Source: Thiorhodovibrio litoralis (GTDB taxonomy: Bacteria > Pseudomonadota > Gammaproteobacteria > Chromatiales > Chromatiaceae). Taken from it: 64,000 bases of DNA. Positions 1 to 64,000 of this stretch are shown one piece after another; the stretch's first letter is position 1, and each line of letters opens with the position of its first letter. A program made the translations under genes and the position numbers. The DNA lies in NCBI RefSeq assembly GCF_033954455.1, contig NZ_CP121473.1, positions 496,001 to 560,000 on the forward strand. The letters run 5' to 3'. Below the pieces are notes generated by a model, which saw only the letters and a list, made by a program, of their open reading frames with translations, was not told the DNA's origin and did not search any database.

Positions 1-381
1 GAAACCTTGAAACTCAGCGATGAAACGCCCCGGCGAGTCGGTTTCGATGTCCGGGCGGCCGCTTTGTTCGAGTCGGCGTGCGAGCACTTTGATACGCGTG
101 GTCTCGGGGCCGTTGTCGACCTCAAGGATGCGCCCGCCCCAGCGGGTCGAGCGCCCGAGATAGGCATCCGGTGTTTGCTGAACGGCTGCTAACGAGATGT
201 CGGGCTGGGCCGGGTCGCGGACCGGGACCGGAACCGGACTGGCGCAGGCCGTGAGTAGCGCGCAGCAGAAGCCGAGCGCTAGTAACGGCAGACTAGCGTT
301 CGCACGCCAGCGGTGGCGCCGGCGCCGATATGGGCGCTGATAGCGGTTCTCGGTGGCTGGCCTGTGGGAGTCGAAAGGCAC
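1..381 (-). CDS. Slp-family outer membrane lipoprotein (3' end cut by window edge)
   Basis: The reverse strand stays open from the window edge to a GTG at 381, giving 127 codons without a stop. An Arg-rich n-region is followed by a hydrophobic stretch and a lipobox ending Leu-Leu-Thr-Ala-Cys, so this should be a lipoprotein. The mature part holds the pattern VQQTPDAYLGR, then RWGGRILEV, then SPGRFIAEFQGF, which matches the Slp (starvation lipoprotein / YeaY) family as I know it. Family members sit in the outer membrane and their role is poorly defined. The C-terminal part lies outside the window. The start is uncertain: the GTG gives an unusually long basic n-region before the signal core, and no better ATG is visible in frame. 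It is divergent from the next gene. Confidence 0.75.
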   Translation of the reverse strand, partial: MPFDSHRPATENRYQRPYRRRRHRWRANASLPLLALGFCCALLTACASPVPVPVRDPAQPDISLAAVQQTPDAYLGRSTRWGGRILEVDNGPETTRIKVLARRLEQSGRPDIETDSPGRFIAEFQGF

Positions 382-550
382 GGAATGGAGTTGAGCAATG
401 AGTGGCGCTTGGATTGAGTATAGGCATTTGCCCGTCGTAATGTCGAAGTCTCGGCGCTCGACTATGCCGCAGTCTTCGCTATGGCCGCGATGATTGTCGA
501 TGACGGCAGCATCCGGCGCTAGAATCCGCAAGCCCAACCCGCGTTGCGCG
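382..550. other. Divergent intergenic region
   Basis: This separates the Slp-like gene from the rightward hypothetical gene. A TAGAAT hexamer at 520-525 could serve as a -10 for the rightward gene, but its best -35 partner (TTGTCG at 494) is 20 bp away, so the assignment is weak. Confidence 0.25.
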
Positions 551-811
551 ATGCGGCAGCTGCTGGCGCAGGCGCGCGAACTGCTTGGGCAGGCCGATCT
601 CGCGAGCCTGGTGTGCGATGGTGATTGCGGGGACTGCGTCATCAAGCAGGTCGAGGTTTTCGAACAAGCGCTGGCTGAGTGGGATTTGCGCCTCGCGCAG
701 GGCGAGGCGCCAACCTTGGGTGATCTTGAGGAGCTGGCGCAATGGGGATGGCTGCTTGGGAGAAGATTGGTGCATGCCGGGTTGCTGAACGGCGCAACGC
801 AATTGCGATAG
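551..811 (+). CDS. Small hypothetical protein upstream of nif3-like gene
   Basis: An 86-residue acidic protein starts at the ATG at 551. Upstream in-frame starts at 494 (TTG) and 500 (ATG) exist, but they add a basic low-quality leader. It is rich in Leu, Ala and Glu and probably helical. It has a Cys-x-x-x-Cys-x-x-Cys cluster in the stretch VCDGDCGDCV, which could bind a metal, and otherwise no family I recognise. It ends 9 bp before the Nif3-like gene and shares its strand, so the two are probably cotranscribed. The opposite-strand frame over the same DNA looks like a shadow (His/Gln/Arg-rich). The call is moderately secure because the protein composition is sensible and operon-like spacing supports it. 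Confidence 0.5.
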   Translation: MRQLLAQARELLGQADLASLVCDGDCGDCVIKQVEVFEQALAEWDLRLAQGEAPTLGDLEELAQWGWLLGRRLVHAGLLNGATQLR

Positions 812-820
812 GTACAGGTC

Positions 821-1573
821 ATGCTTGAGTTGAAAACACTGGTTGACTACTGCGCGGATTTTCTGTCGATCGCGGACTTTCAGGACTATTGCCCGAATGG
901 TCTACAGGTGGAGGGTGTTGAGCGCATTGAGCGCATCGTAACCGGCGTGACGGCCAGTCAGGCGCTGATCGACGCGGCCGCGGAGGAAAACGCCGATGCC
1001 CTGCTGGTGCATCATGGTTTTTTCTGGAAAGGCGAGGATCCTTGCCTGGTGGGCAACAAGGGACGTCGGGTCAAGGCGTTGCATGCAGCCGGACTGTCTT
1101 TGTTGGCCTATCACCTGCCGCTGGATGCCCACGCGGAGCTTGGCAATAATCGTCGTCTGGCTGATTTGCTCGGTATCGAGCAGCCTGCCCCGGCATCCGC
1201 GCGGGAACCCTTACTCTGGCGCGGGCATCTTCCAACTGCCGAGTCGGCGGAAGCCTTTAGTGAACGTGTTGCGAAGGCACTCGCGCGCAAACCCTTGCAT
1301 ATCCCGGCGTGCGATCGGCCGATCAAAACACTGGCCTGGTGCACAGGGGGCGGCCAGCGCTACATCGAGCAGGCTGCAAGTCTTGGAGTCGATGCGTTTT
1401 TGAGCGGCGAGATTTCCGAGTCAACAACGCATCAGGCGCGTGAGTCTGGTGTGGATTACTTTGCCATCGGTCATCACGCCTCCGAACGCGAGGGTATCCG
1501 CGCGCTAGGCGAGCATCTCAGTCAAGGTTTCGGGCTGCGACACCGTTTTATTGATATCGATAATCCTGCTTGA
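821..1573 (+). CDS. Nif3-like dinuclear metal center protein (YbgI family)
   Basis: A 250-residue protein close to the usual 247-250 residues of E. coli YbgI. The N-terminus reads LVDYCADFLSIADFQDYCPNGLQVEG, split here as a typical opening of the family, followed by LLVHHGFFW, the metal-binding His-His pair, and later HLPLDAHAELGNN. Near the end lies the second signature, GHHASEREGI. These histidines and the glutamate form the dinuclear site in solved members. The family forms toroidal hexamers. It has been annotated as GTP cyclohydrolase 1 type 2, but its physiological reaction is not settled. In many gamma- and betaproteobacteria a nif3-like gene lies just upstream of petABC, as here. Confidence 0.93.
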   Translation: MLELKTLVDYCADFLSIADFQDYCPNGLQVEGVERIERIVTGVTASQALIDAAAEENADALLVHHGFFWKGEDPCLVGNKGRRVKALHAAGLSLLAYHLPLDAHAELGNNRRLADLLGIEQPAPASAREPLLWRGHLPTAESAEAFSERVAKALARKPLHIPACDRPIKTLAWCTGGGQRYIEQAASLGVDAFLSGEISESTTHQARESGVDYFAIGHHASEREGIRALGEHLSQGFGLRHRFIDIDNPA

Positions 1574-1956
1574 GGCCGCCTCGGTTTTCGCCCGAACGAG
1601 TACGCGAGATCGTAGCAGCATAATCCGATCAAATTCCACGGGTATTTGCGGAATGTCGTGGTCAGTCGGCCATTTGGCGGTTTAAATTCGGCATGAGCGA
1701 AGCTCGATGAGCTGCCAAAGGCGTTTCGCTGCTTTTTTGAGAAGTGCTTTTATGGCTTGATAAGTAAGGTTTTTTGGTCTTTTCTGTCGACGAAAATCTT
1801 GCGGACATCTTGACCGCAATGGGCAGGATCGGCCAGAATGCTTGATCTTTTTTGAAGAGCTTCGCGATATTCTAGTTTTCCATTTCCTTCGATACTGTGC
1901 GAGCGCCTCCGGTTCGAGGCGTCGTCCGGACGAGCCTACGGGGGGCTTTTGATCAA
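1574..1956. promoter_or_regulatory. petABC upstream region with a possible sigma70 promoter
   Basis: A 383-base gap with no convincing gene. It is more AT-rich than the flanking genes. A candidate promoter is TTGATC (1842-1847) with GATATT (1866-1871), spacer 18 bp, about 85 bp before petA. The match is only fair, so treat it as a suggestion. No terminator for the Nif3-like gene is obvious. Confidence 0.3.
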
Positions 1957-2550
1957 ATGAGCGCACAAGGCGTTAATAAGACGCGGCGGCGGGTCCTCGT
2001 CGCCGCCACTAGCGTCGCCGGTGCCGTTGGCGCTGGCTTCGTTGCGGTACCCTTTATCGCGTCGATGAATCCGAGCGCCAAGGCGCGCGCGGCCGGCGCA
2101 CCCGTAAGGGCCGATATCAGCAAGGTCGAGCCAGGCGCACTGCTGCGTGTCAAATACCGTGGCCAGCCGATTTGGGTCGTGCATCGCACGCCAGAGATGC
2201 TTGATGGCTTGCCCAAGAACGACTCGAAGCTGGTCGATCCGCAATCGACTGTGCCGCAGCAGCCGGAGTATTGCCAGAACCCGACCCGCTCCATCAAGCC
2301 GGAATATTTTGTCGCTATCGGTATTTGCACCCACTTGGGCTGCTCGCCGACCTACCGGCCAGAGTTCGCACCGGATGACCTGGGGCCAGACTGGCGGGGC
2401 GGTTGGTTCTGTCCCTGTCACGGGTCTAAGTTCGACCTCGCCGGGCGGGTTTTCAAGGGCGTGCCGGCACCGACCAATCTGGTCATCCCGAAACATACCT
2501 ATCTGACTGACACCACCGTCCTGGTGGGCGAGGATGGAGGACAGGCTTAA
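1957..2550 (+). CDS. petA: Ubiquinol-cytochrome c reductase, Rieske iron-sulfur subunit
   Basis: A 197-residue Rieske subunit of the cytochrome bc1 complex, which takes one electron from quinol at the Qo site and passes it to cytochrome c1. I chose the ATG at 1957 because it places a twin-arginine motif (TRRRVLV, residues 9-15) near the N-terminus ahead of the single transmembrane anchor (about 14-35). A start 60 bp upstream would add an unlikely leader. The 2Fe-2S ligands are plain: CTHLGC at 124-129 and CPCHGSKFD at 152-160, which supply two Cys and two His plus the disulfide pair. The stop overlaps the petB start (TAATG), so translation is coupled. Confidence 0.97.
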   Translation: MSAQGVNKTRRRVLVAATSVAGAVGAGFVAVPFIASMNPSAKARAAGAPVRADISKVEPGALLRVKYRGQPIWVVHRTPEMLDGLPKNDSKLVDPQSTVPQQPEYCQNPTRSIKPEYFVAIGICTHLGCSPTYRPEFAPDDLGPDWRGGWFCPCHGSKFDLAGRVFKGVPAPTNLVIPKHTYLTDTTVLVGEDGGQA

Positions 2551-3791
2551 TGAGTGCTGAACACGCGCAACCCACAGGTCTTCTTGGGTGGTTCGACAAG
2601 CGCTTCCCGATTCTGAACGTCTGGAACGACCACATGGCGCGCTACTACGCGCCAAAGAACCTCAACTTTTGGTCTTTTTTTGGTGTGCTGGCCATCACGG
2701 TGCTGGTGCTACAGATCGTCACCGGTATCTGGCTGGCGATGAACTACAAGCCTTCGGCTGAAAACGCCTTCGCATCGGTCGAGTACATCATGCGTGATGT
2801 CGACTGGGGCTGGCTGATTCGCTATATGCACTCAACCGGTGCCTCGGCCTTCTTCATCGTCATTTATCTGCACATGTTCCGAGGCCTGATGTGGGGTTCC
2901 TACCGCAAGCCGCGCGAGCTGCTGTGGATCATTGGCGTGGTGATCTATCTGGCCATGATGGCCACCGCCTTCTTCGGCTATCTGCTGCCTTGGGGGCAGA
3001 TGTCTTACTGGGGCGCGCAGGTTATCGTGAACCTGTTCGCCGCTGTGCCAGAGATCGGCCCCGACCTCTCTACCTGGGTACGTGGTGACTTTGTCATCTC
3101 GGATGCCACGCTGAACCGCTTTTTCGCCTTCCATTTCCTGATTCCTTTCTTGCTGGTGGCGCTGGTGTTCATTCACATCGTCGCCCTGCACCATGTCGGG
3201 TCGAATAACCCGGATGGAATCGAAATCAAGGAAAAGAAAGACGAAAACGGAATTCCGCTTGATGGCATTCCCTTCCACCCGTACTACACGGTCAAGGATT
3301 TGGTTGGCGTCGTGGTCTTTCTGGCAATCTTCTCTGCGGTAGTGTTCTTCGCGCCGGACTTTGGCGGCCTGTTCCTTGAGGGGCCCAACTTCCAGCCGGC
3401 TGATCCGCTCAAGACACCGCCGCATATTGCCCCGGTTTGGTACTTCACCCCCTTCTACGCCATGCTGCGGGCGATTCCGCCGATTGGGGGCTCGCAGTTC
3501 CCCGGCGTGGTGGTGATGTTTGGCGCGATTGCCATTCTGTTCCTGCTGCCCTGGCTTGATCGTAGTCCGGTTAAGTCGATCCGCTACAAGGGGCCGATCT
3601 CCCGCTTCATGCTCGGTGCCTTTGCGGTGTCTTTCGTGGTGCTGGCGTATCTGGGGCTGCAACCTGCCAGCGATATTCATACGCTGATGGCGCAGATATT
3701 TACCGCGGTGTATTTCGCGTTCTTTATTCTGATGCCAATTTACAGCAAGCTCGATAAGGTCAAGCCTGTTCCGGAAAGGGTAACCTCATGA
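2550..3791 (+). CDS. petB: Ubiquinol-cytochrome c reductase, cytochrome b
   Basis: A 413-residue integral membrane cytochrome b that binds hemes bL and bH and forms the Qo and Qi quinone sites. Heme-ligand histidines lie in RYMHSTGAS and YLHMFRGL (helix B) and in FHFLIPF and HIVALHHVG (helix D). The Qo-loop motif reads PVWY (within HIAPVWYFTPFYAMLR) rather than the mitochondrial and alphaproteobacterial PEWY. I know this substitution from other beta/gammaproteobacterial complexes, so it is a lineage trait and not a defect. The length and about eight hydrophobic helices fit the family. It overlaps petC by an ATGA. Confidence 0.97.
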   Translation: MSAEHAQPTGLLGWFDKRFPILNVWNDHMARYYAPKNLNFWSFFGVLAITVLVLQIVTGIWLAMNYKPSAENAFASVEYIMRDVDWGWLIRYMHSTGASAFFIVIYLHMFRGLMWGSYRKPRELLWIIGVVIYLAMMATAFFGYLLPWGQMSYWGAQVIVNLFAAVPEIGPDLSTWVRGDFVISDATLNRFFAFHFLIPFLLVALVFIHIVALHHVGSNNPDGIEIKEKKDENGIPLDGIPFHPYYTVKDLVGVVVFLAIFSAVVFFAPDFGGLFLEGPNFQPADPLKTPPHIAPVWYFTPFYAMLRAIPPIGGSQFPGVVVMFGAIAILFLLPWLDRSPVKSIRYKGPISRFMLGAFAVSFVVLAYLGLQPASDIHTLMAQIFTAVYFAFFILMPIYSKLDKVKPVPERVTS

Positions 3792-4531
3792 GAAACGGTC
3801 TATTTGCACTCCTCCTTTTGGTCGCACCCTTTGCCGCCTGGGCTTCGGGCGGGGAAGGGCCCGAGCTTGAGCACGCCGACATCGATCTAAAAGATCAGGC
3901 TTCTCTGCAGCGCGGTGCGAAATACTTCGTCAACTACTGCATGGGCTGTCATTCGCTTCAGTATTCCCGTTACAACCGGGTTGCGGCGGATATCGGCATC
4001 ACCGACGCTCAGGCGCGGGAGTTCTTGATCTTCGGTGATCAAAAGCCAGGCGACCTGATGACCAACGCGCTGCGTCCCGAGGACGGTGAAAAGTGGTTTG
4101 GGACCGCGATACCCGACCTGACACTTGTCACTCGCTGGCGCGAGCCGGATTGGGTCTATACCTATCTTAAATCGTACTATGTCGATGACTCGCGTCCCTA
4201 CGGCGTCAATAATCTCGTATTCCCCGATGTCGGCATGCCGCACGCCCTTGCCAGCCTTCAGGGGATTCAGGAGCCGGTCTACAAGGATGGCCACCATCCG
4301 GAGGAGGGTGCGGCTGCGCACATTATCGGGGTCAAACTGGTCGAGCCAGGCACCTTGACAGTCGAGGAATACGACAACATGGCTCGGGATATCACCAATT
4401 TCCTGACCTATGTCGGTGAACCGATGAAGCTTGAGCGCAAGCGCCTTGGTATCTACGTCCTTTTATTCCTCGGGTTGATGTTCTTTCTGACCTACAACCT
4501 GAAGAAGGAATACTGGAAAGACGTTCACTGA
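3788..4531 (+). CDS. petC: Ubiquinol-cytochrome c reductase, cytochrome c1
   Basis: A 247-residue cytochrome c1, the electron exit subunit of the bc1 complex facing the periplasm. It has a signal peptide at residues 1-19. The covalent heme site is CMGCH at 51-55. The likely axial methionine is Met150 in DVGMPHAL. A C-terminal anchor (IYVLLFLGLMFFLTYNL) is followed by a basic tail. It starts with an ATGA overlap after petB and is the last gene of petABC. In a phototroph this complex completes cyclic electron flow between the reaction centre and the quinone pool. Confidence 0.97.
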   Translation: MRNGLFALLLLVAPFAAWASGGEGPELEHADIDLKDQASLQRGAKYFVNYCMGCHSLQYSRYNRVAADIGITDAQAREFLIFGDQKPGDLMTNALRPEDGEKWFGTAIPDLTLVTRWREPDWVYTYLKSYYVDDSRPYGVNNLVFPDVGMPHALASLQGIQEPVYKDGHHPEEGAAAHIIGVKLVEPGTLTVEEYDNMARDITNFLTYVGEPMKLERKRLGIYVLLFLGLMFFLTYNLKKEYWKDVH

Positions 4532-4646
4532 TCTGGCGCGCTTTCTTGCTGGTCAGGTTTTACCCTGACTGAGGTGCATGAGTTCAATCTGGAGACCGGG
4601 AAGGATTCGGGTTATTTTTGACTGGCCCATCGCACTCCCCGTGGTG

Positions 4647-4697
4647 CCACCCGGGTTCTGGCACTTAGCCAGTGACCCGGGTGTCTGAGCCTTTTTG
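4647..4697 (+). terminator. Possible petABC terminator
   Basis: CACCCGGGT (4648-4656) pairs with ACCCGGGTG (4675-4683), extended by an imperfect CTGGC/GCCAG pairing toward the loop. A short T-run (4692-4696) follows at a distance of about 8 bases. The geometry is not ideal for an intrinsic terminator, but its place about 120 bp after petC fits. Confidence 0.45.
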
Positions 4698-4744
4698 CAG
4701 GAGTTGCGGGCATTGCATTGGCCCGCGCCTGCACCATTCATTGC

Positions 4745-4766
4745 GATTATCGTCAACGCGATAATC
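4745..4766. promoter_or_regulatory. Perfect 8-bp inverted repeat upstream of sspA
   Basis: GATTATCG (4745-4752) and CGATAATC (4759-4766) form a perfect palindrome around a 6-base loop. It could be an operator or a small RNA hairpin in the petC-sspA gap. The rest of this 384-base gap (4532-4915) shows no gene. Confidence 0.3.
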
Positions 4767-4915
4767 AGGCTCTAGCGTAGATACGGTTCTTACTTACCCG
4801 GCCAGGTTCCCACAGTCCTGCGCAAAAGTGGCGTCTTGATTGTCGGATTGTCCGTCCGTCGTTTGCCGCAGCGGTTTCGCTTGACGGTGCGCGGCCTCGA
4901 TGAGGATTTCTCGCG

Positions 4916-5545
4916 GTGGTTTCAACTCGACGTTCGGTAATGACCCTGTTTTCAGACAACACTTGCCCCTACTGCCACCGGGTTCGAATGGTCTTGGCTG
5001 AAAAGAAAATGACCGTCGACATTGTGGACGTCGACGCGGGGGCGCTGCCGGAAGAGGTGTTAGACGCCAATCCGTACGCCGAAGTGCCGACCTTGGTCGA
5101 TCGCGATCTGCGCCTTTACGAGTCGCGGATCATCATGGAATACCTCGATGAGCGTTTTCCACATCCGCCATTGATGCCGATTGACCCGGTAGCCCGGGCC
5201 AATACCCGCGTTTACATGTACCGGGTGGACCGTGACTGGTCGGTGTTGATGGATCGCATCCTTAAGGGTTCCAAATCTGAAGCCACGCAAGCGCGCAAGC
5301 AGCTGCGTGAAAGTTTGGTCACGACTTCTCCAGTGTTCGGGGCGCACGCATTCTTTATGAGCGAGGAATTCTCGCTGGTCGACTGCTGTATCGGGCCCCT
5401 GTTGTGGCGACTGCCGATCCTGGGTCTGGAGCTGCCACCCGCGGCGAGCGCGGCCAGAGACTACGCGGCCCGCCTTTTTGCCTGGCCCGCCTTCAAGGAA
5501 AGTTTGACCCAAGCGGAACGGGACATGGTGGCGGATGCGCGTTGA
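4916..5545 (+). CDS. sspA: Stringent starvation protein A (GST-fold RNA polymerase-associated protein)
   Basis: A 209-residue protein very like E. coli SspA, which binds RNA polymerase and supports stationary-phase and acid-stress gene expression. The N-terminal thioredoxin-like part begins MTLFSDNTCPYCHRV. It is followed by VPTLVDRDL and the highly conserved YLDERFPHPPLMP, then an alpha-helical GST-C domain with SLVDCCIGPLLWRLP. The GTG at 4916 is chosen because the segment RRSVMTLFS aligns with the E. coli N-terminus and a GAGG lies 11 bases upstream. A CPYC motif is kept here, whereas E. coli SspA lacks a thioredoxin-type CxxC. sspA-sspB after petABC is a known gammaproteobacterial order. 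Confidence 0.95.
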   Translation: MVSTRRSVMTLFSDNTCPYCHRVRMVLAEKKMTVDIVDVDAGALPEEVLDANPYAEVPTLVDRDLRLYESRIIMEYLDERFPHPPLMPIDPVARANTRVYMYRVDRDWSVLMDRILKGSKSEATQARKQLRESLVTTSPVFGAHAFFMSEEFSLVDCCIGPLLWRLPILGLELPPAASAARDYAARLFAWPAFKESLTQAERDMVADAR

Positions 5546-5723
5546 AAGCCCGCCTCCTTGGGATGGATATAAAGGGGACTTCACAAACGACACAGGCACC
5601 GAGGGTCGCATCGCTGAAAGTGGCCTCGCCGTTAATGCCAGTCACTGTGGATAAATCATACAGGGTCGTCGGGACTCATCGCATCGGTGAGCCGATATGG
5701 GAGGCAAGGGAGAGGAGTAAGGC

Positions 5724-6152
5724 ATGACATCCAATCGTCCCTACCTGATCAGGGCGTTGTTTGAGTGGATACTCGACAATGACATGACGCCGCATCTTTT
5801 GGTCGATGCGATGCATCCGAATGCTGATGTGCCGCGGAAATTTGTCGAAGAAGGACGCATCGTTCTTAACATTGCACCGACCGCCGTCAAGGATCTGATG
5901 ATCTCCAACGAAATGATCACCTTCTCCGCGCGTTTCGGTGGCGTACCCTCTGTTGTTGGGCTCCCTCCGGCTGCGGTGCTCGGCATCTACGCGCGCGAAA
6001 ATGGACATGGGATGATATTTCCGCAGGAAGAGGATCTGGAGTCCCACCCGACGTCCGAGGATGGGGAGTCGACCGATCTCGGCGCTCAGGGTCAAGAGAA
6101 TGCCAAGGGTGAACGAAAGACCAATCGTCCGGCGTTGCGCATCGTCAAATAG
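5724..6152 (+). CDS. sspB: ClpXP protease specificity-enhancing factor SspB
   Basis: A 142-residue adaptor that delivers ssrA-tagged proteins to ClpXP. The folded N-terminal domain opens with RPYLIRALFEWILDN and continues through HLLVDA, GRIVLNI and FSARFGG, all family hallmarks. An acidic linker follows, ending in the ClpX-binding tail RPALRIVK at the very C-terminus. A strong ribosome-binding site (GAGAGGAG) lies about 10 bases before the ATG. It sits 178 bp after sspA. The intergenic stretch contains no clear terminator, so the two may still be cotranscribed. Confidence 0.95.
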   Translation: MTSNRPYLIRALFEWILDNDMTPHLLVDAMHPNADVPRKFVEEGRIVLNIAPTAVKDLMISNEMITFSARFGGVPSVVGLPPAAVLGIYARENGHGMIFPQEEDLESHPTSEDGESTDLGAQGQENAKGERKTNRPALRIVK

Positions 6153-6201
6153 TGGAGTTTGGCGGAAAAATCGCGTTGCTGCCCGCGCTACCAAAAGGGC
6201 T

Positions 6202-6537
6202 TCAGCTTTCCCAGAGATTTGGAGCCATTTCCTGAACGGGTTGGTAACCGCCGAGCGAGATACGCTCCAGGTCCAGTCCACGAATGATCACTTCTCCTTG
6301 ATGGCGGCCGACGCCTTCTTCGCTGAATTCAAATTGGTAGGTTCGTCTTTGTTTCAAACCATCGGCTTGCCACACCAGAGTGACGCGGCGCAATGCGACA
6401 GTCTGGTCGAGAAACTGAACCCCATGCTTTTGGCACGTCCGACGCGAAATGCCCAGTGCCAACTCGCGCGCGCGCAGCGAGTTCATCCAGAGCGCAACCG
6501 CCAGTAAAAGCAACAAAATCAGAAACAGATGTGTCAC
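6202..6537 (-). CDS. DUF3301 membrane-anchored protein
   Basis: A 111-residue protein with an N-terminal transmembrane segment (residues 3-18, very Leu-rich) followed by SLRARELALG, a Cys-containing GVQFLDQTVALRRV segment, and YQFEFSEEG. This is the pattern of the DUF3301 family of gammaproteobacteria, whose function is unknown. It is convergent with sspB (49 bp apart) and followed upstream on the same strand by a small lipoprotein gene, so those two may be cotranscribed. Confidence 0.8.
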   Translation of the reverse strand: MTHLFLILLLLLAVALWMNSLRARELALGISRRTCQKHGVQFLDQTVALRRVTLVWQADGLKQRRTYQFEFSEEGVGRHQGEVIIRGLDLERISLGGYQPVQEMAPNLWES

Positions 6538-6592
6538 TTGGTTGCGAGACGTAGCGAAACTGGGGGGCAGGGGCAGTTGTCTGTCAGCATGT

Positions 6593-7012
6593 CTAGTCGG
6601 TTTTGAACTTCGGCAGGCCGGAAGTCAGCCACCAGTTCGATGTCTCCTTGTCATAGAGCCAACGCTGGCGATCAGTGAGTGATTCCAGTCGCTGGCGATC
6701 ACGCAGTACATACTCAATCCGGACGATTTGCTCTGCCTTATCCTCCTCGATGATGACCGGCGAGCGCACCACTTCGTAGCCGGTCACGCGGACATTCTCG
6801 AGAAGGGGTGTTAGCTGTTCAGGACGTTCTTTAGGCTCGACAAATTGCAGGGCCGCATCATGATAGCCCCAGCGAATAGCCTGCCGATATCCACTGGTTG
6901 CGCTTTCAAGCACCCGATTCTTGCGTTCCTCTTTGACTTGCTTGCAACCAGCAAGGGGCAACAGCAAAGTCAAGCACAACAGCAGTAGCAGTTTTCGATT
7001 CGAACGTGGCAT
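6593..7012 (-). CDS. Small hypothetical lipoprotein
   Basis: A 139-residue protein. The ATG at 7012 is preferred over one 18 bases upstream because it leaves a compact signal: Arg/Lys n-region, Leu-rich core, then the lipobox PLAGC with Cys23. The mature part is charged and probably an alpha/beta fold ending in a Trp-rich stretch (DKETSNWWLTSGLP). I do not recognise a named family, though similar short lipoproteins occur in other gammaproteobacteria. It lies 55 bp upstream of the DUF3301 gene on the same strand. Confidence 0.7.
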   Translation of the reverse strand: MPRSNRKLLLLLCLTLLLPLAGCKQVKEERKNRVLESATSGYRQAIRWGYHDAALQFVEPKERPEQLTPLLENVRVTGYEVVRSPVIIEEDKAEQIVRIEYVLRDRQRLESLTDRQRWLYDKETSNWWLTSGLPKFKTD

Positions 7013-7242
7013 GAAGATACCTTCTCGCAAGGGAAGTGTTGTTAGAGAGAAGTTTTGTCAGACAGTGTCGCGGTGATTTTCTGGTCTTATGGCGTCCATG
7101 TTGGCGGCGAATGCAAACTCAGTGTCTTATGGGAGAATACATTCTTGCAATTTTCTAAGCATTCTTGCATGGAACCCAAACCGCGAACAGTCGTAAAGAG
7201 TCTTTGCGGGCTTCGCCTGGCCATTTGCCTGGAGCGCCGCTG

Positions 7243-7266
7243 ATGAGCCCGGAGATGAGCCCGGAG
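7243..7266 (+). repeat. 12-bp tandem duplication of a start codon
   Basis: ATGAGCCCGGAG occurs twice in succession, and a third partial copy (ATGAGC) follows at 7267. Each unit supplies an in-frame ATG, so the encoded N-terminus reads Met-Ser-Pro-Glu twice. Confidence 0.85.
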
Positions 7267-8487
7267 ATGAGCGAGCCGCGCGAGAACAAACAGGGTGCCG
7301 CAGCTGAGCCACTGGTGACCGTCAATGTCAGCGGTGCCCATGTGACCTTGCTGGGTACAGCCCACGTTTCACGTGCGAGCGTCGATAAGGTCAGGGAACT
7401 CCTTCAGACGCCGGGAGAGTTCACGGCTGTTGCGGTTGAGCTTTGTCAGAGCCGTTACCAGGCGTTGATGGACCCGGACGCGCTCGCGCAGCTCGACCTC
7501 TTCGCCGTCATCCGCGAGAAACGGGCCCACATGGTTGCCGCGAATCTCGCGCTGTCCGCCTATCAGCAGCGCCTAGCCGAGCAGATCGGTGTTGAGCCGG
7601 GGGCAGAACAGCGTGAAGCGATCATTCAAGCGCAGCGTTTGGGATTGCCAGTCCTGTTGATTGACCGCGAAATCGGGGTCACGCTAAAGCGCACCGCGGC
7701 TAATTTGGGCTTTTTCAAACGGCTCAACTTGTTCGTTGGTCTTTTGGCCGGGCTGCTGTCACGCGATCAGGTGACTGAAGACGACATCGAGACTCTGAAG
7801 CAGGGGGATGTGCTTGAAACAGCATTCGGTGAGTTTGCCGAGAACCGCCAGGATTTGTTCACGCCCCTGATTAGCGAAAGGGATCAGTTCATGGCGGCGC
7901 GACTGCGCGAGGAGATTGGCGAGCATGGGTATCCTCGGGTTCTTGCTGTCATCGGCGCTGGACATTCCAAGGGCGTCGCTGAAGCGCTTGAGCATCAGTC
8001 GCGGCCCCCGGCTGAGCTCATCGCTGAATTGCAACGGCTGCCGACTTCCAGCAGGTTCTGGCGCATCTTCCCCTGGTTGGTCGTTGCGCTGATACTTGGG
8101 CTCTTCGGCTATGGATTCACCCAAGGGCCAGATGTCGGCTGGGAGGTTATTAGCGACTGGGTTGTCATCAACGGCGGACTGTCAGCATTAGGTGCCGCTC
8201 TGGCAGGGGCGCATCCGCTGACGGTGCTTGGAGCATTTTGCGCGGCGCCCCTGACCTCGCTCAATCCGACCATCGGTGCGGGCATGGTGACTGCGGCTAT
8301 CGAGCTTTTCCTGCGCCGGCCGCGGGTCGGGGACTTCCGTCGGCTCCGCGACGATGTAGCGCGCTGGTCGGGCTGGTGGCGCAACCGTGTAGCCAGGGTT
8401 CTGCTGGTTTTTGTCTTTAGTACCATCGGCTCGGCGGTTGGCACTTATGTCGCCGGCTTCAATATCGTTGCGCGGTTGATTGCTTGA
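7243..8487 (+). CDS. TraB/PrgY-family membrane protein
   Basis: A 414-residue protein of the TraB family, named for enterococcal pheromone shutdown proteins. Its bacterial role is unclear and a protease-like fold has been suggested. The N-terminal domain shows the family motif LLGTAHVSRASVDKV and later VAVELC, then AVIGAGHSKGV, all near the expected spacing. The C-terminal third carries about four membrane helices (from FPWLVVALILGL onward). Three in-frame ATGs (7243, 7255, 7267) lie in a 12-bp tandem repeat. I chose the first because GGAG lies 9 bases upstream. It is monocistronic by position. Confidence 0.9.
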   Translation: MSPEMSPEMSEPRENKQGAAAEPLVTVNVSGAHVTLLGTAHVSRASVDKVRELLQTPGEFTAVAVELCQSRYQALMDPDALAQLDLFAVIREKRAHMVAANLALSAYQQRLAEQIGVEPGAEQREAIIQAQRLGLPVLLIDREIGVTLKRTAANLGFFKRLNLFVGLLAGLLSRDQVTEDDIETLKQGDVLETAFGEFAENRQDLFTPLISERDQFMAARLREEIGEHGYPRVLAVIGAGHSKGVAEALEHQSRPPAELIAELQRLPTSSRFWRIFPWLVVALILGLFGYGFTQGPDVGWEVISDWVVINGGLSALGAALAGAHPLTVLGAFCAAPLTSLNPTIGAGMVTAAIELFLRRPRVGDFRRLRDDVARWSGWWRNRVARVLLVFVFSTIGSAVGTYVAGFNIVARLIA

Positions 8488-8630
8488 TGCGTCCGTCTCG
8501 CTTGCGAGAGATCAAGGCTCTACTTGCTCGTTAGAGCATCAACAACATTATGTTAGCAGCAGTATTTCGAAAATAAGTTAAGATAAGGGTTATAGATGTT
8601 TGCTTCCTGTTGCTTGCTTGAGGAGAGACG
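8488..8630. other. Intergenic region before the secretin gene
   Basis: An AT-rich 143-base gap. A small hairpin GCTCTA/TAGAGC (near 8517-8537) follows the TraB gene. TAAGAT and TTATAG hexamers shortly before the next gene could act as -10 elements, without a clear -35. Confidence 0.25.
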
Positions 8631-10787
8631 TTGAAACTGCTGCTGGTAAATGGGCAAGGCTGCTGGCGTCTGTGTTTCAAGGCAGTCCCTGCTGTTTTGG
8701 TGGCACTGGCTGTCGGCGGTTGCTCGAGCTTCGTGTGGGACCCAAGTCAACGGGTCGGTTCAGACAAGGGACACATCATCAGTGAAGAAAAGTCCGCGTT
8801 TGGCGCCGAAGCTAGCACCAGTGCGCTGCGCCGCGACGGAATCGCAATGGGCGAGGACCTCCCTGAACTAACGGATAAAGTCGAACGTGGGACGGGTGTT
8901 TTCGTGCGCGATGTCCAGGCCCCAAGTGTTGATACAACCCCGGGTGACGTGACACTCAATTTTGACGGGACTGATATCCGGGAAGTGGTTAAGGTCATTC
9001 TAGGTGACCTCCTCGGGGTGAATTATGTGCTCGATCCTGCAGTGCAGGGATCTGCTTCGCTGCAGACTGGACGCCCGCTGCGCAGGGATCTTCTGGTACC
9101 GACCTTAGAGACGCTGTTGCGCATGAATAATGCCGCACTAGTCGAGAATGCCGGGACCTATGAGGTGGTTCCTCTGACAAAAGCGGTGCGCGGTCGGTTA
9201 GCGCCGCAACTTGGGGCTAGCCGCAAAGCGCTGCCGCAGGGCTATTCCGTGCAGATCATCCCGCTGCGCTATGTTGGCGCAAAGGAGATGTCGGACATTT
9301 TGCAACCCCTCGCACCTGAAGGCAGCATCGTGCGAGTCGACAGCTTGCGAAATCTGCTCGTCATCGCGGCCGCCGGGCCGGAAATGAGCAACTTAATCGA
9401 TACGATCGACGTATTCGATGTTGACTGGATGGCCGGTCTGTCGGTTGGTTTCTTCACCTTGGAATATGCGCAGGCAAGTGATGTTGTTGGACAAGTCGAA
9501 AAGTTGCTAGCCGATGATTCTGGTTCCCCGTTCAGCGGCTTGTTTCGGATGATTCCGGTCGATAGTTCGAATGCAATTTTGGTGGTGGCGCCTCAAGCGA
9601 GCTACCTCGAAAAGATGAAGGACTGGATCGAGCGGCTTGACCTAGCCGCGGCGAGTGGCAGCGGAGCCCAGCGACTTTATGTTTACCGGGTTAAGCACGG
9701 GCAAGCTGAAAACCTTGCGGGTATGCTCACGGAATTGTTCGCCGGCAGTAGTTCCGGAGGTACAACGCGCAGTGTTGGTGGTGTGGCGCCGGGGTCAACT
9801 GAAGCAACGATCGGTGGCGATGGACAAAGTGGTACAAATCAGAGCTCGCAGGCTTCGAGGAGGAACGTCTCCAGTAATCTCGATATGTCGTCGGAAGTGA
9901 ATATTGTTGCCGATACCATCAATAACTCGCTGCTGGTTCGCTCAACGCCTAGAGACTACAAGAAAATACTCGATGCACTCAAGCAGCTTGACATCGTGCC
10001 CTTGCAGGTGCTCGTCGAGGCTACGATTGTTGAAGTACGACTGAGTGGTTCTCTGGAATACGGTGTTCGTTGGAACTTTCTAGCGGGCCCGAAAACCGAT
10101 GGAGATTACAGCAATGCCATCGGGTTAACAGCAGATAAAGATGGGGCCATGGGGCCCTCATGGCCCGGTTTTAATTGGTCTGTCGTCGTCAATCCGGATA
10201 CAATCCGCTCGACATTAAGCGCATTGGCAGCCGATGACCTCGTCAATGTCCTGTCTTCACCGTCTGTCATGGTGATGGACAACCAGGAGGCCAGGATTCA
10301 AGTTGGTGATGAGGTTCCGGTAAGGACCCGCGAACAACAGAGTACCGATGCCAATAGCACGCTGGTTAACGAGATTGAGTACAAGAATACGGGCGTTATC
10401 CTGACCGTAAAACCACGAGTGACGCCAGGTGGGCTGGTGCAAATGGAGATTGAGCAGGAGGTCAGTTCCGTCAATGAGCAGGAAGGTGCGACTGATTCGC
10501 CGTCCTTCCGCACCCGCAAGATCAACAGCAATGTTGCGGTCCAGTCCAACCAGGCGGTCGTGTTGGGTGGATTAATTCAGGATGATAGGTCGACGAGTAA
10601 ATCGGGTGTGCCGGGTTTTTACCGTGTCCCGGTTGTCGGTGCGCTCTTCGGGCAGACGGCCAGAAGCTCTAGCCGCAGTGAGCTTATCGTTGTTTTGACG
10701 CCAAAAGTGATCGCCAATGACAGCGATATCGAGGCTGTGACCGAGGACTTTCGCTCCAAGGTCCAAAATCTAAAAACTGCCTTTTGA
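8631..10787 (+). CDS. Lipoprotein secretin, GspD/type II secretion family
   Basis: A 718-residue outer-membrane secretin. The signal peptide ends in a lipobox AVGGC with Cys31, so it is probably self-piloting. A GspD-like N0 domain follows (VTLNFDGTDIREVVKVIL, about residue 105 on), then N1-N3 repeats with IIPLRYVGAKEMSDIL and FFTLEYAQASDVV. A Gly/Ser-rich insertion (about 370-410) precedes the C-terminal secretin barrel, with VPVVGALFGQT and SELIVVLTPKVI near the end. No other gsp or pil genes lie beside it; a sugar-phosphate isomerase and two glycosyltransferases follow within a few bases. It may belong to a dispersed type II system or to a polysaccharide or surface-protein exporter. Confidence 0.88.
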   Translation: MKLLLVNGQGCWRLCFKAVPAVLVALAVGGCSSFVWDPSQRVGSDKGHIISEEKSAFGAEASTSALRRDGIAMGEDLPELTDKVERGTGVFVRDVQAPSVDTTPGDVTLNFDGTDIREVVKVILGDLLGVNYVLDPAVQGSASLQTGRPLRRDLLVPTLETLLRMNNAALVENAGTYEVVPLTKAVRGRLAPQLGASRKALPQGYSVQIIPLRYVGAKEMSDILQPLAPEGSIVRVDSLRNLLVIAAAGPEMSNLIDTIDVFDVDWMAGLSVGFFTLEYAQASDVVGQVEKLLADDSGSPFSGLFRMIPVDSSNAILVVAPQASYLEKMKDWIERLDLAAASGSGAQRLYVYRVKHGQAENLAGMLTELFAGSSSGGTTRSVGGVAPGSTEATIGGDGQSGTNQSSQASRRNVSSNLDMSSEVNIVADTINNSLLVRSTPRDYKKILDALKQLDIVPLQVLVEATIVEVRLSGSLEYGVRWNFLAGPKTDGDYSNAIGLTADKDGAMGPSWPGFNWSVVVNPDTIRSTLSALAADDLVNVLSSPSVMVMDNQEARIQVGDEVPVRTREQQSTDANSTLVNEIEYKNTGVILTVKPRVTPGGLVQMEIEQEVSSVNEQEGATDSPSFRTRKINSNVAVQSNQAVVLGGLIQDDRSTSKSGVPGFYRVPVVGALFGQTARSSSRSELIVVLTPKVIANDSDIEAVTEDFRSKVQNLKTAF

Positions 10788-10833
10788 AGTGTTAGACACC
10801 GAGCGATCAAACCGCCTTTTGGTATCTCAATTC

Positions 10834-11802
10834 ATGCCACCGGACAAAGCCGACCTGAAATCACCGTCGCTCGATTTTGTGGCCATTGCAGAAGATGTCT
10901 TCCGCATCGAAGCCGAGGCAGTAGCGGGTCTGGCGAAGCACATCGACGAGAACTTCAGCTGTGCGATCCGGGCCATTTTTTCGAGCAGTGGCCGCGCAAT
11001 TATTTGTGGTATGGGCAAGTCGGGGATTATTGGAAGAAAGATCTCAGCGACTTTGGCAAGTACTGGAACGCCGTCGTTTTTTATGCATCCTTCGGAGGCA
11101 TATCATGGCGACCTCGGTATGGTCGATGGCGACGATATCTTCATTGCTATTTCGCATTCCGGAGAGACTGAAGAACTGCTGCGCCTTCTCCCCTTCTTGC
11201 GTGACAACGGTAATCGCACCATTGCATTGACCGGTAATACCCGCTCGACTCTCGCGCGTCAGGTCGACCACCATCTTTGGGTGCATGTGGAAAGAGAGGC
11301 CTGCCCGTTGCAACTGGCCCCTACAGCCTCCACGACAGCGACTCTTGCTATGGGAGACGCGTTAGCAGTCGCCTTGATGCGGGCGCGAGGATTTCAGGAA
11401 AACCATTTTGCGCGTTTTCATCCTGGCGGCAACCTGGGAAGGCGCATGCTCGCTCTGGTGCGTGATGAGATGCGCAGCGATGGCCTACCTTTCATAACGC
11501 CTGCCGCATTGGCTGCCGAGGTGGTTGCGACCATGAGCGGTGGACGCTTAGGTATTGCGATTGTCAGCGAAGATAAGATTGCCCCTCTGGGCATCATCAC
11601 AGACGGGGACTTACGCCGAGCGCTAGAAACAAGTCACGAGTGCTTTTTTGAATTGCGCGCGGGTGACATGATGACGGCAGATCCGCTTTCCATCGGTGCT
11701 GACAGTCGTATGAGCGCTGCCATGGAGATGATGGCGGAGCGGAAAGTGACCTCGCTAATCGTCGTGGATGATTCCGGTATCGTAGGTGTTGTCCAAAAAT
11801 AA
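10834..11802 (+). CDS. kpsF: Arabinose-5-phosphate isomerase (KdsD/KpsF), C-terminus shortened
   Basis: A 322-residue SIS-plus-CBS protein that interconverts ribulose-5-phosphate and arabinose-5-phosphate, the first step to Kdo for LPS or capsule. The SIS domain has GMGKSGIIGRK, ISHSGETEELL and the metal/substrate residues in HPSEAYHGDLGM. The PTASTTATLAMGDALA and HPGGNLGRR blocks are intact, and two CBS motifs follow. The usual ending (a HDLLRAGVV-like segment) is missing: the frame stops at TAA after GVVQK, and the codons just after the stop read Ala-Gly-Val, as if a small lesion removed the last residues. A GTG at 10789 overlapping the secretin stop is an alternative start. The isomerase core should still work. 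Confidence 0.9.
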   Translation: MPPDKADLKSPSLDFVAIAEDVFRIEAEAVAGLAKHIDENFSCAIRAIFSSSGRAIICGMGKSGIIGRKISATLASTGTPSFFMHPSEAYHGDLGMVDGDDIFIAISHSGETEELLRLLPFLRDNGNRTIALTGNTRSTLARQVDHHLWVHVEREACPLQLAPTASTTATLAMGDALAVALMRARGFQENHFARFHPGGNLGRRMLALVRDEMRSDGLPFITPAALAAEVVATMSGGRLGIAIVSEDKIAPLGIITDGDLRRALETSHECFFELRAGDMMTADPLSIGADSRMSAAMEMMAERKVTSLIVVDDSGIVGVVQK

Positions 11803-11813
11803 GCGGGTGTTCA

Positions 11814-12887
11814 ATGCGCTTGACCGATTCGGCGGAAGCTAAGTGTCAGTATCCGAGAGTCATTTTGGTGCTCGCGACTTTCTCCGGCGCTAGATTTTTG
11901 GAGGAGCTGCTTGACAGCCTGTTGTCACAAAGCTATCAGCGTTGGGAGTTGTTGATACGAGATGACGGCTCACAAGACAATACGCTGCCGATCATACAGC
12001 AGTACGAGAAACGTTATGAGCGCATTACATTAATCGATGATGGAAAAGGCCGGCTCGGTCCGGTCCAAAATTTTGCGGCATTGTTGGAAGTCGCTCAGAA
12101 GCGAAACGGAGATTATGTTTTCTTGGTGGACCAAGATGACCTTTGGAGCTCGGAAAAGATTGCGCTAGAAGTCAAAGCGCTTGAGCTCGCGGAAGGGAAA
12201 ATGGGGCGCGATTGCCCGCTTCTTGTACATTCTGATTTGCGGGTTGTCAGCAAGAGAGGGATTCTCATTGCGAAGTCGCTATTGAAGTATCAACGGATTT
12301 CCCATCAGGAATCTGATGCCATGGAGGTTCTGCTGGTGCAGAACTTTGTCACTGGCTGCACCGTCGCGCTCAACCGTGCCGCATTAGAGGTCGCGCTGCC
12401 GATTCCCAGGCTGGCGGTGATGCATGATTGGTGGTTGGCGCTTGCCGTTGCGGCCACTGGGCGCCTGCTTTTTGTCGGGCACCCCACCGTTGACTACCGG
12501 CAGCATGGAAAGAACCAAGTTGGAGCCGTAGGTGCCCTGCGAGGCTTGCAGCTCTTGGCTCGGCGGATTAGAACCAAAAATAAACTGCTTTATGATTTCG
12601 TCGCAGCCATTGCTCAGGCCTTAGCGCTGCTGCGCCACCTTCGACTTCGGGGTCTTTTTGATGAGAATAGGCGCGAGCATGTCGTGCTGGAAAGGTTTTG
12701 CAGCTTGTTTGTGGACTCGGTGAGCTGGCAGGCGCGTTTGCAAGAATGTCGCTTATTAGGGATAAGACGGCAGTTTCTTCCCCGAAGAATTCTGTTTTAT
12801 CTTCAGCTGGCGTTGCTTAAGGACCTTGCCGTCTGGGAGTTGGATAAGGGTGATGGCGTCATGGAAGATGCAATGGAAGATCTGTGA
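11814..12887 (+). CDS. Family 2 glycosyltransferase (rhamnosyltransferase-like)
   Basis: A 357-residue GT-A fold transferase. The nucleotide-sugar region starts VILVLATFSGARFLEELLDSL, followed by LLIRDDGSQDNT, and the metal-binding DxD region reads VDQDDLW. A downstream HDWWLAL motif and VDYRQHGKN are typical of O-antigen/exopolysaccharide rhamnosyltransferases of GT2. The C-terminal part is helical and basic. It lies 11 bp after the KpsF-like gene and its stop overlaps the next glycosyltransferase start. Codon and base composition appear less GC-rich than the flanking genes, a hint of transfer that I did not compute. Acceptor and donor cannot be read from sequence. Confidence 0.88.
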   Translation: MRLTDSAEAKCQYPRVILVLATFSGARFLEELLDSLLSQSYQRWELLIRDDGSQDNTLPIIQQYEKRYERITLIDDGKGRLGPVQNFAALLEVAQKRNGDYVFLVDQDDLWSSEKIALEVKALELAEGKMGRDCPLLVHSDLRVVSKRGILIAKSLLKYQRISHQESDAMEVLLVQNFVTGCTVALNRAALEVALPIPRLAVMHDWWLALAVAATGRLLFVGHPTVDYRQHGKNQVGAVGALRGLQLLARRIRTKNKLLYDFVAAIAQALALLRHLRLRGLFDENRREHVVLERFCSLFVDSVSWQARLQECRLLGIRRQFLPRRILFYLQLALLKDLAVWELDKGDGVMEDAMEDL

Positions 12888-13759
12888 ATAGTTCTTTGGT
12901 TGTGTCTGTTGTTGTCTATGGGCCGGAGATGGGGTGGTTTCGGCTTCTCGTGGAATCCTTGTCCCGGGCTGTGAAGGAAGCCAAGGAATCTCTTCACCTC
13001 AGACATGTCGCCATTTGCGTGGTAGATAACAGTGCCGATGAGAGCGGACGGTTAATTCTTGATAAGCTGCGCGAGGAAAGTCCAGACATTTTCGAAGAGA
13101 AAAGCTGGTTGAGGTGGGAAGTATTTTCCGGTCATGGCAATCTTGGCTACGGATGCGGAAACAATTTGGCGTTAAAGAGCTACAAGGACGCGGATTTCTG
13201 GTTGGTGCTAAATCCAGATGTGGAAATTGACGTCGATGCTTTAGCGGTTGGCATTCGCTACCTTGAAGATCATCGGTGTGTTGCCATGCTTGCGCCAGGT
13301 GTCCTAACGGAAAATGGCTCGGTTTCGCACCTTTGTAAGGCGTATCCAAGTGTCCTGGATTTGGCTGCGCGGGCTTTTTTTCCTGCATCTTTTTTTTCGG
13401 CGGCTTCTGTCCCTGAACGGCTGCAGCGTATTTTCCGTGACCGCATTGCGAGTTACACGCTAGCCGTGATGGCTGCGGAAGACCGGCCGCGTGATGTCCC
13501 GATTGTCAGTGGCAGCTTCATGCTGTGCCGGGCAGCGGCCTTAAGAAAAGTCGGGGGATTTGATCCTGGGTATTTTTTGTATTTCGAGGATTTTGATCTT
13601 TCTCTCAGAATTTCAGCTGAGGGCGCACTGCGATGGTTGCCGGCAATGCGCATTCGGCATGCCGGCGGGCATGCTGCGCGCAAAGGCCTATGGCATACCT
13701 GGCAGTTCGTGCGCTCTGGCATCCGGTTTTTCAATCAGCACGGCTGGCGTTGGGGCTGA
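12884..13759 (+). CDS. Family 2 glycosyltransferase (WbbL-like)
   Basis: A 291-residue transferase starting at a GTG that overlaps the preceding stop (GTGA). The fold is shown by SVVVYGPE, ICVVDNSADES, GHGNLGYGCGNNLAL and the DxD motif WLVLNPDVEI, then SGSFMLCRAAALRKVGGFD and YFEDFDLSLR. These blocks match WbbL-type rhamnosyltransferases of GT2, which add a sugar during O-antigen or exopolysaccharide assembly on the cytoplasmic face. It is the last gene of the secretin-isomerase-glycosyltransferase set and is convergent with the next gene. Confidence 0.88.
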   Translation: MNSSLVVSVVVYGPEMGWFRLLVESLSRAVKEAKESLHLRHVAICVVDNSADESGRLILDKLREESPDIFEEKSWLRWEVFSGHGNLGYGCGNNLALKSYKDADFWLVLNPDVEIDVDALAVGIRYLEDHRCVAMLAPGVLTENGSVSHLCKAYPSVLDLAARAFFPASFFSAASVPERLQRIFRDRIASYTLAVMAAEDRPRDVPIVSGSFMLCRAAALRKVGGFDPGYFLYFEDFDLSLRISAEGALRWLPAMRIRHAGGHAARKGLWHTWQFVRSGIRFFNQHGWRWG

Positions 13760-13778
13760 TTGAAAAATATAGGCAGCG

Positions 13779-14897
13779 CTAAAAGATGTCGCGGTAGGCG
13801 GCATACATGGATGCGAGCAACACGGGCGACAGGATTAGCAGCCCCAGTCCGAAGGGAATGATGGCGAGGATCATCAGCAGGCTGCCGACCAGGCCGTAGA
13901 TCAGGAACGGCAGGACGTTTTTCAGACAGCCGTGGAAGCTCAGTTTCATCGCGGCGACCGGACCGAGACCGTTCAGCATGACCAGGGCGGGGGCGAACCA
14001 GTAGGCCATGACCAAGGGGATGGCCAGGGCCAGGATGATCAGGGAGAGCACCAGCACGGTCGGCCCCAGGGCAGTTAGAAACAGCTCTGGATTGTTTTCC
14101 AGTGCCTGTGTGTCCATGCCACCGGCTGCCCCCATGATGGGGCCGATCATGATAATCACCGCCAGAATGGCAAGCACAATGGACCCGAGCATGTAGAGTC
14201 CGCCCACGCCGAGCAAAGAAGCGGTGTTGTTCTTGAAACCCTCAAACAAATGACCCACGCCAAAGTGCTCGCCGCTGGCTTGCGCATGGGCGCCGGCCAT
14301 TAAGCCCCCTATGAGCACGGGGCTGATGAGCATGGAGGCAACGCTGCCAATCACTGGTACCAAGGCAAGCGCGATATTGATCAGCATGAATACCAAGAGG
14401 GCGCCGATCCATGCGAGAGGCGCCTGCTTGAACAGTCCCCAGCCGCTGACGATCCAACTCAGTCCATGGCCCATTGGAACAACCGCTGGCTCGGGAGTCG
14501 TGGCCCGGTGGGAGCTTGCTGCGGCGGCCGGGGGCGGCATGAATGCGGGGGGCGCGGTGCGAGGTGGCTCGACGGGGCGCGCGGTTCCGGGAGGTGGTGG
14601 CGGTGCCATGCCGGCGGAGTTGGCAGCCGTGCCAGTGCTGCTATCAGTGCCGCTGCTGCTGCCGTCGTTGGCATCAATGCGGGCGATGAGCCCGATGTCG
14701 GCGAGAACGTCGCGGTAGTGCGCGGCGGCGGCGGGGTCGACGTCTTTCTTGAGTGCTTTTTCGCGGCCATCGCGAATGAGTCTTAGCGCCTTTTCTTCCG
14801 GTACCTTGAAGATGGAAGCGAACTTTGTCGCTGCCTGTTGCGGGTCGATGCCCGATTTTAACTGGCCGGTGAAGACAACGGTGCAGAGTTGGCTCAT
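13779..14897 (-). CDS. BPSS1780-family multi-pass membrane protein
   Basis: A 372-residue protein. The ATG at 14897 is preferred because it gives a clean start MSQLCTVVFTG. The N-terminal ~85 residues form a soluble alpha/beta domain, followed by a Pro/Ala/Ser-rich linker (about 90-145). A membrane domain follows with GLSWIVSGWGLFKQAP, VPVIGSVASMLISPVLIGGLM and a repeated set of about six hydrophobic helices. The membrane part matches the BPSS1780/DUF-type membrane proteins of proteobacteria as I recall them; function is unknown. It lies downstream of the SEC-C protein gene on the same strand. Confidence 0.7.
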   Translation of the reverse strand: MSQLCTVVFTGQLKSGIDPQQAATKFASIFKVPEEKALRLIRDGREKALKKDVDPAAAAHYRDVLADIGLIARIDANDGSSSGTDSSTGTAANSAGMAPPPPPGTARPVEPPRTAPPAFMPPPAAAASSHRATTPEPAVVPMGHGLSWIVSGWGLFKQAPLAWIGALLVFMLINIALALVPVIGSVASMLISPVLIGGLMAGAHAQASGEHFGVGHLFEGFKNNTASLLGVGGLYMLGSIVLAILAVIIMIGPIMGAAGGMDTQALENNPELFLTALGPTVLVLSLIILALAIPLVMAYWFAPALVMLNGLGPVAAMKLSFHGCLKNVLPFLIYGLVGSLLMILAIIPFGLGLLILSPVLLASMYAAYRDIF

Positions 14898-14983
14898 GGT
14901 GGTCACCTGCGGCAAGGATCGCTGATAGGCGCCAGCGACTGTTTCCTGTGGTCGTTGCTGGCCTGGGTTTTCAGATTGAGAAA

Positions 14984-16918
14984 TTACGCGGTTTGTTTGT
15001 TCATCCAGGCGAGCAGCCCCGGCTCGGACACCCAGACATCGCGCATGGCCTCGCGATAAAGCCACGCCTGATTGTCGCTGCCGGGTGCCACGCTACTGGT
15101 GGCGAGTGTCGGTCGCCTGACGCGCTTGCGCATCAGGTAGCGCGGCACGCGTGGCAAGCGGCCGAAGGCGTCGTGCAGAATGGCCGCTGCGCGCTCGGTC
15201 TGGCCCAGGCGATAAAGCGCAAGCACCTCGCCATAGGCCAGTTCGGCGGTCACATCGGTCGGGAAGCGCCGCGCCAGCGCCACGGCTTTTTCGTCCTCGT
15301 GGTAGCGCAGGTAGTGGTTCATCAGCTCGGCGCGGATGCCGAACTCATCGCTGGGATTCAGGTTGAGCAACTGCTCGAGCAGGGTGCCGGCCGCTTCGGG
15401 TGGCCCCTCCTCAGCGCGGTGCTGCGACAACCTCAGCAACAGCCGCAGCAGCGGGCGGTTGCCTGGCATCGACCAAGGCAGCCGGTGCCAGCCGTGGGTC
15501 TCGACGCCACGCTCGAAAATGGCCTGGGCGCGTTCGAGCAGCCGGCGCAGCAGGCGGGTGCGAATCCAGGGCAGGCGGCTCTCGGGATGCTCCTCAATCG
15601 CGGTGGCAAGGTCATCGAGAATGTCCAGGCTGTCGATGGATTCTGGGTGATGGTCAAGAAAATTGAGCCAGCCGCCGCTCTCCCATGCGTCACCGTCGTC
15701 GAGTGAGCTGAGCTGGTTGCCGAGCGGCTTGGATGCGGGGAAGCTGCGGTGCCAGGCGCGCTCGGTGCGCTTTAGAGCAGCGGGTGGCGTTAGGCTGGCG
15801 GTCGCTGCGTTGGGCGCGGTGCCGGCTGGAAAGGGTAAATCCTGCTCCGCGAACAAAGGCAGTTGCTCATCGAAAAAGACGTTGGTGGTGCCTTGCGCGC
15901 GCTCGAAGTGGTAAGTCGGCAGCGAATGCCGGTGATGTTGCTCGACCCAGTCGCGCACCCGCAGCAGCATTGGGTCCATGGCATCGGCATGCGTGGTCGC
16001 CAGGGCGTCCTGCGGGTCGCTGATGGCATGGGTCAGGAAGTCGAGCGTGCGCTCGCTTGCCTGCCCATTGCGGCGCAATTTGCCGCGCCAGAACCGGGCG
16101 CGCTCCCGCGCCAGGTCGTCGCGATGCTCGGTCGCTAGCAGAGTGATCTCAAGCAGGGCATTGGCCGGACTGTCCGGCGCGTTGCGCAGAGCTTGCTCAA
16201 AGGACAGATGCGCCTTGGCAAACTGGCCGTCTTCGATCTGCGTGGTGCTGATGCGCTGCCAGGCGGCTGCTTTCAGTTCGCGCCCGGCGGTTTCGGTGAC
16301 GCGGCGCAGAAAGCTCTGGCGTTTTTTGCGGTAATCCAGTGTCTCGTAGGCATCGCAAAGGGCGTCGAGTGCGGTCTCGTAGCGGCTGTCGAGTTGTGAG
16401 AGGTCGCGGTCAAACAGTGGCTCGAGCAGGTGCGCGGCGCGTCCCGGGCGGTCGTCATCGAGCCAGCGCTCGGCGACCCGGGCAAGCAGATGGTCAGGGA
16501 TGGCGGCGTGGTTGATGGCGTTTTGCAGCGCGTCGTCGTCGAGCTTGTCGAGCAGCAGTTCCCACACCAAGTCGGCCGGCATCTCGGGTAATTCCCCGGC
16601 CTGGGCGCAGCATTGGCCGAAGGGGCGATCGGAGCCGCACAGGCAGGGCTGCTCGGGGGATGGCGTTGGCACCGGCCGCGGCCGATAGCCCAGCGCGGGC
16701 AATGGGGTTGCGTTCCAGATGGCGGTGCCGAGCAAGGCGCCGAGCCGGTTGATTTCGTCCGCGGTCAGCTCGTTCTCGTCGAGATCGAGAAATTTGGGAA
16801 TGGCAACGCGCGCCCAGTCAAGAAACTGGTGCAGGTCTTGCTCGCGGAAGATTTCCTCCACCGCGGCTAGAATGAGCTCTTCCATGCGCTCGGCGTCCTG
16901 ACTTTCGCGCTGGATCAT
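14984..16918 (-). CDS. SEC-C motif protein with helical repeats
   Basis: A 644-residue protein starting at the ATG at 16918; longer starts add a basic, unlikely leader. After an acidic helical N-terminus it carries a SEC-C type zinc motif, Cys92-x-Cys94-x8-Cys103-Cys104 (CLCGSDRPFGQCC). This form binds zinc in SecA tails and in many unlinked proteins. The remainder is a long run of Leu/Ala-rich helices with TPR-like spacing (for example RAAHLLEPLFDRDL and AKAHLSFEQALRNAP). Its role is unknown; SEC-C proteins are often protein-interaction adaptors. It is divergent from the STAND gene across a 246-bp gap. Confidence 0.75.
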   Translation of the reverse strand: MIQRESQDAERMEELILAAVEEIFREQDLHQFLDWARVAIPKFLDLDENELTADEINRLGALLGTAIWNATPLPALGYRPRPVPTPSPEQPCLCGSDRPFGQCCAQAGELPEMPADLVWELLLDKLDDDALQNAINHAAIPDHLLARVAERWLDDDRPGRAAHLLEPLFDRDLSQLDSRYETALDALCDAYETLDYRKKRQSFLRRVTETAGRELKAAAWQRISTTQIEDGQFAKAHLSFEQALRNAPDSPANALLEITLLATEHRDDLARERARFWRGKLRRNGQASERTLDFLTHAISDPQDALATTHADAMDPMLLRVRDWVEQHHRHSLPTYHFERAQGTTNVFFDEQLPLFAEQDLPFPAGTAPNAATASLTPPAALKRTERAWHRSFPASKPLGNQLSSLDDGDAWESGGWLNFLDHHPESIDSLDILDDLATAIEEHPESRLPWIRTRLLRRLLERAQAIFERGVETHGWHRLPWSMPGNRPLLRLLLRLSQHRAEEGPPEAAGTLLEQLLNLNPSDEFGIRAELMNHYLRYHEDEKAVALARRFPTDVTAELAYGEVLALYRLGQTERAAAILHDAFGRLPRVPRYLMRKRVRRPTLATSSVAPGSDNQAWLYREAMRDVWVSEPGLLAWMNKQTA

Positions 16919-17164
16919 GACAACCCCCGGTTCACTAGCGCCCTCGCATCGCTGCCTCATTCTAGCGCGAGATGCCCGCCTGGTGTCGACTTTGTCGCTT
17001 CCGCTGGGCAAAGACCGGGCTGTGGTCGAACTCCGGCGTTATGCTGGTGTCTGCCGGGCAGTGGCGCGTCCGGCAGTTTGGACGCGGCGGGTGGCGGATG
17101 CCTTGGGCGTCGCAGGCAGCAGGCATTGCAAGGCCGAGATTGAGCAACGCGCAGGCGCAATGGA
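16919..17164. other. Divergent gap between SEC-C and STAND genes
   Basis: A 246-base GC-rich region that must hold promoters for both flanking genes. I could not pick a convincing -35/-10 pair by eye and see no gene. Confidence 0.3.
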
Positions 17165-20100
17165 ATGAAAGACGATCAAGTTCGCATTTTCGTATCCTCT
17201 CCCACGGATGTGGATCACGAGCGCGCGATCGTAAAAGACGTGATCGAGCGACTTGGCCAGGAATATCTGCCCTACTTCCCGCTGCGCGCGATTTTGTGGG
17301 AAGAAGAAGCCCTGACCGCGGACCGGACCTTCCAGGCGGGTCTGACTCAGCCATCGCAATGCCAGATTGTCTTGGTAATCCTGTGGACGCGTGTCGGCTC
17401 ACCCTTGCCGGATGATCCCTATCGTGGCATGACCGGCACCGAGTGGGAGTTCGTGAGCGCGGTGACGCATTCCAATACGCACGGACTTCCGGAAGTTCTG
17501 GTCTACAAGAAATCCACGCCCAAGCTGGTCGACATCACGGACGCCGAGACAGCGCAGGAAGCCATCGTCGACCGGCGCCGGCTTGAGGACTTCTTCCGCG
17601 CGCATTTCTTTCACCAAGACAATACCTTCAAACGCGCTTTTCGCACCTTCGACAGCGATGCCCAGTTTCGCGAACTGGTCGAGGTGCAGTTGCGCAAACT
17701 GCTCAATCGGCGCGTCAGCGCGGAGCGCCGCGCGGGCGCTGGGGAGCTGCAATGGCGCGGCAGTCCTTTCCGCGCCGGCGAGGCATTCGAGTCGAGCGAC
17801 GAGCGGGTGTTCACCGGGCGCGAGGTCGAGCTGCGAGAGCTGAGCGAGCGTCTGCAGGCGCGTGCCGAAGCCGGGCGTGCGCTCATGCTGCTCAGCGGGC
17901 CGAGCGGCTGCGGCAAGACTTCCTTGCTGCGCGCCGGGCTGGTGCCGCGCCTCGCGCGTCCGTTCCGCTTTGAGCACATCGCCGCGGTGCGTTCTTGTCT
18001 GTTCAGTCCGCCGAGCATGCCTGAAGATCCGCTGGCAGCCTTGGCGGCCGCGTTGTGCGCGGAGACTTGTCTTGGCGATCCGCTGCGCGGATTCGGGCTC
18101 GATGCTGCGGCGCTGACCGCCTTGCTGACGCGCGATCCTGCAATCGCGGCACGCCAGCTCATCGCGGCGTTGAAAGAGTCGGCTCGCATCCAGATGCTCG
18201 AAGGGCAGGTGCGTTTGGCGGTGATTGTCGATCCGCTCGATGCGATCTTCGCCAGCGCGGGTGATGGGGGCGCGCACCAAGAGAGGACCGAGCTGCCTGC
18301 CCAGGTGCCGAACGAGGTGCCGAACGAAGGCGAAAAAACCCTGGAGACCTTTGCCCGCGCATTGGCGGCCTTGGCCCGTAGCGGCGAGATTTGGGTCGTG
18401 GCGGCGATGCGCAGTGATGCCGTGCGCCATCTGCCGAAGCTACCACAGCTGGCGGCGATGCTCGATGACGGCGGCTGGCAGCAGCTTGAGCCGCTGCCGA
18501 GCGCGCGCATCCGCCAGATTATCGAGATTCCGGCACGCATTGCCGGGATTGAGCTCGAGTCGCAAGTCAGCGGCGCCGGTCGAGGTCTGGTCGAGCTCAT
18601 CGAGGCTGAGGCCGGGCATCTGCGTCAGTGGGCGCCGCCGCTGCAAGCGCTGCTGCACTCGGCCTATCTGAGCGCCCGTGCCGCGGCCCCGGAACGGGAT
18701 CAGGCCACGCACCTGAGCGTGGATCATTGGCGCGAACGGGGCGGACTTGCCGGTCAGATGCTGGCGCATGCCGAGGCGATGTGGCGTGACAGCGTCGATG
18801 CACCCGCGCGCGCCGCCTTGCCTAAATTGTGTCGCGCGCTCATTGCGCTCGGCAATGACGGCCAGCCCCAGCCACGCTTGGGCGATCTGGACGTTCTCGA
18901 GCAGGATGCGCAGACGCGGCGGCTGCTCGATGCCATGATCGCCGCGCGCCTGCTGACGACCGAGGCAGAGTGCGATCCGAGTCTGACCGCAAGCTGCGAA
19001 CACCCAAACTATTCGCTGCTGCACGCGCTGACTGGCCTGTTCCGTCATGCACAGGGGCGAATCGTGCGCGACCGACCTCAAGTCGGCGCGCCATCGCCTG
19101 ATGAAGCCAGTCCGGGCTTGAGCGCAGAGGCTGCTGCGGCAGCGCCGCAGGCTTCGGACACGCTCGATTGGAGCCGCTTCGTGGGCGTGGTCAGTCTCGC
19201 GCATCCGGTTCTGCTCACGCGCTGGGAGCCCATGCGCGATTGGCTGAGCGACCCGGACAATCGCGCTCTGCTGCACCTGCGCGAGCAACTGAGCCGGCAG
19301 GCGCGGTTATGGAAGCGCACCGGGTGCAATCGAGAGTATCTGTTCGGGGAGGCCGGCTTCGCGGCAGCGCAGCGGTTTGCCGACGCCTTTCCCGACGAGC
19401 TAGAGCCCCTTGAGCGCGAATTCCTGCATCAAAACGGGGCTTACCTGGCCTTTGTGCGTCGGCGCAATCGCATGGTGCGCGCGTTCGGCGTGCTGCTGGT
19501 CCTGCTGCTGGTCACCGCCAGCACCGCGGCCTGGATTGCCCAGCGCAAGTCCGAGAATGCCCGCTTGGCGATGCATCAGGTGCAGCTCAAGGAGGCTGAC
19601 TTGCAAAGTCGTGGCGGCAACACGCCCCAGGCAGTCGACAAAGCGCTCGCGGCGGGCGTAGATTTGCCGGGCGAGGCGGTGCGTACCCTCAGCGACGCCT
19701 TCAGTCGCAATCGGCTGATGGCGATGATCGCCGCGCGTTCGCCGTCGCTCGATCGGCCCGTGCGGCCCGCTTTCAATGCCATGGGCGATCGGGTTGCCAC
19801 GCTGCAGACAGGGCAGGGGGCAGGCCAATGGCGGCTCAACGACGGGCGCTTTATCCCCGCCGACCCGCCGGTGTTGAGTGATGGGCGCCTCGGCATTCAC
19901 TCCCTCGTTATGGCACTCGCAACCGACGAGGTCTTTGGCATCGCAGCGGACGGCGTCTATCGGCTGCCGGCCTTTGCCGGTGCCGCCCCCGATTACCCTT
20001 GTGGCGCGCAGGCGGGTGCAGCGCTTGCGCTCGACGCCGGGCGGCAGCGCCTGGCGCTGGCGGTTCCAGGGGATGGCGGGCATCAAGGAGTCTGCGTGCT

Positions 20101-22204
20101 GGGTTTGACAGAGCCCGGCCGAGTGCTGTTCGCGCACAGCTTTGCCGAGCAGGAGTTGCGCGGTCTGAGCTTTTCCGCGGATGGACGCTTCCTTCTGACA
20201 GCCTCGAGCATCGGACGCACCCATTTGATTGACTTGGACGCGCCGAAGGGCGAGCAGCCAATCCGTCTCTCGCTTCCACCTGAGGGACCGGTCGGGCGAC
20301 CCTTCAATCGCGCTGTCTTCGATCCCGCAGGCGAGCGCATCGGGATTGCCGCCGCCGACGAGCAAGTGCGATTGTTCGACCGCGACGGTCGCTTGATTGC
20401 CACACTCGGTAGCGCCATCATCGACGCTCAGCGAGTCCAGATCCACAACAGTGCCGTGCGCGATCTCGCTTTTTCCCCGGACGGAGCTTACCTGGTGGCC
20501 GTGGACGACGAGGGGCAGGTGGTGCGCTGGTCACTGACCGATCCGCCCCAAGCGGTCGTCCTCGGTCAACACGAGCTCAGTATTGTCAGCGTAGCCGTGG
20601 GTGACCCAATGTCCGGCCGGGCGTTGGGGACGGACGCTGCTGGCGAGGCGAAGAGAGTTCTTGTGCTAACGGCATCGCTCGACGGAACGGCGCGCCTCTG
20701 GACTCTGGCAACCGGTAAGCCGCTGGCAGTCTTCGGGCACGATGAGGCGGTTAGCTGGGCTGATTTCGTAGCGGATTCAGAGCGCGTGCTGAGTTTTTCG
20801 GTGCGCGACGGTTCTTTGCGGTTGTGGAGCGTGCTGCCGAGATCGCGGCTCGCCTTCGAGCTCAAACATCCTGATCCAACAAATCATGTGTGGCATCTCG
20901 ACATGACCTCCGTGCCGCGAGAGCTGCTGGGCTCGAGTGGACCTGACACCGCTGCGGCGGAAAAGTCCCCCCTGTGGCTCGCAACGGCGGGCTACGATGG
21001 TGAAGTCCGCGTCTGGCGATATGACCGCGACGGTCAGCCACCACGATTGAGCTACAGTTTCGCGCAACAGGATGCTGCCGCAGCTGAAGGGACGGATACG
21101 GACATCCGGCCCGTGCGCCGCGTGCGCTTTTCGCCTTCCGGTCGGCGACTTGCGGCGGCGCGTTCCGATGGCAGCGCGCGTCTGCATGACCTCCTGACTG
21201 GCCGCTCCTGTCGCCTGCAGGTCGCCGCGCCAGACGCGACTGCGACGGAAAGTCCTGGAGCCGATCAGGTCTTTGACGTGCGGTTCGCGCCAGATGAGAG
21301 CTGGCTGTTGGCGGCCTCCGATAATCCAAGCCAGCCGCTGCGCTTGTTCGACGCACTGAGCTGTGAGCCCATCACCGGCATCGATGTGCTCGAACAGGCG
21401 ACTGCTGCGACTGAGGCGATCGCCGTCAGGCAGGTCGGCGACGTCACTCTGGTCGCCACGGGAGATCGCGCTGGGCGGGTGCGCTTGCTGCGCGCTGCCG
21501 GGGCTGATGACTGGCAGGAGCAATGCGCCATTGATGCCAAAGTCGGCTCCATCAGCGATGTGGCAATCGCTCCGGACGGCGCTGCTTTAGCCATTGCTGG
21601 CGAGGCAAAACAACTGGCAATCCTCAGACTGAATGGCCCCGAGTGTGGTCAGCTTGACCTTTCCGAGGGACACAGTGACCGGCTATACAGTGTCGCTTTC
21701 TCGCCGGAGGGTGATCGGATTTTGACTGCGTCTCTGGATAAAACCGCCAGGCTATGGACGCGCACCGGTCAGCCGCTGGCCGTGCTGGTTGGTCATCAAG
21801 ACCGTATTTACCATGCCACCTTCAGTCCTGGGGATGGCCGCTGGCTGCTGACCGCCTCCCGCGACGGTACGCTGCGCCTATGGCGCGCGCCGCCAGCCGA
21901 CTATCGCCCGGAACGCGCCGAAGTGTTGTCGGATTTTCTGCCCTTGCCGGCGAACGCGGGCGGAGCGGCCTTCGCGACTTTCAGCCCTGATGGTCAATAT
22001 GTTGCAGGTGCCTACTGGGACAACGCTGCACTGCTTTGGCGCCTGTGGCGCGAAGATCCGTTGCCGGATGACAAGCTGGCTGCGCAATGGGGGGCGGATA
22101 GGGCGCGGCTCGCCCTGCTCAAGGAGGCCTACCGTTTTCGCCGTGACAATGATGTCAGCGCGGCCAAGCAAGATTCACCCGCGCAATTGCGCGCAACGCA
22201 ATGA
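17165..22204 (+). CDS. DUF4062-like / STAND NTPase / transmembrane / WD40 signalling protein
   Basis: A 1679-residue multidomain protein. Residues 6-96 (RIFVSSPTDVDHER, then ILWEEEAL, VILWTRVGSPL and GTEWEF) resemble the DUF4062 / TIR-like N-terminal module found on bacterial STAND proteins. A novel-STAND NTPase follows, opening with FTGREVELREL, with Walker A GPSGCGKT at 245-252 and a Walker B-like VIVDPLDA at 353-360. A single transmembrane helix lies at about 771-793, followed by a predicted beta-propeller region (about 880-1650) with many WD40-like blades (FSPEGDRILTASLDKTARLW and similar). STAND proteins act as ligand-triggered switches, and several bacterial ones serve in antiphage defence. 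That role is inference here. The membrane helix would put propeller and NTPase on opposite sides. Confidence 0.85.
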   Translation: MKDDQVRIFVSSPTDVDHERAIVKDVIERLGQEYLPYFPLRAILWEEEALTADRTFQAGLTQPSQCQIVLVILWTRVGSPLPDDPYRGMTGTEWEFVSAVTHSNTHGLPEVLVYKKSTPKLVDITDAETAQEAIVDRRRLEDFFRAHFFHQDNTFKRAFRTFDSDAQFRELVEVQLRKLLNRRVSAERRAGAGELQWRGSPFRAGEAFESSDERVFTGREVELRELSERLQARAEAGRALMLLSGPSGCGKTSLLRAGLVPRLARPFRFEHIAAVRSCLFSPPSMPEDPLAALAAALCAETCLGDPLRGFGLDAAALTALLTRDPAIAARQLIAALKESARIQMLEGQVRLAVIVDPLDAIFASAGDGGAHQERTELPAQVPNEVPNEGEKTLETFARALAALARSGEIWVVAAMRSDAVRHLPKLPQLAAMLDDGGWQQLEPLPSARIRQIIEIPARIAGIELESQVSGAGRGLVELIEAEAGHLRQWAPPLQALLHSAYLSARAAAPERDQATHLSVDHWRERGGLAGQMLAHAEAMWRDSVDAPARAALPKLCRALIALGNDGQPQPRLGDLDVLEQDAQTRRLLDAMIAARLLTTEAECDPSLTASCEHPNYSLLHALTGLFRHAQGRIVRDRPQVGAPSPDEASPGLSAEAAAAAPQASDTLDWSRFVGVVSLAHPVLLTRWEPMRDWLSDPDNRALLHLREQLSRQARLWKRTGCNREYLFGEAGFAAAQRFADAFPDELEPLEREFLHQNGAYLAFVRRRNRMVRAFGVLLVLLLVTASTAAWIAQRKSENARLAMHQVQLKEADLQSRGGNTPQAVDKALAAGVDLPGEAVRTLSDAFSRNRLMAMIAARSPSLDRPVRPAFNAMGDRVATLQTGQGAGQWRLNDGRFIPADPPVLSDGRLGIHSLVMALATDEVFGIAADGVYRLPAFAGAAPDYPCGAQAGAALALDAGRQRLALAVPGDGGHQGVCVLGLTEPGRVLFAHSFAEQELRGLSFSADGRFLLTASSIGRTHLIDLDAPKGEQPIRLSLPPEGPVGRPFNRAVFDPAGERIGIAAADEQVRLFDRDGRLIATLGSAIIDAQRVQIHNSAVRDLAFSPDGAYLVAVDDEGQVVRWSLTDPPQAVVLGQHELSIVSVAVGDPMSGRALGTDAAGEAKRVLVLTASLDGTARLWTLATGKPLAVFGHDEAVSWADFVADSERVLSFSVRDGSLRLWSVLPRSRLAFELKHPDPTNHVWHLDMTSVPRELLGSSGPDTAAAEKSPLWLATAGYDGEVRVWRYDRDGQPPRLSYSFAQQDAAAAEGTDTDIRPVRRVRFSPSGRRLAAARSDGSARLHDLLTGRSCRLQVAAPDATATESPGADQVFDVRFAPDESWLLAASDNPSQPLRLFDALSCEPITGIDVLEQATAATEAIAVRQVGDVTLVATGDRAGRVRLLRAAGADDWQEQCAIDAKVGSISDVAIAPDGAALAIAGEAKQLAILRLNGPECGQLDLSEGHSDRLYSVAFSPEGDRILTASLDKTARLWTRTGQPLAVLVGHQDRIYHATFSPGDGRWLLTASRDGTLRLWRAPPADYRPERAEVLSDFLPLPANAGGAAFATFSPDGQYVAGAYWDNAALLWRLWREDPLPDDKLAAQWGADRARLALLKEAYRFRRDNDVSAAKQDSPAQLRATQ

Positions 22205-22214
22205 TGGCTGACTG

Positions 22215-23483
22215 ATGCTGAGCTGGAGCGCATTGCAAATCGGTCGACGGGGCATCGGGCTTGTTATCGCGCTCGTGCTCTTTGCTCTGGTTGCCAGCCA
22301 GATTCCGCTGCGCGACACCGATGTTGCGGTTTACGCCAAGGCCGCTGACCGGGTTGTGCTGGATTCACAGGACCCTTATCCGCGCCAACCAGGTGATGTG
22401 CTGCCTTTTACTTACCCGCCCACGGCGCTGCCGCTGCTGTATCTTATCGCGCGATTGTCCACGGCACAGCTCGCGGATGTGATGTTCGCCGTCAATATCA
22501 TGCTGACAGTCGTGCTGATGTTGCTGCTGGTCGGCGACCTGGCGCGCGACGACCCCTCAGGTCGGTTGCGGATCTGGGGGCCGATCTATATCGCCTGCTT
22601 CGGCGGGCTCTCCCTGACGCTGCAGTTCGGCCAAATCAACCTGTTGCTGCTGCTGTTGCTCTGGGGTTACTGGCGCGAGCTGCGTCGCGGTCATCAGCGC
22701 GCCAGGGCCGGCGCGCTGCTGGCACTCGGATGCCTGGCCAAGCCGCACTACGCACTGCTGGCACTCGGCGCCGGACCGCGTCCAAGCTGGCGGCTCATTG
22801 CCGGGACTGGCGGCGCAGCCGCGCTGCTGGTCGTGCTCAGTCTGTGGGTCGCGCCGGTCGGCAGTTGGACCTCCTGGTGGAGCGAGATCGTCGCCACCAC
22901 CAGCGTCACCGGGTTGCCGCCCGGACACAGCTCCATTGCCGCACCTTGGAATCGGAGCCTCGTTGGAGCCATTGCCCGGTTTCTTATCCCCAATAAGTTC
23001 AGCGGCGTCGTCTGCGAAGACGCCGAGCTTGCCGCGCAGCTCAGCACGCTGGCAATCAGTCTTGTCCTCGCGGTGACAGGCATGGTGCTGTGGCGCTCGA
23101 TGCGCCGCGAGCTCACGCCATTCTCCGCTGGGGCCTATGGCGCGCGTGACTCTCTGGACCATGACCTCGAGTTGTCACTGATCAGTCTGGCGGTATTTTT
23201 GATCGCGCCTGCGAGTTGGACGCACCACTTGGTGATGTTGCTGCCGGCAACCTTGATCTTGCTGCGCGATCGGGTTCTCTGCGCCGGCGTTGCGCTTGGT
23301 AGCCGCGTGACCGCCGGGTTGGTGCTGGCGGTGATTGCCTTGACGCTCGACGATCTGATTCCGCTTGAGCTGCGGGTAAGCTCGCTGCCCCTGATGACCT
23401 TGATGACAGTTGCCGTGGTTGCGCTCTGGCTATTGCTCGCCGAGCAACTCTGGCGGCGAAGCGCGACTCTTGCACGTCTCTGA
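22215..23483 (+). CDS. GT87-type (DUF2029) membrane glycosyltransferase
   Basis: A 422-residue polytopic protein with about ten hydrophobic helices. Its early periplasmic loop DTDVAVYAKAADRVVLDSQDPY is followed by FTYPPTALPLLY, and later FGQINLLLLLLLW and CLAKPHYALLALG. These are hallmarks of the GT87/DUF2029 family of polyprenyl-phosphate-mannose-dependent transferases. The actual sugar and acceptor here are unknown. It begins 10 bp after the STAND gene stop, close enough for cotranscription, although that pairing has no obvious functional logic. Confidence 0.82.
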   Translation: MLSWSALQIGRRGIGLVIALVLFALVASQIPLRDTDVAVYAKAADRVVLDSQDPYPRQPGDVLPFTYPPTALPLLYLIARLSTAQLADVMFAVNIMLTVVLMLLLVGDLARDDPSGRLRIWGPIYIACFGGLSLTLQFGQINLLLLLLLWGYWRELRRGHQRARAGALLALGCLAKPHYALLALGAGPRPSWRLIAGTGGAAALLVVLSLWVAPVGSWTSWWSEIVATTSVTGLPPGHSSIAAPWNRSLVGAIARFLIPNKFSGVVCEDAELAAQLSTLAISLVLAVTGMVLWRSMRRELTPFSAGAYGARDSLDHDLELSLISLAVFLIAPASWTHHLVMLLPATLILLRDRVLCAGVALGSRVTAGLVLAVIALTLDDLIPLELRVSSLPLMTLMTVAVVALWLLLAEQLWRRSATLARL

Positions 23484-23556
23484 ACAGAATCTTTGCGAAT
23501 ACGACCTTTGCGCCACGAGCGTTGTGAGCAGGTCGCCAGCCTAGGGCTCGCCGCTG

Positions 23557-24459
23557 TCACATCAGCGTCAGCACAATCAGGCCGAGCAGCATCACCGCCG
23601 AGCCGGTGAGCTTGACGAGCAGGCGCGCTTCGTCAAAAAACCAGCGCCCGAGCACCACGGCGAACAACCCCGCCGAGCGCTTCACTGCCATGGCATAGGA
23701 GGCGAGTGTCAGGCTGAGCGCGATCTGGTCGGCGATGCGCATCAATGCAAACAGTACGCCAAGGGAGAGCAGTGACCGACCGTGCTGCAGCACTTTCGGT
23801 GAGAAGGCCTCGCGGTGAAAATCCCGGTTCTGAAGGCTGAAAATGACATAAAGCATCACCGGGTTGATGGCTGCCACCATCACGGCGAAGGATAGTGGAT
23901 CGGACAACTGAATCCCCACCCGCCCGAAGGTCGATGCCGCAGCGAAGCACAAGGCCGCGGCCAGGGTGAACAGGCTGCCGGGGTTCTTAACTAGCATCAC
24001 CAGCGGGTCGGACCAGTGTCGCATCCCGCTCTCCAGGCTGACCACATAGCTGCCGAGCATCAGCAGTCCGAGTCCGAGCGCGCCCGACAGGCTTGGCAGT
24101 TGCCCGGTCAGCAGCCACTCCATCGCCACCACAAAGCCTGGCGTCAGCGTCAGCACCGGCCCGACCAGGGAAATCTCCCCGCGCTGTATGGCCAGATTCA
24201 ACGCCCAGCCGCCGAATCCGGACAGCAGGCCGCCGCACAGCACGGCGCCAACATAGGCGGGCTGGTGCAGCGGAAAGTCGTGATACCAGATGATGAGTGG
24301 CAGGGTTACCACCAGGCTGGCCAGATTGACATAGAGCGTCAGCGCCTGCGCCGAGAAGCTGAAGCTCAGATGCTTGGTAACCGCGAGCCGTGAGGCATGA
24401 AAAAACGCTGACAGCAGCGAGAACAGGATCCAGAAATGTGCGTAGCCGGCGAAATCCAC
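23557..24459 (-). CDS. EamA-family (DMT superfamily) exporter
   Basis: A 300-residue membrane protein with ten predicted helices in two five-helix halves, the EamA arrangement. Examples are HFWILFSLLSAFFHASRLAVTKHL at the start (helix 1), GGLLSGFGGWALNLAIQRGEISLVGPVLTL around helix 4 and GLFAVVLGRWFFDEARLLVKLTGSAVMLLG at the end. Members export metabolites; the substrate cannot be told. It is convergent with the GT87 gene. The unrecognised 454-residue gene lies 105 bp upstream on the same strand. Confidence 0.85.
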   Translation of the reverse strand: MDFAGYAHFWILFSLLSAFFHASRLAVTKHLSFSFSAQALTLYVNLASLVVTLPLIIWYHDFPLHQPAYVGAVLCGGLLSGFGGWALNLAIQRGEISLVGPVLTLTPGFVVAMEWLLTGQLPSLSGALGLGLLMLGSYVVSLESGMRHWSDPLVMLVKNPGSLFTLAAALCFAAASTFGRVGIQLSDPLSFAVMVAAINPVMLYVIFSLQNRDFHREAFSPKVLQHGRSLLSLGVLFALMRIADQIALSLTLASYAMAVKRSAGLFAVVLGRWFFDEARLLVKLTGSAVMLLGLIVLTLM

Positions 24460-24564
24460 AAGGGTCGTGTTTCAGGGTTCGTCGGTTCGGCTCGTGAGGC
24501 GATGCAGGGGGGACGGGGCGACTGGCCATGCAGAGGTGCGGCAGGGTCGACCCAGCGGGCGACC

Positions 24565-25929
24565 TTAGCACCAGCCAGATGCAAAGTCGCGTAGCTGTTT
24601 AGGCTGTTCGATGTGCACGGATGCCAGCGCCGTCAGCCTTTTGCGCAGATGAGTGGCAAACGCATGCTGCCAGGCGGCGCGCGCATGCCAGTCTTGGGGG
24701 CTAAACTCACCCTCTCCGCGCAGGACACGCACGCTCGGGGTGGCGCCGATTGGCAGCAGGCCGGCACAGCCGATACCGGAAAAGAGTTTCGCCGACAGCA
24801 GCAAATACACCGGTCGGCTGGCGATGACCGGGGCTTTTAAGGTGTTGGCTAGAGGTGTGTATAGGTTGACTCCGTAGCAGGGTTGATTCAGGCTCATGCA
24901 GTGCTGGCGGGTTCTCGGGCTCGCATGCTGGAGCCGGGCCGCGGTGGCAGGCGACAAGTCGCGCAAGCCCTCGCCAAGGAATTTGAGCGAGGCTTCCAGC
25001 TCGGCTGGCAGGCTGAGAGCATGCACTGCGGCGAGACGCTCCGCAGCAGGGAGCAGCCGATGGCGGTGCCAAGGGGGCGGCGGCTCGTTATGGCCGACAA
25101 AGGCTTGTGACAGCTGCGCGGACAGGTGTGCAATGCGCTGATGGATTGCGCGCATGATGGCCTCAAACGCCGGTTCGCCGAGGACGTTCCACCCGGGCAG
25201 CTCGATCAAGCAGCCCGGCGGGCGTTCGCCGCGGATAATGGCCTCGGCGTCGGTGTCGAGCAGGCGCGCGCCGATCGGGGCAAGATCGAGATCTTGCAGG
25301 GCCGCGGTGAACAAGGCCCCGCCGAGGAAGCTCAGTGGATCGAGCAGCTGGCGTCTTTCCTTCAGGTCTCTGGTGGCAGCGAGCGGTTGCTGCGCGGCGA
25401 TGGCCTTGAGCTCCGCATCGCTCCAGTAAAGCAGGTGCAGATGAAACTGCTTGGCCGCCTGCACGCTTTCGCGGTCGCTGGTGCAGGGGTCGCAGTTCAT
25501 GGCCAGACTGAGATGCCCGCCGTCGAGGCCAAAGGTCCGCTGCGTGCCGGGTTGCGAGACGAAGCGCACAAACTCAAGCGCGCTGCGCCACAACAGGCGT
25601 CCGGTGATGGGCAGTACCGACTCGGGCGCCGGCTTGGGACTCGCCGAGACCTCGCTCAGCATCACATCATGCAGCGCATGTGGCAGCGCCTTGTCGATCA
25701 GCGCCAGGCGGTCATGCTCCGATGCCTTGACTGCCGCGCTCCGGCAGTCCCACGTAAGAATGGTGCGGCGGCCAAAGCGCTGCTCGGGCGGGCCGGCCGT
25801 TTCGTCCGCGCGCAGCCGGAAGGCCGCCGGCGCGGCCGGAATGCGCAAATGCTGCCAAGCCGTTGGCATGCGCTCGATCCCGGACGGGAAGAGCTGCGCG
25901 AAAGGGTCCTGGTGGCTGGAAGTCGTCAT
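24565..25929 (-). CDS. Unrecognised 454-residue protein
   Basis: I do not recognise this protein. The ATG at 25929 is preferred over one 14 codons upstream. No signal peptide or membrane helix is visible. A central block, GLDGGHLSLAMNCDPC followed by AAKQFHLHLLYW, has a His-x-His pattern after a Cys-x-x-Cys, faintly reminiscent of histidine-triad nucleotide hydrolases/transferases. That is a guess. The C-terminal region has several Cys (QHCMSLNQPCYGVNLYTPL) and ends FASGWC. Codon use matches neighbours and the opposite strand is a shadow, so the gene is likely real. It could be cotranscribed with the EamA gene. Confidence 0.65.
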   Translation of the reverse strand: MTTSSHQDPFAQLFPSGIERMPTAWQHLRIPAAPAAFRLRADETAGPPEQRFGRRTILTWDCRSAAVKASEHDRLALIDKALPHALHDVMLSEVSASPKPAPESVLPITGRLLWRSALEFVRFVSQPGTQRTFGLDGGHLSLAMNCDPCTSDRESVQAAKQFHLHLLYWSDAELKAIAAQQPLAATRDLKERRQLLDPLSFLGGALFTAALQDLDLAPIGARLLDTDAEAIIRGERPPGCLIELPGWNVLGEPAFEAIMRAIHQRIAHLSAQLSQAFVGHNEPPPPWHRHRLLPAAERLAAVHALSLPAELEASLKFLGEGLRDLSPATAARLQHASPRTRQHCMSLNQPCYGVNLYTPLANTLKAPVIASRPVYLLLSAKLFSGIGCAGLLPIGATPSVRVLRGEGEFSPQDWHARAAWQHAFATHLRKRLTALASVHIEQPKQLRDFASGWC

Positions 25930-26276
25930 TTGGTGACAGGATACCAGACGCCCAGAGTGCGGAAATGCCAAGCGCGCATGATTCGGCCAGCCTCGGGCAA
26001 TGAATCTCTGCGATTCACGAAAAGTCGGGAATTCATTGGCGGTCGCTCGGGTCGCTCAAGGGTTCATGCAATCGAATTGACTGCTCGGTTGCCGTCGATA
26101 CCCTGAGCTTAGTCTGCTTTCTGTGGTTTGCTCAAGGCCCCCGGCGGATTCTTTACCGCGTCTGCGCTGTCAGCGCCAGCGTGCTGTCGTTGTGAATTTA
26201 GTCAGCTCGCGGGCATGCTAGACTCGCGACATGTGGTCGTGGCAACGGCGATGCTTGAGTTCTGCTACCAACGACG
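25930..26276. other. Divergent intergenic region upstream of the RyR-MCE operon
   Basis: A 347-base gap. It must hold the promoter for the rightward operon; a TAGACT hexamer at about 26219 could be a -10. A stop codon (TGA, 26256-26258) in the frame of the downstream gene rules out an in-frame extension. No gene is supported here. Confidence 0.3.
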
Positions 26277-27767
26277 ATGCGCGAAGCCTTGATTGGCAAC
26301 CGATGGCGGCTTACAGGACGCGGGGAGGGAGCTTTCCCGCGGGATGGCTCGCGGCCGGCGACTGGGCCTGGACTGCAGCCGGCCGGGGATCGCGTCGCAG
26401 CGCAAAGTCGCCTGGCTTGGGCTCGGGCAGCAGCGTACCGGGTGATTCCTAACCTGCTCGAGGTGCGTGAAGGGCGCCTGGATCTGGCCGTTGTCGGAGA
26501 GCGCGAGACCTGTCTGGCGCTGCTGCACCGTATCGGGCGCATGATCGCCCGTCCGTTCGACGCGCCCCTGCCGCTGATCCTGTCCTTGTCCGGTGATCAA
26601 TCGGGCGCTGCTGAGGATGCGCGCTTTGCCGTGTTTGAATCCCTGTTCAGGCAGCAAGAGCATGCCGCTCCGGGACGCCGCTTGCTGTTGTTTCTGGCTC
26701 TGCCGAGCGCGGAAGTGACACTGCAGCGCATTGAGGAAGTAACCAAAAGGCTCGCCGGCACCAGCGGCTTGATGGTGCTGCCTGCCCCCCCGAGCGCCGA
26801 ACGCCAGGATGCCATCGCCACCCAGCTGCTGGCAGCGGGCTGGCTGCCGCATTTCGTTGCCCTGTCGGGCAAGTGGCGGGAGCAGGCGGCGGGGCCCGGC
26901 GGGCTCGATAGCGAGCGGTTGGGGCGGATCATCCATGAGTTGTTTCTTGAGAATGCCTGGACTCGCGGCGAACGCCGCGGGGCGGCGCCGGCATTGCAAC
27001 CATGGCATCGTCTGGATGAGACCTACCGGATCGCCAACCGCTCGCAGGCGGAGCATATCGCGGTCAAGCTCGCCTGTGGCGGATTGATCGCGACCCAGGA
27101 ACCGGTCATAGCCGATGGCAGCCAGGCGCCGCTATGGTCGATGCCAGAGTTCATCGAGCCGCTGTCGTGTATGGAACACGATCGTTGGTCAAGCGACCGC
27201 CTGCTCGATGGCTGGGTGTATGCGCCAAAGCGCGACAATGCCGCGCGCCACCACCCGGATCTGATCCCTTACGATGATCTGTCCGAAGACATCCGCGAGA
27301 AGGATCGGGTTGCCGTGGCAACCATTCCTTTCATTTTGCAGCTCGGCGGCTTCGGCTGGCGGCCGCTGGCGCAGGTGCGCCTAGTCGGTTCCTGGCCCGA
27401 TCCCAGCGATCACGCTAGTGTAAAAAGGCGCTGGCGGCGCGATCTGGCACGGGCAGCACGCGAGCGCGCGCCAGCCCTGCTCGAGTTTCTGCTCGACCCG
27501 CGCGAGCCCCGGCAGTGCCATGTTGGCATCATGCTGGCCAAGTTTGGCTTTCCGCTGTCGCTGTGGTTGGCTGAACGGCACCCGGTCGCGTCCCTGGCAG
27601 CGGATGCGCCGAGCCGTGCTGCGCTGCTGCACTGTTTGGCGCTGTGCCGTCAGGTGGTCTGGGACGACGACCTGCCGCTCGCGCCGGCAACGCCCTCGGC
27701 ACTGGAAGCCATGGTGGTGGAGCGCGGTGGCCTGCGCATCGAGCGACACCTGGCCGGGCCTGCATGA
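26277..27767 (+). CDS. RyR-domain protein heading an MCE-type ABC operon
   Basis: A 496-residue cytoplasmic-looking protein. Residues about 290-350 (FIEPLSCMEHDRWSSDRLLDGW, then VYAPKRDNAARHHPDLIPYDDL and EKDRVAVATIP) match the RyR domain, a module first seen in animal ryanodine receptors and also present in bacteria, often next to TrkA-N-like domains. The N-terminal half (RLDLAVVGERETCLALLHRIGRM) could be a degenerate nucleotide-binding domain, but I see no clean GxGxxG. The first ~45 residues are Arg/Gly/Pro-rich, so the true start may lie downstream of 26277. Its stop overlaps the permease start (ATGA), tying it to the lipid transporter. A sensing role is inference. Confidence 0.75.
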   Translation: MREALIGNRWRLTGRGEGAFPRDGSRPATGPGLQPAGDRVAAQSRLAWARAAAYRVIPNLLEVREGRLDLAVVGERETCLALLHRIGRMIARPFDAPLPLILSLSGDQSGAAEDARFAVFESLFRQQEHAAPGRRLLLFLALPSAEVTLQRIEEVTKRLAGTSGLMVLPAPPSAERQDAIATQLLAAGWLPHFVALSGKWREQAAGPGGLDSERLGRIIHELFLENAWTRGERRGAAPALQPWHRLDETYRIANRSQAEHIAVKLACGGLIATQEPVIADGSQAPLWSMPEFIEPLSCMEHDRWSSDRLLDGWVYAPKRDNAARHHPDLIPYDDLSEDIREKDRVAVATIPFILQLGGFGWRPLAQVRLVGSWPDPSDHASVKRRWRRDLARAARERAPALLEFLLDPREPRQCHVGIMLAKFGFPLSLWLAERHPVASLAADAPSRAALLHCLALCRQVVWDDDLPLAPATPSALEAMVVERGGLRIERHLAGPA

Positions 27768-28654
27768 GTTCCCGCTCCGCCTTGGCCCTCACCGCACTGG
27801 GCCGGAGTGAAGCGCCCGGATTGCGCGGTCGCGCGCTCAGCCTGGTCGATACGCTCGGCGCCATCGCGCTCTCACCGGTCGAGCTGATCGGCATGGCGGT
27901 GATTCTGCTCGCGCGCATGGGCGAGTTCATCGCGCTTGCCCCCTTCGCGCGCCACCGCTTTGCGTTTCATGCGCTCATTTTTGGCCGCGATCTCGCGGAT
28001 TTGCTCATCGGCCCCGCCTTGCGCGTGGTGGCCCTGTCCGCGGTCCTGGGCGTGACCGTGGCGGTGGTGCTGGAGAATTATGCCACCGGGCTGCTGTCGC
28101 AGACTGGTACCGCCAATCTGGTCATTATTGCCACGGTGCAGCAGATTCCGCCCTTCGTCGCCAGTGGCGTGCTGGCCGCGCGCGGCGCGCTGCCGCTGTC
28201 GATCCGTCTGGCGGAAATGGTCGATCGCGGCCAGATCGACTCCATGGCCATCATGGGTGTCGACCTGGTCATGCTGCACGCGGTGCCGCGTTGCCTGGCG
28301 GTGAGTCTGGCCTCGGTGGTGCATGCCCTGCTGGCAATGGTGGTTTTCGGGCTGACTACCGGGCTGACGCTCTCGCTGATGGGTATCGTGCCGATCGAAA
28401 CGTTTTTTGCCGCGCTCAGGATGCTGCCGCTGTTCGCCAAGGTTGGACTGATCGGGCTGCAATTGCTCACTGCCTCCCTGCTGGTGGTGGCGGTCGCCGC
28501 GGTGCAGGGCATTCAGGGCAGTGGCGAGGAGCGCGTCGATCTGGCGCAGGTCAGCGTGGTTTGCATCCTCAAGGCGGCCACTGTGGTGCTGGTGGTTAAC
28601 GTGTCCTTCGCGCTCTCGCGCATGCCAGAGCTGCCGGTGTTGGTATGGCGGTGA
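27764..28654 (+). CDS. MlaE-type ABC transporter permease
   Basis: A 296-residue membrane protein of the MlaE family, the permease of MCE-dependent lipid transport systems that move phospholipids between inner and outer membranes. After a soluble N-terminal stretch come MGEFIALAPFARHRFAFHA, LIGPALRVVALSAVLGVTVAVV, GLLSQTGTANLVIIATVQQIPPF and the family-typical EMVDRGQIDSMAIMGVDLVMLHAVPR, then two further helices. It starts at the ATGA overlap with the RyR-domain gene, and its end overlaps the ATPase gene by 10 bases. A longer frame upstream exists but lies inside the RyR gene. Confidence 0.87.
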   Translation: MSSRSALALTALGRSEAPGLRGRALSLVDTLGAIALSPVELIGMAVILLARMGEFIALAPFARHRFAFHALIFGRDLADLLIGPALRVVALSAVLGVTVAVVLENYATGLLSQTGTANLVIIATVQQIPPFVASGVLAARGALPLSIRLAEMVDRGQIDSMAIMGVDLVMLHAVPRCLAVSLASVVHALLAMVVFGLTTGLTLSLMGIVPIETFFAALRMLPLFAKVGLIGLQLLTASLLVVAVAAVQGIQGSGEERVDLAQVSVVCILKAATVVLVVNVSFALSRMPELPVLVWR

Positions 28655-29373
28655 GCCAGGCAGGGCGCGGAATGGAGTCCGAATCCGCTAGCGGCCTCAG
28701 CGTCGTGGTCAAGGGCCTGGTGGTGCGCCGCGGCTCGCGGCGGGTGCTGGACGGACTGTCGTTTGAGCTCGGTGCCGATGGATTGTTGCTGGTCACAGGC
28801 CCCGCAGGCTGTGGCAAAAGCACCCTTCTGCAGGCGTTGGCCGGGGTGCTGAGCGCCGATGCGGGCTCGATTCGCTTTGGCGGGCGCGCTGCAACCGACG
28901 CCCTCGCGGCGGGGCAGATTGGCGCGGTGTTCCAGCGCGATTCGCTGCTGCCCGAATTGACGGTGCTTGAGAATCTGTTGCTGCCGCTGATGGTCGGGCG
29001 GGCGTTGTCGCGCCGCGTGGCGATGATTCGCGCCCAGGTGCTGTTGGCGCAGTTCGGTCTGGTCGACATCATGCACGCCTGGCCCGGCCGCCTGTCGGAC
29101 GCACTGCGCCGGCGCGCATTGCTGGCGCGGGTGATGGCGGTGCAGCCGCGCCTGCTGCTGCTCGATGATATTCTGGCGGGTCTGGATGCCGCTGGCCGGG
29201 CATTGATCGCGCGTCTGCTCTCCCCGCCAACCGGGCGGGTGGCGAGTATCGTCGCCACCACCAGCCGCCCGGATGATTTTGCACGAGATGCCAGCGCGAT
29301 GCTGGTGCTGCCGGAGGGCAGCACAACCCTGTACGATGAAAACCACGTCAAGCGTGCGGGGCCATCAAGATGA
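28645..29373 (+). CDS. MlaF-type ABC transporter ATPase
   Basis: A 242-residue nucleotide-binding subunit. Walker A is GPAGCGKST, the Q-loop region reads GAVFQRDSLLPELTVLENLLLPL, and Walker B is LLLLDDI. The ABC signature is unusual: LSDALRRRALLAR in place of the standard LSGGxxRRxxLAR. The Walker B catalytic residue is Asp-Ile rather than Asp-Glu, since the sequence reads LLLLDDILAGLD; the D-loop is present. These departures could lower or abolish ATP hydrolysis. The start overlaps the permease by 10 bases. Confidence 0.87.
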   Translation: MAVSQAGRGMESESASGLSVVVKGLVVRRGSRRVLDGLSFELGADGLLLVTGPAGCGKSTLLQALAGVLSADAGSIRFGGRAATDALAAGQIGAVFQRDSLLPELTVLENLLLPLMVGRALSRRVAMIRAQVLLAQFGLVDIMHAWPGRLSDALRRRALLARVMAVQPRLLLLDDILAGLDAAGRALIARLLSPPTGRVASIVATTSRPDDFARDASAMLVLPEGSTTLYDENHVKRAGPSR

Positions 29374-29485
29374 CGCATGAGCAACACAGGCGCCGAGTCA
29401 GATCAGGCCTCTTCTGGTCGGGCCGAAATCGGAGCGCGCAGCCAATGCGGGCTGCAGTTGACAGAATCCATCGGGAGAGCACAGC

Positions 29486-30460
29486 TTGCGTCATAACACG
29501 CTGACCTTGCAGAATCGTGCGGTGGGCGCGGTCGTGGCACTGCTCGCCATCTGGGGAGCCGTCACTCTGATCGGCACGATCCGCGAACAACATGCTGGCA
29601 ACGGATACTTCACCCTGACAACGGACGTGATGGGGGTGCAGGCTGGCAGCATTGTCACGCTGAATGGCTTTGAGATCGGGCAGGTCAACGCGGTTGCGCT
29701 GGAGTCAGCGGGCGAACAGGCTCAGAATGCCGCCAGCCTGGTGTTTCGGGTCGATTTTCAGATTGTTACGCCGGTGGTGTTCCCGGCGCAAACCACTTAT
29801 CTGAGTATCGAGGAGGTCAATCCCGTCGCCCCCGCGCGCCTGGTCATCAAGCAGCTGCCGGCGGCCCAGCCGGAGGATGCCGAGGGCGTCGTCGAGCTGG
29901 GGCAATCATCGGCGAAGATAGTTTATGCCTGTCCGACCCCGCGCCCGATCGTCGACGGGCTGCTCGGACCAGGCGCCTGCATCCCCACCCTGGCGGTCGA
30001 GGAAGATATGCGCCCTGGTCTAAGCGGGCTGATCTCGGCTGCGACCGCGGCACTCATCACCCTGGATCAAACCATTGGCGAGTTTGCGCAGCTCGGCCAG
30101 GAGATTCGCGGCAATAACGCCCAGCTCGCGAAGATGCTGAGCGATGATCCCGACAATCCTGGCAATCTGTATCAGCTGCCGGCAGCACTTGAGGACGCGG
30201 CCACGCGCATGGCGGATGTCACCGAGGGGCTGCATCGCGATGTGGTTGAGAGGATCGATCGCATGGTAACGCCCGAGACCATCGCTTCGTTGGAGCGCGC
30301 GACCGCGCAACTCGAAGAACTCATTGCCACCACCGGCCATGGTAGCCAGGAGACGCTCGAGAACCTGGCCGCGATCACGCGCAGTCTCAATCGGATCACC
30401 TGGGAGCTGGAACGCGATCCGATCGGCTTCCTGCGCGGTCCAAGCGGAGGGACACGATGA
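29486..30460 (+). CDS. MCE-domain (MlaD-like) periplasmic lipid-binding protein
   Basis: A 324-residue protein starting at a TTG with GGGAG about 10 bases upstream. One N-terminal anchor helix (AVGAVVALLAIWGAVTLIG) precedes a single MCE domain (about 38-115: YFTLTTDVMGVQAGSIVTLNGFEIGQVNAVAL, given in parts, the standard opening). A long helical C-terminal region follows, with heptad-like EFAQLGQEIRGNNAQLAKML and LERATAQLEELIATT. MCE proteins form hexameric rings that shuttle lipids. It sits 112 bp after the ATPase, the only real gap in the operon, and overlaps the next gene (ATGA). Confidence 0.88.
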   Translation: MRHNTLTLQNRAVGAVVALLAIWGAVTLIGTIREQHAGNGYFTLTTDVMGVQAGSIVTLNGFEIGQVNAVALESAGEQAQNAASLVFRVDFQIVTPVVFPAQTTYLSIEEVNPVAPARLVIKQLPAAQPEDAEGVVELGQSSAKIVYACPTPRPIVDGLLGPGACIPTLAVEEDMRPGLSGLISAATAALITLDQTIGEFAQLGQEIRGNNAQLAKMLSDDPDNPGNLYQLPAALEDAATRMADVTEGLHRDVVERIDRMVTPETIASLERATAQLEELIATTGHGSQETLENLAAITRSLNRITWELERDPIGFLRGPSGGTR

Positions 30461-31161
30461 CGATGTCGTTGTTGCAAGAGAACTGCTGTTCCAGGCTGGG
30501 CCAAGGACGCGCTGAACCCCGGTGTTGTTTGTGGCCAACCGCTGTCTTGGGGCGCCTCACGGCGGTTCTGACGTTGGTCCTGATGGTGGCGAGCCTGCTT
30601 GGCGGCTGCGCCTTTCGGGCGGCTCCACCGGCGCTGATGTACCGCTTAAGTATTGCCTCCGAGCCTGCAGGATCGCCGCCACCGGTGACAGGCAACGCGG
30701 AGCTGCTGCCGCTGCGCTCGAATCGCCCTCAGGGCGGTTCGCTAGGGATTCTGATCGCGCAGGTCGGCGAGGTGGTGCGGGTGGAGGAATTCACTGCCGG
30801 GCGCTGGGAAGAATCGCCGGAAACCGTGATCGAGCGCGCCCTCACAGAGAGATTCAGCCGCTCGGGCGAGTCGGCGGTGGCCACCCGCCCGCGCCTGCGC
30901 CCCTCGCTTGATCAGTTCGAGTTGGTGGAGCCCGTCGCAGGCGACGGCGCCCATGCCGCGGTTACGCTGAGCTTCCAGCTGCTGTCGCCGCGCGACCGTC
31001 TGGTATTGGCAACCGGCGAAATCCATGAGCGCGAGCCGCTGTCAGCCGAGTCCCTGACTGCGGGGGAGGCCCAACTCGATGCCATTGTGCTCGCATTCAA
31101 CCGCGCCAGCTCGCGCGCCGTGGCGCGCTTTGCTGAAGCCTTATCGCGAACCTTAAGGTGA
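30457..31161 (+). CDS. ABC-type transport auxiliary lipoprotein (PqiC-like)
   Basis: A 234-residue lipoprotein. The signal core AVLTLVLMVASLLGGC puts the lipidated Cys at residue 51 if the ATG at 30457 is used. That is a long n-region, so a TTG at 30529 is a possible alternative. The mature domain (MYRLSIA, then LGILIAQVGEVVRVEEFTAGRWEE) has the layout of the ABC-type auxiliary lipoprotein component / PqiC family, which accompanies MCE systems at the outer membrane. It is the last gene of the operon and starts with an ATGA overlap. Confidence 0.8.
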   Translation: MTMSLLQENCCSRLGQGRAEPRCCLWPTAVLGRLTAVLTLVLMVASLLGGCAFRAAPPALMYRLSIASEPAGSPPPVTGNAELLPLRSNRPQGGSLGILIAQVGEVVRVEEFTAGRWEESPETVIERALTERFSRSGESAVATRPRLRPSLDQFELVEPVAGDGAHAAVTLSFQLLSPRDRLVLATGEIHEREPLSAESLTAGEAQLDAIVLAFNRASSRAVARFAEALSRTLR

Positions 31162-31278
31162 TTTCGGGAAATGAGCATCCCCGTTATCGAACTGAGTGTG
31201 TGAGTTGGACTGACAACTGACAGATGACAGAAATCACCTGATCAGAGCAGTGATGGCTGCCGCTCTGCAAGACGCCGT

Positions 31279-32052
31279 TCAGCGCTCTGGCGCGCGATAG
31301 TGAAACCCCGCCGCGTCGAGCCTGCACTTAAGCGCTGTCATGGCGGTGTCCAGCTCGCCGCGGCCGCGAAAGCCGAAGCGGATATGCGCGTCATCGCCCA
31401 TGTGCGGCAGGCTAAAGAGCTTGAGCGTCGGAAATTCCGCTCCGAGTGCCTGCATGATGGGGATCAGCTGACTTTCTGGCACGCCGAGTACCTCGACGGC
31501 CTGCTCCGCCAGCGGCGCCGAGCGCTGGCTGTCGTCGCGGTAATGTGTGTCGAGCACCCACTCTGCCATCGGCCACGCCATGGACGGAAAACCGGGCATG
31601 AACCAGTGCTGGTGGATGTGAAACCCGGGTACCCGGGTCACCGGGTTGGAGATCAGGGTGCTGCCCTCAGGCAGTTCGGCCATCTGGATGCGGTGCGGAT
31701 AGGCGTCGCCGCCAAAGCGCTCCTCGATGATCCGGCGTGCCTCCGGGTGCTGCATCAGCGGCACATCGGCGGCCGCGGCGGCGCAGGCGCGGGTGTGGTC
31801 ATCCGGAGTCGCGCCGATGCCGCCGCAGCAAAAGACCGGCTCGCCAGCGGCAAAAGACAGCCGCAAGTGGCGCTCAATGGTCGGCGGGTCATCGGGCAGC
31901 ATCCAATACCAGGCCAGCTGATGCCCGCGCGCCAGCAGTCGCTCGCGCAGCGCCGGAAAATGGCCATCGGTGCGGGTGCCGTTCAGCACCTCATCGCCAA
32001 TCACAATCAGCCCGAAGGCGAGTGGCGCGTTGATCTTGCTGGTCTGCGTCAT
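31279..32052 (-). CDS. Molybdopterin-binding (MoaB/CinA N-terminal-like) protein
   Basis: A 257-residue protein from the ATG at 32052. It has the MPT-binding fold blocks LIVIGDEVLNGTRTDGHFP and FCCGGIGATPDDHTR, which are shared by MoaB, MogA and the CinA N-terminal domain. The C-terminal 90 residues form a small second domain. No CinA deamidase domain is present. Proteins of this size are widely annotated as competence/damage-inducible or molybdopterin-binding without a proven role. It is monocistronic by position, convergent with the RyR-MCE operon. Confidence 0.85.
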   Translation of the reverse strand: MTQTSKINAPLAFGLIVIGDEVLNGTRTDGHFPALRERLLARGHQLAWYWMLPDDPPTIERHLRLSFAAGEPVFCCGGIGATPDDHTRACAAAAADVPLMQHPEARRIIEERFGGDAYPHRIQMAELPEGSTLISNPVTRVPGFHIHQHWFMPGFPSMAWPMAEWVLDTHYRDDSQRSAPLAEQAVEVLGVPESQLIPIMQALGAEFPTLKLFSLPHMGDDAHIRFGFRGRGELDTAMTALKCRLDAAGFHYRAPER

Positions 32053-32156
32053 GTTCAGTATTTTCCGTGAAAGACAATCCAGGCCGTTTCGATGGGCGCG
32101 ATTGTCCCCGGCTTGCACCCTGCGGTCTACCACTACCCGAGCAGCCCATCTTAGTG

Positions 32157-33428
32157 CTATTTTTGCGACGCTTGCCCCGGTCTTGCCTGCCTTGAGCCCT
32201 CGAGGCAGTCGCGGAACCACTGCTCGACTGCCGCTTGTGCTTGCTGGCTGGGCGTTTGGTTGGCGACACCCCGCAATTGATCGAACAAAACACGCCCGTC
32301 GTGAATCTTGAGCCCGAGTGTCAGGCGCTCAGGCGCGAGCACCTTGTAGACGGCATAGCGGCCGTTGTAGATGCGCTCGCTATAGGATGAGACGCAGTGG
32401 GCCATCTCCTCGGTTTCGGCTTGCAACGCGTCGGGGGTCTTAATGGCCTGAATGCTCTGTGTGTCGGCGAAAGGCGCTGGTGGGTACGGCACGACCTTGC
32501 CGTTCGCGTCGAAACGCCGCAGCCGCCAGCTTTCCTGGCGCATCTGAGCGGCGACCAGGCGGTCGTGCAGACGGCACAGTTGAGAGATTTGGTCAAATTG
32601 CTGCATTGTCCGCACCGCCTCCTCACCACCCATGCGGATATTGTCTTCGACCCATTCGCGCCGCGAGCGGTCGGTTGCCTCACAGAGCAGGCGTTGCAGG
32701 GGGCGACCGGCTACCCAGGGATAGCGCGCAAGGACCAGGAACAGGCGCCGGGTGAGACGTTGCTCATGGACCAGCGCGTTGCAGAGGGTTTCATCACCGA
32801 GGACACGCAAGAGTCTACTGAAAGCGAAGGTGTCAATCTCCGCCATGGCGATCTTGCGAATCAGCTTGACGACACGCTTGTGCGGCGGTAACCCCATCTC
32901 GCGCAGAATGTCGACCTGCTTGCGGGCAGCAAGCTCAGCGAATGCTTGTTCCGGGTAGCCGTGCGCGGTGGCAAAACGGTGCAGGAGGTAGCAGAGGTTG
33001 ACGTTGGAGATAATGAGATCCCGCACGACCTGTGAGCGTTGCGCCAAGCGGGCGAGGGCATACCGACGCCCTGGCAGTTGCGCCAGTGGCTCGGTCATCG
33101 CCCTCGGGATAGTGGCGAACCATTGCCGGAACGCGCCGTCGGCGTAAGAGCCAAACGGCAGACCCAGGTCGGTGACGCTGCCTTCCTCAAGCTGGCTGTT
33201 GTTGCAGTGTAGCGTCAGAAAGCCGGATGCCCAGTCGCTGACCGCATGCAGGCTCTCGCTGCCGAGCAGCCTGGAGTAATCCATCAGCAGGCAGGCCGCG
33301 TCCTGATCCCAGGCATAGGTGACCGGGCTGCCGGCGTCGCCCACGAGTTGGCTGCGAGCGCGTTTCGCCGCAAGGCAGGCCTCTATGCGCCCTTTTGATG
33401 TCTTCTGACCCTGAAATGCTGTGTTCAC
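32157..33428 (-). CDS. PcfJ-like domain protein
   Basis: A 423-residue protein. The C-terminal part carries the PcfJ signature EMAHCVSSYSERIYNGRYAV, followed by RLTLGLKIHDGRVLFDQLRGVAN. The PcfJ family is named after a conjugation-plasmid gene of Enterococcus and also includes many chromosomal bacterial proteins; its function is unknown. The N-terminal 300 residues are helical and Arg/Leu-rich with no motif I recognise. No conjugation genes are nearby. It ends 104 bp upstream of the MoaB-like gene on the same strand. Confidence 0.8.
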   Translation of the reverse strand: MNTAFQGQKTSKGRIEACLAAKRARSQLVGDAGSPVTYAWDQDAACLLMDYSRLLGSESLHAVSDWASGFLTLHCNNSQLEEGSVTDLGLPFGSYADGAFRQWFATIPRAMTEPLAQLPGRRYALARLAQRSQVVRDLIISNVNLCYLLHRFATAHGYPEQAFAELAARKQVDILREMGLPPHKRVVKLIRKIAMAEIDTFAFSRLLRVLGDETLCNALVHEQRLTRRLFLVLARYPWVAGRPLQRLLCEATDRSRREWVEDNIRMGGEEAVRTMQQFDQISQLCRLHDRLVAAQMRQESWRLRRFDANGKVVPYPPAPFADTQSIQAIKTPDALQAETEEMAHCVSSYSERIYNGRYAVYKVLAPERLTLGLKIHDGRVLFDQLRGVANQTPSQQAQAAVEQWFRDCLEGSRQARPGQASQK

Positions 33429-33493
33429 GATCTAGTGCTCGCGTCACAAAGCTCGGCGATGAGAATTTTGGCCGGCGGTGCGCTGCCAGCGGA

Positions 33494-33925
33494 CTAAGCG
33501 GACGCCACCGTGACGGTCGGTTCCATGTCCACTGGGCAGTTGAGCGAACGCGCGATCAGGCAGAGCTTGTGGGATTTTTCCAGTATGCGCTGGCCCTGCG
33601 CCTCGCTGCCGGCCGCGACTGTCAACTCGGGGCGAATCACAATCCGCTTGAAGCGGTAGCCGATCTTGTCTTCTTGCAGCAGTTCGCCTTCGGCGCTCGA
33701 GCGGTAGTCTTTGATCTCGAGCTTCGACATCCCGGCAATCACCAGTACATAATTTGCCAGGCAGGTTTCGGCCGCCAGTACCAGCAGATGCTCGGGGCTG
33801 TAACGGTCGCTGCTGTGCGGAGAGCCGACCGGCAGAGGGGCGTGGCCCTCGATGGCGACATCGCCGCCTTCGCCCTCTCCGGTCCAAGTGTAGGCGGTGT
33901 GATAATGCATTGGAATTTGGCTCAT
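33494..33925 (-). CDS. OsmC-family peroxiredoxin-like protein
   Basis: A 143-residue OsmC/YhfA-type protein. Two conserved cysteines are visible in AAETCLANYVL and SLNCPVDMEP, the pair that reduces organic hydroperoxides in OsmC and Ohr. The beta-rich N-terminus (YHTAYTWTGEGEGG) and YSPEHLLVLA also fit. The start at 33925 is chosen because it gives a natural N-terminus; the VanZ gene begins within about 20 bases on the other strand, so the two share one promoter region. Confidence 0.88.
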   Translation of the reverse strand: MSQIPMHYHTAYTWTGEGEGGDVAIEGHAPLPVGSPHSSDRYSPEHLLVLAAETCLANYVLVIAGMSKLEIKDYRSSAEGELLQEDKIGYRFKRIVIRPELTVAAGSEAQGQRILEKSHKLCLIARSLNCPVDMEPTVTVASA

Positions 33926-33944
33926 GCGGGAATCTCCTGTGGCA

Positions 33945-34379
33945 ATGAATGAAAACATGAACAGAACGCCAGCACCCTTGCCGTCTACTCAGCTGATCTG
34001 GCAACCTTTCTGGCGGTTGAGCGCGTGGCTGCTGGTGGTCTTGGTGGTGATCTTGTCAGTGGTGCCAACGGGCGTGCCAGCAGGCTTTGAAGGCGGCGAC
34101 AAGCTCCAGCATCTACTGGCCTATATGGTACTGGGGTTCTGGTTTGCCGTGCTTTATCCGCGCGAGCGGCGTCTGATCCTGCTTGGGTTGATCTTGCTCG
34201 GCGCCGCGCTGGAAGCTGTTCAGGGGTTGGTGCCGGCGCGCATGGCGAGCCCTTTCGATCTGCTTGCCGATGCGCTCGGTGTTTTTCTTGGTGTGCTCCT
34301 GGCTCGTTCGCCGGCGCAGGGCCTGTTTGGCTGGGTCGAACGGCGGCTGGCGGCGGGCGTTGGTCACAGCCAAAGCTGA
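33945..34379 (+). CDS. VanZ-family membrane protein
   Basis: A 144-residue membrane protein with about four helices and the VanZ-like pattern DKLQHLLAYMVLGFWFAVLYP, split by helices, then ALEAVQGLVPARMASPFDLLADALGV. The family is named from a teicoplanin-resistance protein; most bacterial members have no known role. Starts at 33924, 33945 and 33957 are all possible and none has a good ribosome-binding site. The 3' end overlaps the convergent MBL-fold gene by 16 bases. Confidence 0.8.
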   Translation: MNENMNRTPAPLPSTQLIWQPFWRLSAWLLVVLVVILSVVPTGVPAGFEGGDKLQHLLAYMVLGFWFAVLYPRERRLILLGLILLGAALEAVQGLVPARMASPFDLLADALGVFLGVLLARSPAQGLFGWVERRLAAGVGHSQS

Positions 34380-35095
34380 GCTCCGGCTCCGCCTGGACGA
34401 GCGTGCTCGCCGAAAGCGTGATCAAAGGCCGCGATGCCTGCCTCCCCGGTGCAATGGGTGGCCAGCACGTCTTTGATGCCAAGATCGCCCAGTGTGCGGA
34501 TTTCCTGTGCGATGGCCGCTGCATCGGCATACATCAGATGAAAGCCGCCGATGGCCCAGCGGACGGGCGTGGGCAGAAAACCATTGGCCTTGGCAACCAG
34601 CGCACTCATGCCCGGATGCGCACAGCCGCTGATCACGGCCGCCCCGTCCGGCGTTTGGAGCACCAGCGCATGCTCGGGAGGTTCGCTCGCCACCAAGCCT
34701 GTCGAATGGATGTCGGGCACGAATTCTAGCGGATCATCGTCGACGATCAGGCAGCGGATGCCAAGATCGAGCAGATCGGCGAGCAGATGCTTCGAGAACC
34801 CTTGATGCAGCACGCACTGGATGTCTGGGTTAAGCTCCAGGATCGAGTCCAGCCCGCCGATGTGGTCCCAGTGCTGATGGGACAGAAACAGCCAATGGAT
34901 GCCGGTGGGCGTCACGCCCAGTGCCGCCATGTTGGCGAGCAGTACCCGGCCGTTGCTGCCGGTGTCGAACAACAGGCGCTGGCGCTCGCCTTCCGGGCCG
35001 AACTCGATCATTGCCGAGAACCCCCAGAGCGCGCGCGTGCCGGGCGCGCCGGGGATATTGTCGTACAGGAGCTGAATCTGAACAGTATTCATCAC
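34364..35095 (-). CDS. Metallo-beta-lactamase fold hydrolase
   Basis: A 243-residue protein. The zinc-binding motif is SHQHWDHIGGLD, an HxHxDH motif with Gln at its second position, and a later Cys-His (ISGCAHPGM) and C-terminal THCTGE complete the ligand set. This layout resembles the MBL proteins annotated as dihydropterin-ribofuranosylaminobenzene phosphate synthase-like (ISGCAHPG is typical). The substrate is unknown. The start may be 35095 or the next ATG at 35092. The 5' end is divergent from the HAD phosphatase. Confidence 0.85.
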   Translation of the reverse strand: MMNTVQIQLLYDNIPGAPGTRALWGFSAMIEFGPEGERQRLLFDTGSNGRVLLANMAALGVTPTGIHWLFLSHQHWDHIGGLDSILELNPDIQCVLHQGFSKHLLADLLDLGIRCLIVDDDPLEFVPDIHSTGLVASEPPEHALVLQTPDGAAVISGCAHPGMSALVAKANGFLPTPVRWAIGGFHLMYADAAAIAQEIRTLGDLGIKDVLATHCTGEAGIAAFDHAFGEHARPGGAGAQLWL

Positions 35096-35164
35096 AGAGG
35101 TTACGAGGCATCAGACCGCAAAACTATAGCGCAACCTGAGCCAGGGTGCGGTCGCTTCAGGCTG

Positions 35165-35791
35165 GTGGTGTTCGACTTCGACGGCACCCTGGCCGACAGC
35201 TACGCCTGGCTGGTCGGCGCGCTGAATCGCCTCGCACCGCGCTATCGATTTCGCACTGTGAGTCCGGCCGAAGAACCTGAGCTGCGCCAACTCGGGGCAG
35301 CGGCCATTCTGCGCCGGCTACGGCTTGCGTTCTGGAAACGCCCGCTGGTTGCGCGCGCACTGCGCCGATTGATGGCCGAGGAGGTCGAGCAGATTGCGCT
35401 TTTCCCTGGAATCGCTGAGCTGCTGCAAGCGCTGGAGCATGGTGGCGTGCCTCTGGCCATCGCTAGTTCCAACGCGCGGGATAATATCACCAGGGTGCTG
35501 GGTGAGCGCCATCTGGCTCGCTTTGCGTATCTGGAATGCGGCATCAGTCTCGGCGGCAAGCCAAAACGGCTGCGCGCCTTGCGCCGACGCTATCGACTCG
35601 GACCAGGGGAGTTGCTCTACATCGGCGATGAAGTGCGCGACCTCCAAGCTGCTCGCGCCGCCGGCGCGGCAAGTGGCGCTGTGACCTGGGGCTACAATCA
35701 TCCCGACGCCCTGCGCGCGCAGCAGCCGGATTATCTGTTTGCCGAGCCTGGTGAGATTGCAAGGCTGGTGCTCGCTTCCCAGTCCGCCTGA
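35165..35791 (+). CDS. HAD-family phosphatase (phosphoglycolate phosphatase-like)
   Basis: A 208-residue HAD hydrolase. Motif I is VVFDFDGTLADS near the N-terminus, motif II SSNARDN, the motif III lysine is in SLGGKPKR, and motif IV is YIGDEVRDLQAA. A cap of about 60 helical residues lies between motifs I and II. Layout and size fit the phosphoglycolate phosphatase-like group. No ATG lies near: the frame is open far upstream across the MBL gene, but that part is antisense shadow. The GTG at 35165 (or 35168) is the nearest plausible start, and the true start may differ by a few codons. Confidence 0.8.
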   Translation: MVFDFDGTLADSYAWLVGALNRLAPRYRFRTVSPAEEPELRQLGAAAILRRLRLAFWKRPLVARALRRLMAEEVEQIALFPGIAELLQALEHGGVPLAIASSNARDNITRVLGERHLARFAYLECGISLGGKPKRLRALRRRYRLGPGELLYIGDEVRDLQAARAAGAASGAVTWGYNHPDALRAQQPDYLFAEPGEIARLVLASQSA

Positions 35792-35869
35792 GGTCCTAAG
35801 CTGGAGGATTCAATTTTTCTGCGGGCGGCGCAGCCATATCCGAGGTAAGGTGTAAGGTGCCCCGAAGCC

Positions 35870-36556
35870 TTAGGCGGTGGCTGAGAAGCTGGCTGAAGAC
35901 AAGTTCAAGCCCGGCGAGTTAGAGACGTCGCTACTGCCGTTGTTGCGGCCATATTCCATCAGCATCGACACGTTCTGGCGAACCTGCTCGTTGACGTTAA
36001 CGCTTTGATTGTTGCGTTGATTGTAGGAAGCGGCTGGGGTCGCTGCAGAGGGGTCATAGGTTGTGCCGGAAGACGCGGCCATCGTGGAAGCGGTCCCGGT
36101 TGTGGTGCCTGTTGTGGCGCCAGTGCTGCCAGCAGCTTGCGGTGTAGGACCGGGATATTGCTGATTTGCCGGTTGCTGCTGCGCCGCTGAGTTTTGCGTG
36201 TATGCCTCCATCGCCGCCATCAGACGGGTCTGCCCAGCGCGCGTCGCTGGCTGTTGATCCATCCGATTGGCATTGGTCACATCACGCGTTGGATCGGCGG
36301 TTGGACGCATTTGCGCCCCGGTAGAATCACTCACCGATTGCAGGGTGGATTGACCCGGCGTTCCGCTGGCGTTGTTGACCTGTGATGTGCCCCTAGGCGC
36401 ACCCGATGCCGGGGATGTCGCGTCTGGGGGCATCGCGGCCGATGCCATCGTGTTATTGCCGATCTGCCCGCTGCCTGGCGCGCCGACCTGCCCACTGCCT
36501 GACGGCTGCGGGTAATACAATGTCATGTTGCTGGAAGCGCTGCTTATCGGAGCCAT
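35870..36556 (-). CDS. Low-complexity Ser/Thr/Gln/Asn-rich hypothetical protein
   Basis: A 228-residue frame with no homolog I recognise. It is rich in Ser, Thr, Gly, Gln, Asn, Pro and Ala, with very few charged residues and no signal peptide or transmembrane segment. The only structured-looking part is near the C-terminus (NEQVRQNVSMLMEYGRNN), which is probably helical. The composition argues for an intrinsically disordered or surface protein, but a chance frame in GC-rich DNA cannot be excluded. It is isolated between the HAD gene and the YoaK-type gene. Confidence 0.45.
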   Translation of the reverse strand: MAPISSASSNMTLYYPQPSGSGQVGAPGSGQIGNNTMASAAMPPDATSPASGAPRGTSQVNNASGTPGQSTLQSVSDSTGAQMRPTADPTRDVTNANRMDQQPATRAGQTRLMAAMEAYTQNSAAQQQPANQQYPGPTPQAAGSTGATTGTTTGTASTMAASSGTTYDPSAATPAASYNQRNNQSVNVNEQVRQNVSMLMEYGRNNGSSDVSNSPGLNLSSASFSATA

Positions 36557-36818
36557 CGCTGTCTCCTCGCTGGTTGTCGTGGTTCGGTCCGCACCTTCGG
36601 CTCGAATGCCGGACGGCGTAACTCAATTAGATCACATACTTTCATTATCGTTCATTTCAGCCGATCGGTCACCCTCGCCGGTCGAATATTTTGACAATGT
36701 GGTCGCGCGGCGCCGATCTAAAGTCTCCGAGTGCTTCCGAAACGCCTGATTGCCCACATCCATGCCGCGTTTCCGGCTGATTCAGACTCCTTTGCCCAGT
36801 CGAGAGAGGATCGCCGTG
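36557..36818. other. Intergenic region without a clear gene
   Basis: A 262-base stretch between two leftward genes. The part near 36610-36690 is AT-rich and likely carries the promoter of the low-complexity gene, but no clean hexamer pair stands out. Confidence 0.25.
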
Positions 36819-37529
36819 TCAGTCACGGTTCTGATTGTGAAGGCGAATCAAGCTGGCAACGAGCAGCAAGACCAGCGCCGGAGCGAGAAGCATCGCCAGA
36901 CCAAGGCGGGTGGTTAACCAAGCCGAGATCAGGCAGCCCAGGACGAAGCCGGAAATGGTCGCAAGAGTGATGCGGTCCCGATGGTGCTCGGTATACTGCG
37001 TCTGGGGTGCAATGGGCGGAACCAGGCTGCGACTGAATTCGACCATCAGCCGAGCGATATTGCCGGTCATCACAGTGGTTGCGGCGCCGAAGCCGGGAAA
37101 TAACTGGTGCGTGGCGTTTTGCACCGCCATCGCCATGACTGCGAGCAACCCGAGAATAACCGTGATGCTGTTGCCCGCGAGCACTGGGGACAGTTCGCGC
37201 GCCAGCGCTAAACCGGACAGCCCCGCCAGCAGCAGTGCTTCGACTATCAGCAGGCGACGAAAACGGGTGCCGCGCGGCCTGCCTGACAAGAGCCGGTCAT
37301 GCACCAGAGTGACCAGCATGATAGTCACGAAGAACATTGGAATAGCCGCTAGGCGCAGGATTTCCGACAAGCTAACCCCATCGACCAGATCAGCCGCCAC
37401 CAGCACCAGATTGCCGGTGATGTGCGCGGCCATCAAGTGATCTAGTGCGATGAAGGTGGCGACATCCGTCCAGCCGGCGATGAAGGCCAGCAGCGCGCGC
37501 AGCCATGAGGGAATCTCAAGCAGAGGCAT
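36819..37529 (-). CDS. YoaK-family (DUF1275) membrane protein
   Basis: A 236-residue membrane protein from the ATG at 37529, with about six helices. The opening LLAFIAGWTDVATFIAL and HITGNLVLVAADL are the DUF1275/YoaK hallmarks (GxxDA and the HxTGN motif). FPGFGAATTVMTGNIARL is the second-half counterpart. A transport role has been proposed for the family without proof. Its 5' end overlaps the 3' end of topB by 14 bases on the same strand, so they are probably cotranscribed. Confidence 0.85.
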   Translation of the reverse strand: MPLLEIPSWLRALLAFIAGWTDVATFIALDHLMAAHITGNLVLVAADLVDGVSLSEILRLAAIPMFFVTIMLVTLVHDRLLSGRPRGTRFRRLLIVEALLLAGLSGLALARELSPVLAGNSITVILGLLAVMAMAVQNATHQLFPGFGAATTVMTGNIARLMVEFSRSLVPPIAPQTQYTEHHRDRITLATISGFVLGCLISAWLTTRLGLAMLLAPALVLLLVASLIRLHNQNRD

Positions 37530-40215
37530 CGAATGGCTCCGGGTCGGGTTGGGCGATGGCTTCAAGCGAAAAGTCCGCCCGCAGCCGCAAGATGCCATGC
37601 CCTGTTTGTCCATCGGGGCGCGTTAGTCTGTCGATGGGGTCGGTCTGGCCGCGCTCGATCAGACGACGGATCTGATGTTCATCGAGGATGATGCCATATT
37701 GCTCGCGCCAGATGACCAGATCGCAGCCCTCGCGGTAGCGGTCGCAGCCGTAGCCGCGGCGGCCGCGGATAATCCGACCTTGATGGCATTTGGGACACTG
37801 GGCGATGCCGGTTGGCGTCGATGCGGTTTGGGGGGCTGAAATTGGCGCTGGTTCGATCGGCGCGCGGGTAACCTGATCCGTGTCGGCGGCAGAATCAAAA
37901 TCGAGCGCGACCCGGCCGTTTTGATCCAGCTGCAGCCGAGCGCTGAACGCTTTGCCGGCTTTGGAGCGGAAATCGCTGATGGGCTCGCTGTGGCCGGTAT
38001 CGACCAGGGCCTTGAGCTCGGCCTCGGTGACCTTGTGACCGGCGATGGTCTTCCACACGGTGAAGCCGCAGCCGTCCCGGTAGCCGCTACAGCCGAAGGC
38101 GCGGGAGTTTTCGCTGATCTGGCCCTCTTTGCAGATGGGGCAGGCGCCGAGATCCCCGGCTGACTGAGTCGCGCGCTTGCTGCGGCCTTTCCCGCGCGTG
38201 CTTTTGCCGCCTTTTTTGCTCCCGGTCTTGCCAGGCGCGGCCGCGCGCGCGGCGTCGATCTGCTCAGGCGACATGGTCGCGCCCACGGCCACCTGGGGAA
38301 TGAGCGCCCGGATAAAGTCGCAGATGTCCTGATAGAAGGCCCCGGCATCGGCTTCGGCGCGCTCGATGGCTTTCAAGCGCTGCTCCCAGTCGGCGGTCAG
38401 CTCGGGGCTGCGTAGCGGCTCGGCGACCAGATCGATCAGCACCCGGCCTTTTTCGGTGGCACGCAGGGTCTTGCGTTGGCGCTCGACATAGCCGGTGCGG
38501 ATCAGCTTCTCGATGATCTCGGCGCGGGTGGCCGGGGTGCCGAGGCCACTGTCTTTCATTGCGGCGGCAAGCGCGTCGTCTTCGATCTCGCGCCCGGCGT
38601 TCTTCATCGCATTCAGCAGGCTGGCGTCATCGTATGGACGCGGGGCCTGGGTTTCTTTTTCGACCACCTCCATGCCCGCGACATGGACGCTCTGGCCTTT
38701 TTCCAACGCAGCCAGGGCGGTGGTCTGCGCCGATTCGGTCTCGGGCTCGCTGGCGCTGCGCTTGCTTTTGACCTCTGCTGCTTTCCAGCCGGGATCGAGC
38801 ACCCGCGCGGCCTGGGCGACGAAGCAGGCGCCGCCGATGTCGAGCCTGACATGGATGTCCAGCACCCGCTGCTCGGGCAGAAAGACGGCGACGAAGCGGG
38901 CACAGACCAGGTCATAGATGCGCTGCAGCGGTTCCGGCAGGCTCGCCGGCGCCCGGGTCTGGGTGGGCAGGATGGCGTGATGGTCGGTCAGCCGGGTCTT
39001 GTCGACATAAGCCTTGCTGAGTTTGTGGCCGGTGGCTAGGCGCTCGGCAGCGATGGGCGCGAGCGGGTGGTTCAACGCGCCGAGAATGCCGGGCAGCTGC
39101 GGCAGCATGTCCTCGCTGATGTGGCGGCTCTCGGTGCGCGGATAGCTAATCAGCTTGTGTTGCTCATAGAGCTGCTGGGCAAGCTCGAGTGTCTTGGCGG
39201 CGGTGAAGCCGAAGTGCCGGTTGGCGTCTCGCTGCAAGTTGGTCAGGTCATAGAGCGGCGGCGGGCGCTGGCGGCGCTCCTTGCGCTGGATGTCCGTGAC
39301 CTGGCCGCTCTGGTGTGGGGCGAGCTGCTCGCGCAGCTTCTCAGCCTTGGCTTTGTCGTCGATGCGGGTCTCGCCATCGTGCGGCCAGTTCGGGGCCAGG
39401 CGCGCATCGAAGCCCTCGCGCAGGTGCGCGACCAGCTCGTAGAAATAAGCTTTTTCAAAGGCCGCGATGGCCGCATCGCGCGCGACGATCATGGCAAGCG
39501 TTGGCGTCTGCACCCGCCCGATGGTGCAGAGCACCCGGTTGCGCACCGTATAGGCGCGGGTCAGATTCATGCCGATCAGCCAGTCAGCCTGGGCACGGGC
39601 GCGCGCGGTGGCGGCCAGCGGATCGAAAGCGCTGCCGGGCTTGAGTGCCTGAAAGCCCGCGCGGATGGCCTCATCGGTCAGGCTCGAGATCCACAGCCGC
39701 TCGACCGGCTTGGTGCAGCGCGCATGCTGATAGATGAGCCGAAAGATCGCTTCGCCCTCGCGCCCGGCATCCGTCGCGCAGATCACACGCTCGGTCTCGT
39801 GCGCGTTGAGCAGGGCCTTGACGATCTTGAACTGCGCGGCGGTCTTCTTGTCCGTGCGCAGCCGCCAGCGCGCCGGGATCATCGGCAGTTGCGCCAGCGA
39901 CCAGCGACCGGCCCAACTGGCCGTTGCGGCTGGTTGACTTTGGGGGTCGCTTTGAGGCTGCCATTGAGCGCCACTCTGGGCGCCGTCTTCAGCGTTCGTC
40001 TGCCCGCGCGCTGTTGCCTGCTGCGCGGTTTCTCCGGGTGTCCCTCGGCGCGTCCCATAGTCATCCGGCTCAGCAAAATGCACCAGATGTCCCAGCGCCC
40101 AGGTGACGCGGTAGCCGCTGCCCTCCAGATAACCCTCGTGGCGCGAGCGCGCGCCCAGCACCCGGGCGATGTCACGGGCGACACTGGGCTTTTCGGCGAG
40201 GACAAGAGTGGTCAT
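37516..40215 (-). CDS. topB: DNA topoisomerase III
   Basis: An 899-residue type IA topoisomerase that decatenates DNA by single-strand passage. The Toprim domain begins LVLAEKPSVARDIARVLGA and holds ICATDAGREGEAIFRLIY, with the metal-binding acidic residues. The catalytic tyrosine is Tyr358 in LISYPRTESRHI. FPRTES-like and GLGTPATRAEIIEKLI blocks follow. The C-terminus is longer than in E. coli TopB: a Lys/Arg-rich linker, then two zinc-ribbon-like repeats (ACPICKEGQI with AFGCSGYRDGCGF, and QCPKCHQGRI with GYGCDRYREGCDL). mazEF lies just upstream on the same strand. Confidence 0.95.
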   Translation of the reverse strand: MTTLVLAEKPSVARDIARVLGARSRHEGYLEGSGYRVTWALGHLVHFAEPDDYGTRRGTPGETAQQATARGQTNAEDGAQSGAQWQPQSDPQSQPAATASWAGRWSLAQLPMIPARWRLRTDKKTAAQFKIVKALLNAHETERVICATDAGREGEAIFRLIYQHARCTKPVERLWISSLTDEAIRAGFQALKPGSAFDPLAATARARAQADWLIGMNLTRAYTVRNRVLCTIGRVQTPTLAMIVARDAAIAAFEKAYFYELVAHLREGFDARLAPNWPHDGETRIDDKAKAEKLREQLAPHQSGQVTDIQRKERRQRPPPLYDLTNLQRDANRHFGFTAAKTLELAQQLYEQHKLISYPRTESRHISEDMLPQLPGILGALNHPLAPIAAERLATGHKLSKAYVDKTRLTDHHAILPTQTRAPASLPEPLQRIYDLVCARFVAVFLPEQRVLDIHVRLDIGGACFVAQAARVLDPGWKAAEVKSKRSASEPETESAQTTALAALEKGQSVHVAGMEVVEKETQAPRPYDDASLLNAMKNAGREIEDDALAAAMKDSGLGTPATRAEIIEKLIRTGYVERQRKTLRATEKGRVLIDLVAEPLRSPELTADWEQRLKAIERAEADAGAFYQDICDFIRALIPQVAVGATMSPEQIDAARAAAPGKTGSKKGGKSTRGKGRSKRATQSAGDLGACPICKEGQISENSRAFGCSGYRDGCGFTVWKTIAGHKVTEAELKALVDTGHSEPISDFRSKAGKAFSARLQLDQNGRVALDFDSAADTDQVTRAPIEPAPISAPQTASTPTGIAQCPKCHQGRIIRGRRGYGCDRYREGCDLVIWREQYGIILDEHQIRRLIERGQTDPIDRLTRPDGQTGHGILRLRADFSLEAIAQPDPEPFDASA

Positions 40216-40294
40216 GGGATCGGAAACGTGAATATGAGATCAAATGATGCTCTCAAATCGTGCTCGAACGCGAGAGCAGGCGAGCCAGCGCAAA

Positions 40295-40624
40295 TCACCC
40301 AAGCATCTCGAGCAGCACAGAGTGCCAAAGCGCGGGGTCGATCACTCCGATCTTGTTCAGCAGGCGGCGCTGATCGACGGCCCGCAATTGATCGAGCAGG
40401 ATACGCGCCGGTTTGCCGTCGAACGTCAGTCCAGGGCGGCAGCCCAGTGCTTGCCCTTTGCTGGTGATGGGCGCGATGATCACCCGAGGCAGTGCTGTGT
40501 TCATGTCATCCGGCGAGACCACCAGACCAGGACGGGTTTTGTAAATTTCGGTTCCAATCGTCGGGTCGAGGTTGACCCAATAGACCTCGCCGCGACGAAT
40601 CGATCGCTCGGGTGTCTTTACCAT
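40295..40624 (-). CDS. mazF: MazF/PemK-type endoribonuclease toxin
   Basis: A 109-residue toxin that cleaves mRNA when released from its antitoxin. Family marks are RRGEVYWVNLDPTIGTEIYKTRPGLVVSPD at the N-terminus (given as its key blocks), then VIIAPITSK and ARILLDQLRAVD. The active-site Arg in KTRP and the Thr in PITSK are present. It overlaps the antitoxin gene by 7 bases (ATGGTAA), the normal antitoxin-first coupling. It stands between the antitoxin and topB. Confidence 0.92.
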   Translation of the reverse strand: MVKTPERSIRRGEVYWVNLDPTIGTEIYKTRPGLVVSPDDMNTALPRVIIAPITSKGQALGCRPGLTFDGKPARILLDQLRAVDQRRLLNKIGVIDPALWHSVLLEMLG

Positions 40625-40854
40625 TCCCAGTCTCTGGTATCCGCATCCGGCGCCAAATCGCCCCAGACATAAGCATCCTGTGCTGGGTCATAGCCCTGGA
40701 ACCAGTCCTGGCGTGCTGGTTTGATCGGCTCAATAATGAGGCGCCCAGCATCCAGTCGCAGCTCGACCTTGTCCGCGAAGCCGCCCTGGCTCAACAGCGC
40801 AGCCGGAATGATGATCCCTTTGGAATTGCCGATTTTTCGCAATCTGGTCTGCAT
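40618..40854 (-). CDS. mazE: MazE-type AbrB-fold antitoxin
   Basis: A 78-residue antitoxin from the ATG at 40854. The AbrB/SpoVT DNA-binding half reads LRKIGNSKGIIIPAALLSQ, with VELRLDAGRLIIEP, and an acidic Trp-rich tail (DWFQGYDPAQD, DTRDWEW) would wrap the MazF active site. Such pairs usually repress their own promoter, which here must lie in the AT-rich 40855-41026 gap. Longer starts are possible but add no family sequence. Confidence 0.92.
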   Translation of the reverse strand: MQTRLRKIGNSKGIIIPAALLSQGGFADKVELRLDAGRLIIEPIKPARQDWFQGYDPAQDAYVWGDLAPDADTRDWEW

Positions 40855-41026
40855 CGAGATGTCCTTGCTGAAATGTAACAACTTCGTTATTACATCGCGA
40901 TGTTGAACCACCGTCAACCAGCGATCAAGATTGCAAGAGACCCTAATCCCAAAAAATGCACCCTCTTTACAACGACTTCGCGTCACTACTCCCATCGCAA
41001 GAGCTGCGACTGGGACTTGGCCGTGA
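40855..41026. promoter_or_regulatory. mazEF upstream region
   Basis: A 172-base AT-rich gap carrying the probable autoregulated mazEF promoter on the minus strand. TTACA-type words occur around 40880-40895, but I could not assign hexamers with confidence. Confidence 0.3.
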
Positions 41027-41968
41027 TTATTCCGCCTCGCTCAGCCTCAGATAGCTTGCGAAGCGGGGGAGGCCGGTCTTGGTCTCGCCTTGGTATTGAA
41101 AAGTGATGGTGCTGCCGATGGGTGGCGGGTTGCGGCGTTCGGCGTCGCTGAAGCCGGTGCCGATGCGAAAGCGTCGGCCTTGGTCGTCCTCGACTAGCAG
41201 GGCGCCGAGCATGCCTTGGTATTTGCCGCGCCCGGGTAGGTGAGCCAGGACTTTGGCCTCGGCATCCTGCTTGGATTTGACTTTGAGCAGGTCGCTGGAG
41301 CGACCCTCGCGGTAGCGTGCGTTTTCATGGTGGAGCATCAGGCCTTCGCCGCCAAGCCTCTCGACGGCGGCGAGGCGTGCCATCAGTGCTTTTTCGTCGG
41401 CGACGCGAAATTGCTCGACCGGGGCGATGCGCTCGGAGGGCGCATTGGCCAGCAGGCGTTTGATTTCGACCAGCCGCTCGCTGAAGTGGGCGTCCAAGGT
41501 TGGCAGGTCGAACACCATGAAGCGTACTTCGCGCCAAGCGTCTTCGTCCGGCTCTTGGCGTCGCGCCAGGCCGGAGATGGCGGCAAACTGACCGCGCCCG
41601 AGCCAGAGTTCGCCGTCGAGTGGCACGGGCGGAAAGCCGGTGACGAACCAATCCGGTGCCTGAATGACATGACCGCCGCGACTGATCAGGCGGCTGCCGT
41701 CCCAGCGGGCGCGCACGCCGTCGAGCTTTTCGCTCACCCAGTAATGTGCGACATCGGTGCCCGCTTGGTGAGTTTTGGCCAGCATCAGTGCCGGCGGTGT
41801 GGGTGGATGCGGGTGTGCGGTGGCTGGCGCTTCGCTGATACCAGTTTCAGGCTGATTGTTGCGCGCGTCACTCCAGAGCGGTGACGGCGCAAGCGGCGCC
41901 AGGACCAGCAGAAGGAGAGCGCTCAGGTGGAGCCGGGTGCGCCCGGACGTGACTGCGAGAGAGGGCAT
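41027..41968 (-). CDS. Exported ATP-dependent DNA ligase (LigE type)
   Basis: A 313-residue ligase with a signal peptide (about 1-33: LSALLLLVLAPLAPS), the mark of the LigE/periplasmic ligase group. The adenylation domain has the active-site Lys81 in SEKLDGVRARW, then PLDGELWLGRGQF, FMVFDLP and GEGLMLHH, and LLKVKSK. A short OB domain ends the protein, with no extra binding domains. Such minimal ligases have been linked to repair of extracellular or imported DNA. The gene sits alone. Confidence 0.88.
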   Translation of the reverse strand: MPSLAVTSGRTRLHLSALLLLVLAPLAPSPLWSDARNNQPETGISEAPATAHPHPPTPPALMLAKTHQAGTDVAHYWVSEKLDGVRARWDGSRLISRGGHVIQAPDWFVTGFPPVPLDGELWLGRGQFAAISGLARRQEPDEDAWREVRFMVFDLPTLDAHFSERLVEIKRLLANAPSERIAPVEQFRVADEKALMARLAAVERLGGEGLMLHHENARYREGRSSDLLKVKSKQDAEAKVLAHLPGRGKYQGMLGALLVEDDQGRRFRIGTGFSDAERRNPPPIGSTITFQYQGETKTGLPRFASYLRLSEAE

Positions 41969-42068
41969 GATATTCCTCGCGGCAAGGGGATTGGGTCAGG
42001 CGTGTCGTATATTACACAAAGGCCGCGAGGAGTGTGTGGGAGGGGCGCGACTGGGCCAGCTGATCGAG

Positions 42069-42446
42069 TCAATCAGCGCTGCTGGGAATGGGGCCTTGAC
42101 CACCCATGTTTGGCTGCTGTGTGGCCGAAGCTCCGCTGCCTTCAATGACTGACAGCTTTGCGCCAGAACGCAGTCGGCGCGCGGCCTGGTATTCTTCTTC
42201 GGTCATTTGGCTGCCGATGATGTTGCGCAGGCTTTCTGCGTCGCGGTCGCCTTGGTCGACGGCGAGTGACAGCCAGTAGTGAGATTGGGCGAGGTCGATG
42301 GGAAGGCCGCGGCCCTCGGCGTAGATCAGGCCCATTGCGAACTGGGCGTCGACTTCACCGCGTTTTGCGGCGGCGCGCACGGCGGGCACCTTGGATGGGT
42401 CGTTGCGCAGCAGAATCAGGTGCTTGAGATAATTGTTATCTGTCAT
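42069..42446 (-). CDS. Sel1-like repeat protein
   Basis: A 125-residue soluble protein with a Sel1-like repeat, AQFAMGLIYAEGRGLPIDLAQSHYW, split as a helix-turn-helix. A short Ala/Arg-rich segment and a flexible C-terminus follow. I chose the ATG at 42446. Upstream starts (42503 or 42581) would add a Cys-rich stretch (CDCMNCPGKC), which could be real if a metal-binding N-terminus exists. Function unknown; Sel1 repeats usually mediate protein contacts. Confidence 0.7.
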   Translation of the reverse strand: MTDNNYLKHLILLRNDPSKVPAVRAAAKRGEVDAQFAMGLIYAEGRGLPIDLAQSHYWLSLAVDQGDRDAESLRNIIGSQMTEEEYQAARRLRSGAKLSVIEGSGASATQQPNMGGQGPIPSSAD

Positions 42447-42663
42447 CGGCGGAACCGAACAGAGACGGTGAATCTCACGCATGCATTTGCCGGGGCAGTT
42501 CATGCAGTCGCAGGACCCGAGGAGCAGCGAGATGCTGAATCCTGGGCCTGCAGCGTTCAGTAGGCCTTGCCGTGAGGCCAAGGCACCAAAGTCCCGGTAG
42601 GGATGGCTTAAGGCGATGGGCTCAGGGACGCACGGCTTGGGGCGACGGACTTGGCGCGAGGTC

Positions 42664-42861
42664 TTAGCTCTTGGCCCACTTCTGGAAGTTGTCGGTGGTC
42701 TTTTCCTCGCCGTCGCCGTAGCCGGCTTCGTAGGCTTCGGTCAGGCGCTGCTCCTCGCGTTTGGGATTTTGCAGAAAACCGCACTGCCAGCCCTGAATGT
42801 ACTCGTCGTCGACAGCGAGCTGTTCCATTTTTGTGACTGCATCATAGTAGAACTGATTCAT
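42664..42861 (-). CDS. Conserved small acidic protein, 65 residues
   Basis: A 65-residue protein from the ATG at 42861. It is acidic and aromatic, with the pattern DDEYIQGWQCGFLQNPKREEQR and YEAGYGDGEEKTTDNFQ. The composition, a natural start and a clean stop support a real gene. I recall similar short proteins of unknown function in sulfur-oxidising gammaproteobacteria, but cannot name a family. No signal peptide is present. Confidence 0.55.
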   Translation of the reverse strand: MNQFYYDAVTKMEQLAVDDEYIQGWQCGFLQNPKREEQRLTEAYEAGYGDGEEKTTDNFQKWAKS

Positions 42862-43238
42862 ATCCGCTCTCCGCACTGCCACATGGCAGTCTTGGGGGTT
42901 GTTCTTGGTGTTTGTTTCGAAGGGGCATCCATTTACCGACCGACTCTCAGTGTGTATCGCGCGATTCCGAGCCTAGAGCGTTGCGCCTTGCGGTGCGGCC
43001 GCGGACCCCGATCGGGTAAGGATAGCTGATAAGAATACTGCATTTTTCTGATGTCTGTCATCCTTGGGATGGCTCGCCCGTGCCGAATCCCGAGTCGCTG
43101 TCCCTGCCCCTTGCCCCTGCCTCTGCTGATTACAAACCGCAGCGCGTCTTGTGAAGACGGCATGCGACTCCAACCTTGCGGTACAGAAGGCTGTCCGTCG
43201 CGACGGCCGGAGTCCGTTTCCTCAAGCAGATCGTCGTC
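42862..43238. other. Intergenic region upstream of the MoxR gene
   Basis: A 377-base divergent gap. It must carry promoters for the 65-residue gene and the MoxR operon. It contains a C-rich tract around 43095-43125. I found no convincing gene or hexamer pair. Confidence 0.3.
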
Positions 43239-44288
43239 ATGCCCATGCGCCCAGCTTATCTACTGAAAATTCTTGACCGCGAATTCACCAGTACCGCCGA
43301 TGATCATCACACGCCGGTGATGCTGTGGGGGCCGCCCGGCGTGGGCAAGTCGCAGATGGTGGCCCAGGTTGCCGCCAGGCATCGCGCGCCGATGATTGAC
43401 ATTCGCTTGTCGCAGATGGAGCCGAGCGACCTGCGCGGCATTCCCTTTCGCGTTGATGAACGGGTCGAATGGGCGGTGCCCTCGCTGCTGCCGGATGCCG
43501 AGCGGCACGGGCCGGCGGGGATTTTGTTTTTGGATGAAATTACCTCGGCGCCGCCCTCGGTGTCGGCGGCTGCATATCAATTGATACTCGACCGACGGCT
43601 GGGTGACTATCAGGTGCCGGCGCACTGGGCCATCGTCGCTGCCGGTAATCGTCAGGGGGATCGCGGCGTGACCTACGCCATGCCGGCGCCGCTGGCCAAT
43701 CGGTTTTCCCATTTCGAGGTCGAGACCCACCTGGACGACTGGGTCACTTGGGCTTACTCCGCTGGCATCGACGAGCGCATCATCGGCTTTTTGCGTTTTC
43801 GCCCAGAGCAACTGTTCGACTTCGACCCGGCGCACAACCCGATGGCTTTTCCCTCCCCGCGCTCGTGGGAGTTCGCGCATCGCGCGCTGCAGAAGTTCGA
43901 GCACGACCACGAACTGCTGCAGGGCTGCCTGCAGGCTTGCGTCGGGCCGGCAGCTGGAATCGAGGTGACCGCCTTTATTGAAAGCCTGGAGCAGATGCCG
44001 GACCTGGATGCGATTTTGCGCGGCGAGACGGTGCCGGTGCCAGACGAAATCGATCTGCAATACGCGGTGGCCGCGGCCCTGGTCGGGCGGGCGCTGCGTG
44101 TGCGTGGTGAGCCTCAGGGTGCGGACGCCATCGGTCATATCCTCGTCTATGCCGGGCGCTTTCCGCAGCGGGAGATGGGCGTAATGCTGGTGTCCGATCT
44201 GCATCGCGCCATCGGCAGTGACTTGTTCGCCGTGCCGGCCTTTGCCGACTGGGCGCAGGCAGTGGCGGATGTGATGCTGTTTGATTGA
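43239..44288 (+). CDS. MoxR-family AAA+ ATPase
   Basis: A 349-residue AAA+ ATPase. Walker A is GPPGVGKS at 31-38, Walker B ILFLDEI, and a sensor region AAGNRQGDRG follows, with the arginine finger region in PLANRFSH. MoxR ATPases act as chaperones that activate or insert cofactors in partner enzymes, usually beside a von Willebrand A protein. I chose the ATG at 43239 (43245 is also possible). Its stop lies at 44288, just before the VWA-type partner, so the two are one operon. Confidence 0.9.
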   Translation: MPMRPAYLLKILDREFTSTADDHHTPVMLWGPPGVGKSQMVAQVAARHRAPMIDIRLSQMEPSDLRGIPFRVDERVEWAVPSLLPDAERHGPAGILFLDEITSAPPSVSAAAYQLILDRRLGDYQVPAHWAIVAAGNRQGDRGVTYAMPAPLANRFSHFEVETHLDDWVTWAYSAGIDERIIGFLRFRPEQLFDFDPAHNPMAFPSPRSWEFAHRALQKFEHDHELLQGCLQACVGPAAGIEVTAFIESLEQMPDLDAILRGETVPVPDEIDLQYAVAAALVGRALRVRGEPQGADAIGHILVYAGRFPQREMGVMLVSDLHRAIGSDLFAVPAFADWAQAVADVMLFD

Positions 44289-44299
44289 ACCCGGCTAGC

Positions 44300-45628
44300 A
44301 TGGCAGACACTGCAAGCAAAGCAAACGAGGTCGACCTGACGGCGCTAGAGACCAAGCTCGCCGCTGCGCGCACGCGCCTGATACTGGATAAGCCCTTCCT
44401 CGGCTCACTGGTGCTGCGCCTGCCGCTGCGCGCCGCAAATGCCAGCTGGTGCCCGACCACGGCGACCGACGCGCGCGCCTTTTATTTCAATCCTGACTAC
44501 ATCGACGCGCTAAGTCTGGCCGAGACTCAATTCATGCTCGCGCACGAGGCGCTGCATTGCGCGCTGTCGCATTTCGCGCGCCGCCAGCACCGGGTCAAGC
44601 ACAAGTGGGATCTGGCCTGCGACTATGCGATCAACCCGCTGTTGATCGACGAAGGGCTCAAGCCGCCACCCAATGCGCTGTTCATGCCGCCCTATCTCGG
44701 CATGACGGCGGAGGAAATCTATCCGCTGATCGATGACAACGACCAGTCCGAGACGCTCGACACCCACGCCTACGATCAGGATAACGACAGCCAGCAGGGC
44801 AGCCAGGGACAGGGATTGAATGAGCGCGATCTGGCTGAGCGCGGCCGTTCGCCCGAGTCCCGTGATAGCGAGAGTGGCGGGACGGGGGGCGCAGACCAGG
44901 CGTCCGGACAACAGGGGACGGGGCAGGCCGTCGAGGACAGCTCGCCCGATGAGCGACGTCAGGGAGGCGATGACGGTCCGCCGCCGCTCACGCCGGATGA
45001 GCGCGAAACCCTTTCGGTGCAATGGCAGCAGCGCATGGCCGGCGCTGCGCAGCAGGCCATGCAGGCAGGCAAGCTCGGCGGCGAACTGCGTCGGCTGATC
45101 GACCACCTGCTACAGCCCCAACTGCCCTGGCGCGCGCTGCTTGCGCGCTATATGAGCGCCCTGGCGCGCGATGACTACAGCTATGCGCGCCCGTCGCGGC
45201 GCGAGGGCGAGTTCCTCCTGCCGCGCCTGCGCAGCGATCAGCTCGATCTGGTGGTCGGGCTGGATACCTCAGGCTCCATCCGCGATGCGGAAATCGAAGA
45301 ATTCATCGCCGAGATCGATGCGCTCAAGGGCCAGATTCGCGCCCGCGTCACCCTGCTGCCTTGCGATGCTGCGCTTGCCCCGGGTGCGCCTTTTGAGTTT
45401 GAGCCCTGGGAAACCTTTGACCGCCCTGAGCGTCTGCATGGACAGGGCGGGACCAGCTTCGTCCCGGTGTTCAACTGGCTGAGCGATCAGGGCCGCCGTC
45501 CCGATCTGCTGTTGTACTTCACCGACGCCGAAGGCGCCTTCCCGCCCGCCGCGCCTGCTTATCCGGTGCTCTGGCTGGTCAAGGGCCGCTCACCGGTCCC
45601 TTGGGGCGAGCGCATCCAGCTTAATTGA
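44300..45628 (+). CDS. DUF2201-type putative metallopeptidase with VWA domain
   Basis: A 442-residue protein. The N-terminal putative metallopeptidase domain has HEALHCALSH at 82-91, an HExxH zinc-site pattern. An acidic, Gln/Ser/Gly-rich linker (about 150-230) leads to a VWA-like domain with GLDTSGSI, the MIDAS DxSGS motif, and later GGTSFVPVF and LLYFTDAEGAFP. This architecture is the DUF2201/VWA pair known beside MoxR ATPases. The ATG at 44300 is preferred, with a TTG at 44285 overlapping the MoxR stop as an alternative. Its partner enzyme is not in the window. Confidence 0.87.
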   Translation: MADTASKANEVDLTALETKLAAARTRLILDKPFLGSLVLRLPLRAANASWCPTTATDARAFYFNPDYIDALSLAETQFMLAHEALHCALSHFARRQHRVKHKWDLACDYAINPLLIDEGLKPPPNALFMPPYLGMTAEEIYPLIDDNDQSETLDTHAYDQDNDSQQGSQGQGLNERDLAERGRSPESRDSESGGTGGADQASGQQGTGQAVEDSSPDERRQGGDDGPPPLTPDERETLSVQWQQRMAGAAQQAMQAGKLGGELRRLIDHLLQPQLPWRALLARYMSALARDDYSYARPSRREGEFLLPRLRSDQLDLVVGLDTSGSIRDAEIEEFIAEIDALKGQIRARVTLLPCDAALAPGAPFEFEPWETFDRPERLHGQGGTSFVPVFNWLSDQGRRPDLLLYFTDAEGAFPPAAPAYPVLWLVKGRSPVPWGERIQLN

Positions 45629-45711
45629 TCGCGATGCGCCAGCTTGATTTCAGGCGGCCTGCTTGCGAAGCTGTTGCTTGCAGAATGATAGACATCACAA
45701 ATGTGCTGTGG

Positions 45712-45819
45712 GTGTTGGGCCGGGCGACGGGCGCGGGGGTTTCCAGCGGCAGGACGCCGCTGGAAAGCCTACAGGGATGTATTCACGGCGTCCCCCGCGA
45801 CCGTCGCCCGGCCCAACAC
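45712..45819. repeat. Nested palindromic repeat (REP/MITE-like)
   Basis: Outer arms at 45712-45740 and 45791-45819 are inverted copies matching at 27 of 29 positions (GTGTTGGGCCGGGCGACGG...). Inside is a perfect 11-bp stem, TTTCCAGCGGC (45740-45750) with GCCGCTGGAAA (45756-45766), loop AGGAC. This form resembles dispersed palindromic elements common between genes of gammaproteobacteria. The frame that reads across it (45625-45894) is not a convincing gene. Confidence 0.75.
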
Positions 45820-45890
45820 TTGCTTAACCCCCTGTGGTTTTGGTTTAACGCGGACGGAACCCTTGGCCCGCCGCTGGACTCTGAGCCGAC

Positions 45891-47390
45891 ATGACGATGC
45901 ACCCCATGCAATATTGCCCGCGCGCCTCGCGACCGCGCGTTCTTTGGCTGGCCCTAGCGCTGCTGATCACGCTCGCGGCCAATCCGCTGGCCGCGGACCC
46001 CTATCAGTTGCCTGATTTCGGCAGCTCCGCCGACACCGTGCTGTCACTGGCCGACCAACGCGCGCTGGCGCGGGCCTTCATGAAAAGCGTGCGCAAGGCC
46101 CTGCCGGTGATCGAAGACCCGGTGCTGGATGCTTATATTCAGTCCCTGGGGCAGGAGCTGGTGCGCTCTGCCAATGCGGGTGGCGGCTACCATTTTTTCC
46201 TGATCAATCAGCCCGCCGTCAATGCCTTTGCCGGTCCCTCCGGACAGATCGGCGTCTTTGCCGGGCTGGTGCTGGCGGCCGAGACCGAAAACGAGCTGGC
46301 CGCCGTGCTGGCGCACGAAATCGCCCACGTGAGTCAAAAGCACCTGATGCGCTCGTTCGAGGCACAAAAGCGCATGGCTGTGCCGGCCACGGCGTTATTG
46401 ATCGCCGCCGCGCTACTCGGCGCCCAGGTCGACTCCCAGACCGGCATGGCGGCTATGGCTGGCGTTCAGGCCATGGCCGTGCAGAACCAGATCAACTTCA
46501 CTCGCGACAACGAAGAAGAAGCCGACCGCCTCGGCATCGATATTCTGGCCGAAGCGGGCTTCAACCCCTTCGCCATGCCCGGCTTTTTCGAGAGTCTTGG
46601 GCGCAGCAGTCGCTACTACGACAACAGCGCGCCCGAGTTCCTGCGCACCCACCCGGTGACCACCAATCGCATCGCCGATGCGCTTGCGCGTGCTGAACAA
46701 TACGGGTTGCGCCAGCGTGCCGACAGTCTGGAATTCCATCTCGCCCGCGCCAATCTGCGCCAACGCAGCTACAGCGGCGCGCAGCGGGCGGTGGAACGCT
46801 TCGAGTCGACACTCGCGAGCGGACGTTACCGTAACGCGCTGGCCGAGCGCTACGGCTATGCGCTAGCGCTGCTGCGCGCCGGGCGCTTCGACGCCGCCCG
46901 TGCGCAGGCCAAACAGTTGCTTGAAGCGCGCCCAAGTCAGGTCGAGTTTATCGTGCTGGACGCGAACATCGACATCGAGGGCGGGCAGCTTCCGCGCGCG
47001 ATCCGCAATCTCAAAAGCGCCCATGGCCTCGATCCGGGTAACTGGCCGATCACGCACGCCTATGCCGAGGCACTGCTGAAAGCGGGGCGGGTCAGTCCCG
47101 CCCTGAGCATGCTGGAGGCATTCCACCGCCGTCGCCCGTCCTTTGCAGCGGTTTACGGTCTGCTGGCCGACGCAGCCGGACGCTCGGGAAACAAAGCCAA
47201 AACCTATGGCTACCGGGCCGAGGAGCTTTATTATCAAGGCGACCTGGAGCCTGCGATTCGTCAGCTTGAGCTTGCCCTGCGGGTGCCCAATGTCGACTAC
47301 CATCTGGCGTCCAAACTGCAGGTTCGCCTGGATGCGCTGCGTGAGGAAAAAGCCAGCGAGAAAAAGAAATGGTCGCGCGGAGATGACTAA
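45891..47390 (+). CDS. bepA: M48 metalloprotease with TPR domain (BepA-like)
   Basis: A 499-residue periplasmic protease/chaperone with a signal peptide (LWLALALLITLAANPLAA). The zinc motif is HEIAHVSQKH starting at residue 142, and the third ligand Glu is in NEEEADRLG. The C-terminal half is TPR-rich (LARANLRQRSYSGAQRAVERFES and similar). This matches BepA (YfgC), which checks assembly of outer-membrane beta-barrels such as LptD. Length is close to E. coli BepA at 487. It begins 70 bp after the palindromic repeat. Confidence 0.9.
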   Translation: MTMHPMQYCPRASRPRVLWLALALLITLAANPLAADPYQLPDFGSSADTVLSLADQRALARAFMKSVRKALPVIEDPVLDAYIQSLGQELVRSANAGGGYHFFLINQPAVNAFAGPSGQIGVFAGLVLAAETENELAAVLAHEIAHVSQKHLMRSFEAQKRMAVPATALLIAAALLGAQVDSQTGMAAMAGVQAMAVQNQINFTRDNEEEADRLGIDILAEAGFNPFAMPGFFESLGRSSRYYDNSAPEFLRTHPVTTNRIADALARAEQYGLRQRADSLEFHLARANLRQRSYSGAQRAVERFESTLASGRYRNALAERYGYALALLRAGRFDAARAQAKQLLEARPSQVEFIVLDANIDIEGGQLPRAIRNLKSAHGLDPGNWPITHAYAEALLKAGRVSPALSMLEAFHRRRPSFAAVYGLLADAAGRSGNKAKTYGYRAEELYYQGDLEPAIRQLELALRVPNVDYHLASKLQVRLDALREEKASEKKKWSRGDD

Positions 47391-47780
47391 CTTCGCCTGC
47401 TGCCGTGGCGCGCGACGGGTTGCACATGTCAGCGACTCAGGTAAGCTTGGCAGCGAGCGATAAAGCCCAATGGTTGCGTGCAGTATTGCGCGGTGACCAG
47501 ATCGAAGCTCTAACGAGCGGAAGCAATCGCGGGTCGATTCTGATGGACAAAAAGTTCCATTACCGGATGATTTTTGACGATTGTGCCTCAATCTTCTGCC
47601 CCAGCTTGCGACCCGGTGGCCGGTTAGGGCTTGTGCCGGATTGGGCTCGGCGGCCGTATTGAGCCTGGATGGGCCTGCTTTGGGTCTGGTGTGATTCGGC
47701 GCAGGTCCCATCTCGGATGCGGCAACCGGGTCTGCAGCGATGCTTCGCCTGTTTGATGTTTACCCCTAAGGAGAGAGTTT
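47391..47780. other. Intergenic region upstream of soxY
   Basis: A 390-base gap with no supported gene. A strong Shine-Dalgarno (AAGGAGAG, 47768-47775) precedes the soxY ATG. No clear sigma70 pair was found by eye, so regulation of soxYZ by thiosulfate cannot be read here. Confidence 0.4.
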
Positions 47781-48290
47781 ATGACTGACGCAAAAACAAC
47801 GATTGACGCAAAAACAACGATTGACGCAAAACGCAGAACCGTTCTGAAAGGCTCCATGGGTGCTGGCGCCATGGCACTGGCGACCAGTGCTGGTCTGCTG
47901 ACGCCGCAGGCGCTGCTGGCTGCCTGGCCAGAGGCGGCATTTACCGCCAAGGATCAGACCGCGGCGCTGAAAGAGCTGCTCGGTTCCGATGCGATGGAGA
48001 CCAGCGATGCCATTGAGATCAAGGCACCGGACATTGCCGAGAACGGCGCCGTGGTGCCTGTGACCGTGTCGACCGATATGGAAGGGGTCGAATCCATTTC
48101 TGTATTTGCCATGGGCAATGGCACGCCGCTGGTTGCGTCATTCGACATGGCCGAGAATTCAATGCCCTTCGTTTCAACCCGCATCAAGATGGCGAAAACA
48201 GCCGATGTGGTCGCCGTGGTCAAGACCAAAGACGGGTTGCTCAGCAATGCCAAGAACGTGAAAGTCACCATCGGTGGCTGCGGCGGCTGA
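47781..48290 (+). CDS. soxY: Sulfur-carrier protein SoxY
   Basis: A 169-residue Tat-exported carrier of sulfur intermediates in thiosulfate oxidation. The twin-arginine signal KRRTVLKG (about residues 17-24) and a hydrophobic core are followed by the mature domain. The C-terminus ends in the SoxY swinging-arm motif GGCGG, whose Cys carries the sulfur chain. The n-region is stretched by an 18-bp tandem repeat (DAKTTI twice). Partner soxZ follows. Purple sulfur bacteria without SoxCD commonly keep soxYZ away from soxBXA, as appears to be the case here. Confidence 0.95.
   Translation: MTDAKTTIDAKTTIDAKRRTVLKGSMGAGAMALATSAGLLTPQALLAAWPEAAFTAKDQTAALKELLGSDAMETSDAIEIKAPDIAENGAVVPVTVSTDMEGVESISVFAMGNGTPLVASFDMAENSMPFVSTRIKMAKTADVVAVVKTKDGLLSNAKNVKVTIGGCGG
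47787..47831 (+). repeat. 18-bp tandem repeat in the soxY 5' end
   Basis: GACGCAAAAACAACGATT occurs at 47787-47804 and again at 47805-47822, with a partial third copy to 47831. It encodes Asp-Ala-Lys-Thr-Thr-Ile repeats before the Tat motif. Confidence 0.9.
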
Positions 48291-48460
48291 GGAAACGCAA
48301 CGCGGTTAGCCTGACGCTTATGCAGTGATTTCCCCGGATACCCGGGAGCATGAGACTTAGGCCGTTTTTGTTAGGCTCGAGGGCCTGACATGAAGAATTC
48401 CAGACATGCAGAATGCAATTAAGCGCTGAGAGCGCGTCTCTCGCGCAGAGGAAACAGATT

Positions 48461-48778
48461 ATGGCTAGCAACATCAAAATCCGCGCAAAGGTCGAAAATG
48501 GCGTGACCACGGTCAAGTCGCTGATGAACCATGAAATGGAAACCGGTCTGCGCAAGGACAAGAAGACCGGGGAGCCGATTCCGGCGCACTTCATCCAGGA
48601 GGTGACCGGTAAATGGAAGGACCAGGTGGTGATGACGGCTCTCTGGAGCGGCGGTGTCTCCAAAAATCCTTACTTGTCGTTCAAGTTCAATGGCGGCGAG
48701 CCTGGCGATACCGTCGAGATCAGCTGGGTGGACAACAAGGGCGAAAGCGATAGCGCTACGGTCGAAATCTCCGACTGA
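48461..48778 (+). CDS. soxZ: Sulfur-carrier partner protein SoxZ
   Basis: A 105-residue partner that stabilises SoxY in a SoxYZ heterodimer. The immunoglobulin-like fold is shown by IKIRAKVENGVTTVKSLMNHEMETG, split by strands, then PAHFIQEVTGKWK and NPYLSFKFNGGEPGDTVEISWVDNKG. There is no signal peptide, as expected, because it is co-exported with SoxY. The ATG at 48461 is chosen by family start and a GAGG about 10 bases upstream. It lies 170 bp after soxY. Confidence 0.95.
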   Translation: MASNIKIRAKVENGVTTVKSLMNHEMETGLRKDKKTGEPIPAHFIQEVTGKWKDQVVMTALWSGGVSKNPYLSFKFNGGEPGDTVEISWVDNKGESDSATVEISD

Positions 48779-48802
48779 TGCCCATGCTCCCGCGGTGCCG
48801 CG

Positions 48803-48859
48803 TGCCGGCGCATTAGCCGGCAGCGGTGCTGCGGACCTTCCCGCCCCGGCTGGGGCGGG
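48803..48859 (+). terminator. Two GC-rich hairpins after soxZ
   Basis: TGCCGGC/GCCGGCA (48803-48809 with 48816-48822) and a perfect CCCGCCCC/GGGGCGGG stem (48840-48847 with 48852-48859) follow soxZ. There is no T-run, so they may be weak or bidirectional terminators between the convergent genes. Confidence 0.4.
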
Positions 48860-48887
48860 TGCCAGCGACTGACGGTGTCAAGTCCGT

Positions 48888-49931
48888 TTAGGTCACTAGG
48901 TCTTTTTCCGTCGAAGGCAGCAAGTGCGCGCGCAAACCCATTACCTGCTGCCAGGCTGCGCTATCTGACGACTTTCCGGTGTAAAACTTCGGCACGCCTT
49001 GCGGGCGTTCGCGAAAGCGTCGATAGGGCCACAGGTATTGCTCGGGGCAGACGCGCACGCACTCAGCGATACCTTGGTTTAACGCGGCTGCAGCTTCTTC
49101 GTCGGAGTCCGCGGCAACCCCCTCGGGTGCTCGCTGGCAGTGAATGCGATAACCCTCGCCAGGGCCAAGACGCTCCGCGAACAAAAAGACCACAGGCGCG
49201 CCCGTTTTGCGCGACAGCCGATTCACCAGCAACATGGTGTAGGCTGGAATGCCAAAGAAAGGCGCGAACACAGCCCCTTTATCCGCCCGCGGCGCCTGAT
49301 CGGGTAGGATGCCGACATACTCCCCGCGCTCAAGTGACTGCACCAGAACGCGAATCCCGCGCGCCGTAATGGGCGCAAGCGTCGCGCCGCTGCGTTTGCG
49401 CGCGGCCAGAATCATGTCATCCAGGTATTTCTGCGGCTTGTAGAAAATCGCTGTTGGTCCGCAGGCTGCCAGATAGAGGCCGGCGAGCTCCCAAGCGCCC
49501 AGGTGCGGGGACAGCACGATCAATCCGCTGCCGGTTTGGCGCTCCAGAAGCTCGACGCCGCGCGTTTCACGCACCAGGTTTAGCACCTCGGCGCTGGGGC
49601 GCAACCACAGGTGCGCAATTTCCGCGTAGGTCTTGCCGAATTCGCGCAGGCAGCGGTTGCGCAGCGCGATGGCCTCGTCTCGGTTGAGCTCCGGCAGGCA
49701 CAGGCCAATGTTGATCAGGGTGTTACGGCGCTGGCGATTGGGCAGGTGGGCAATGGACGTGCCGATGGCACCGCCGATGTAATGGACCCAGCGCAGCGGC
49801 AGCCGCGCGAGCAGGCGCATCAGCGGGCGGACGCCGCGCTCAAGCCAGGCGGCTTTGTCGAATTGGATGCGGCGTTTCGCCGCGGGGGCAGCCATCTGGG
49901 CCATCTGGCTTGCAACCGCCGGGATCGACAA
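48888..49931 (-). CDS. Lipid A acyltransferase (LpxL/HtrB family)
   Basis: A 347-residue membrane-associated acyltransferase of the LpxL/LpxM type, which adds secondary acyl chains to lipid A. The catalytic HLGAWE (His-x4-Glu) follows GLIVLSPHLG, and the PFFGIPAYTMLLVNRLSR and PEQYLWPYRRFRERP blocks fit. The N-terminal amphipathic region is Arg-rich. It lies 8 bp downstream of iscR on the same strand, an unusual partner since iscS is expected there. Confidence 0.88.
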   Translation of the reverse strand: MSIPAVASQMAQMAAPAAKRRIQFDKAAWLERGVRPLMRLLARLPLRWVHYIGGAIGTSIAHLPNRQRRNTLINIGLCLPELNRDEAIALRNRCLREFGKTYAEIAHLWLRPSAEVLNLVRETRGVELLERQTGSGLIVLSPHLGAWELAGLYLAACGPTAIFYKPQKYLDDMILAARKRSGATLAPITARGIRVLVQSLERGEYVGILPDQAPRADKGAVFAPFFGIPAYTMLLVNRLSRKTGAPVVFLFAERLGPGEGYRIHCQRAPEGVAADSDEEAAAALNQGIAECVRVCPEQYLWPYRRFRERPQGVPKFYTGKSSDSAAWQQVMGLRAHLLPSTEKDLVT

Positions 49932-49938
49932 ACGCCGC

Positions 49939-50433
49939 TCAGGCGTTAGCTTGCATCGGGGTGGGCTGGGCCTTCGCGGCTTCCATTACCGGCTCTTGCG
50001 GGATCTTGGGCCGGTGGATATCGCTGTGGTGACCGCGGCGCTCGACTAAGTCTTTCAGGCTGATCTGGTAGAGGTACTCGTAGATGCGGTGGCTCAGGTC
50101 CATCCATAGGTCGTGCGTCAGGCAGGGGCCCTCGTTGCAGCAGTCACCGGCGCCGCCGCATTTGGTGGCATCCACATGCTCGTCGACAGCGGAGATGACC
50201 TCGGCGATGTTGATCTCATCAATGTCGCGCGCCAGGTTGTAGCCGCCGCCGGGGCCGCGCACGCTGCAAACCAGCCGCTGCCGGCGCAGTTTGGCAAAGA
50301 GTTGCTCGAGGTAGGACAGGGAAATGCCCTGGCGGCGCGCAATGTCCGCGAGCGCGATCGGACCCTGGCCCTGATGGATAGCCAAATCGAGCACGGCGGT
50401 CACGGCGTAGCGGCCTTTGGTGGTCAATCTCAT
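49939..50433 (-). CDS. iscR: Fe-S cluster regulator IscR (Rrf2 family)
   Basis: A 164-residue Rrf2 regulator starting [18 protein letters not shown]. The winged helix continues with [20 protein letters not shown]. The 2Fe-2S ligands Cys92, Cys98, Cys104 and His107 occur at the same positions as in E. coli IscR ([16 protein letters not shown]). It should repress or activate Fe-S biogenesis genes according to cluster occupancy. No iscSUA follows; an acyltransferase does. The upstream promoter lies at 50470-50498. Confidence 0.95.
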
Positions 50434-50469
50434 GCGTGCCGACTCCTTAGGATCGAAAACGAAGGTGAC

Positions 50470-50498
50470 ATCCTACGATAGCTGACTAATTCCATCAA
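50470..50498 (-). promoter_or_regulatory. Sigma70-type iscR promoter
   Basis: Reading leftward, TTGATG (50498-50493) and TAGGAT (50475-50470) are separated by 17 bp, a near-ideal spacing, 37 bp before the iscR start. The spacer contains AATTAGTCAGCTA, which might be part of an autoregulatory IscR site. Confidence 0.6.
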
Positions 50499-50571
50499 TT
50501 TTTCGCCAGCCTTCTTCGCAGCCGGTGTCGGTGGTTCGATCGGGCCGGTTGGATCGGGCTGGGGCGTGGCG

Positions 50572-51339
50572 TCACCTTGGCTCTTGTTCGGTGGCAGATT
50601 CCATCTCGCAGCCGTCGAGATCGTTCAGATGCTCGAAATGGCGCGTTAAGCCTTGCGACTCGAGCGTGCGCGACAAGGTCTCGACACGCTGATCCAGTAC
50701 ATGGATGTGATCGAGCATGCGGTTGATGGCATTGGCAATCGGGTCCGGCACGTCGCGGGTAGCGCCATAGGCGTCGAAGCCAATGCGCTTGGCGGTATCG
50801 GCGCGCTGCCGGCTGGCGGCATCGGCTGGTTGCTCAATGACGCGGCCCGGCACGCCGACCACCGTGCTGCCGGATGGCACCGGCTTGACCACCACGGCGT
50901 TGGAACCAATCCGCGCGCCATCGCCAATGCCAATCGGCCCCAGAACCTTGGCACCGGCACCGACGACCACATCGCACCCCAGGGTCGGGTGGCGCTTGCC
51001 TTTTTGCCAGCTGGTGCCGCCCAGGGTGACCCCATGGTAGAGCGTGCAGTCGTCCCCCACCACGGCGGTTTCACCGATCACCACGCCCATGCCATGGTCG
51101 ATGAAAAAGCGCCGGCCGATTTCGGCGCCCGGGTGAATTTCGATGCCGGTGAACAGCCGTGCGACATTCGATAGCATTCGCGCGAGCCAGCGCAGACGCG
51201 CTTGCCACAGACGATGAGCCAGCCGGTGCATCAGCACGGCGTGCAGACCGGGGTAGGTGGTCAGAACCTCGAAGCTGTTGCGCGCCGCGGGATCGCGGGA
51301 GAAGACGCAATGAATGTCTTCGCGGAGTCGCTCAAACAT
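50572..51339 (-). CDS. cysE: Serine O-acetyltransferase
   Basis: A 255-residue enzyme that makes O-acetylserine for cysteine synthesis. The left-handed beta helix is shown by hexapeptide repeats: [22 protein letters not shown] (split), then [29 protein letters not shown] and [27 protein letters not shown]. The catalytic His is in the DHGMGVV block. A short C-terminal extension ([12 protein letters not shown]) is present. cysE lies between trmJ and iscR on the same strand, a linkage of sulfur supply and Fe-S regulation seen in several gammaproteobacteria. Confidence 0.95.
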
Positions 51340-51432
51340 GGATTTTCCTTGAGTGTCGCGGATGCATGTTGCGGCTTGGGTCGCGCCCCGCGGTGAATCC
51401 TACCAAGTCAGTTAATTCTATACGGAGAAGAT

Positions 51433-52206
51433 TCATGAGTTGGCGTGGCGGCCGAGCGCCTTGAGCATCCCGCGCAGGATATTGATCTCGGTGCGATCGG
51501 GCCGCGCGCGATTGAACAGGCGCCGTAGCCGGCGCAGCAGCTTGTGGGACTGTTCCGGCTTGGCGAAGCCGACCAGTACCAGGGTTTCGCGCAGATGCTC
51601 GAAAAATCCCGCCATCTCCTCCGCGCTGGCCGGCTCATGTGGGCCTTCGGCGGCTGGCGGTGCCGCAGGCATATCTGCCACGGTCGGCGCAAGCCACGCC
51701 TGGCGAATCTCGTAGGCAAACACCTGGGCCGCGGCGGCCAGGTTGAGCGAGCTGAAGGCCGGGTTGGCGGGGATTTGGGTCAGATAATGGCAGTGGGCCA
51801 GCTCCTCGTTGCTCAGCCCAGAGCTCTCCCGACCCAGCACCAGGGCGACCGGGCCTTCCGCTGCCTCGGCGAGCAGTTTGCGTGCTGCGTCCGCCGGGCT
51901 CAGCAGGGGCCATTCAATCGCGCGTCGTCGGGCGCTCGCGCCAATTACCAGGCGGCAGTCGCCGAGCGCCTCGGGCAGGCTGGGATGGATGGGCGCTCGC
52001 TGCAGCAGGTCATCGGCACCCACCGCGCGAGCGAGGGCCTCGGCATCCGGCGCGCGACGCGGGTTGACCAGGGCCAGCTGATCCAGTCCCATGGTCTTCA
52101 TTGCGCGTGCCACCGCACCCTGGTTGCCGGTCAGGCTGGTCTCGACAAGGACAAAGCGAATGCGGCCAAGCGCCTCGGAGTCAGCGTGAGCGTCGGCGTT
52201 GGTCAT
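51433..52206 (-). CDS. trmJ: tRNA 2'-O-methyltransferase TrmJ
   Basis: A 257-residue SPOUT methyltransferase that modifies tRNA position 32. The trefoil-knot blocks are RFVLVETSLTGNQGAVARAMKTMGL (split), LVLGRESSGLSNEEL and IPANPAFSSLNLAAAAQV. A C-terminal helical tail (FFEHLRETLVLVGF) is TrmJ-like. The ATG at 52206 is preferred. It is divergent from suhB, the same gene neighbourhood as in E. coli (suhB, trmJ, iscR). Confidence 0.92.
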   Translation of the reverse strand: MTNADAHADSEALGRIRFVLVETSLTGNQGAVARAMKTMGLDQLALVNPRRAPDAEALARAVGADDLLQRAPIHPSLPEALGDCRLVIGASARRRAIEWPLLSPADAARKLLAEAAEGPVALVLGRESSGLSNEELAHCHYLTQIPANPAFSSLNLAAAAQVFAYEIRQAWLAPTVADMPAAPPAAEGPHEPASAEEMAGFFEHLRETLVLVGFAKPEQSHKLLRRLRRLFNRARPDRTEINILRGMLKALGRHANS

Positions 52207-52400
52207 CGTGGCTCTGGTGAGGGGGCTAGCGTGAATCGCCAGGGGCAATGTTTGATGGTGCTAGAAAGGCGTGAGAGCTTAGCACCGCGTCATTGAGTGG
52301 ACAACTTTTGCCGCGGCTGGCGCGGGCTGCCCCTCCCCGGCAAGACAGGGGTGCCGGGCAACGGGTGCCATTTCGGGCGCTCTTGGAGTATTGTTGTCGC

Positions 52401-53198
52401 ATGGACCCCATGCTCAATATCGCCGTGCGTGCCGCTCGCAGCGCCGCGCGCATCATCATGCGCTCGTTCCACCGTCGTGACGAGCTGACAGTGACCACCA
52501 AGGAGCCGAATGACTTCGTCAGCGAGGTCGACCGCGCCGCCGAGGCCGCCATCATCCAGGAGATTCACGGCAAATTTCCCCAGCACGCTATCCTGGCCGA
52601 GGAAAGTGGCCAGCACTCCGGCAACGAGTACGAGTGGATTATCGATCCCCTCGACGGCACCACCAACTATCTGCACGGCTTTCCGCAGTTCGCGATCTCC
52701 ATCGGGCTGCGCCACCGTGGCCTGATGCAGCAGGCAGTGGTCTACGATCCGCTGCGCGAGGAGCTGTTCACCGCCAGTCGCGGCCGCGGTGCCTTGCTCA
52801 ACGACAGGCGCCTGCGGGTCACTTCCCGGCGCGACCTGCGCGGGGCACTGCTGGGTACCGGTGTTCCCTTTCGCGAGGATGGCAAGCTCGAGCTGTTTCT
52901 CGACAGCCTGCGGGTGATGGTGCCAGGTACAGCCGGAGTGCGTCGTCCGGGCTCGGCCGCACTGGATTTTGCCTATGTGGCCGCCGGACGCCTTGACGGC
53001 TTCTGGGAGTTCGGCCTGTCACCCTGGGATTTCGCCGCTGGCGCGCTGCTGGTGGTCGAGGCCGGTGGCACGGTCACCGACATGGCCGGCGGCGATCGCT
53101 TCTTCGACACCGGCAATGCGGTCGCTGGCAATTTGCGCGTGCATCAGGAGATGCTCGAGCGCCTGAAGCCGCTGCTGGGCGAACGGCTCAAGGCCTGA
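52401..53198 (+). CDS. suhB: Inositol monophosphatase family protein SuhB
   Basis: A 265-residue protein of the inositol monophosphatase fold. Metal-binding residues lie in AEESG, IIDPLDGTTNYLHG and SPWDFAAGALLVVEAGG, with the (W)DxA block intact. E. coli SuhB also acts in rRNA transcription antitermination. The ATG at 52401 matches the family start. It is the first gene of a rightward set followed 64 bp later by korA. Confidence 0.93.
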   Translation: MDPMLNIAVRAARSAARIIMRSFHRRDELTVTTKEPNDFVSEVDRAAEAAIIQEIHGKFPQHAILAEESGQHSGNEYEWIIDPLDGTTNYLHGFPQFAISIGLRHRGLMQQAVVYDPLREELFTASRGRGALLNDRRLRVTSRRDLRGALLGTGVPFREDGKLELFLDSLRVMVPGTAGVRRPGSAALDFAYVAAGRLDGFWEFGLSPWDFAAGALLVVEAGGTVTDMAGGDRFFDTGNAVAGNLRVHQEMLERLKPLLGERLKA

Positions 53199-53262
53199 CG
53201 GGGAATAGAATGAATACAACAACGGCGCGGATGCGCGAACGGATTTTCGAAACGACACAGGC

Positions 53263-55014
53263 ATGACTGACGGATTTCAATCCTGCGCCATCACTGGCTC
53301 GGGCGGTAGCGGTGCCGTGACCGCCGGCATGATGGTGCTCGACGCCGCTGCGCGCGCGGGCTGCTATGGACTCATGACACGCTCGGCTGGCCCGCAGATT
53401 CGCGGTGGTGAGTCGGCTGCCATGCTGCGTTTCGGAGCCTCTCCGGTGGCCTGTATGGGCGACAGCTTCGGTATTCTCGCTGCCTTGGACTGGGGGAATT
53501 TCTTCCGCTTTGCGGGCGAGATTCCGCTGACGGCGCAGACGCTCATCCTGGCCGACCCGGGTGCTGGCAAGGTGCCGCCGCAGCTTGAGGCCTACAGTGA
53601 GCAGATACGCTGGGTCAATCTGCGGGAACTGGCCGATTCCCTGCCCGGCGGGCGCTTCAACATGGTCGCCGTGGGTGCCATTGCCGCCTGTGCCGGCTTG
53701 CCGCTGGCGGCGGTGCTTCAGGCCGCGAGCGCGATCTTGCGGGCGAAGGACGCCGCGGTGATCGATGCGTCGCACGCATGCATCAGCCTTGGGTTTCAGC
53801 AGTTCTCGAGCGATGGCAAGGAGCCTTTGGGCAAAGAGCCCGATGGGAAAAAGACGACCGCACTGCCCGAGGTACCGCGCCGCTGGAGCATCAGCGGCAA
53901 CGAGGCCGCCGGGCTCGGCGCACTGCGCGGCGGTGTGCGCTTCGTCGCGGCCTATCCCATCACACCGGCGACTGAGATTCTTGAGTGGCTGGCGCCGCGC
54001 ATCGCGCGTCTCGGCGGCGCCTTGCTGCAAGCCGAAGACGAGCTGGCCTCCATCAATATGATCATCGGCAGTTCCTTCGGCGGGGTGCCCTCGCTGACGG
54101 CAACATCGGGCCCCGGTCTTAGCCTGATGATGGAAGGGTTGGGGCTTGCGGTGGCGAGCGAAACGCCGGTCGTGCTGGTCAATGTGATGCGCGGCGGGCC
54201 GAGTACCGGCATTCCGACCAAGTCGGAGCAGTCCGATCTCAATATTGCGCTCTACGGGTTGCATGGGGATGCGCCGCATCTGGTGCTGGCGGCTCTGGAT
54301 ATCGGCGATTGCGTGCTGACCCTGCATTGGGCTACGCGCTTGGCCGAACATCTGCAGACAGCCGCCATTGTGCTGTCCGATCAGCTCCTTGGGCAGTCGC
54401 GCGCCATTATCGATCCGCCTGGCTTGCCTGAGCTGAATCTTGCCCGCCGCTGCATGCCGCTGGACCAGGGCGGGGACTACCGCCGCTACCAGTTCACCGA
54501 GGACGGCATTTCGCCGATCAGCGCACCGGGAGTGCCGGGAGGCAGCTACACCGCCGACGGGCTTGAGCACAATGAATCCGGCACGCCCTCGAGCATGGCC
54601 GGGGATCATGCGGCGCAATTGGCCAAGCGTCGCGACAAGCTGACGCGCTTCGATGTCGGCCCACTGTGGGCCGAGATCAGCGGCGAGGGCGATCTGTGCC
54701 TGCTCACCTGGGGGTCGAGCCACGGCGCGGTGCTTGAGGCGGCGGCGACACTGAATGCCAGCGGGCGCCCGACCCGGGTGATCGGCCTGCGACTGATCGC
54801 CCCGCTGCAGCGCGATGCCTTGCTGGCGGCGATATCCGGTACCCGCGTCTGGGTGGTGGAGCTCAACCAGGACGGACAGCTGTTTCATTATCTGCGCTCC
54901 GAGGCCGCCCTGCCGGAGCATGCCATGTCCTTTGCCCGCCCGGGGCCGCTGCCACTGCGCCCAGGTGAGATTCTTACAGCCATCGCCGCGGAGGCAACCG
55001 ATGACCACCGCTAG
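53263..55014 (+). CDS. korA: 2-oxoacid:acceptor oxidoreductase alpha subunit
   Basis: A 583-residue subunit with fused gamma and alpha domains. The N-terminal gamma part starts AITGSGGSGAVTAG, with RSAGPQIRGGESAA. The alpha part, from about residue 210, has SGNEAAGLGALRGGVRF, AYPITPATEI, QAEDELASINMIIGSSFGG and ATSGPGLSLMMEGLGLA. These are hallmarks of 2-oxoglutarate (or related) ferredoxin oxidoreductases, which run reductively in some autotrophs. The substrate cannot be read. It overlaps korB by 14 bases. Confidence 0.92.
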   Translation: MTDGFQSCAITGSGGSGAVTAGMMVLDAAARAGCYGLMTRSAGPQIRGGESAAMLRFGASPVACMGDSFGILAALDWGNFFRFAGEIPLTAQTLILADPGAGKVPPQLEAYSEQIRWVNLRELADSLPGGRFNMVAVGAIAACAGLPLAAVLQAASAILRAKDAAVIDASHACISLGFQQFSSDGKEPLGKEPDGKKTTALPEVPRRWSISGNEAAGLGALRGGVRFVAAYPITPATEILEWLAPRIARLGGALLQAEDELASINMIIGSSFGGVPSLTATSGPGLSLMMEGLGLAVASETPVVLVNVMRGGPSTGIPTKSEQSDLNIALYGLHGDAPHLVLAALDIGDCVLTLHWATRLAEHLQTAAIVLSDQLLGQSRAIIDPPGLPELNLARRCMPLDQGGDYRRYQFTEDGISPISAPGVPGGSYTADGLEHNESGTPSSMAGDHAAQLAKRRDKLTRFDVGPLWAEISGEGDLCLLTWGSSHGAVLEAAATLNASGRPTRVIGLRLIAPLQRDALLAAISGTRVWVVELNQDGQLFHYLRSEAALPEHAMSFARPGPLPLRPGEILTAIAAEATDDHR

Positions 55015-55855
55015 CAGCGAGACCGCGACGCATTCTTCAACTACCCTCAGGGCCAAGGACTACAAGTCCGAGGTCAAACCGGTCTGGTGTCCGGGGTGCG
55101 GGCATTTTGGTGTGCTGGCGGCACTGACCAAAGCCTTCGCCTATCTTGGGCTGCCGAAGGATGAAGTCGTCACCGTCTCCGGTATTGGCTGCTCCTCGCG
55201 CATTCCGGCCTATATCGACGGTTACGGCTTTCATGGCGTGCATGGGCGCGCGCTGGCGCTGGCGGCAGGACTCAAGGCGGCCCGGCCGGACTTGACGCTG
55301 GTGGTCGCCGGTGGCGACGGCGACGGCTTTTCCATCGGTGGCAATCATTTTCTGCATGCCTGCCGGCGCAACATGGACATGACCTATGTGGTGATGGATA
55401 ACGAAGTCTATGGCATGACCAAGGGCCAGGCATCGCCCACGACCCAGCCCGACTGGTCGCACAGCAAGCTCACGCCGCGCGGTACCGGCGTGCCGCGGTT
55501 TTATCCTGCCGCCATTGCGCTCGCGGCCGGTGCCAGTTTCATCGCGCGCGGCTTCTCTGGCGATCCTAACGAACTGGTGCGCCTGCTGGTGCAGGCACTT
55601 GAGCACCCCGGCTTCGCGCTGGTGCAGGTGCTGAGCCCCTGTGTGACATTTCGCCCGGAGCAGAAGGGTTGGAAGCAGGCGGTGCATCCGGTGGCCGAGC
55701 CGGCGCCGGACGACCCGGGGAAAGCCGCGAGCTTGATTCAAAGCGACGATGGTCTGGCGATCGGTGTACTCTATGCGCAGCGCCAGCCGGTCTATCAGCC
55801 GCGTAATCGCGCCGAGGCCGAGCTTGCGGAGATCGAAGCGGAGTTTCTGCTATGA
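55001..55855 (+). CDS. korB: 2-oxoacid:acceptor oxidoreductase beta subunit
   Basis: A 284-residue thiamine-diphosphate subunit. CPGCGHFGVLAAL carries the cluster/TPP-associated Cys pair; VSGIGCSSRIPAYI and GGDGDGFSIGGNHFLHA (the GDG metal/TPP motif) and YVVMDNEVYGMTKGQ, PTT follow. The gene starts inside the korA 3' end and its stop overlaps the start of the rubrerythrin-like gene (ATGA), so the three are translationally coupled. No ferredoxin-type delta subunit is present. Confidence 0.93.
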   Translation: MTTASSETATHSSTTLRAKDYKSEVKPVWCPGCGHFGVLAALTKAFAYLGLPKDEVVTVSGIGCSSRIPAYIDGYGFHGVHGRALALAAGLKAARPDLTLVVAGGDGDGFSIGGNHFLHACRRNMDMTYVVMDNEVYGMTKGQASPTTQPDWSHSKLTPRGTGVPRFYPAAIALAAGASFIARGFSGDPNELVRLLVQALEHPGFALVQVLSPCVTFRPEQKGWKQAVHPVAEPAPDDPGKAASLIQSDDGLAIGVLYAQRQPVYQPRNRAEAELAEIEAEFLL

Positions 55856-56406
55856 ATGATGCAGCATCCAAACAAGGGTCCCACTCCATCGACTCGCTCG
55901 AGGAACTCTGCGCCCATGCGCTCGAACTGGAACACGAATCGGCCGGGCGCTTTCATCAGCTCGCCGACAGCATGGAAGTGCATCACAATGCCGAGGTTGC
56001 GGGCCTGTTTCGCGAGCTGGGGAAACTGAGCGAGGCCCATGCCGCTGCAATCGAGGCGCGCGCCCAGGGGCTCGAGCTGCCGCGAATCCCGCCGTGGGAG
56101 TTCAAGTGGAATTGCCCCGACGGACCGGAAAGCCACTGTCTGGATGATGATGTCAATTATCTGATGACGTCCACGCAGGCGCTGCGACTGGCGTTGTTTA
56201 ACGAGCAGCAGGCGCATGCTTTTTATCAAAGCATTGCCGATCGCTCATGCGACGTCCAGGTGCGCGAGCTGGCGGCGGAAATGGCAGCCGAGGAGGCCGA
56301 GCACGCGGGTCTGCTAGCTGAATGGCTGGAGCGCGAAGGCGCCGAGGATGGATCAGAGCAAGACGGACCAGCCGAGGATCTCGACCCGCCGAATGTTCCT
56401 GAGTAG
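55852..56406 (+). CDS. Rubrerythrin-like ferritin-fold diiron protein
   Basis: A 184-residue helical protein with Glu/His motifs of a ferritin-like diiron site: ELEHESAGRFHQLAD, LSEAHAAAIEA, FNEQQAHAFYQSIAD and EEAEHAGLLAEW. The ExxH repeats on four helices suggest a diiron centre as in rubrerythrin, without a C-terminal rubredoxin domain. Three Cys are present but not as a zinc ribbon. It is coupled to korB, so it probably protects or serves that oxygen-sensitive enzyme; that is inference. Confidence 0.8.
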   Translation: MNDAASKQGSHSIDSLEELCAHALELEHESAGRFHQLADSMEVHHNAEVAGLFRELGKLSEAHAAAIEARAQGLELPRIPPWEFKWNCPDGPESHCLDDDVNYLMTSTQALRLALFNEQQAHAFYQSIADRSCDVQVRELAAEMAAEEAEHAGLLAEWLEREGAEDGSEQDGPAEDLDPPNVPE

Positions 56407-56466
56407 CGCAGTGGTGGCTTGGCTGCCGTTGATGGGCGCAGCCGGGTGGCCAGGTCCAGACGCAAG

Positions 56467-56510
56467 AAAGGCCGGAGCTGAACCTGCTAAAGGGTTCAGC
56501 TCCGGCCTTT
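56467..56510. terminator. Strong bidirectional terminator
   Basis: A perfect 18-bp inverted repeat, AAAGGCCGGAGCTGAACC (56467-56484) with GGTTCAGCTCCGGCCTTT (56493-56510), 8-base loop. The A and T ends give short T-runs in either direction. It separates the korAB operon from the leftward sulfur globule gene. Confidence 0.92.
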
Positions 56511-56575
56511 ACATTCGACGGGATCAGCCAGCGCCAGGCGCTTGCGCGCCGGCAACTGACCGATAGCAAGCCGAA

Positions 56576-56944
56576 TTACTGCTGGGGAGCGGCGGGCTGC
56601 TGCGGGGCAGGAGGAGCACCATAGGGCGCGGGCGGAGCACCATAAGGAGCGACTGGCGCACCATAGGGGGCACCGTAGCCGTAAGGGCCGCCGTAGTAGG
56701 GGGCGTCATAGCCATAGCCACGACCGTAACCACGGCCATAGCCGCGACCTGTGCCGCGACCGGAGCCGCTGAAGCTCATGTTGAAGTCGCCATAGCCATT
56801 GCCCATCATGTCGTTCCAGAAATCACCAACGCCGTCATTGTAGCCGCCGGGGCCGTAGCCATTACCCGGACCCCACCAAGCATTAGCGGTAGCGGAAACA
56901 CCAAGAAGTGCGGCCACGGCCGCTGCGGTAGCAAGCTTTTTCAT
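56576..56944 (-). CDS. sgpA: Sulfur globule protein (CV1/CV2 type)
   Basis: A 122-residue secreted structural protein of sulfur globules in purple sulfur bacteria. The signal peptide [22 protein letters not shown] (22 residues, two key parts MKKLAT and ATANA) is followed by [15 protein letters not shown] and [22 protein letters not shown] repeat and a PYGAP-rich C-terminus follow. The Gly/Tyr/Pro composition and WWGP start match SgpA/SgpB of Allochromatium as I remember them. It has a consensus promoter (57006-57033), fitting a very abundant protein. sgpA versus sgpB cannot be fixed by eye. Confidence 0.93.
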
Positions 56945-57005
56945 TATCCAATCTCCGTTATGTTGTGATCTCGCGCTAGCGCCAAAGTTGGCACCAACGA
57001 AGTTC

Positions 57006-57033
57006 ATTATATTAGCATTTTCTAATGTGTCAA
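57006..57033 (-). promoter_or_regulatory. Consensus sigma70 promoter of the sulfur globule gene
   Basis: Reading leftward, TTGACA (57033-57028) and TATAAT (57011-57006) are both perfect, with a 16-bp spacer. Transcription would begin near 57000, leaving a leader of about 55 bases before the ATG, with GGAG about 9 bases upstream of it. Confidence 0.9.
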
Positions 57034-57078
57034 GAGAAAGTTCTGCTGCCAGATCAATCAGGCGGCAAGCATGCTCGC

Positions 57079-57813
57079 TTAGACCGATGCTGACAGGCCC
57101 GGCTCGCGAGCGGATGCGTCCTGAGTTCTTTGCAGCCTGAGTCCGAGAGCATGGGTCACGCGCTCGGCGAGTGCATCCGGTGTTGGCAAGATGACCTCCG
57201 CCGGGATGTCGTGCCCGACATGCAACCGCTCGAAGTCCTCGAACCCATAGGACACCATGAAAGGATGCATGCCGGTGCCGACTGCGGCGCGGTAGTCCTT
57301 GACCTCGTCGCCACAGGCATAGGCGCGCGCCGGGTTGATCTTGAAGCGTTCGCGCAGTTCGCGGAAATAGGGCAGCTTGTGCTCACTCAGCGGCAGGTGC
57401 ACCAGAAAATCGAGCATGTCGTGGGCGAGACCATGGCGCTCGAACAGCCGGTGCAAGGTCGCGAGCGGATCATTGGTAATGTTACGGGTGACGATGCCAA
57501 CTTTCACATCCGGCGCCTCGGCGAGCGCATGGATCAGTTGCTCGATGCCATCGAACATGCGCGCTTCTTCCCGATAGACCTCGGTCAGGGTGGCGACCAG
57601 CCCGGTGCGCTTTTGCCAGCCGATTTGCCGGCGCAGGTTTTGCGGAATTTCCTTAAAGCCCCCGAGATACTTGAAGATATTGCGCCGTTTCTGAAAACGC
57701 ACCAGCGGGCCGATGTCCATACCGTGGTGGACAAAGGTTTTCTCGATGGCGCGAAAGGCGTCGATGGTGGTGCCATCGGCATCAAGGATTACCAGTCGAT
57801 CATGGCTGTACAT
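57079..57813 (-). CDS. HAD-family hydrolase
   Basis: A 244-residue HAD phosphatase. Motif I is [13 protein letters not shown], motif [11 protein letters not shown], the Lys is in SEHKLPYF, and motif IV is [11 protein letters not shown]. An Ala-x-Asp-Gly form of motif I (DADGTT) is less common than DFDGTL. The helical cap has many aromatics and Arg/Lys. The substrate is unknown. Its 5' end overlaps the pyrD 3' end by 14 bases on the same strand. Confidence 0.85.
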
Positions 57814-58909
57814 GAACGCCGTTTCCGGGAGGCAAGATATCCAAAATTCGTTTGACCAGGGCCGGCCCCTGGTAGATAAGCCCAGTATACAACTGGATCA
57901 GATCGGCGCCGGCAGCAAATTTGGCCATGGCATCCTGTGGCGACATGATGCCACCGACGCCAATCAGCGCGGCCTGCTCGCCAAGCGCAGCGCGCAGCGT
58001 GGCGAGCAACGCTGTACTGCGCGTGAACAGCGGCCGACCCGACAGGCCGCCGCTGAGTCCGGCGGGTGGGTTGGGCAGGGCGGAGTGGTCGATAGTGGTG
58101 TTGGTCAGAATCAGGCCCGCGCCGCCTTCATCGAGCGCCGCCTGGGCGCAGGTGATGGCATCCTCGTCGGCCAGATCCGGTGCCAGCTTGATCAGTAGCG
58201 GTCGCGGGTGGGCAAGGCGTTGATTGAGCATCTGCAACGCCGAAAGAATGCGCCGGACATCATCGACGCGCTGCAGATCGCGCAGGCCGGGGGTGTTGGG
58301 GCTCGAGATATTGACGACGACATAATCGGCCCACTCGCCGAGCGCGGCAAAGCTTTGCTGGTAATCGGCCGCGGCTTCGTCGCTGCTCGCGCGTTTGGAC
58401 TTGCCGATATTGACGCCAAGCGGCACCCGCAGGCGATTGCTTTCGCTCTGGTCGCCCTGTTCGCCCTGTTCGCGAAGCGCGCGCAGGCGCTGTGCGACAC
58501 AGCGCGCGCCCTGGTTATTGAAGCCCATGCGATTGACCAGCGCACCCTGTGGCGGAAAGCGAAACAGCCGTGGGCGCGGATTGCCGGGTTGCGGATGCGC
58601 GGTCACGGTGCCGACCTCAACAAAGCCAAAACCCAGCCGCTGCCAGGCCTGCACCGCGGTCGCGTCCTTGTCGAGCCCGGCTGCGAGACCGACCGGGTTG
58701 GGAAAGGTAAGTCCCATCAGCTGGCGGCCGAGACTGTTGTTGACAGCAGTCGGAGCGCGTTCTCTCGCCGGTGGGCTAAGCTGATCCAGTACCCTGGCCC
58801 AGTGTCCGGCCAGCGTGAGCGTGAGATGATGGGCCAGTTCGGGGTCGAGCCGGAACAGCAGGGGGCGCAGCAGCCGCCAGCTGCCGGTGGTGGATTCGTC
58901 TGGCATCAT
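57800..58909 (-). CDS. pyrD: Dihydroorotate dehydrogenase (quinone)
   Basis: A 369-residue class 2 dihydroorotate dehydrogenase, a membrane-associated FMN enzyme that feeds electrons to quinone during pyrimidine synthesis. An N-terminal amphipathic helix region (LLFRLDPELAHHLTLTL) precedes LGVNIGKSKRASSDEAAADY and VVVNISSPNTPGLRDLQ, with LLIKLAPDLADED and ILTNTTI. The catalytic base Ser lies in the NISSPNT block. It is slightly longer than E. coli PyrD at 336. It is divergent from cls. Confidence 0.95.
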   Translation of the reverse strand: MMPDESTTGSWRLLRPLLFRLDPELAHHLTLTLAGHWARVLDQLSPPARERAPTAVNNSLGRQLMGLTFPNPVGLAAGLDKDATAVQAWQRLGFGFVEVGTVTAHPQPGNPRPRLFRFPPQGALVNRMGFNNQGARCVAQRLRALREQGEQGDQSESNRLRVPLGVNIGKSKRASSDEAAADYQQSFAALGEWADYVVVNISSPNTPGLRDLQRVDDVRRILSALQMLNQRLAHPRPLLIKLAPDLADEDAITCAQAALDEGGAGLILTNTTIDHSALPNPPAGLSGGLSGRPLFTRSTALLATLRAALGEQAALIGVGGIMSPQDAMAKFAAGADLIQLYTGLIYQGPALVKRILDILPPGNGVHVQP

Positions 58910-58951
58910 TATTCAGTGGTTATTCCGCGTCAACAGCGATGAGAAATTAGC

Positions 58952-60403
58952 ATGGAGTTGTTTTTTCGGCTTGAGCATCTGGGGCTACAGCTGTTGCTGG
59001 CCGCGCAGATGATCGCCGTAATTTTGACCACGACGCACATTCTGCTCAGCGAGCGCGATGTGGCATCCACCGTCGGCTGGACCGGGCTGGTATGGCTCGC
59101 GCCTCTGGTTGGCTTGCTATTCTATTGGTTATTCGGCGTCAATCGTATCCAGCGCAAGGCTCACCGGCTGCGCCCCCAAGGCTCGGCGCAGAGCGAGTCG
59201 GCGCGCATTGCGGCCGAGGATCGCGCCCAGCATCTGCTCGAGCAGCGCTATCCTGAGTGGGTGCCGCTCGGTCATCTCGGAGATGCGCTGACGCACTCGG
59301 TGCTCGAGCCCGGCAACCAGGTGCGCGCGCTGGTCGATGGTGATCAGGCCTACCCGGAGATGCTCTGCGCCATCGATCAGGCGCATCATAGCGTAGCGCT
59401 ATCGACCTATATCTTCGATATCGACGCCGTCGGGCGCCAATTCGTCGCCGCGCTCGATCGCGCCCACCGCCGCGGCGTGCAGGTGCGGGTGCTCATCGAT
59501 GCCGTCGGCCAGCGCTACAGCCGCCCACGCGCGCCGAGATTGCTCGCGCGCCTGGGGGTGCCGGTAGCGGCCTTTCTCGACTCCCTGCTGCCGATTCGCA
59601 ACCCCTATCTTAATCTGCGCAACCACCGCAAGATTCTGGTCGTTGATGGGCGCATCGGCTTTACCGGCGGCCTGAACATCCGTGGCGGCTGCCTGCTGGC
59701 CAACCGGCCGCAAAGCCCGGTGCGAGACCTGCACTTTCTGCTTGAGGGACCGGCCGTGCGCGGCCTGATGAGCGCCTTCGAGGTCGACTGGCATTTCACC
59801 ACCGGCGAGCGCTTGAGCGGGGATGATTGGTTTCCGCCGCTGGTGCCGGTCGGCGACAGCCTGGCGCGCTGCCTGCCGGACGGGCCGGATGAGGACTTCG
59901 ATGTCATTCGTCGCATGATGCTAGGCGCACTGGCCCAGGCGCGCGAGCGGGTGCGCATTATCACGCCCTACTTCCTGCCCGACCAACTCCTGCTGATGGT
60001 GCTCAATGTCACCGCGCTGCGCGGGATTGAAGTGCAGATCCTGCTACCCGAGCGCAACAACCTGCGTTTTGTGCAGTGGGCCGCCCAGGCGCAGGCGGAG
60101 CAGATACTCGCCGGCGGCTGTCGGATATTTCTCTCGCCTCCGCCGTTCGATCACACCAAGCTGATGCTGGTGGACGATCTCTGGTGCTTCTTCGGCTCCT
60201 CAAACTGGGACCCGCGCAGTCTGCGGCTGAATTTCGAGCTGAATGTCGAGGTTTACGACCGCACCCTCACACGCCAACTTCAGCACCTGTTCGACGCCAA
60301 GCTCAGGGAAGCGACAGAAATCACCGCCGCCCAGATGCGCGCCCGCTCGGTGCCGATTAAACTGCGCGACGGAGCGGCGCGGTTGTTGAGTCCTTATCTA
60401 TGA
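58952..60403 (+). CDS. cls: Cardiolipin synthase
   Basis: A 483-residue phospholipase-D-type enzyme that condenses phosphatidylglycerol (ClsA) into cardiolipin. Two N-terminal helices (HLGLQLLLAAQMIAVILTT and TGLVWLAPLVGLLFYWLF) anchor it. Two HKD sites are intact: NHRKILVVDGRIGFTGG and DHTKLMLVDDLWCFFGSSN. Length and layout fit ClsA-type enzymes. It follows divergently after pyrD. Confidence 0.93.
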   Translation: MELFFRLEHLGLQLLLAAQMIAVILTTTHILLSERDVASTVGWTGLVWLAPLVGLLFYWLFGVNRIQRKAHRLRPQGSAQSESARIAAEDRAQHLLEQRYPEWVPLGHLGDALTHSVLEPGNQVRALVDGDQAYPEMLCAIDQAHHSVALSTYIFDIDAVGRQFVAALDRAHRRGVQVRVLIDAVGQRYSRPRAPRLLARLGVPVAAFLDSLLPIRNPYLNLRNHRKILVVDGRIGFTGGLNIRGGCLLANRPQSPVRDLHFLLEGPAVRGLMSAFEVDWHFTTGERLSGDDWFPPLVPVGDSLARCLPDGPDEDFDVIRRMMLGALAQARERVRIITPYFLPDQLLLMVLNVTALRGIEVQILLPERNNLRFVQWAAQAQAEQILAGGCRIFLSPPPFDHTKLMLVDDLWCFFGSSNWDPRSLRLNFELNVEVYDRTLTRQLQHLFDAKLREATEITAAQMRARSVPIKLRDGAARLLSPYL

Positions 60404-60443
60404 ACGCCTGCTAGCTGCTCACTAACGAGAGACGAAAAACACG

Positions 60444-61106
60444 ATGGATCAGAAGAAACTACAAAAGAAACGCGCTAGGCGCGAACAGAAGCGCCGCCAG
60501 GCAAAGACGGGGAGCTCGGGTGGTCAGGGTCTCCTGGCCTTTTCGCGCGATTGGGCCTGGGCCGCGCAGGGCGAGATTGCCGATATCCTGGTGCCGGCGA
60601 ACCTTTTTGATACCGGCAAAGGAACCCTATGGTTCAGCCGCAAGCTACCTGACGGTCGTCATGCGGTGGCGGCCTTTTTGCTGGATGTCCATTGCCTGGG
60701 GGTGAAGGACGCGCTCTATAAGATTGCCGAGGTTGGGGAGTATCCCAACATCCTCGAACGGATTTATGCCCAAGCGCCTGGTGAGATGGAGCGCCCGCAG
60801 TTGGAGCGGCAACATCCAAGCTGCGCGCGCAAGCTCATTGAGCAAACGGCCGCCTATGCCAAGGACCTCGGCTTCGAACCGCATGCGGACTACCGCATTG
60901 CGCGGATGATTTTCGGTGACATTGATGCCAGCGCATGCCCGGAGTCTTTCACCTTTGGCAAGGACGGCAAGCCCTTCTATGTCGATGGTCCGAATGACAC
61001 GCCGGCGATGAAGAAACGCATCCTCAAGCAACTGGAGCGACGCTGCGGTCCGGATGGCTACCACTACATGGTCTCGGTATCTAATCAGGACGACGATCTG
61101 CTCTGA
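60444..61106 (+). CDS. Conserved hypothetical protein
   Basis: A 220-residue soluble protein. The first 25 residues are Lys/Arg/Gln-rich, followed by a mixed alpha/beta domain with ILVPANLFDTGKGTLWFSRKL, split by strands, and VAAFLLDVHCLGVKDALY. A C-terminal part reads SFTFGKDGKPFYVDGPND. The blocks look conserved but I cannot name a family. It lies 40 bp after cls on the same strand. Codon use is ordinary for the window. Confidence 0.7.
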   Translation: MDQKKLQKKRARREQKRRQAKTGSSGGQGLLAFSRDWAWAAQGEIADILVPANLFDTGKGTLWFSRKLPDGRHAVAAFLLDVHCLGVKDALYKIAEVGEYPNILERIYAQAPGEMERPQLERQHPSCARKLIEQTAAYAKDLGFEPHADYRIARMIFGDIDASACPESFTFGKDGKPFYVDGPNDTPAMKKRILKQLERRCGPDGYHYMVSVSNQDDDLL

Positions 61107-61183
61107 ATAATCTCAGCTCCGAACACCGTCCTTGATCATCAGGGGCCTTGAATTTTCTGTCCGCAAAAACGAGGGAACGCGAC

Positions 61184-61306
61184 AATGACAACTGTCACAC
61201 TTGATCTCCCCGACGCCTTGGCCGAGCGCGCTGGCGGAGCGGCGCCTATGGGTCGTAGCAGGATGGCATCAGCCTGGCTGACGCCTATTCCCTTAAACGA
61301 GTGCTG
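61184..61306 (+). pseudogene. Possible VapB-type antitoxin remnant
   Basis: An ATG at 61184 opens MTTVTLDLPDALAERA, the usual start of a ribbon-helix-helix/AbrB-like antitoxin. The frame then degrades and stops at codon 41. The following stretch in another frame (DGISLADAYSLKRVL) looks coding-like but has no start, suggesting a frameshifted or truncated gene. No toxin gene follows. Confidence 0.4.
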
Positions 61307-61312
61307 ATCGCG

Positions 61313-62656
61313 ATGAAAACACTGCTGATCTCCAACGCGCGCGTGGTCAATGAGGGGCGGCAGTATGACGCCGACCTACTGATCCGCAACGGACGCATCG
61401 ATACGATCGGTGCCGATCTTCAATCGCGACCGGCGGACCAGGCCATTGATGCGCGCGGCCACCTGCTGCTGCCGGGCATGATCGACGACCAGGTGCATTT
61501 TCGCGAGCCGGGTTTGACCCACAAGGCGGAGATCGCGACCGAGTCCCGCGCGGCGGTGGCCGGGGGCATCACCAGCTTTCTCGAGATGCCTAACACCCAG
61601 CCGCCGACGCTGAGCCTAGAGGCGCTGGAGGCCAAGTACCAGCGTGCCGCCCAGGTCTCGCCCGCCAATTTCGGCTTCTACCTCGGCGCGAGCAACGACA
61701 ATCTGGACGCCATCCGCCGCCTGCCGGTCGGTGCCGCCTGCGGTGTAAAGGTCTTCATGGGCGCATCCACCGGCAACATGCTGGTCGATGACCCCAAGGT
61801 GCTTGCGAGTATCTTTGCTGAGGCACCGGTGCTAATCGCCACCCATTGCGAAGACACCCCGCTCATTCGCGCCAATGAGCAAGCCTATCGGGAGCAATAT
61901 GGCGAGGCGGTACCGATGGAGATGCATCCGCTGATCCGCTCGGAAGAAGCCTGTTGGCGCTCGTCCTCACTCGCGGTAGAGCTGGCGCGCCAGCACAACA
62001 CCCGCATGCATGTGCTGCATCTCACCACGGCGCGCGAACTCGGGTTATTCGAGCCCGGCTCGCACCGCGATAAGCGCATCACCGTCGAGGCCTGCGTGCA
62101 TCACCTGTATTTTGACGCGCACGACTATGCCGAGAAAGGCAGCCTGATCAAATGCAACCCCGCCATCAAACAGCCAGAAGACCGCGCCGCGCTGCTTGCC
62201 GCAGTCACCGAGGGCCGCATCGACGTGATCGCCACCGACCACGCCCCCCATCTGCTCAGCGAAAAAGACGCGCCCTACTTCGCCGCCCCAGCCGGCCTGC
62301 CGCTGGTGCAACACGCCCTACCCAGTTTGTTTGAACATGTGCGCACCGGCGCCCTGACGCTGGAAACCCTGGTCGAGAAAACCAGCCACGCGGTGGCCGA
62401 TTGTTTCAACATTCAAGGTCGCGGCTACATCCGCGAAGGCTACTGGGCCGACCTGGTGCTGATCGACCCCAACAGCCCGCACGCCATCACCCGCAGCGAG
62501 GTCTTGAGCAAATGCGGCTGGTCGCCCTTCGAGGGGCGGACATTCAGCGCGCGCGTGCTCGCAACTCTGGTCAATGGTGATGTCATCTGGCAGAACGGCG
62601 CGCTCAATCCGCAAGCGACCGCCGGCATGCGCCTGGAGTTTGGCGCTACGCGCTGA
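61313..62656 (+). CDS. pyrC: Dihydroorotase-like amidohydrolase
   Basis: A 447-residue amidohydrolase of the dihydroorotase group, which closes carbamoyl-aspartate to dihydroorotate. Metal-site features are DDQVHFREPG (Gln60 in place of the first His of the HxH pair, His62 kept), CGVKVFMGASTG with the carboxylatable Lys, ATHCED, HVLHLTT and the catalytic Asp in ATDHAPH. A subfamily of dihydroorotases has this DDQVHF form, so it may be a normal variant, or the enzyme may act on another cyclic amide. The ATG at 61313 is preferred. Confidence 0.87.
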   Translation: MKTLLISNARVVNEGRQYDADLLIRNGRIDTIGADLQSRPADQAIDARGHLLLPGMIDDQVHFREPGLTHKAEIATESRAAVAGGITSFLEMPNTQPPTLSLEALEAKYQRAAQVSPANFGFYLGASNDNLDAIRRLPVGAACGVKVFMGASTGNMLVDDPKVLASIFAEAPVLIATHCEDTPLIRANEQAYREQYGEAVPMEMHPLIRSEEACWRSSSLAVELARQHNTRMHVLHLTTARELGLFEPGSHRDKRITVEACVHHLYFDAHDYAEKGSLIKCNPAIKQPEDRAALLAAVTEGRIDVIATDHAPHLLSEKDAPYFAAPAGLPLVQHALPSLFEHVRTGALTLETLVEKTSHAVADCFNIQGRGYIREGYWADLVLIDPNSPHAITRSEVLSKCGWSPFEGRTFSARVLATLVNGDVIWQNGALNPQATAGMRLEFGATR

Positions 62657-62835
62657 CCCGAGCCGACTCGAAGCGTCCTTCGCGCAGCAACTCGAACGAG
62701 CAGTCTTCCAGGCAGTCGATGCCGGCGTCGGTCAGCATGCGCTGCAGCTCGGGGGATTCCTGGCCCGGGTTGAAGATGACCCGTCCCGGCCAGATCACGA
62801 GGATGGTCTCTGCCGTGGCCAGCGCACGGGCGGGG
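62657..62835 (-). pseudogene. CoA-binding-domain remnant
   Basis: Read leftward, this stretch encodes TILVIWPGRVIFNPGQE then SPELQRMLTDAGIDCLEDCSFELL and ends at a stop just before the dihydroorotase end. The FNPGQE and LREGRF pattern is that of the C-terminal half of a CoA-binding (Rossmann) protein. No start or N-terminal half is present; the frame runs into the DUF3775 gene, which suggests a deletion joined them. Confidence 0.4.
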
Positions 62836-63225
62836 CTAATCCTCGCAGGACAGCCCGTGCGCGATCAGGCCTTCTTCTAGGTGATCGGAGATCATCGGGT
62901 GGGCCAGGATGTACTCGCAGGCGCGAATACTGAAATCGCCCAGGGCTTCATCGACGCATTCTTCCCATTCGTCAATGCTGTAGTCGCCCCGTCCGACCCA
63001 CATTAATGCCACCAGTTCGGCGCGTTGGCGCTCGCCCATGTCGGCGATGGTCTGACGCATCTGGTTTAAGCTGTAGTCCTCGCTGTGGTCGGCGAGAATT
63101 TGCAGTGCCCAGTCCTCGGTGGGGGCGGCTGGTGAATCCGGAATGACGACTTCTTCCTTGGCCTGGAACTCCCGCGCCAGCGCGATGATGCAGCATAGTG
63201 TTTCAAGCCGGATATGCAGGTGCAT
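62836..63225 (-). CDS. DUF3775 protein
   Basis: A 129-residue acidic protein. Marks of the DUF3775 family as I know it are CCIIALAREFQAKEEVV, LVALMWVGRGDYSIDEWE, ILAHPMISDHLEEGL and the C-terminal GLSCED. The function is unknown. A ribosome-binding site (GGAGA) precedes the ATG at 63225. Only the CoA-binding remnant lies downstream. Confidence 0.85.
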   Translation of the reverse strand: MHLHIRLETLCCIIALAREFQAKEEVVIPDSPAAPTEDWALQILADHSEDYSLNQMRQTIADMGERQRAELVALMWVGRGDYSIDEWEECVDEALGDFSIRACEYILAHPMISDHLEEGLIAHGLSCED

Positions 63226-63560
63226 GAGGTCTCCCCAGGTGTGGTGTCGGCCCTTGGTACCTGAGCCTGCGCTGGTGCTGTTCTAGCGCGGGGCGCGGCG
63301 CTCTGTTGGGCATGATTTTCTCTCTGTCGGTGGGCAGTTTACTACGGCTTTTGCTATCGCATGGCTGACAGGGCGCAAAGGATGCTGTGATTCGAGTCGC
63401 CAGTGACCTGAGCGGCTTTTCGTGTTTGACTTGTTTGGGGGCGAAATATGAACGTCAGTCCGCCTACGTATCCGTAAGGGCTTTTATGTTGATGGCTTCG
63501 TGCATGAGGCTGTTGTGTCTTGATCGTCCCGTGGATTGACCCTCTGCTATACTCAGTCGG
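63226..63560. other. Intergenic region upstream of bcsA
   Basis: A 335-base divergent gap with no supported gene. A TATACT hexamer (63548-63553) lies only 8 bases before the bcsA ATG, which would give a leaderless message if used; no matching -35 at 16-18 bp was found. Confidence 0.3.
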
Positions 63561-64000
63561 ATGTCCAAATCCAAGCCTTCATTGTCGCCGGATGACTCGC
63601 TGACACTTCAGCCGGGCGCGATTACGGGCTTTGCCTGGGCCATGTTGACGGCGTTTGTCGTGCTGTCGCTCCTGGTGCTAGCGGCCATGCCACAGTCGAT
63701 CTGGGAGCAGTTACTGCTGGCGGCTGCCCTGGTGCTAACCATGATTGCGCTGCGCCCGGTGGCGCTGCGCCACCTTTATGTCAGCAATCTTGGGCTGATC
63801 CTGCGTTTTGTGCTACTGACGCTAGGGCTCTTCGTCAGCACCCGCTATTTGCTGTGGCGTGCCTTCTATACCCTGCCAACTGAGGGTGTGGTGGATTTCG
63901 CCCTCGGGCTGCTGCTCTATGCTGGGGAAGTCTTCGCTTTCGTCATTTTGATCTTGGGCATGTTCGTCTCTCTGCGCCCGATCACCCGCCCGGTGGCGCC
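63561..64000 (+). CDS. bcsA: Cellulose synthase catalytic subunit (5' end, cut by window edge)
   Basis: The frame opens at the ATG at 63561 and stays open to the window end (146 codons). It begins with a short Ser-rich tail, then membrane helices: ITGFAWAMLTAFVVLSLLVLAAM, LLLAAALVLTMIALRPVALR and LILRFVLLTLGLFVSTRYLLWRAFYTLP (each split at helix ends), then LLLYAGEVFAFVILILGMFVSLRPI. This is the N-terminal membrane part of BcsA; the LFVSTRYLLWR block and the region before the glycosyltransferase domain match. The catalytic domain lies outside. Confidence 0.85.
   Translation, partial: MSKSKPSLSPDDSLTLQPGAITGFAWAMLTAFVVLSLLVLAAMPQSIWEQLLLAAALVLTMIALRPVALRHLYVSNLGLILRFVLLTLGLFVSTRYLLWRAFYTLPTEGVVDFALGLLLYAGEVFAFVILILGMFVSLRPITRPVA

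Follow-up and report, generated by a model that had tools for sequence, protein, structure and literature searches.

We analyzed a 64,000-nucleotide stretch of the Thiorhodovibrio litoralis genome (the window) and confirmed, by checking the sequence, a five-gene operon at positions 26277-31161, where an original prediction made from the sequence alone had placed it. The genes and the features discussed below are as follows.

26277..27767, + strand: gene for the RyR/RCK-like protein (496 aa), the operon's first gene
26382..26876, + strand: Rossmann-like domain, residues ~36-200 (alignment A3; DSSP of the model)
26895..27101, + strand: degenerate first RyR-like repeat, residues ~207-275 (structure match; below Pfam detection)
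27138..27344, + strand: canonical RyR domain, residues 288-356 (PF02026 profile match)
27354..27746, + strand: C-terminal alpha/beta domain, residues ~360-490 (DSSP of the model; outside the fold search)
27764..27767, + strand: ATGA stop/start overlap from the RyR gene to the permease gene (sequence; also in L035 and L036)
27764..28654, + strand: divergent MlaE-type permease (296 aa), without a STAS domain
28645..29373, + strand: MlaF-type ABC ATPase (242 aa; ABC_tran 87.9 bits), without a long C-terminal extension
28798..28824, + strand: Walker A motif GPAGCGKST, intact
29164..29169, + strand: Walker B D174, then D175 replacing the catalytic glutamate
29263..29265, + strand: switch-histidine position, Ser207 here
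29486..30460, + strand: MCE protein (324 aa, TTG start)
30457..31161, + strand: PqiC-like lipoprotein (ABC_trans_aux), with lipobox LLGGC and a weak profile match

The predicted 4-base overlap of the RyR stop codon with the permease start held, as did overlaps of 10 bases (permease/ATPase) and 4 bases (MCE/lipoprotein) downstream, but the ATPase/MCE junction is a gap of 112 bases. All three overlaps are the same in two congeneric genomes, where the gap measures 206 and 12 bases. Profile searches of the operon proteins found no STAS or MlaC gene in the operon, as had also been predicted. The permease matches MlaE (PF02405) at 52.0 bits (cut-off 22.5), and the profile search detected neither a STAS fusion nor any other family in it. 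The MCE protein is composed of an N-terminal transmembrane (TM) segment, a single MCE domain, and a long helical tail; its match to MlaD (PF02470; 22.6 bits) falls slightly under the cut-off of 25.1, which the homologue from family member L043 passes with 27.7 bits. The window lipoprotein, in which the lipobox is visible, scores 17.6 bits against PF03886 (cut-off 26), and its L043 homologue scores 50.0 bits.

The genome's two other MCE operons carry STAS, either as a separate MlaB (L150) or as an N-terminal fusion to the permease (L151), and the L150 operon has the MlaC that the RyR operon lacks. Like the Mla system of E. coli (MlaFEDB plus MlaC), the RyR operon unites an MlaE-type permease, an MlaF-type ATPase, and a single-MCE-domain protein. 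Unlike Mla, it has neither the STAS protein MlaB nor MlaC, its ATPase lacks the catalytic glutamate, the switch histidine, and the long MlaF-type C-terminal extension, and a PqiC-like lipoprotein and the RyR protein are added. The Mla-Pqi chimeric (Mpc) system of Brucella abortus (PMC12436622) has a similar arrangement of permease, ATPase, and MCE protein with a long helical tail, also without MlaC, and ends likewise in a PqiC-like lipoprotein, an identity that for the window gene rests on the lipobox and the L043 homologue. However, in Mpc the STAS domain is fused to the permease N terminus, whereas the RyR operon has a separate, translationally coupled RyR/RCK protein just upstream. The L151 system is closer to Mpc than the RyR operon is.

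The ATPase retains Walker A, the Q-loop, and the Walker-B aspartate, but has DD and S where ordinary MlaF has DE and H. Both the Walker-B glutamate and the switch histidine were missing in 43/43 operon rows (~32 genomes), whereas ordinary MlaF proteins kept both in 22/22 cases. Beyond the QGTPDEI column, the window ATPase has a tail of 0 residues versus 49 in the canonical MlaF of L150. The original description of a "complete" transporter is thus doubtful because the ATPase lacks these two catalytic residues, and the operon may therefore not encode an ordinary ATP-driven transporter. We rejected a decaying ATPase, since the substitutions are uniform over the 43 rows and the gene is under purifying selection (dN/dS ~0.2). 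We infer that the ATPase probably binds nucleotide but is impaired in hydrolysis; loss of the catalytic glutamate is no proof of zero ATP hydrolysis. Subtype A has an aspartate at the catalytic glutamate position, and one copy (L155, G079) is truly decaying.

The original prediction had placed a RyR domain at about residues 290-350 of the first gene product. The PF02026 profile matched residues 288-356 (E 2.3e-14) and scored 53.8 bits, well over its gathering score (27.4), which confirms the domain and rules out both a chance or marginal match and the sub-threshold score that would have refuted the prediction. All 19 RyR proteins in alignment A1 match PF02026. The window protein has no TM-like segment, and its gene has a dN/dS of ~0.2 against congeners. 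In a fold search, the AlphaFold model (pLDDT 81.5, pTM 0.84) matched RyR Repeat12 (6uhi) with Z 15.1 over 161 aligned residues, spanning residues 53-365, and AMP-PCP-bound RyR Repeat12 with Z 14. The window protein represents a subtype with one Rossmann-like domain, the counterpart in alignment A3 of the second of two RCK-like domains in the longer subtype-B relatives. Pfam detected no TrkA_N in the 19 family members, so fold comparison was needed. The model of a subtype-B relative (pLDDT 90.9), in a region taking in the counterpart of the window protein's Rossmann-like domain, matched CASTOR's gating ring across 271 residues (Z 14.9), TrkH/TrkA (Z 13.1), GsuK with ADP (Z 12.6), and TrkA with ATPgammaS (Z 11.9). 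The models thus predict an RCK gating-ring-like module followed by tandem RyR repeats, the window protein having kept a single Rossmann-like domain out of two. The dinucleotide glycine motifs in the RCK-like domains appear degenerate.

In predicted fold, subtype B shares the tandem Rossmann arrangement of RCK rings (TrkA of TrkH, CASTOR/DMI1, and GsuK; Z 12-15), and in its proposed role the RyR protein would, like TrkA, be a soluble regulatory subunit. It differs from RCK rings in its proposed partner, an MCE ABC permease instead of an ion channel, in the added RyR repeats, in the undetected TrkA_N profile, and, in the window subtype, in missing one RCK-like domain. With animal RyR Repeat12 it shares tandem RyR repeats and conserved adenine/phosphate contact residues, but it is a free-standing bacterial protein with a degenerate first repeat and no channel. 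Distant bacterial relatives (L138, L139, L152, and L153) have a detectable TrkA_N domain as well as RyR. They are homologous by profile, with Rossmann domains, degenerate repeat, and RyR domain in the same order, but keep N-terminal TM-like segments and adjoin TIR or other conflict-type genes, not MCE genes.

In human RyR3 Repeat12, adenine and phosphate are contacted by W880, K884, and R895 (PMC12627627). Residues W304, R308, and R319 of the window protein align with these three without gaps and are invariant across alignments A1 and A3. Without binding data, we infer that the RyR protein probably uses its RyR cleft to sense an adenine nucleotide or a related dinucleotide. In the window protein, however, the canonical repeat comes second, and in RyR3 it is the first repeat on which adenine stacks.

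We surveyed 195 Chromatiaceae genomes and found the RyR protein together with the divergent permease in 59 and neither in 134; a single genome had the RyR protein without the permease, and another had the permease without the RyR protein (Fisher 7e-48). This family-wide co-occurrence rejects a pairing limited to the window's genus. The two genes were at most 260 bases apart in 19 of the 59 pairs, 1.8-3.5 kb apart in 3, 31-52 kb apart in 5, and on different contigs in 32, so most carriers have them non-adjacent in the assembly. The expectation that homologues would adjoin MlaE genes elsewhere held, and the genes co-occur also when unlinked. In a tree of 73 phototrophs based on pufLM, both genes changed on the same branch in 11 of 12 inferred events. 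Linked co-deletion accounts for part of the coincident losses. At one Chromatiaceae locus (L154) the order has changed to ATPase-MCE-RyR-permease, with coupling preserved.

The whole five-gene operon was also present in two Roseospira-family genomes of the Alphaproteobacteria (Roseospira visakhapatnamensis, L093, and G980/L241). We found no RyR-MCE pair beyond the Chromatiaceae and the Roseospira lineage. None of the 7 other PF02026 genomes among 397 Pseudomonadota had a RyR-MlaE pair within 1.5-kb flanks, nor did wider stretches from two of them (L243 and L244), and a general association across Pseudomonadota was therefore rejected. Our literature searches on RyR-MlaE pairing and on prokaryotic RyR with TrkA or SLOG, which missed most subscription papers, returned no description of the pairing.

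MlaB is the cytoplasmic MCE-transporter partner described so far, and the regulation of MCE transporters is open. The suggestion of a cytoplasmic regulatory role for the RyR protein in place of MlaB was supported in all tests run, with the protein's physical binding to the ATPase or permease inferred. On balance, we lean toward a nucleotide-sensing gating subunit that replaces MlaB on a hydrolysis-impaired MCE conduit. The operon would then encode an envelope lipid bridge within one transcription unit: the permease, an MCE ring with a helical needle, and the outer membrane PqiC-like lipoprotein, with a nucleotide-binding, hydrolysis-impaired MlaF relative and the RyR protein, as dedicated soluble gating subunit, on the cytoplasmic side. 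The RyR protein would descend from membrane RCK-RyR proteins resembling channels, having lost the membrane part but neither the Rossmann domains of gating-ring type nor the cleft formed by the tandem RyR repeats. An adenine nucleotide or related dinucleotide sensed in this cleft would cause a clamshell movement that is passed to the ATPase and permease and opens or closes the lipid route, comparable to TrkA acting on TrkH and to MlaB in MlaFE assembly. Gating over pumping and the lipid cargo are likewise inferred. The degenerate glycine motifs, the undetected TrkA_N profile, the position of the canonical repeat, and the share of coincident losses due to linked co-deletion weigh against this reading.

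It is possible that the RyR protein is instead an assembly or stability factor equivalent to MlaB, with the transporter driven by ATP through an alternative catalytic arrangement and nucleotide sensing vestigial. In favor of this, MlaB is required for MlaFE assembly and activity (PMC5016091), the RyR operon is the only one of the genome's MCE operons without STAS, and Walker A, the Q-loop, and the Walker-B aspartate are preserved. Against it, every operon has replacements at both the catalytic glutamate and the switch histidine, yet the RyR residues that contact nucleotide do not vary; in addition, the long MlaF-type tail is missing from the operon ATPases.

Less plausible is a role in an immunity or cell-death circuit, as apparently played by the RCK-RyR relatives, with the MCE transporter as a membrane-disturbing effector. 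One distant relative does adjoin a TIR protein, and others adjoin caspase-like and patatin-like genes (by visible motifs). However, the operon shows stable inheritance and purifying selection, and in many phototroph genera nearly all members carry it, in contrast to patchy defence islands, and the outer membrane lipoprotein and MCE bridge look housekeeping-like. We consider it very unlikely that the genes are neighbors merely through common descent in one bacterial family and act separately. The absence of detected RyR-MCE pairs outside the Chromatiaceae and the Roseospira lineage and the non-adjacency in most sampled genomes would fit that explanation, but even where the two genes are unlinked, both have been retained, with only two genomes as exceptions, the operon also occurs in Alphaproteobacteria, and L154 is rearranged yet coupled.

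The RyR protein is a second candidate cytoplasmic MCE partner, unrelated to MlaB and with a predicted ligand site, and it gives a bacterial RyR domain a concrete candidate function. It also suggests that a channel-type sensor was reused on a lipid transporter. Homologous structures with bound drugs and nucleotides exist, and the question "pump or gate?" becomes directly testable in an MCE system. A bolder extension, which taken as a whole we do not yet favor, is a hydrolysis-independent, nucleotide-gated MCE lipid conduit in which every ATPase site is degenerate and a gating-ring/RyR subunit from an ion-channel-like lineage determines the opening; through it, phototrophic purple bacteria would control lipid flow between the outer membrane and the inner membrane, perhaps its intracytoplasmic photosynthetic form, in response to the cellular adenine-nucleotide or redox state.

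Any link to photosynthetic membranes is inferred. The operon was rejected as a strict phototroph marker, as there are carriers without detected pufLM (G047, G100 [incomplete], and G177) and 19 phototrophs without the RyR gene. The fragmented assembly of G980, which has the full operon, gave no Photo_RC match. The near-restriction to phototrophs hints at a link to the photosynthetic lifestyle, with pufLM present in 57 of the 60 RyR carriers of the Chromatiaceae.

The original prediction had placed a RyR-domain protein at the head of an operon with an MlaE-type permease, an ATPase, an MCE protein, and a PqiC-like lipoprotein. All five genes and their coordinates (26277-31161) held, as did the overlaps at the RyR/permease (ATGA), permease/ATPase (10 bases), and MCE/lipoprotein (4 bases) junctions; the ATPase-MCE junction is a 112-base gap without overlap. 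The RyR match is not below threshold, scoring 53.8 bits over residues 288-356 (PF02026 cut-off, 27.4), and the permease scores 52.0 bits against the MlaE profile. MCE and lipoprotein matches fall under their cut-offs in the window and over them in family members. Purifying selection acts on each of the five genes (dN/dS about 0.1-0.3 versus congeners and Rhabdochromatium). Upstream, at 17165-22204, lies a gene for a 1679-aa protein that combines a P-loop with WD40-like repeats and looks like a signalling protein of the STAND type.

Homologues of the RyR protein occur in 32 of 116 genomes and 17 of 61 genera of the window genome's GTDB family. Across 195 genomes, a profile search found 60 near-full-length RyR proteins, and a profile specific to the operon permease gave 60 strong matches (160-400 bits), with ordinary MlaE proteins ranking next (≤131 bits). 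Both genes were present in 59 genomes, RyR alone in 1, the permease alone in 1, and neither in 134, showing that the proposed RyR-MCE pairing is real and conserved. The two genes lie within 260 bases in 19 genomes, 1.8-3.5 kb apart in 3, 31-52 kb apart in 5, and on different contigs in 32. The association therefore persists where the genes are not neighbours, though contig breaks may conceal proximity in some genomes. In the unlinked loci examined, the other four genes remain clustered, except at L143, where the permease is the sole component recognised. Another locus, L154, has the order ATPase-MCE-RyR-permease and retains the RyR/permease overlap. When mapped on a tree of 73 phototrophs built from pufLM, RyR and permease shared the branch for 11 of 12 inferred changes, a pattern due in part to deletion of linked genes or to incomplete assemblies.

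A search of 85,000 genomes of named species found carriers among Chromatiaceae that are purple sulfur bacteria (Thiocapsa, Thiocystis, Thiorhodococcus, Marichromatium, Halochromatium, Lamprocystis, Lamprobacter, Thiodictyon, Thiohalocapsa, Thiobaca, Imhoffiella, Rhabdochromatium, and others), the full five-gene operon in the alphaproteobacterium Roseospira visakhapatnamensis, and a handful of distant RyR proteins that have no MCE genes with them. The operon is likewise complete in G980, another member of the Roseospira family. Subtype A, with a shorter RyR protein, comprises the window genus, Rhabdochromatium, and Roseospira; the remaining carriers are subtype B, with a longer one. The window permease is only 21-23% identical to subtype-B permeases. 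Of the 195 genomes, 76 match PF00124 (reaction centre L/M), among them 57 of the 60 with RyR; the RyR gene is absent from 19 phototrophs, and 116 genomes lack both. Roseospira carries pufLM and G980 has no PF00124/pufLM match, so the link to phototrophy, though strong, has exceptions. G028, from the same genus as the window genome, has two pufLM copies with equal profile scores about 15.5 kb apart (C1:828031-829689 and 843533-845191), and genome G022 has a second pufM on a separate contig.

The T. litoralis genome (5.47 Mb, single contig) encodes one RyR and three MlaE genes. One MlaE locus (L150) is an ordinary mlaFEDCB with a STAS MlaB and MlaC; another (L151) is an ordinary MCE system with a STAS-MlaE fusion like that of Brucella Mpc (PMC12436622). 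Among the three, STAS is missing only from the RyR operon, which differs from the Mla system in lacking both STAS (MlaB) and MlaC.

The operon ATPases (43 rows, about 32 distinct genomes) have all lost the Walker-B glutamate, replaced by Gly in subtype B and Asp in subtype A, and the switch histidine of canonical MlaF, replaced by Asn, Ser, or Thr. They largely retain Walker A, Q-loop, and D-loop. Both catalytic residues are kept in 22 of 22 ordinary MlaF proteins (20 from the same family and 2 window-genome paralogues). Degenerate nucleotide sites are marked by the absence of the catalytic glutamate (PMC7544095). Compared with L150, the window ATPase is also missing the long C-terminal MlaF tail; in E. 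coli MlaF, a C-terminal extension participates in MlaB interaction (PMC7367683). These losses make the system more unusual than the original prediction could know. In genome G079 (3.0 Mb versus 6-8 Mb in genus mates), the system is probably decaying: L155:1-3205 holds permease and ATPase fragments, with Asn-Gly (NG) at Walker B and no RyR gene, the truncated ATPase lacking Walker A and Q-loop.

The RyR proteins are predicted to combine gating-ring and RyR-repeat architecture. The top structural matches of the window model (pLDDT 81.5, pTM 0.84) were structures of RyR Repeat12, some of them with bound nucleotide (6uhi, Z 15.1; RyR3 with AMP-PCP, Z 14). The match covers residues 53-365, so by prediction the protein has two RyR repeats, the first degenerate. 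For a subtype-B protein (L048; pLDDT 90.9, pTM 0.91), residues 4-368 matched the CASTOR gating ring (Z 14.9, 271 residues); the DMI1 gating ring, the TrkH/TrkA complex (Z 13.1), GsuK with ADP (Z 12.6), and TrkA with ATPgammaS (Z 11.9) matched this span as well. No TrkA_N Pfam match was found in the operon family. Distant relatives (loci L138, L139, L152, and L153) join TrkA_N to RyR and carry TM-like segments. From these folds and relatives we infer that the family likely descends from channel-like RCK-RyR proteins by loss of the membrane part, subtype A probably having also lost the first Rossmann domain.

In RyR3 Repeat12, Trp880 stacks on the adenine, and the phosphate contacts come from Lys884 and Arg895 (PMC12627627). 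In an ungapped alignment, these positions are taken in the window protein by W304, R308, and R319, all invariant across 30 aligned proteins. By analogy, without binding data, they form a putative adenine-nucleotide site, located in the second repeat whereas the stacking Trp of RyR3 is in the first.

The five-gene module is thus conserved and has lost STAS, MlaC, the catalytic Glu, and the switch His. We infer that the RyR protein may occupy MlaB's place by binding the ATPase/permease, would sense adenine nucleotide, and would gate a lipid conduit not powered by normal ATP hydrolysis; we lean toward this joint reading, by a modest margin. MlaFE assembly and activity need MlaB (PMC5016091), so substitution by another cytoplasmic partner is plausible. 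The facts of the original prediction were right, and its view of a cytoplasmic regulator replacing MlaB appears right in direction, as an inference without binding data. The RyR-MCE pairing was not described in the literature searched, and the RyR protein is a candidate regulatory subunit of a kind new to MCE transport systems.

Beyond the family, PF02026 is seldom met, occurring in 7 of 397 other Pseudomonadota genomes, and no MlaE gene was found within the 1.5-kb flanks of these RyR genes or beside those of other distant relatives. Some distant RyR genes adjoin TIR, patatin-like, or caspase-like genes, the latter two assigned by visible motifs. At L152:3196-6736 (G428, Gammaproteobacteria), the gene for a TrkA_N-RyR protein that carries a TM-like segment adjoins one for a TIR and peptidoglycan-binding-domain protein, a pair that may form a nucleotide-signal conflict system. 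In two other Pseudomonadota genomes (L234:2-907 and L236:33-1271), the gene after RyR is patatin-like, judging by visible GGGVRG and GTSTG motifs. At L243:3909-10545, genes with caspase-like motifs (e.g., YALLVGVSNY) flank a RyR gene (6266-8467) on both sides.
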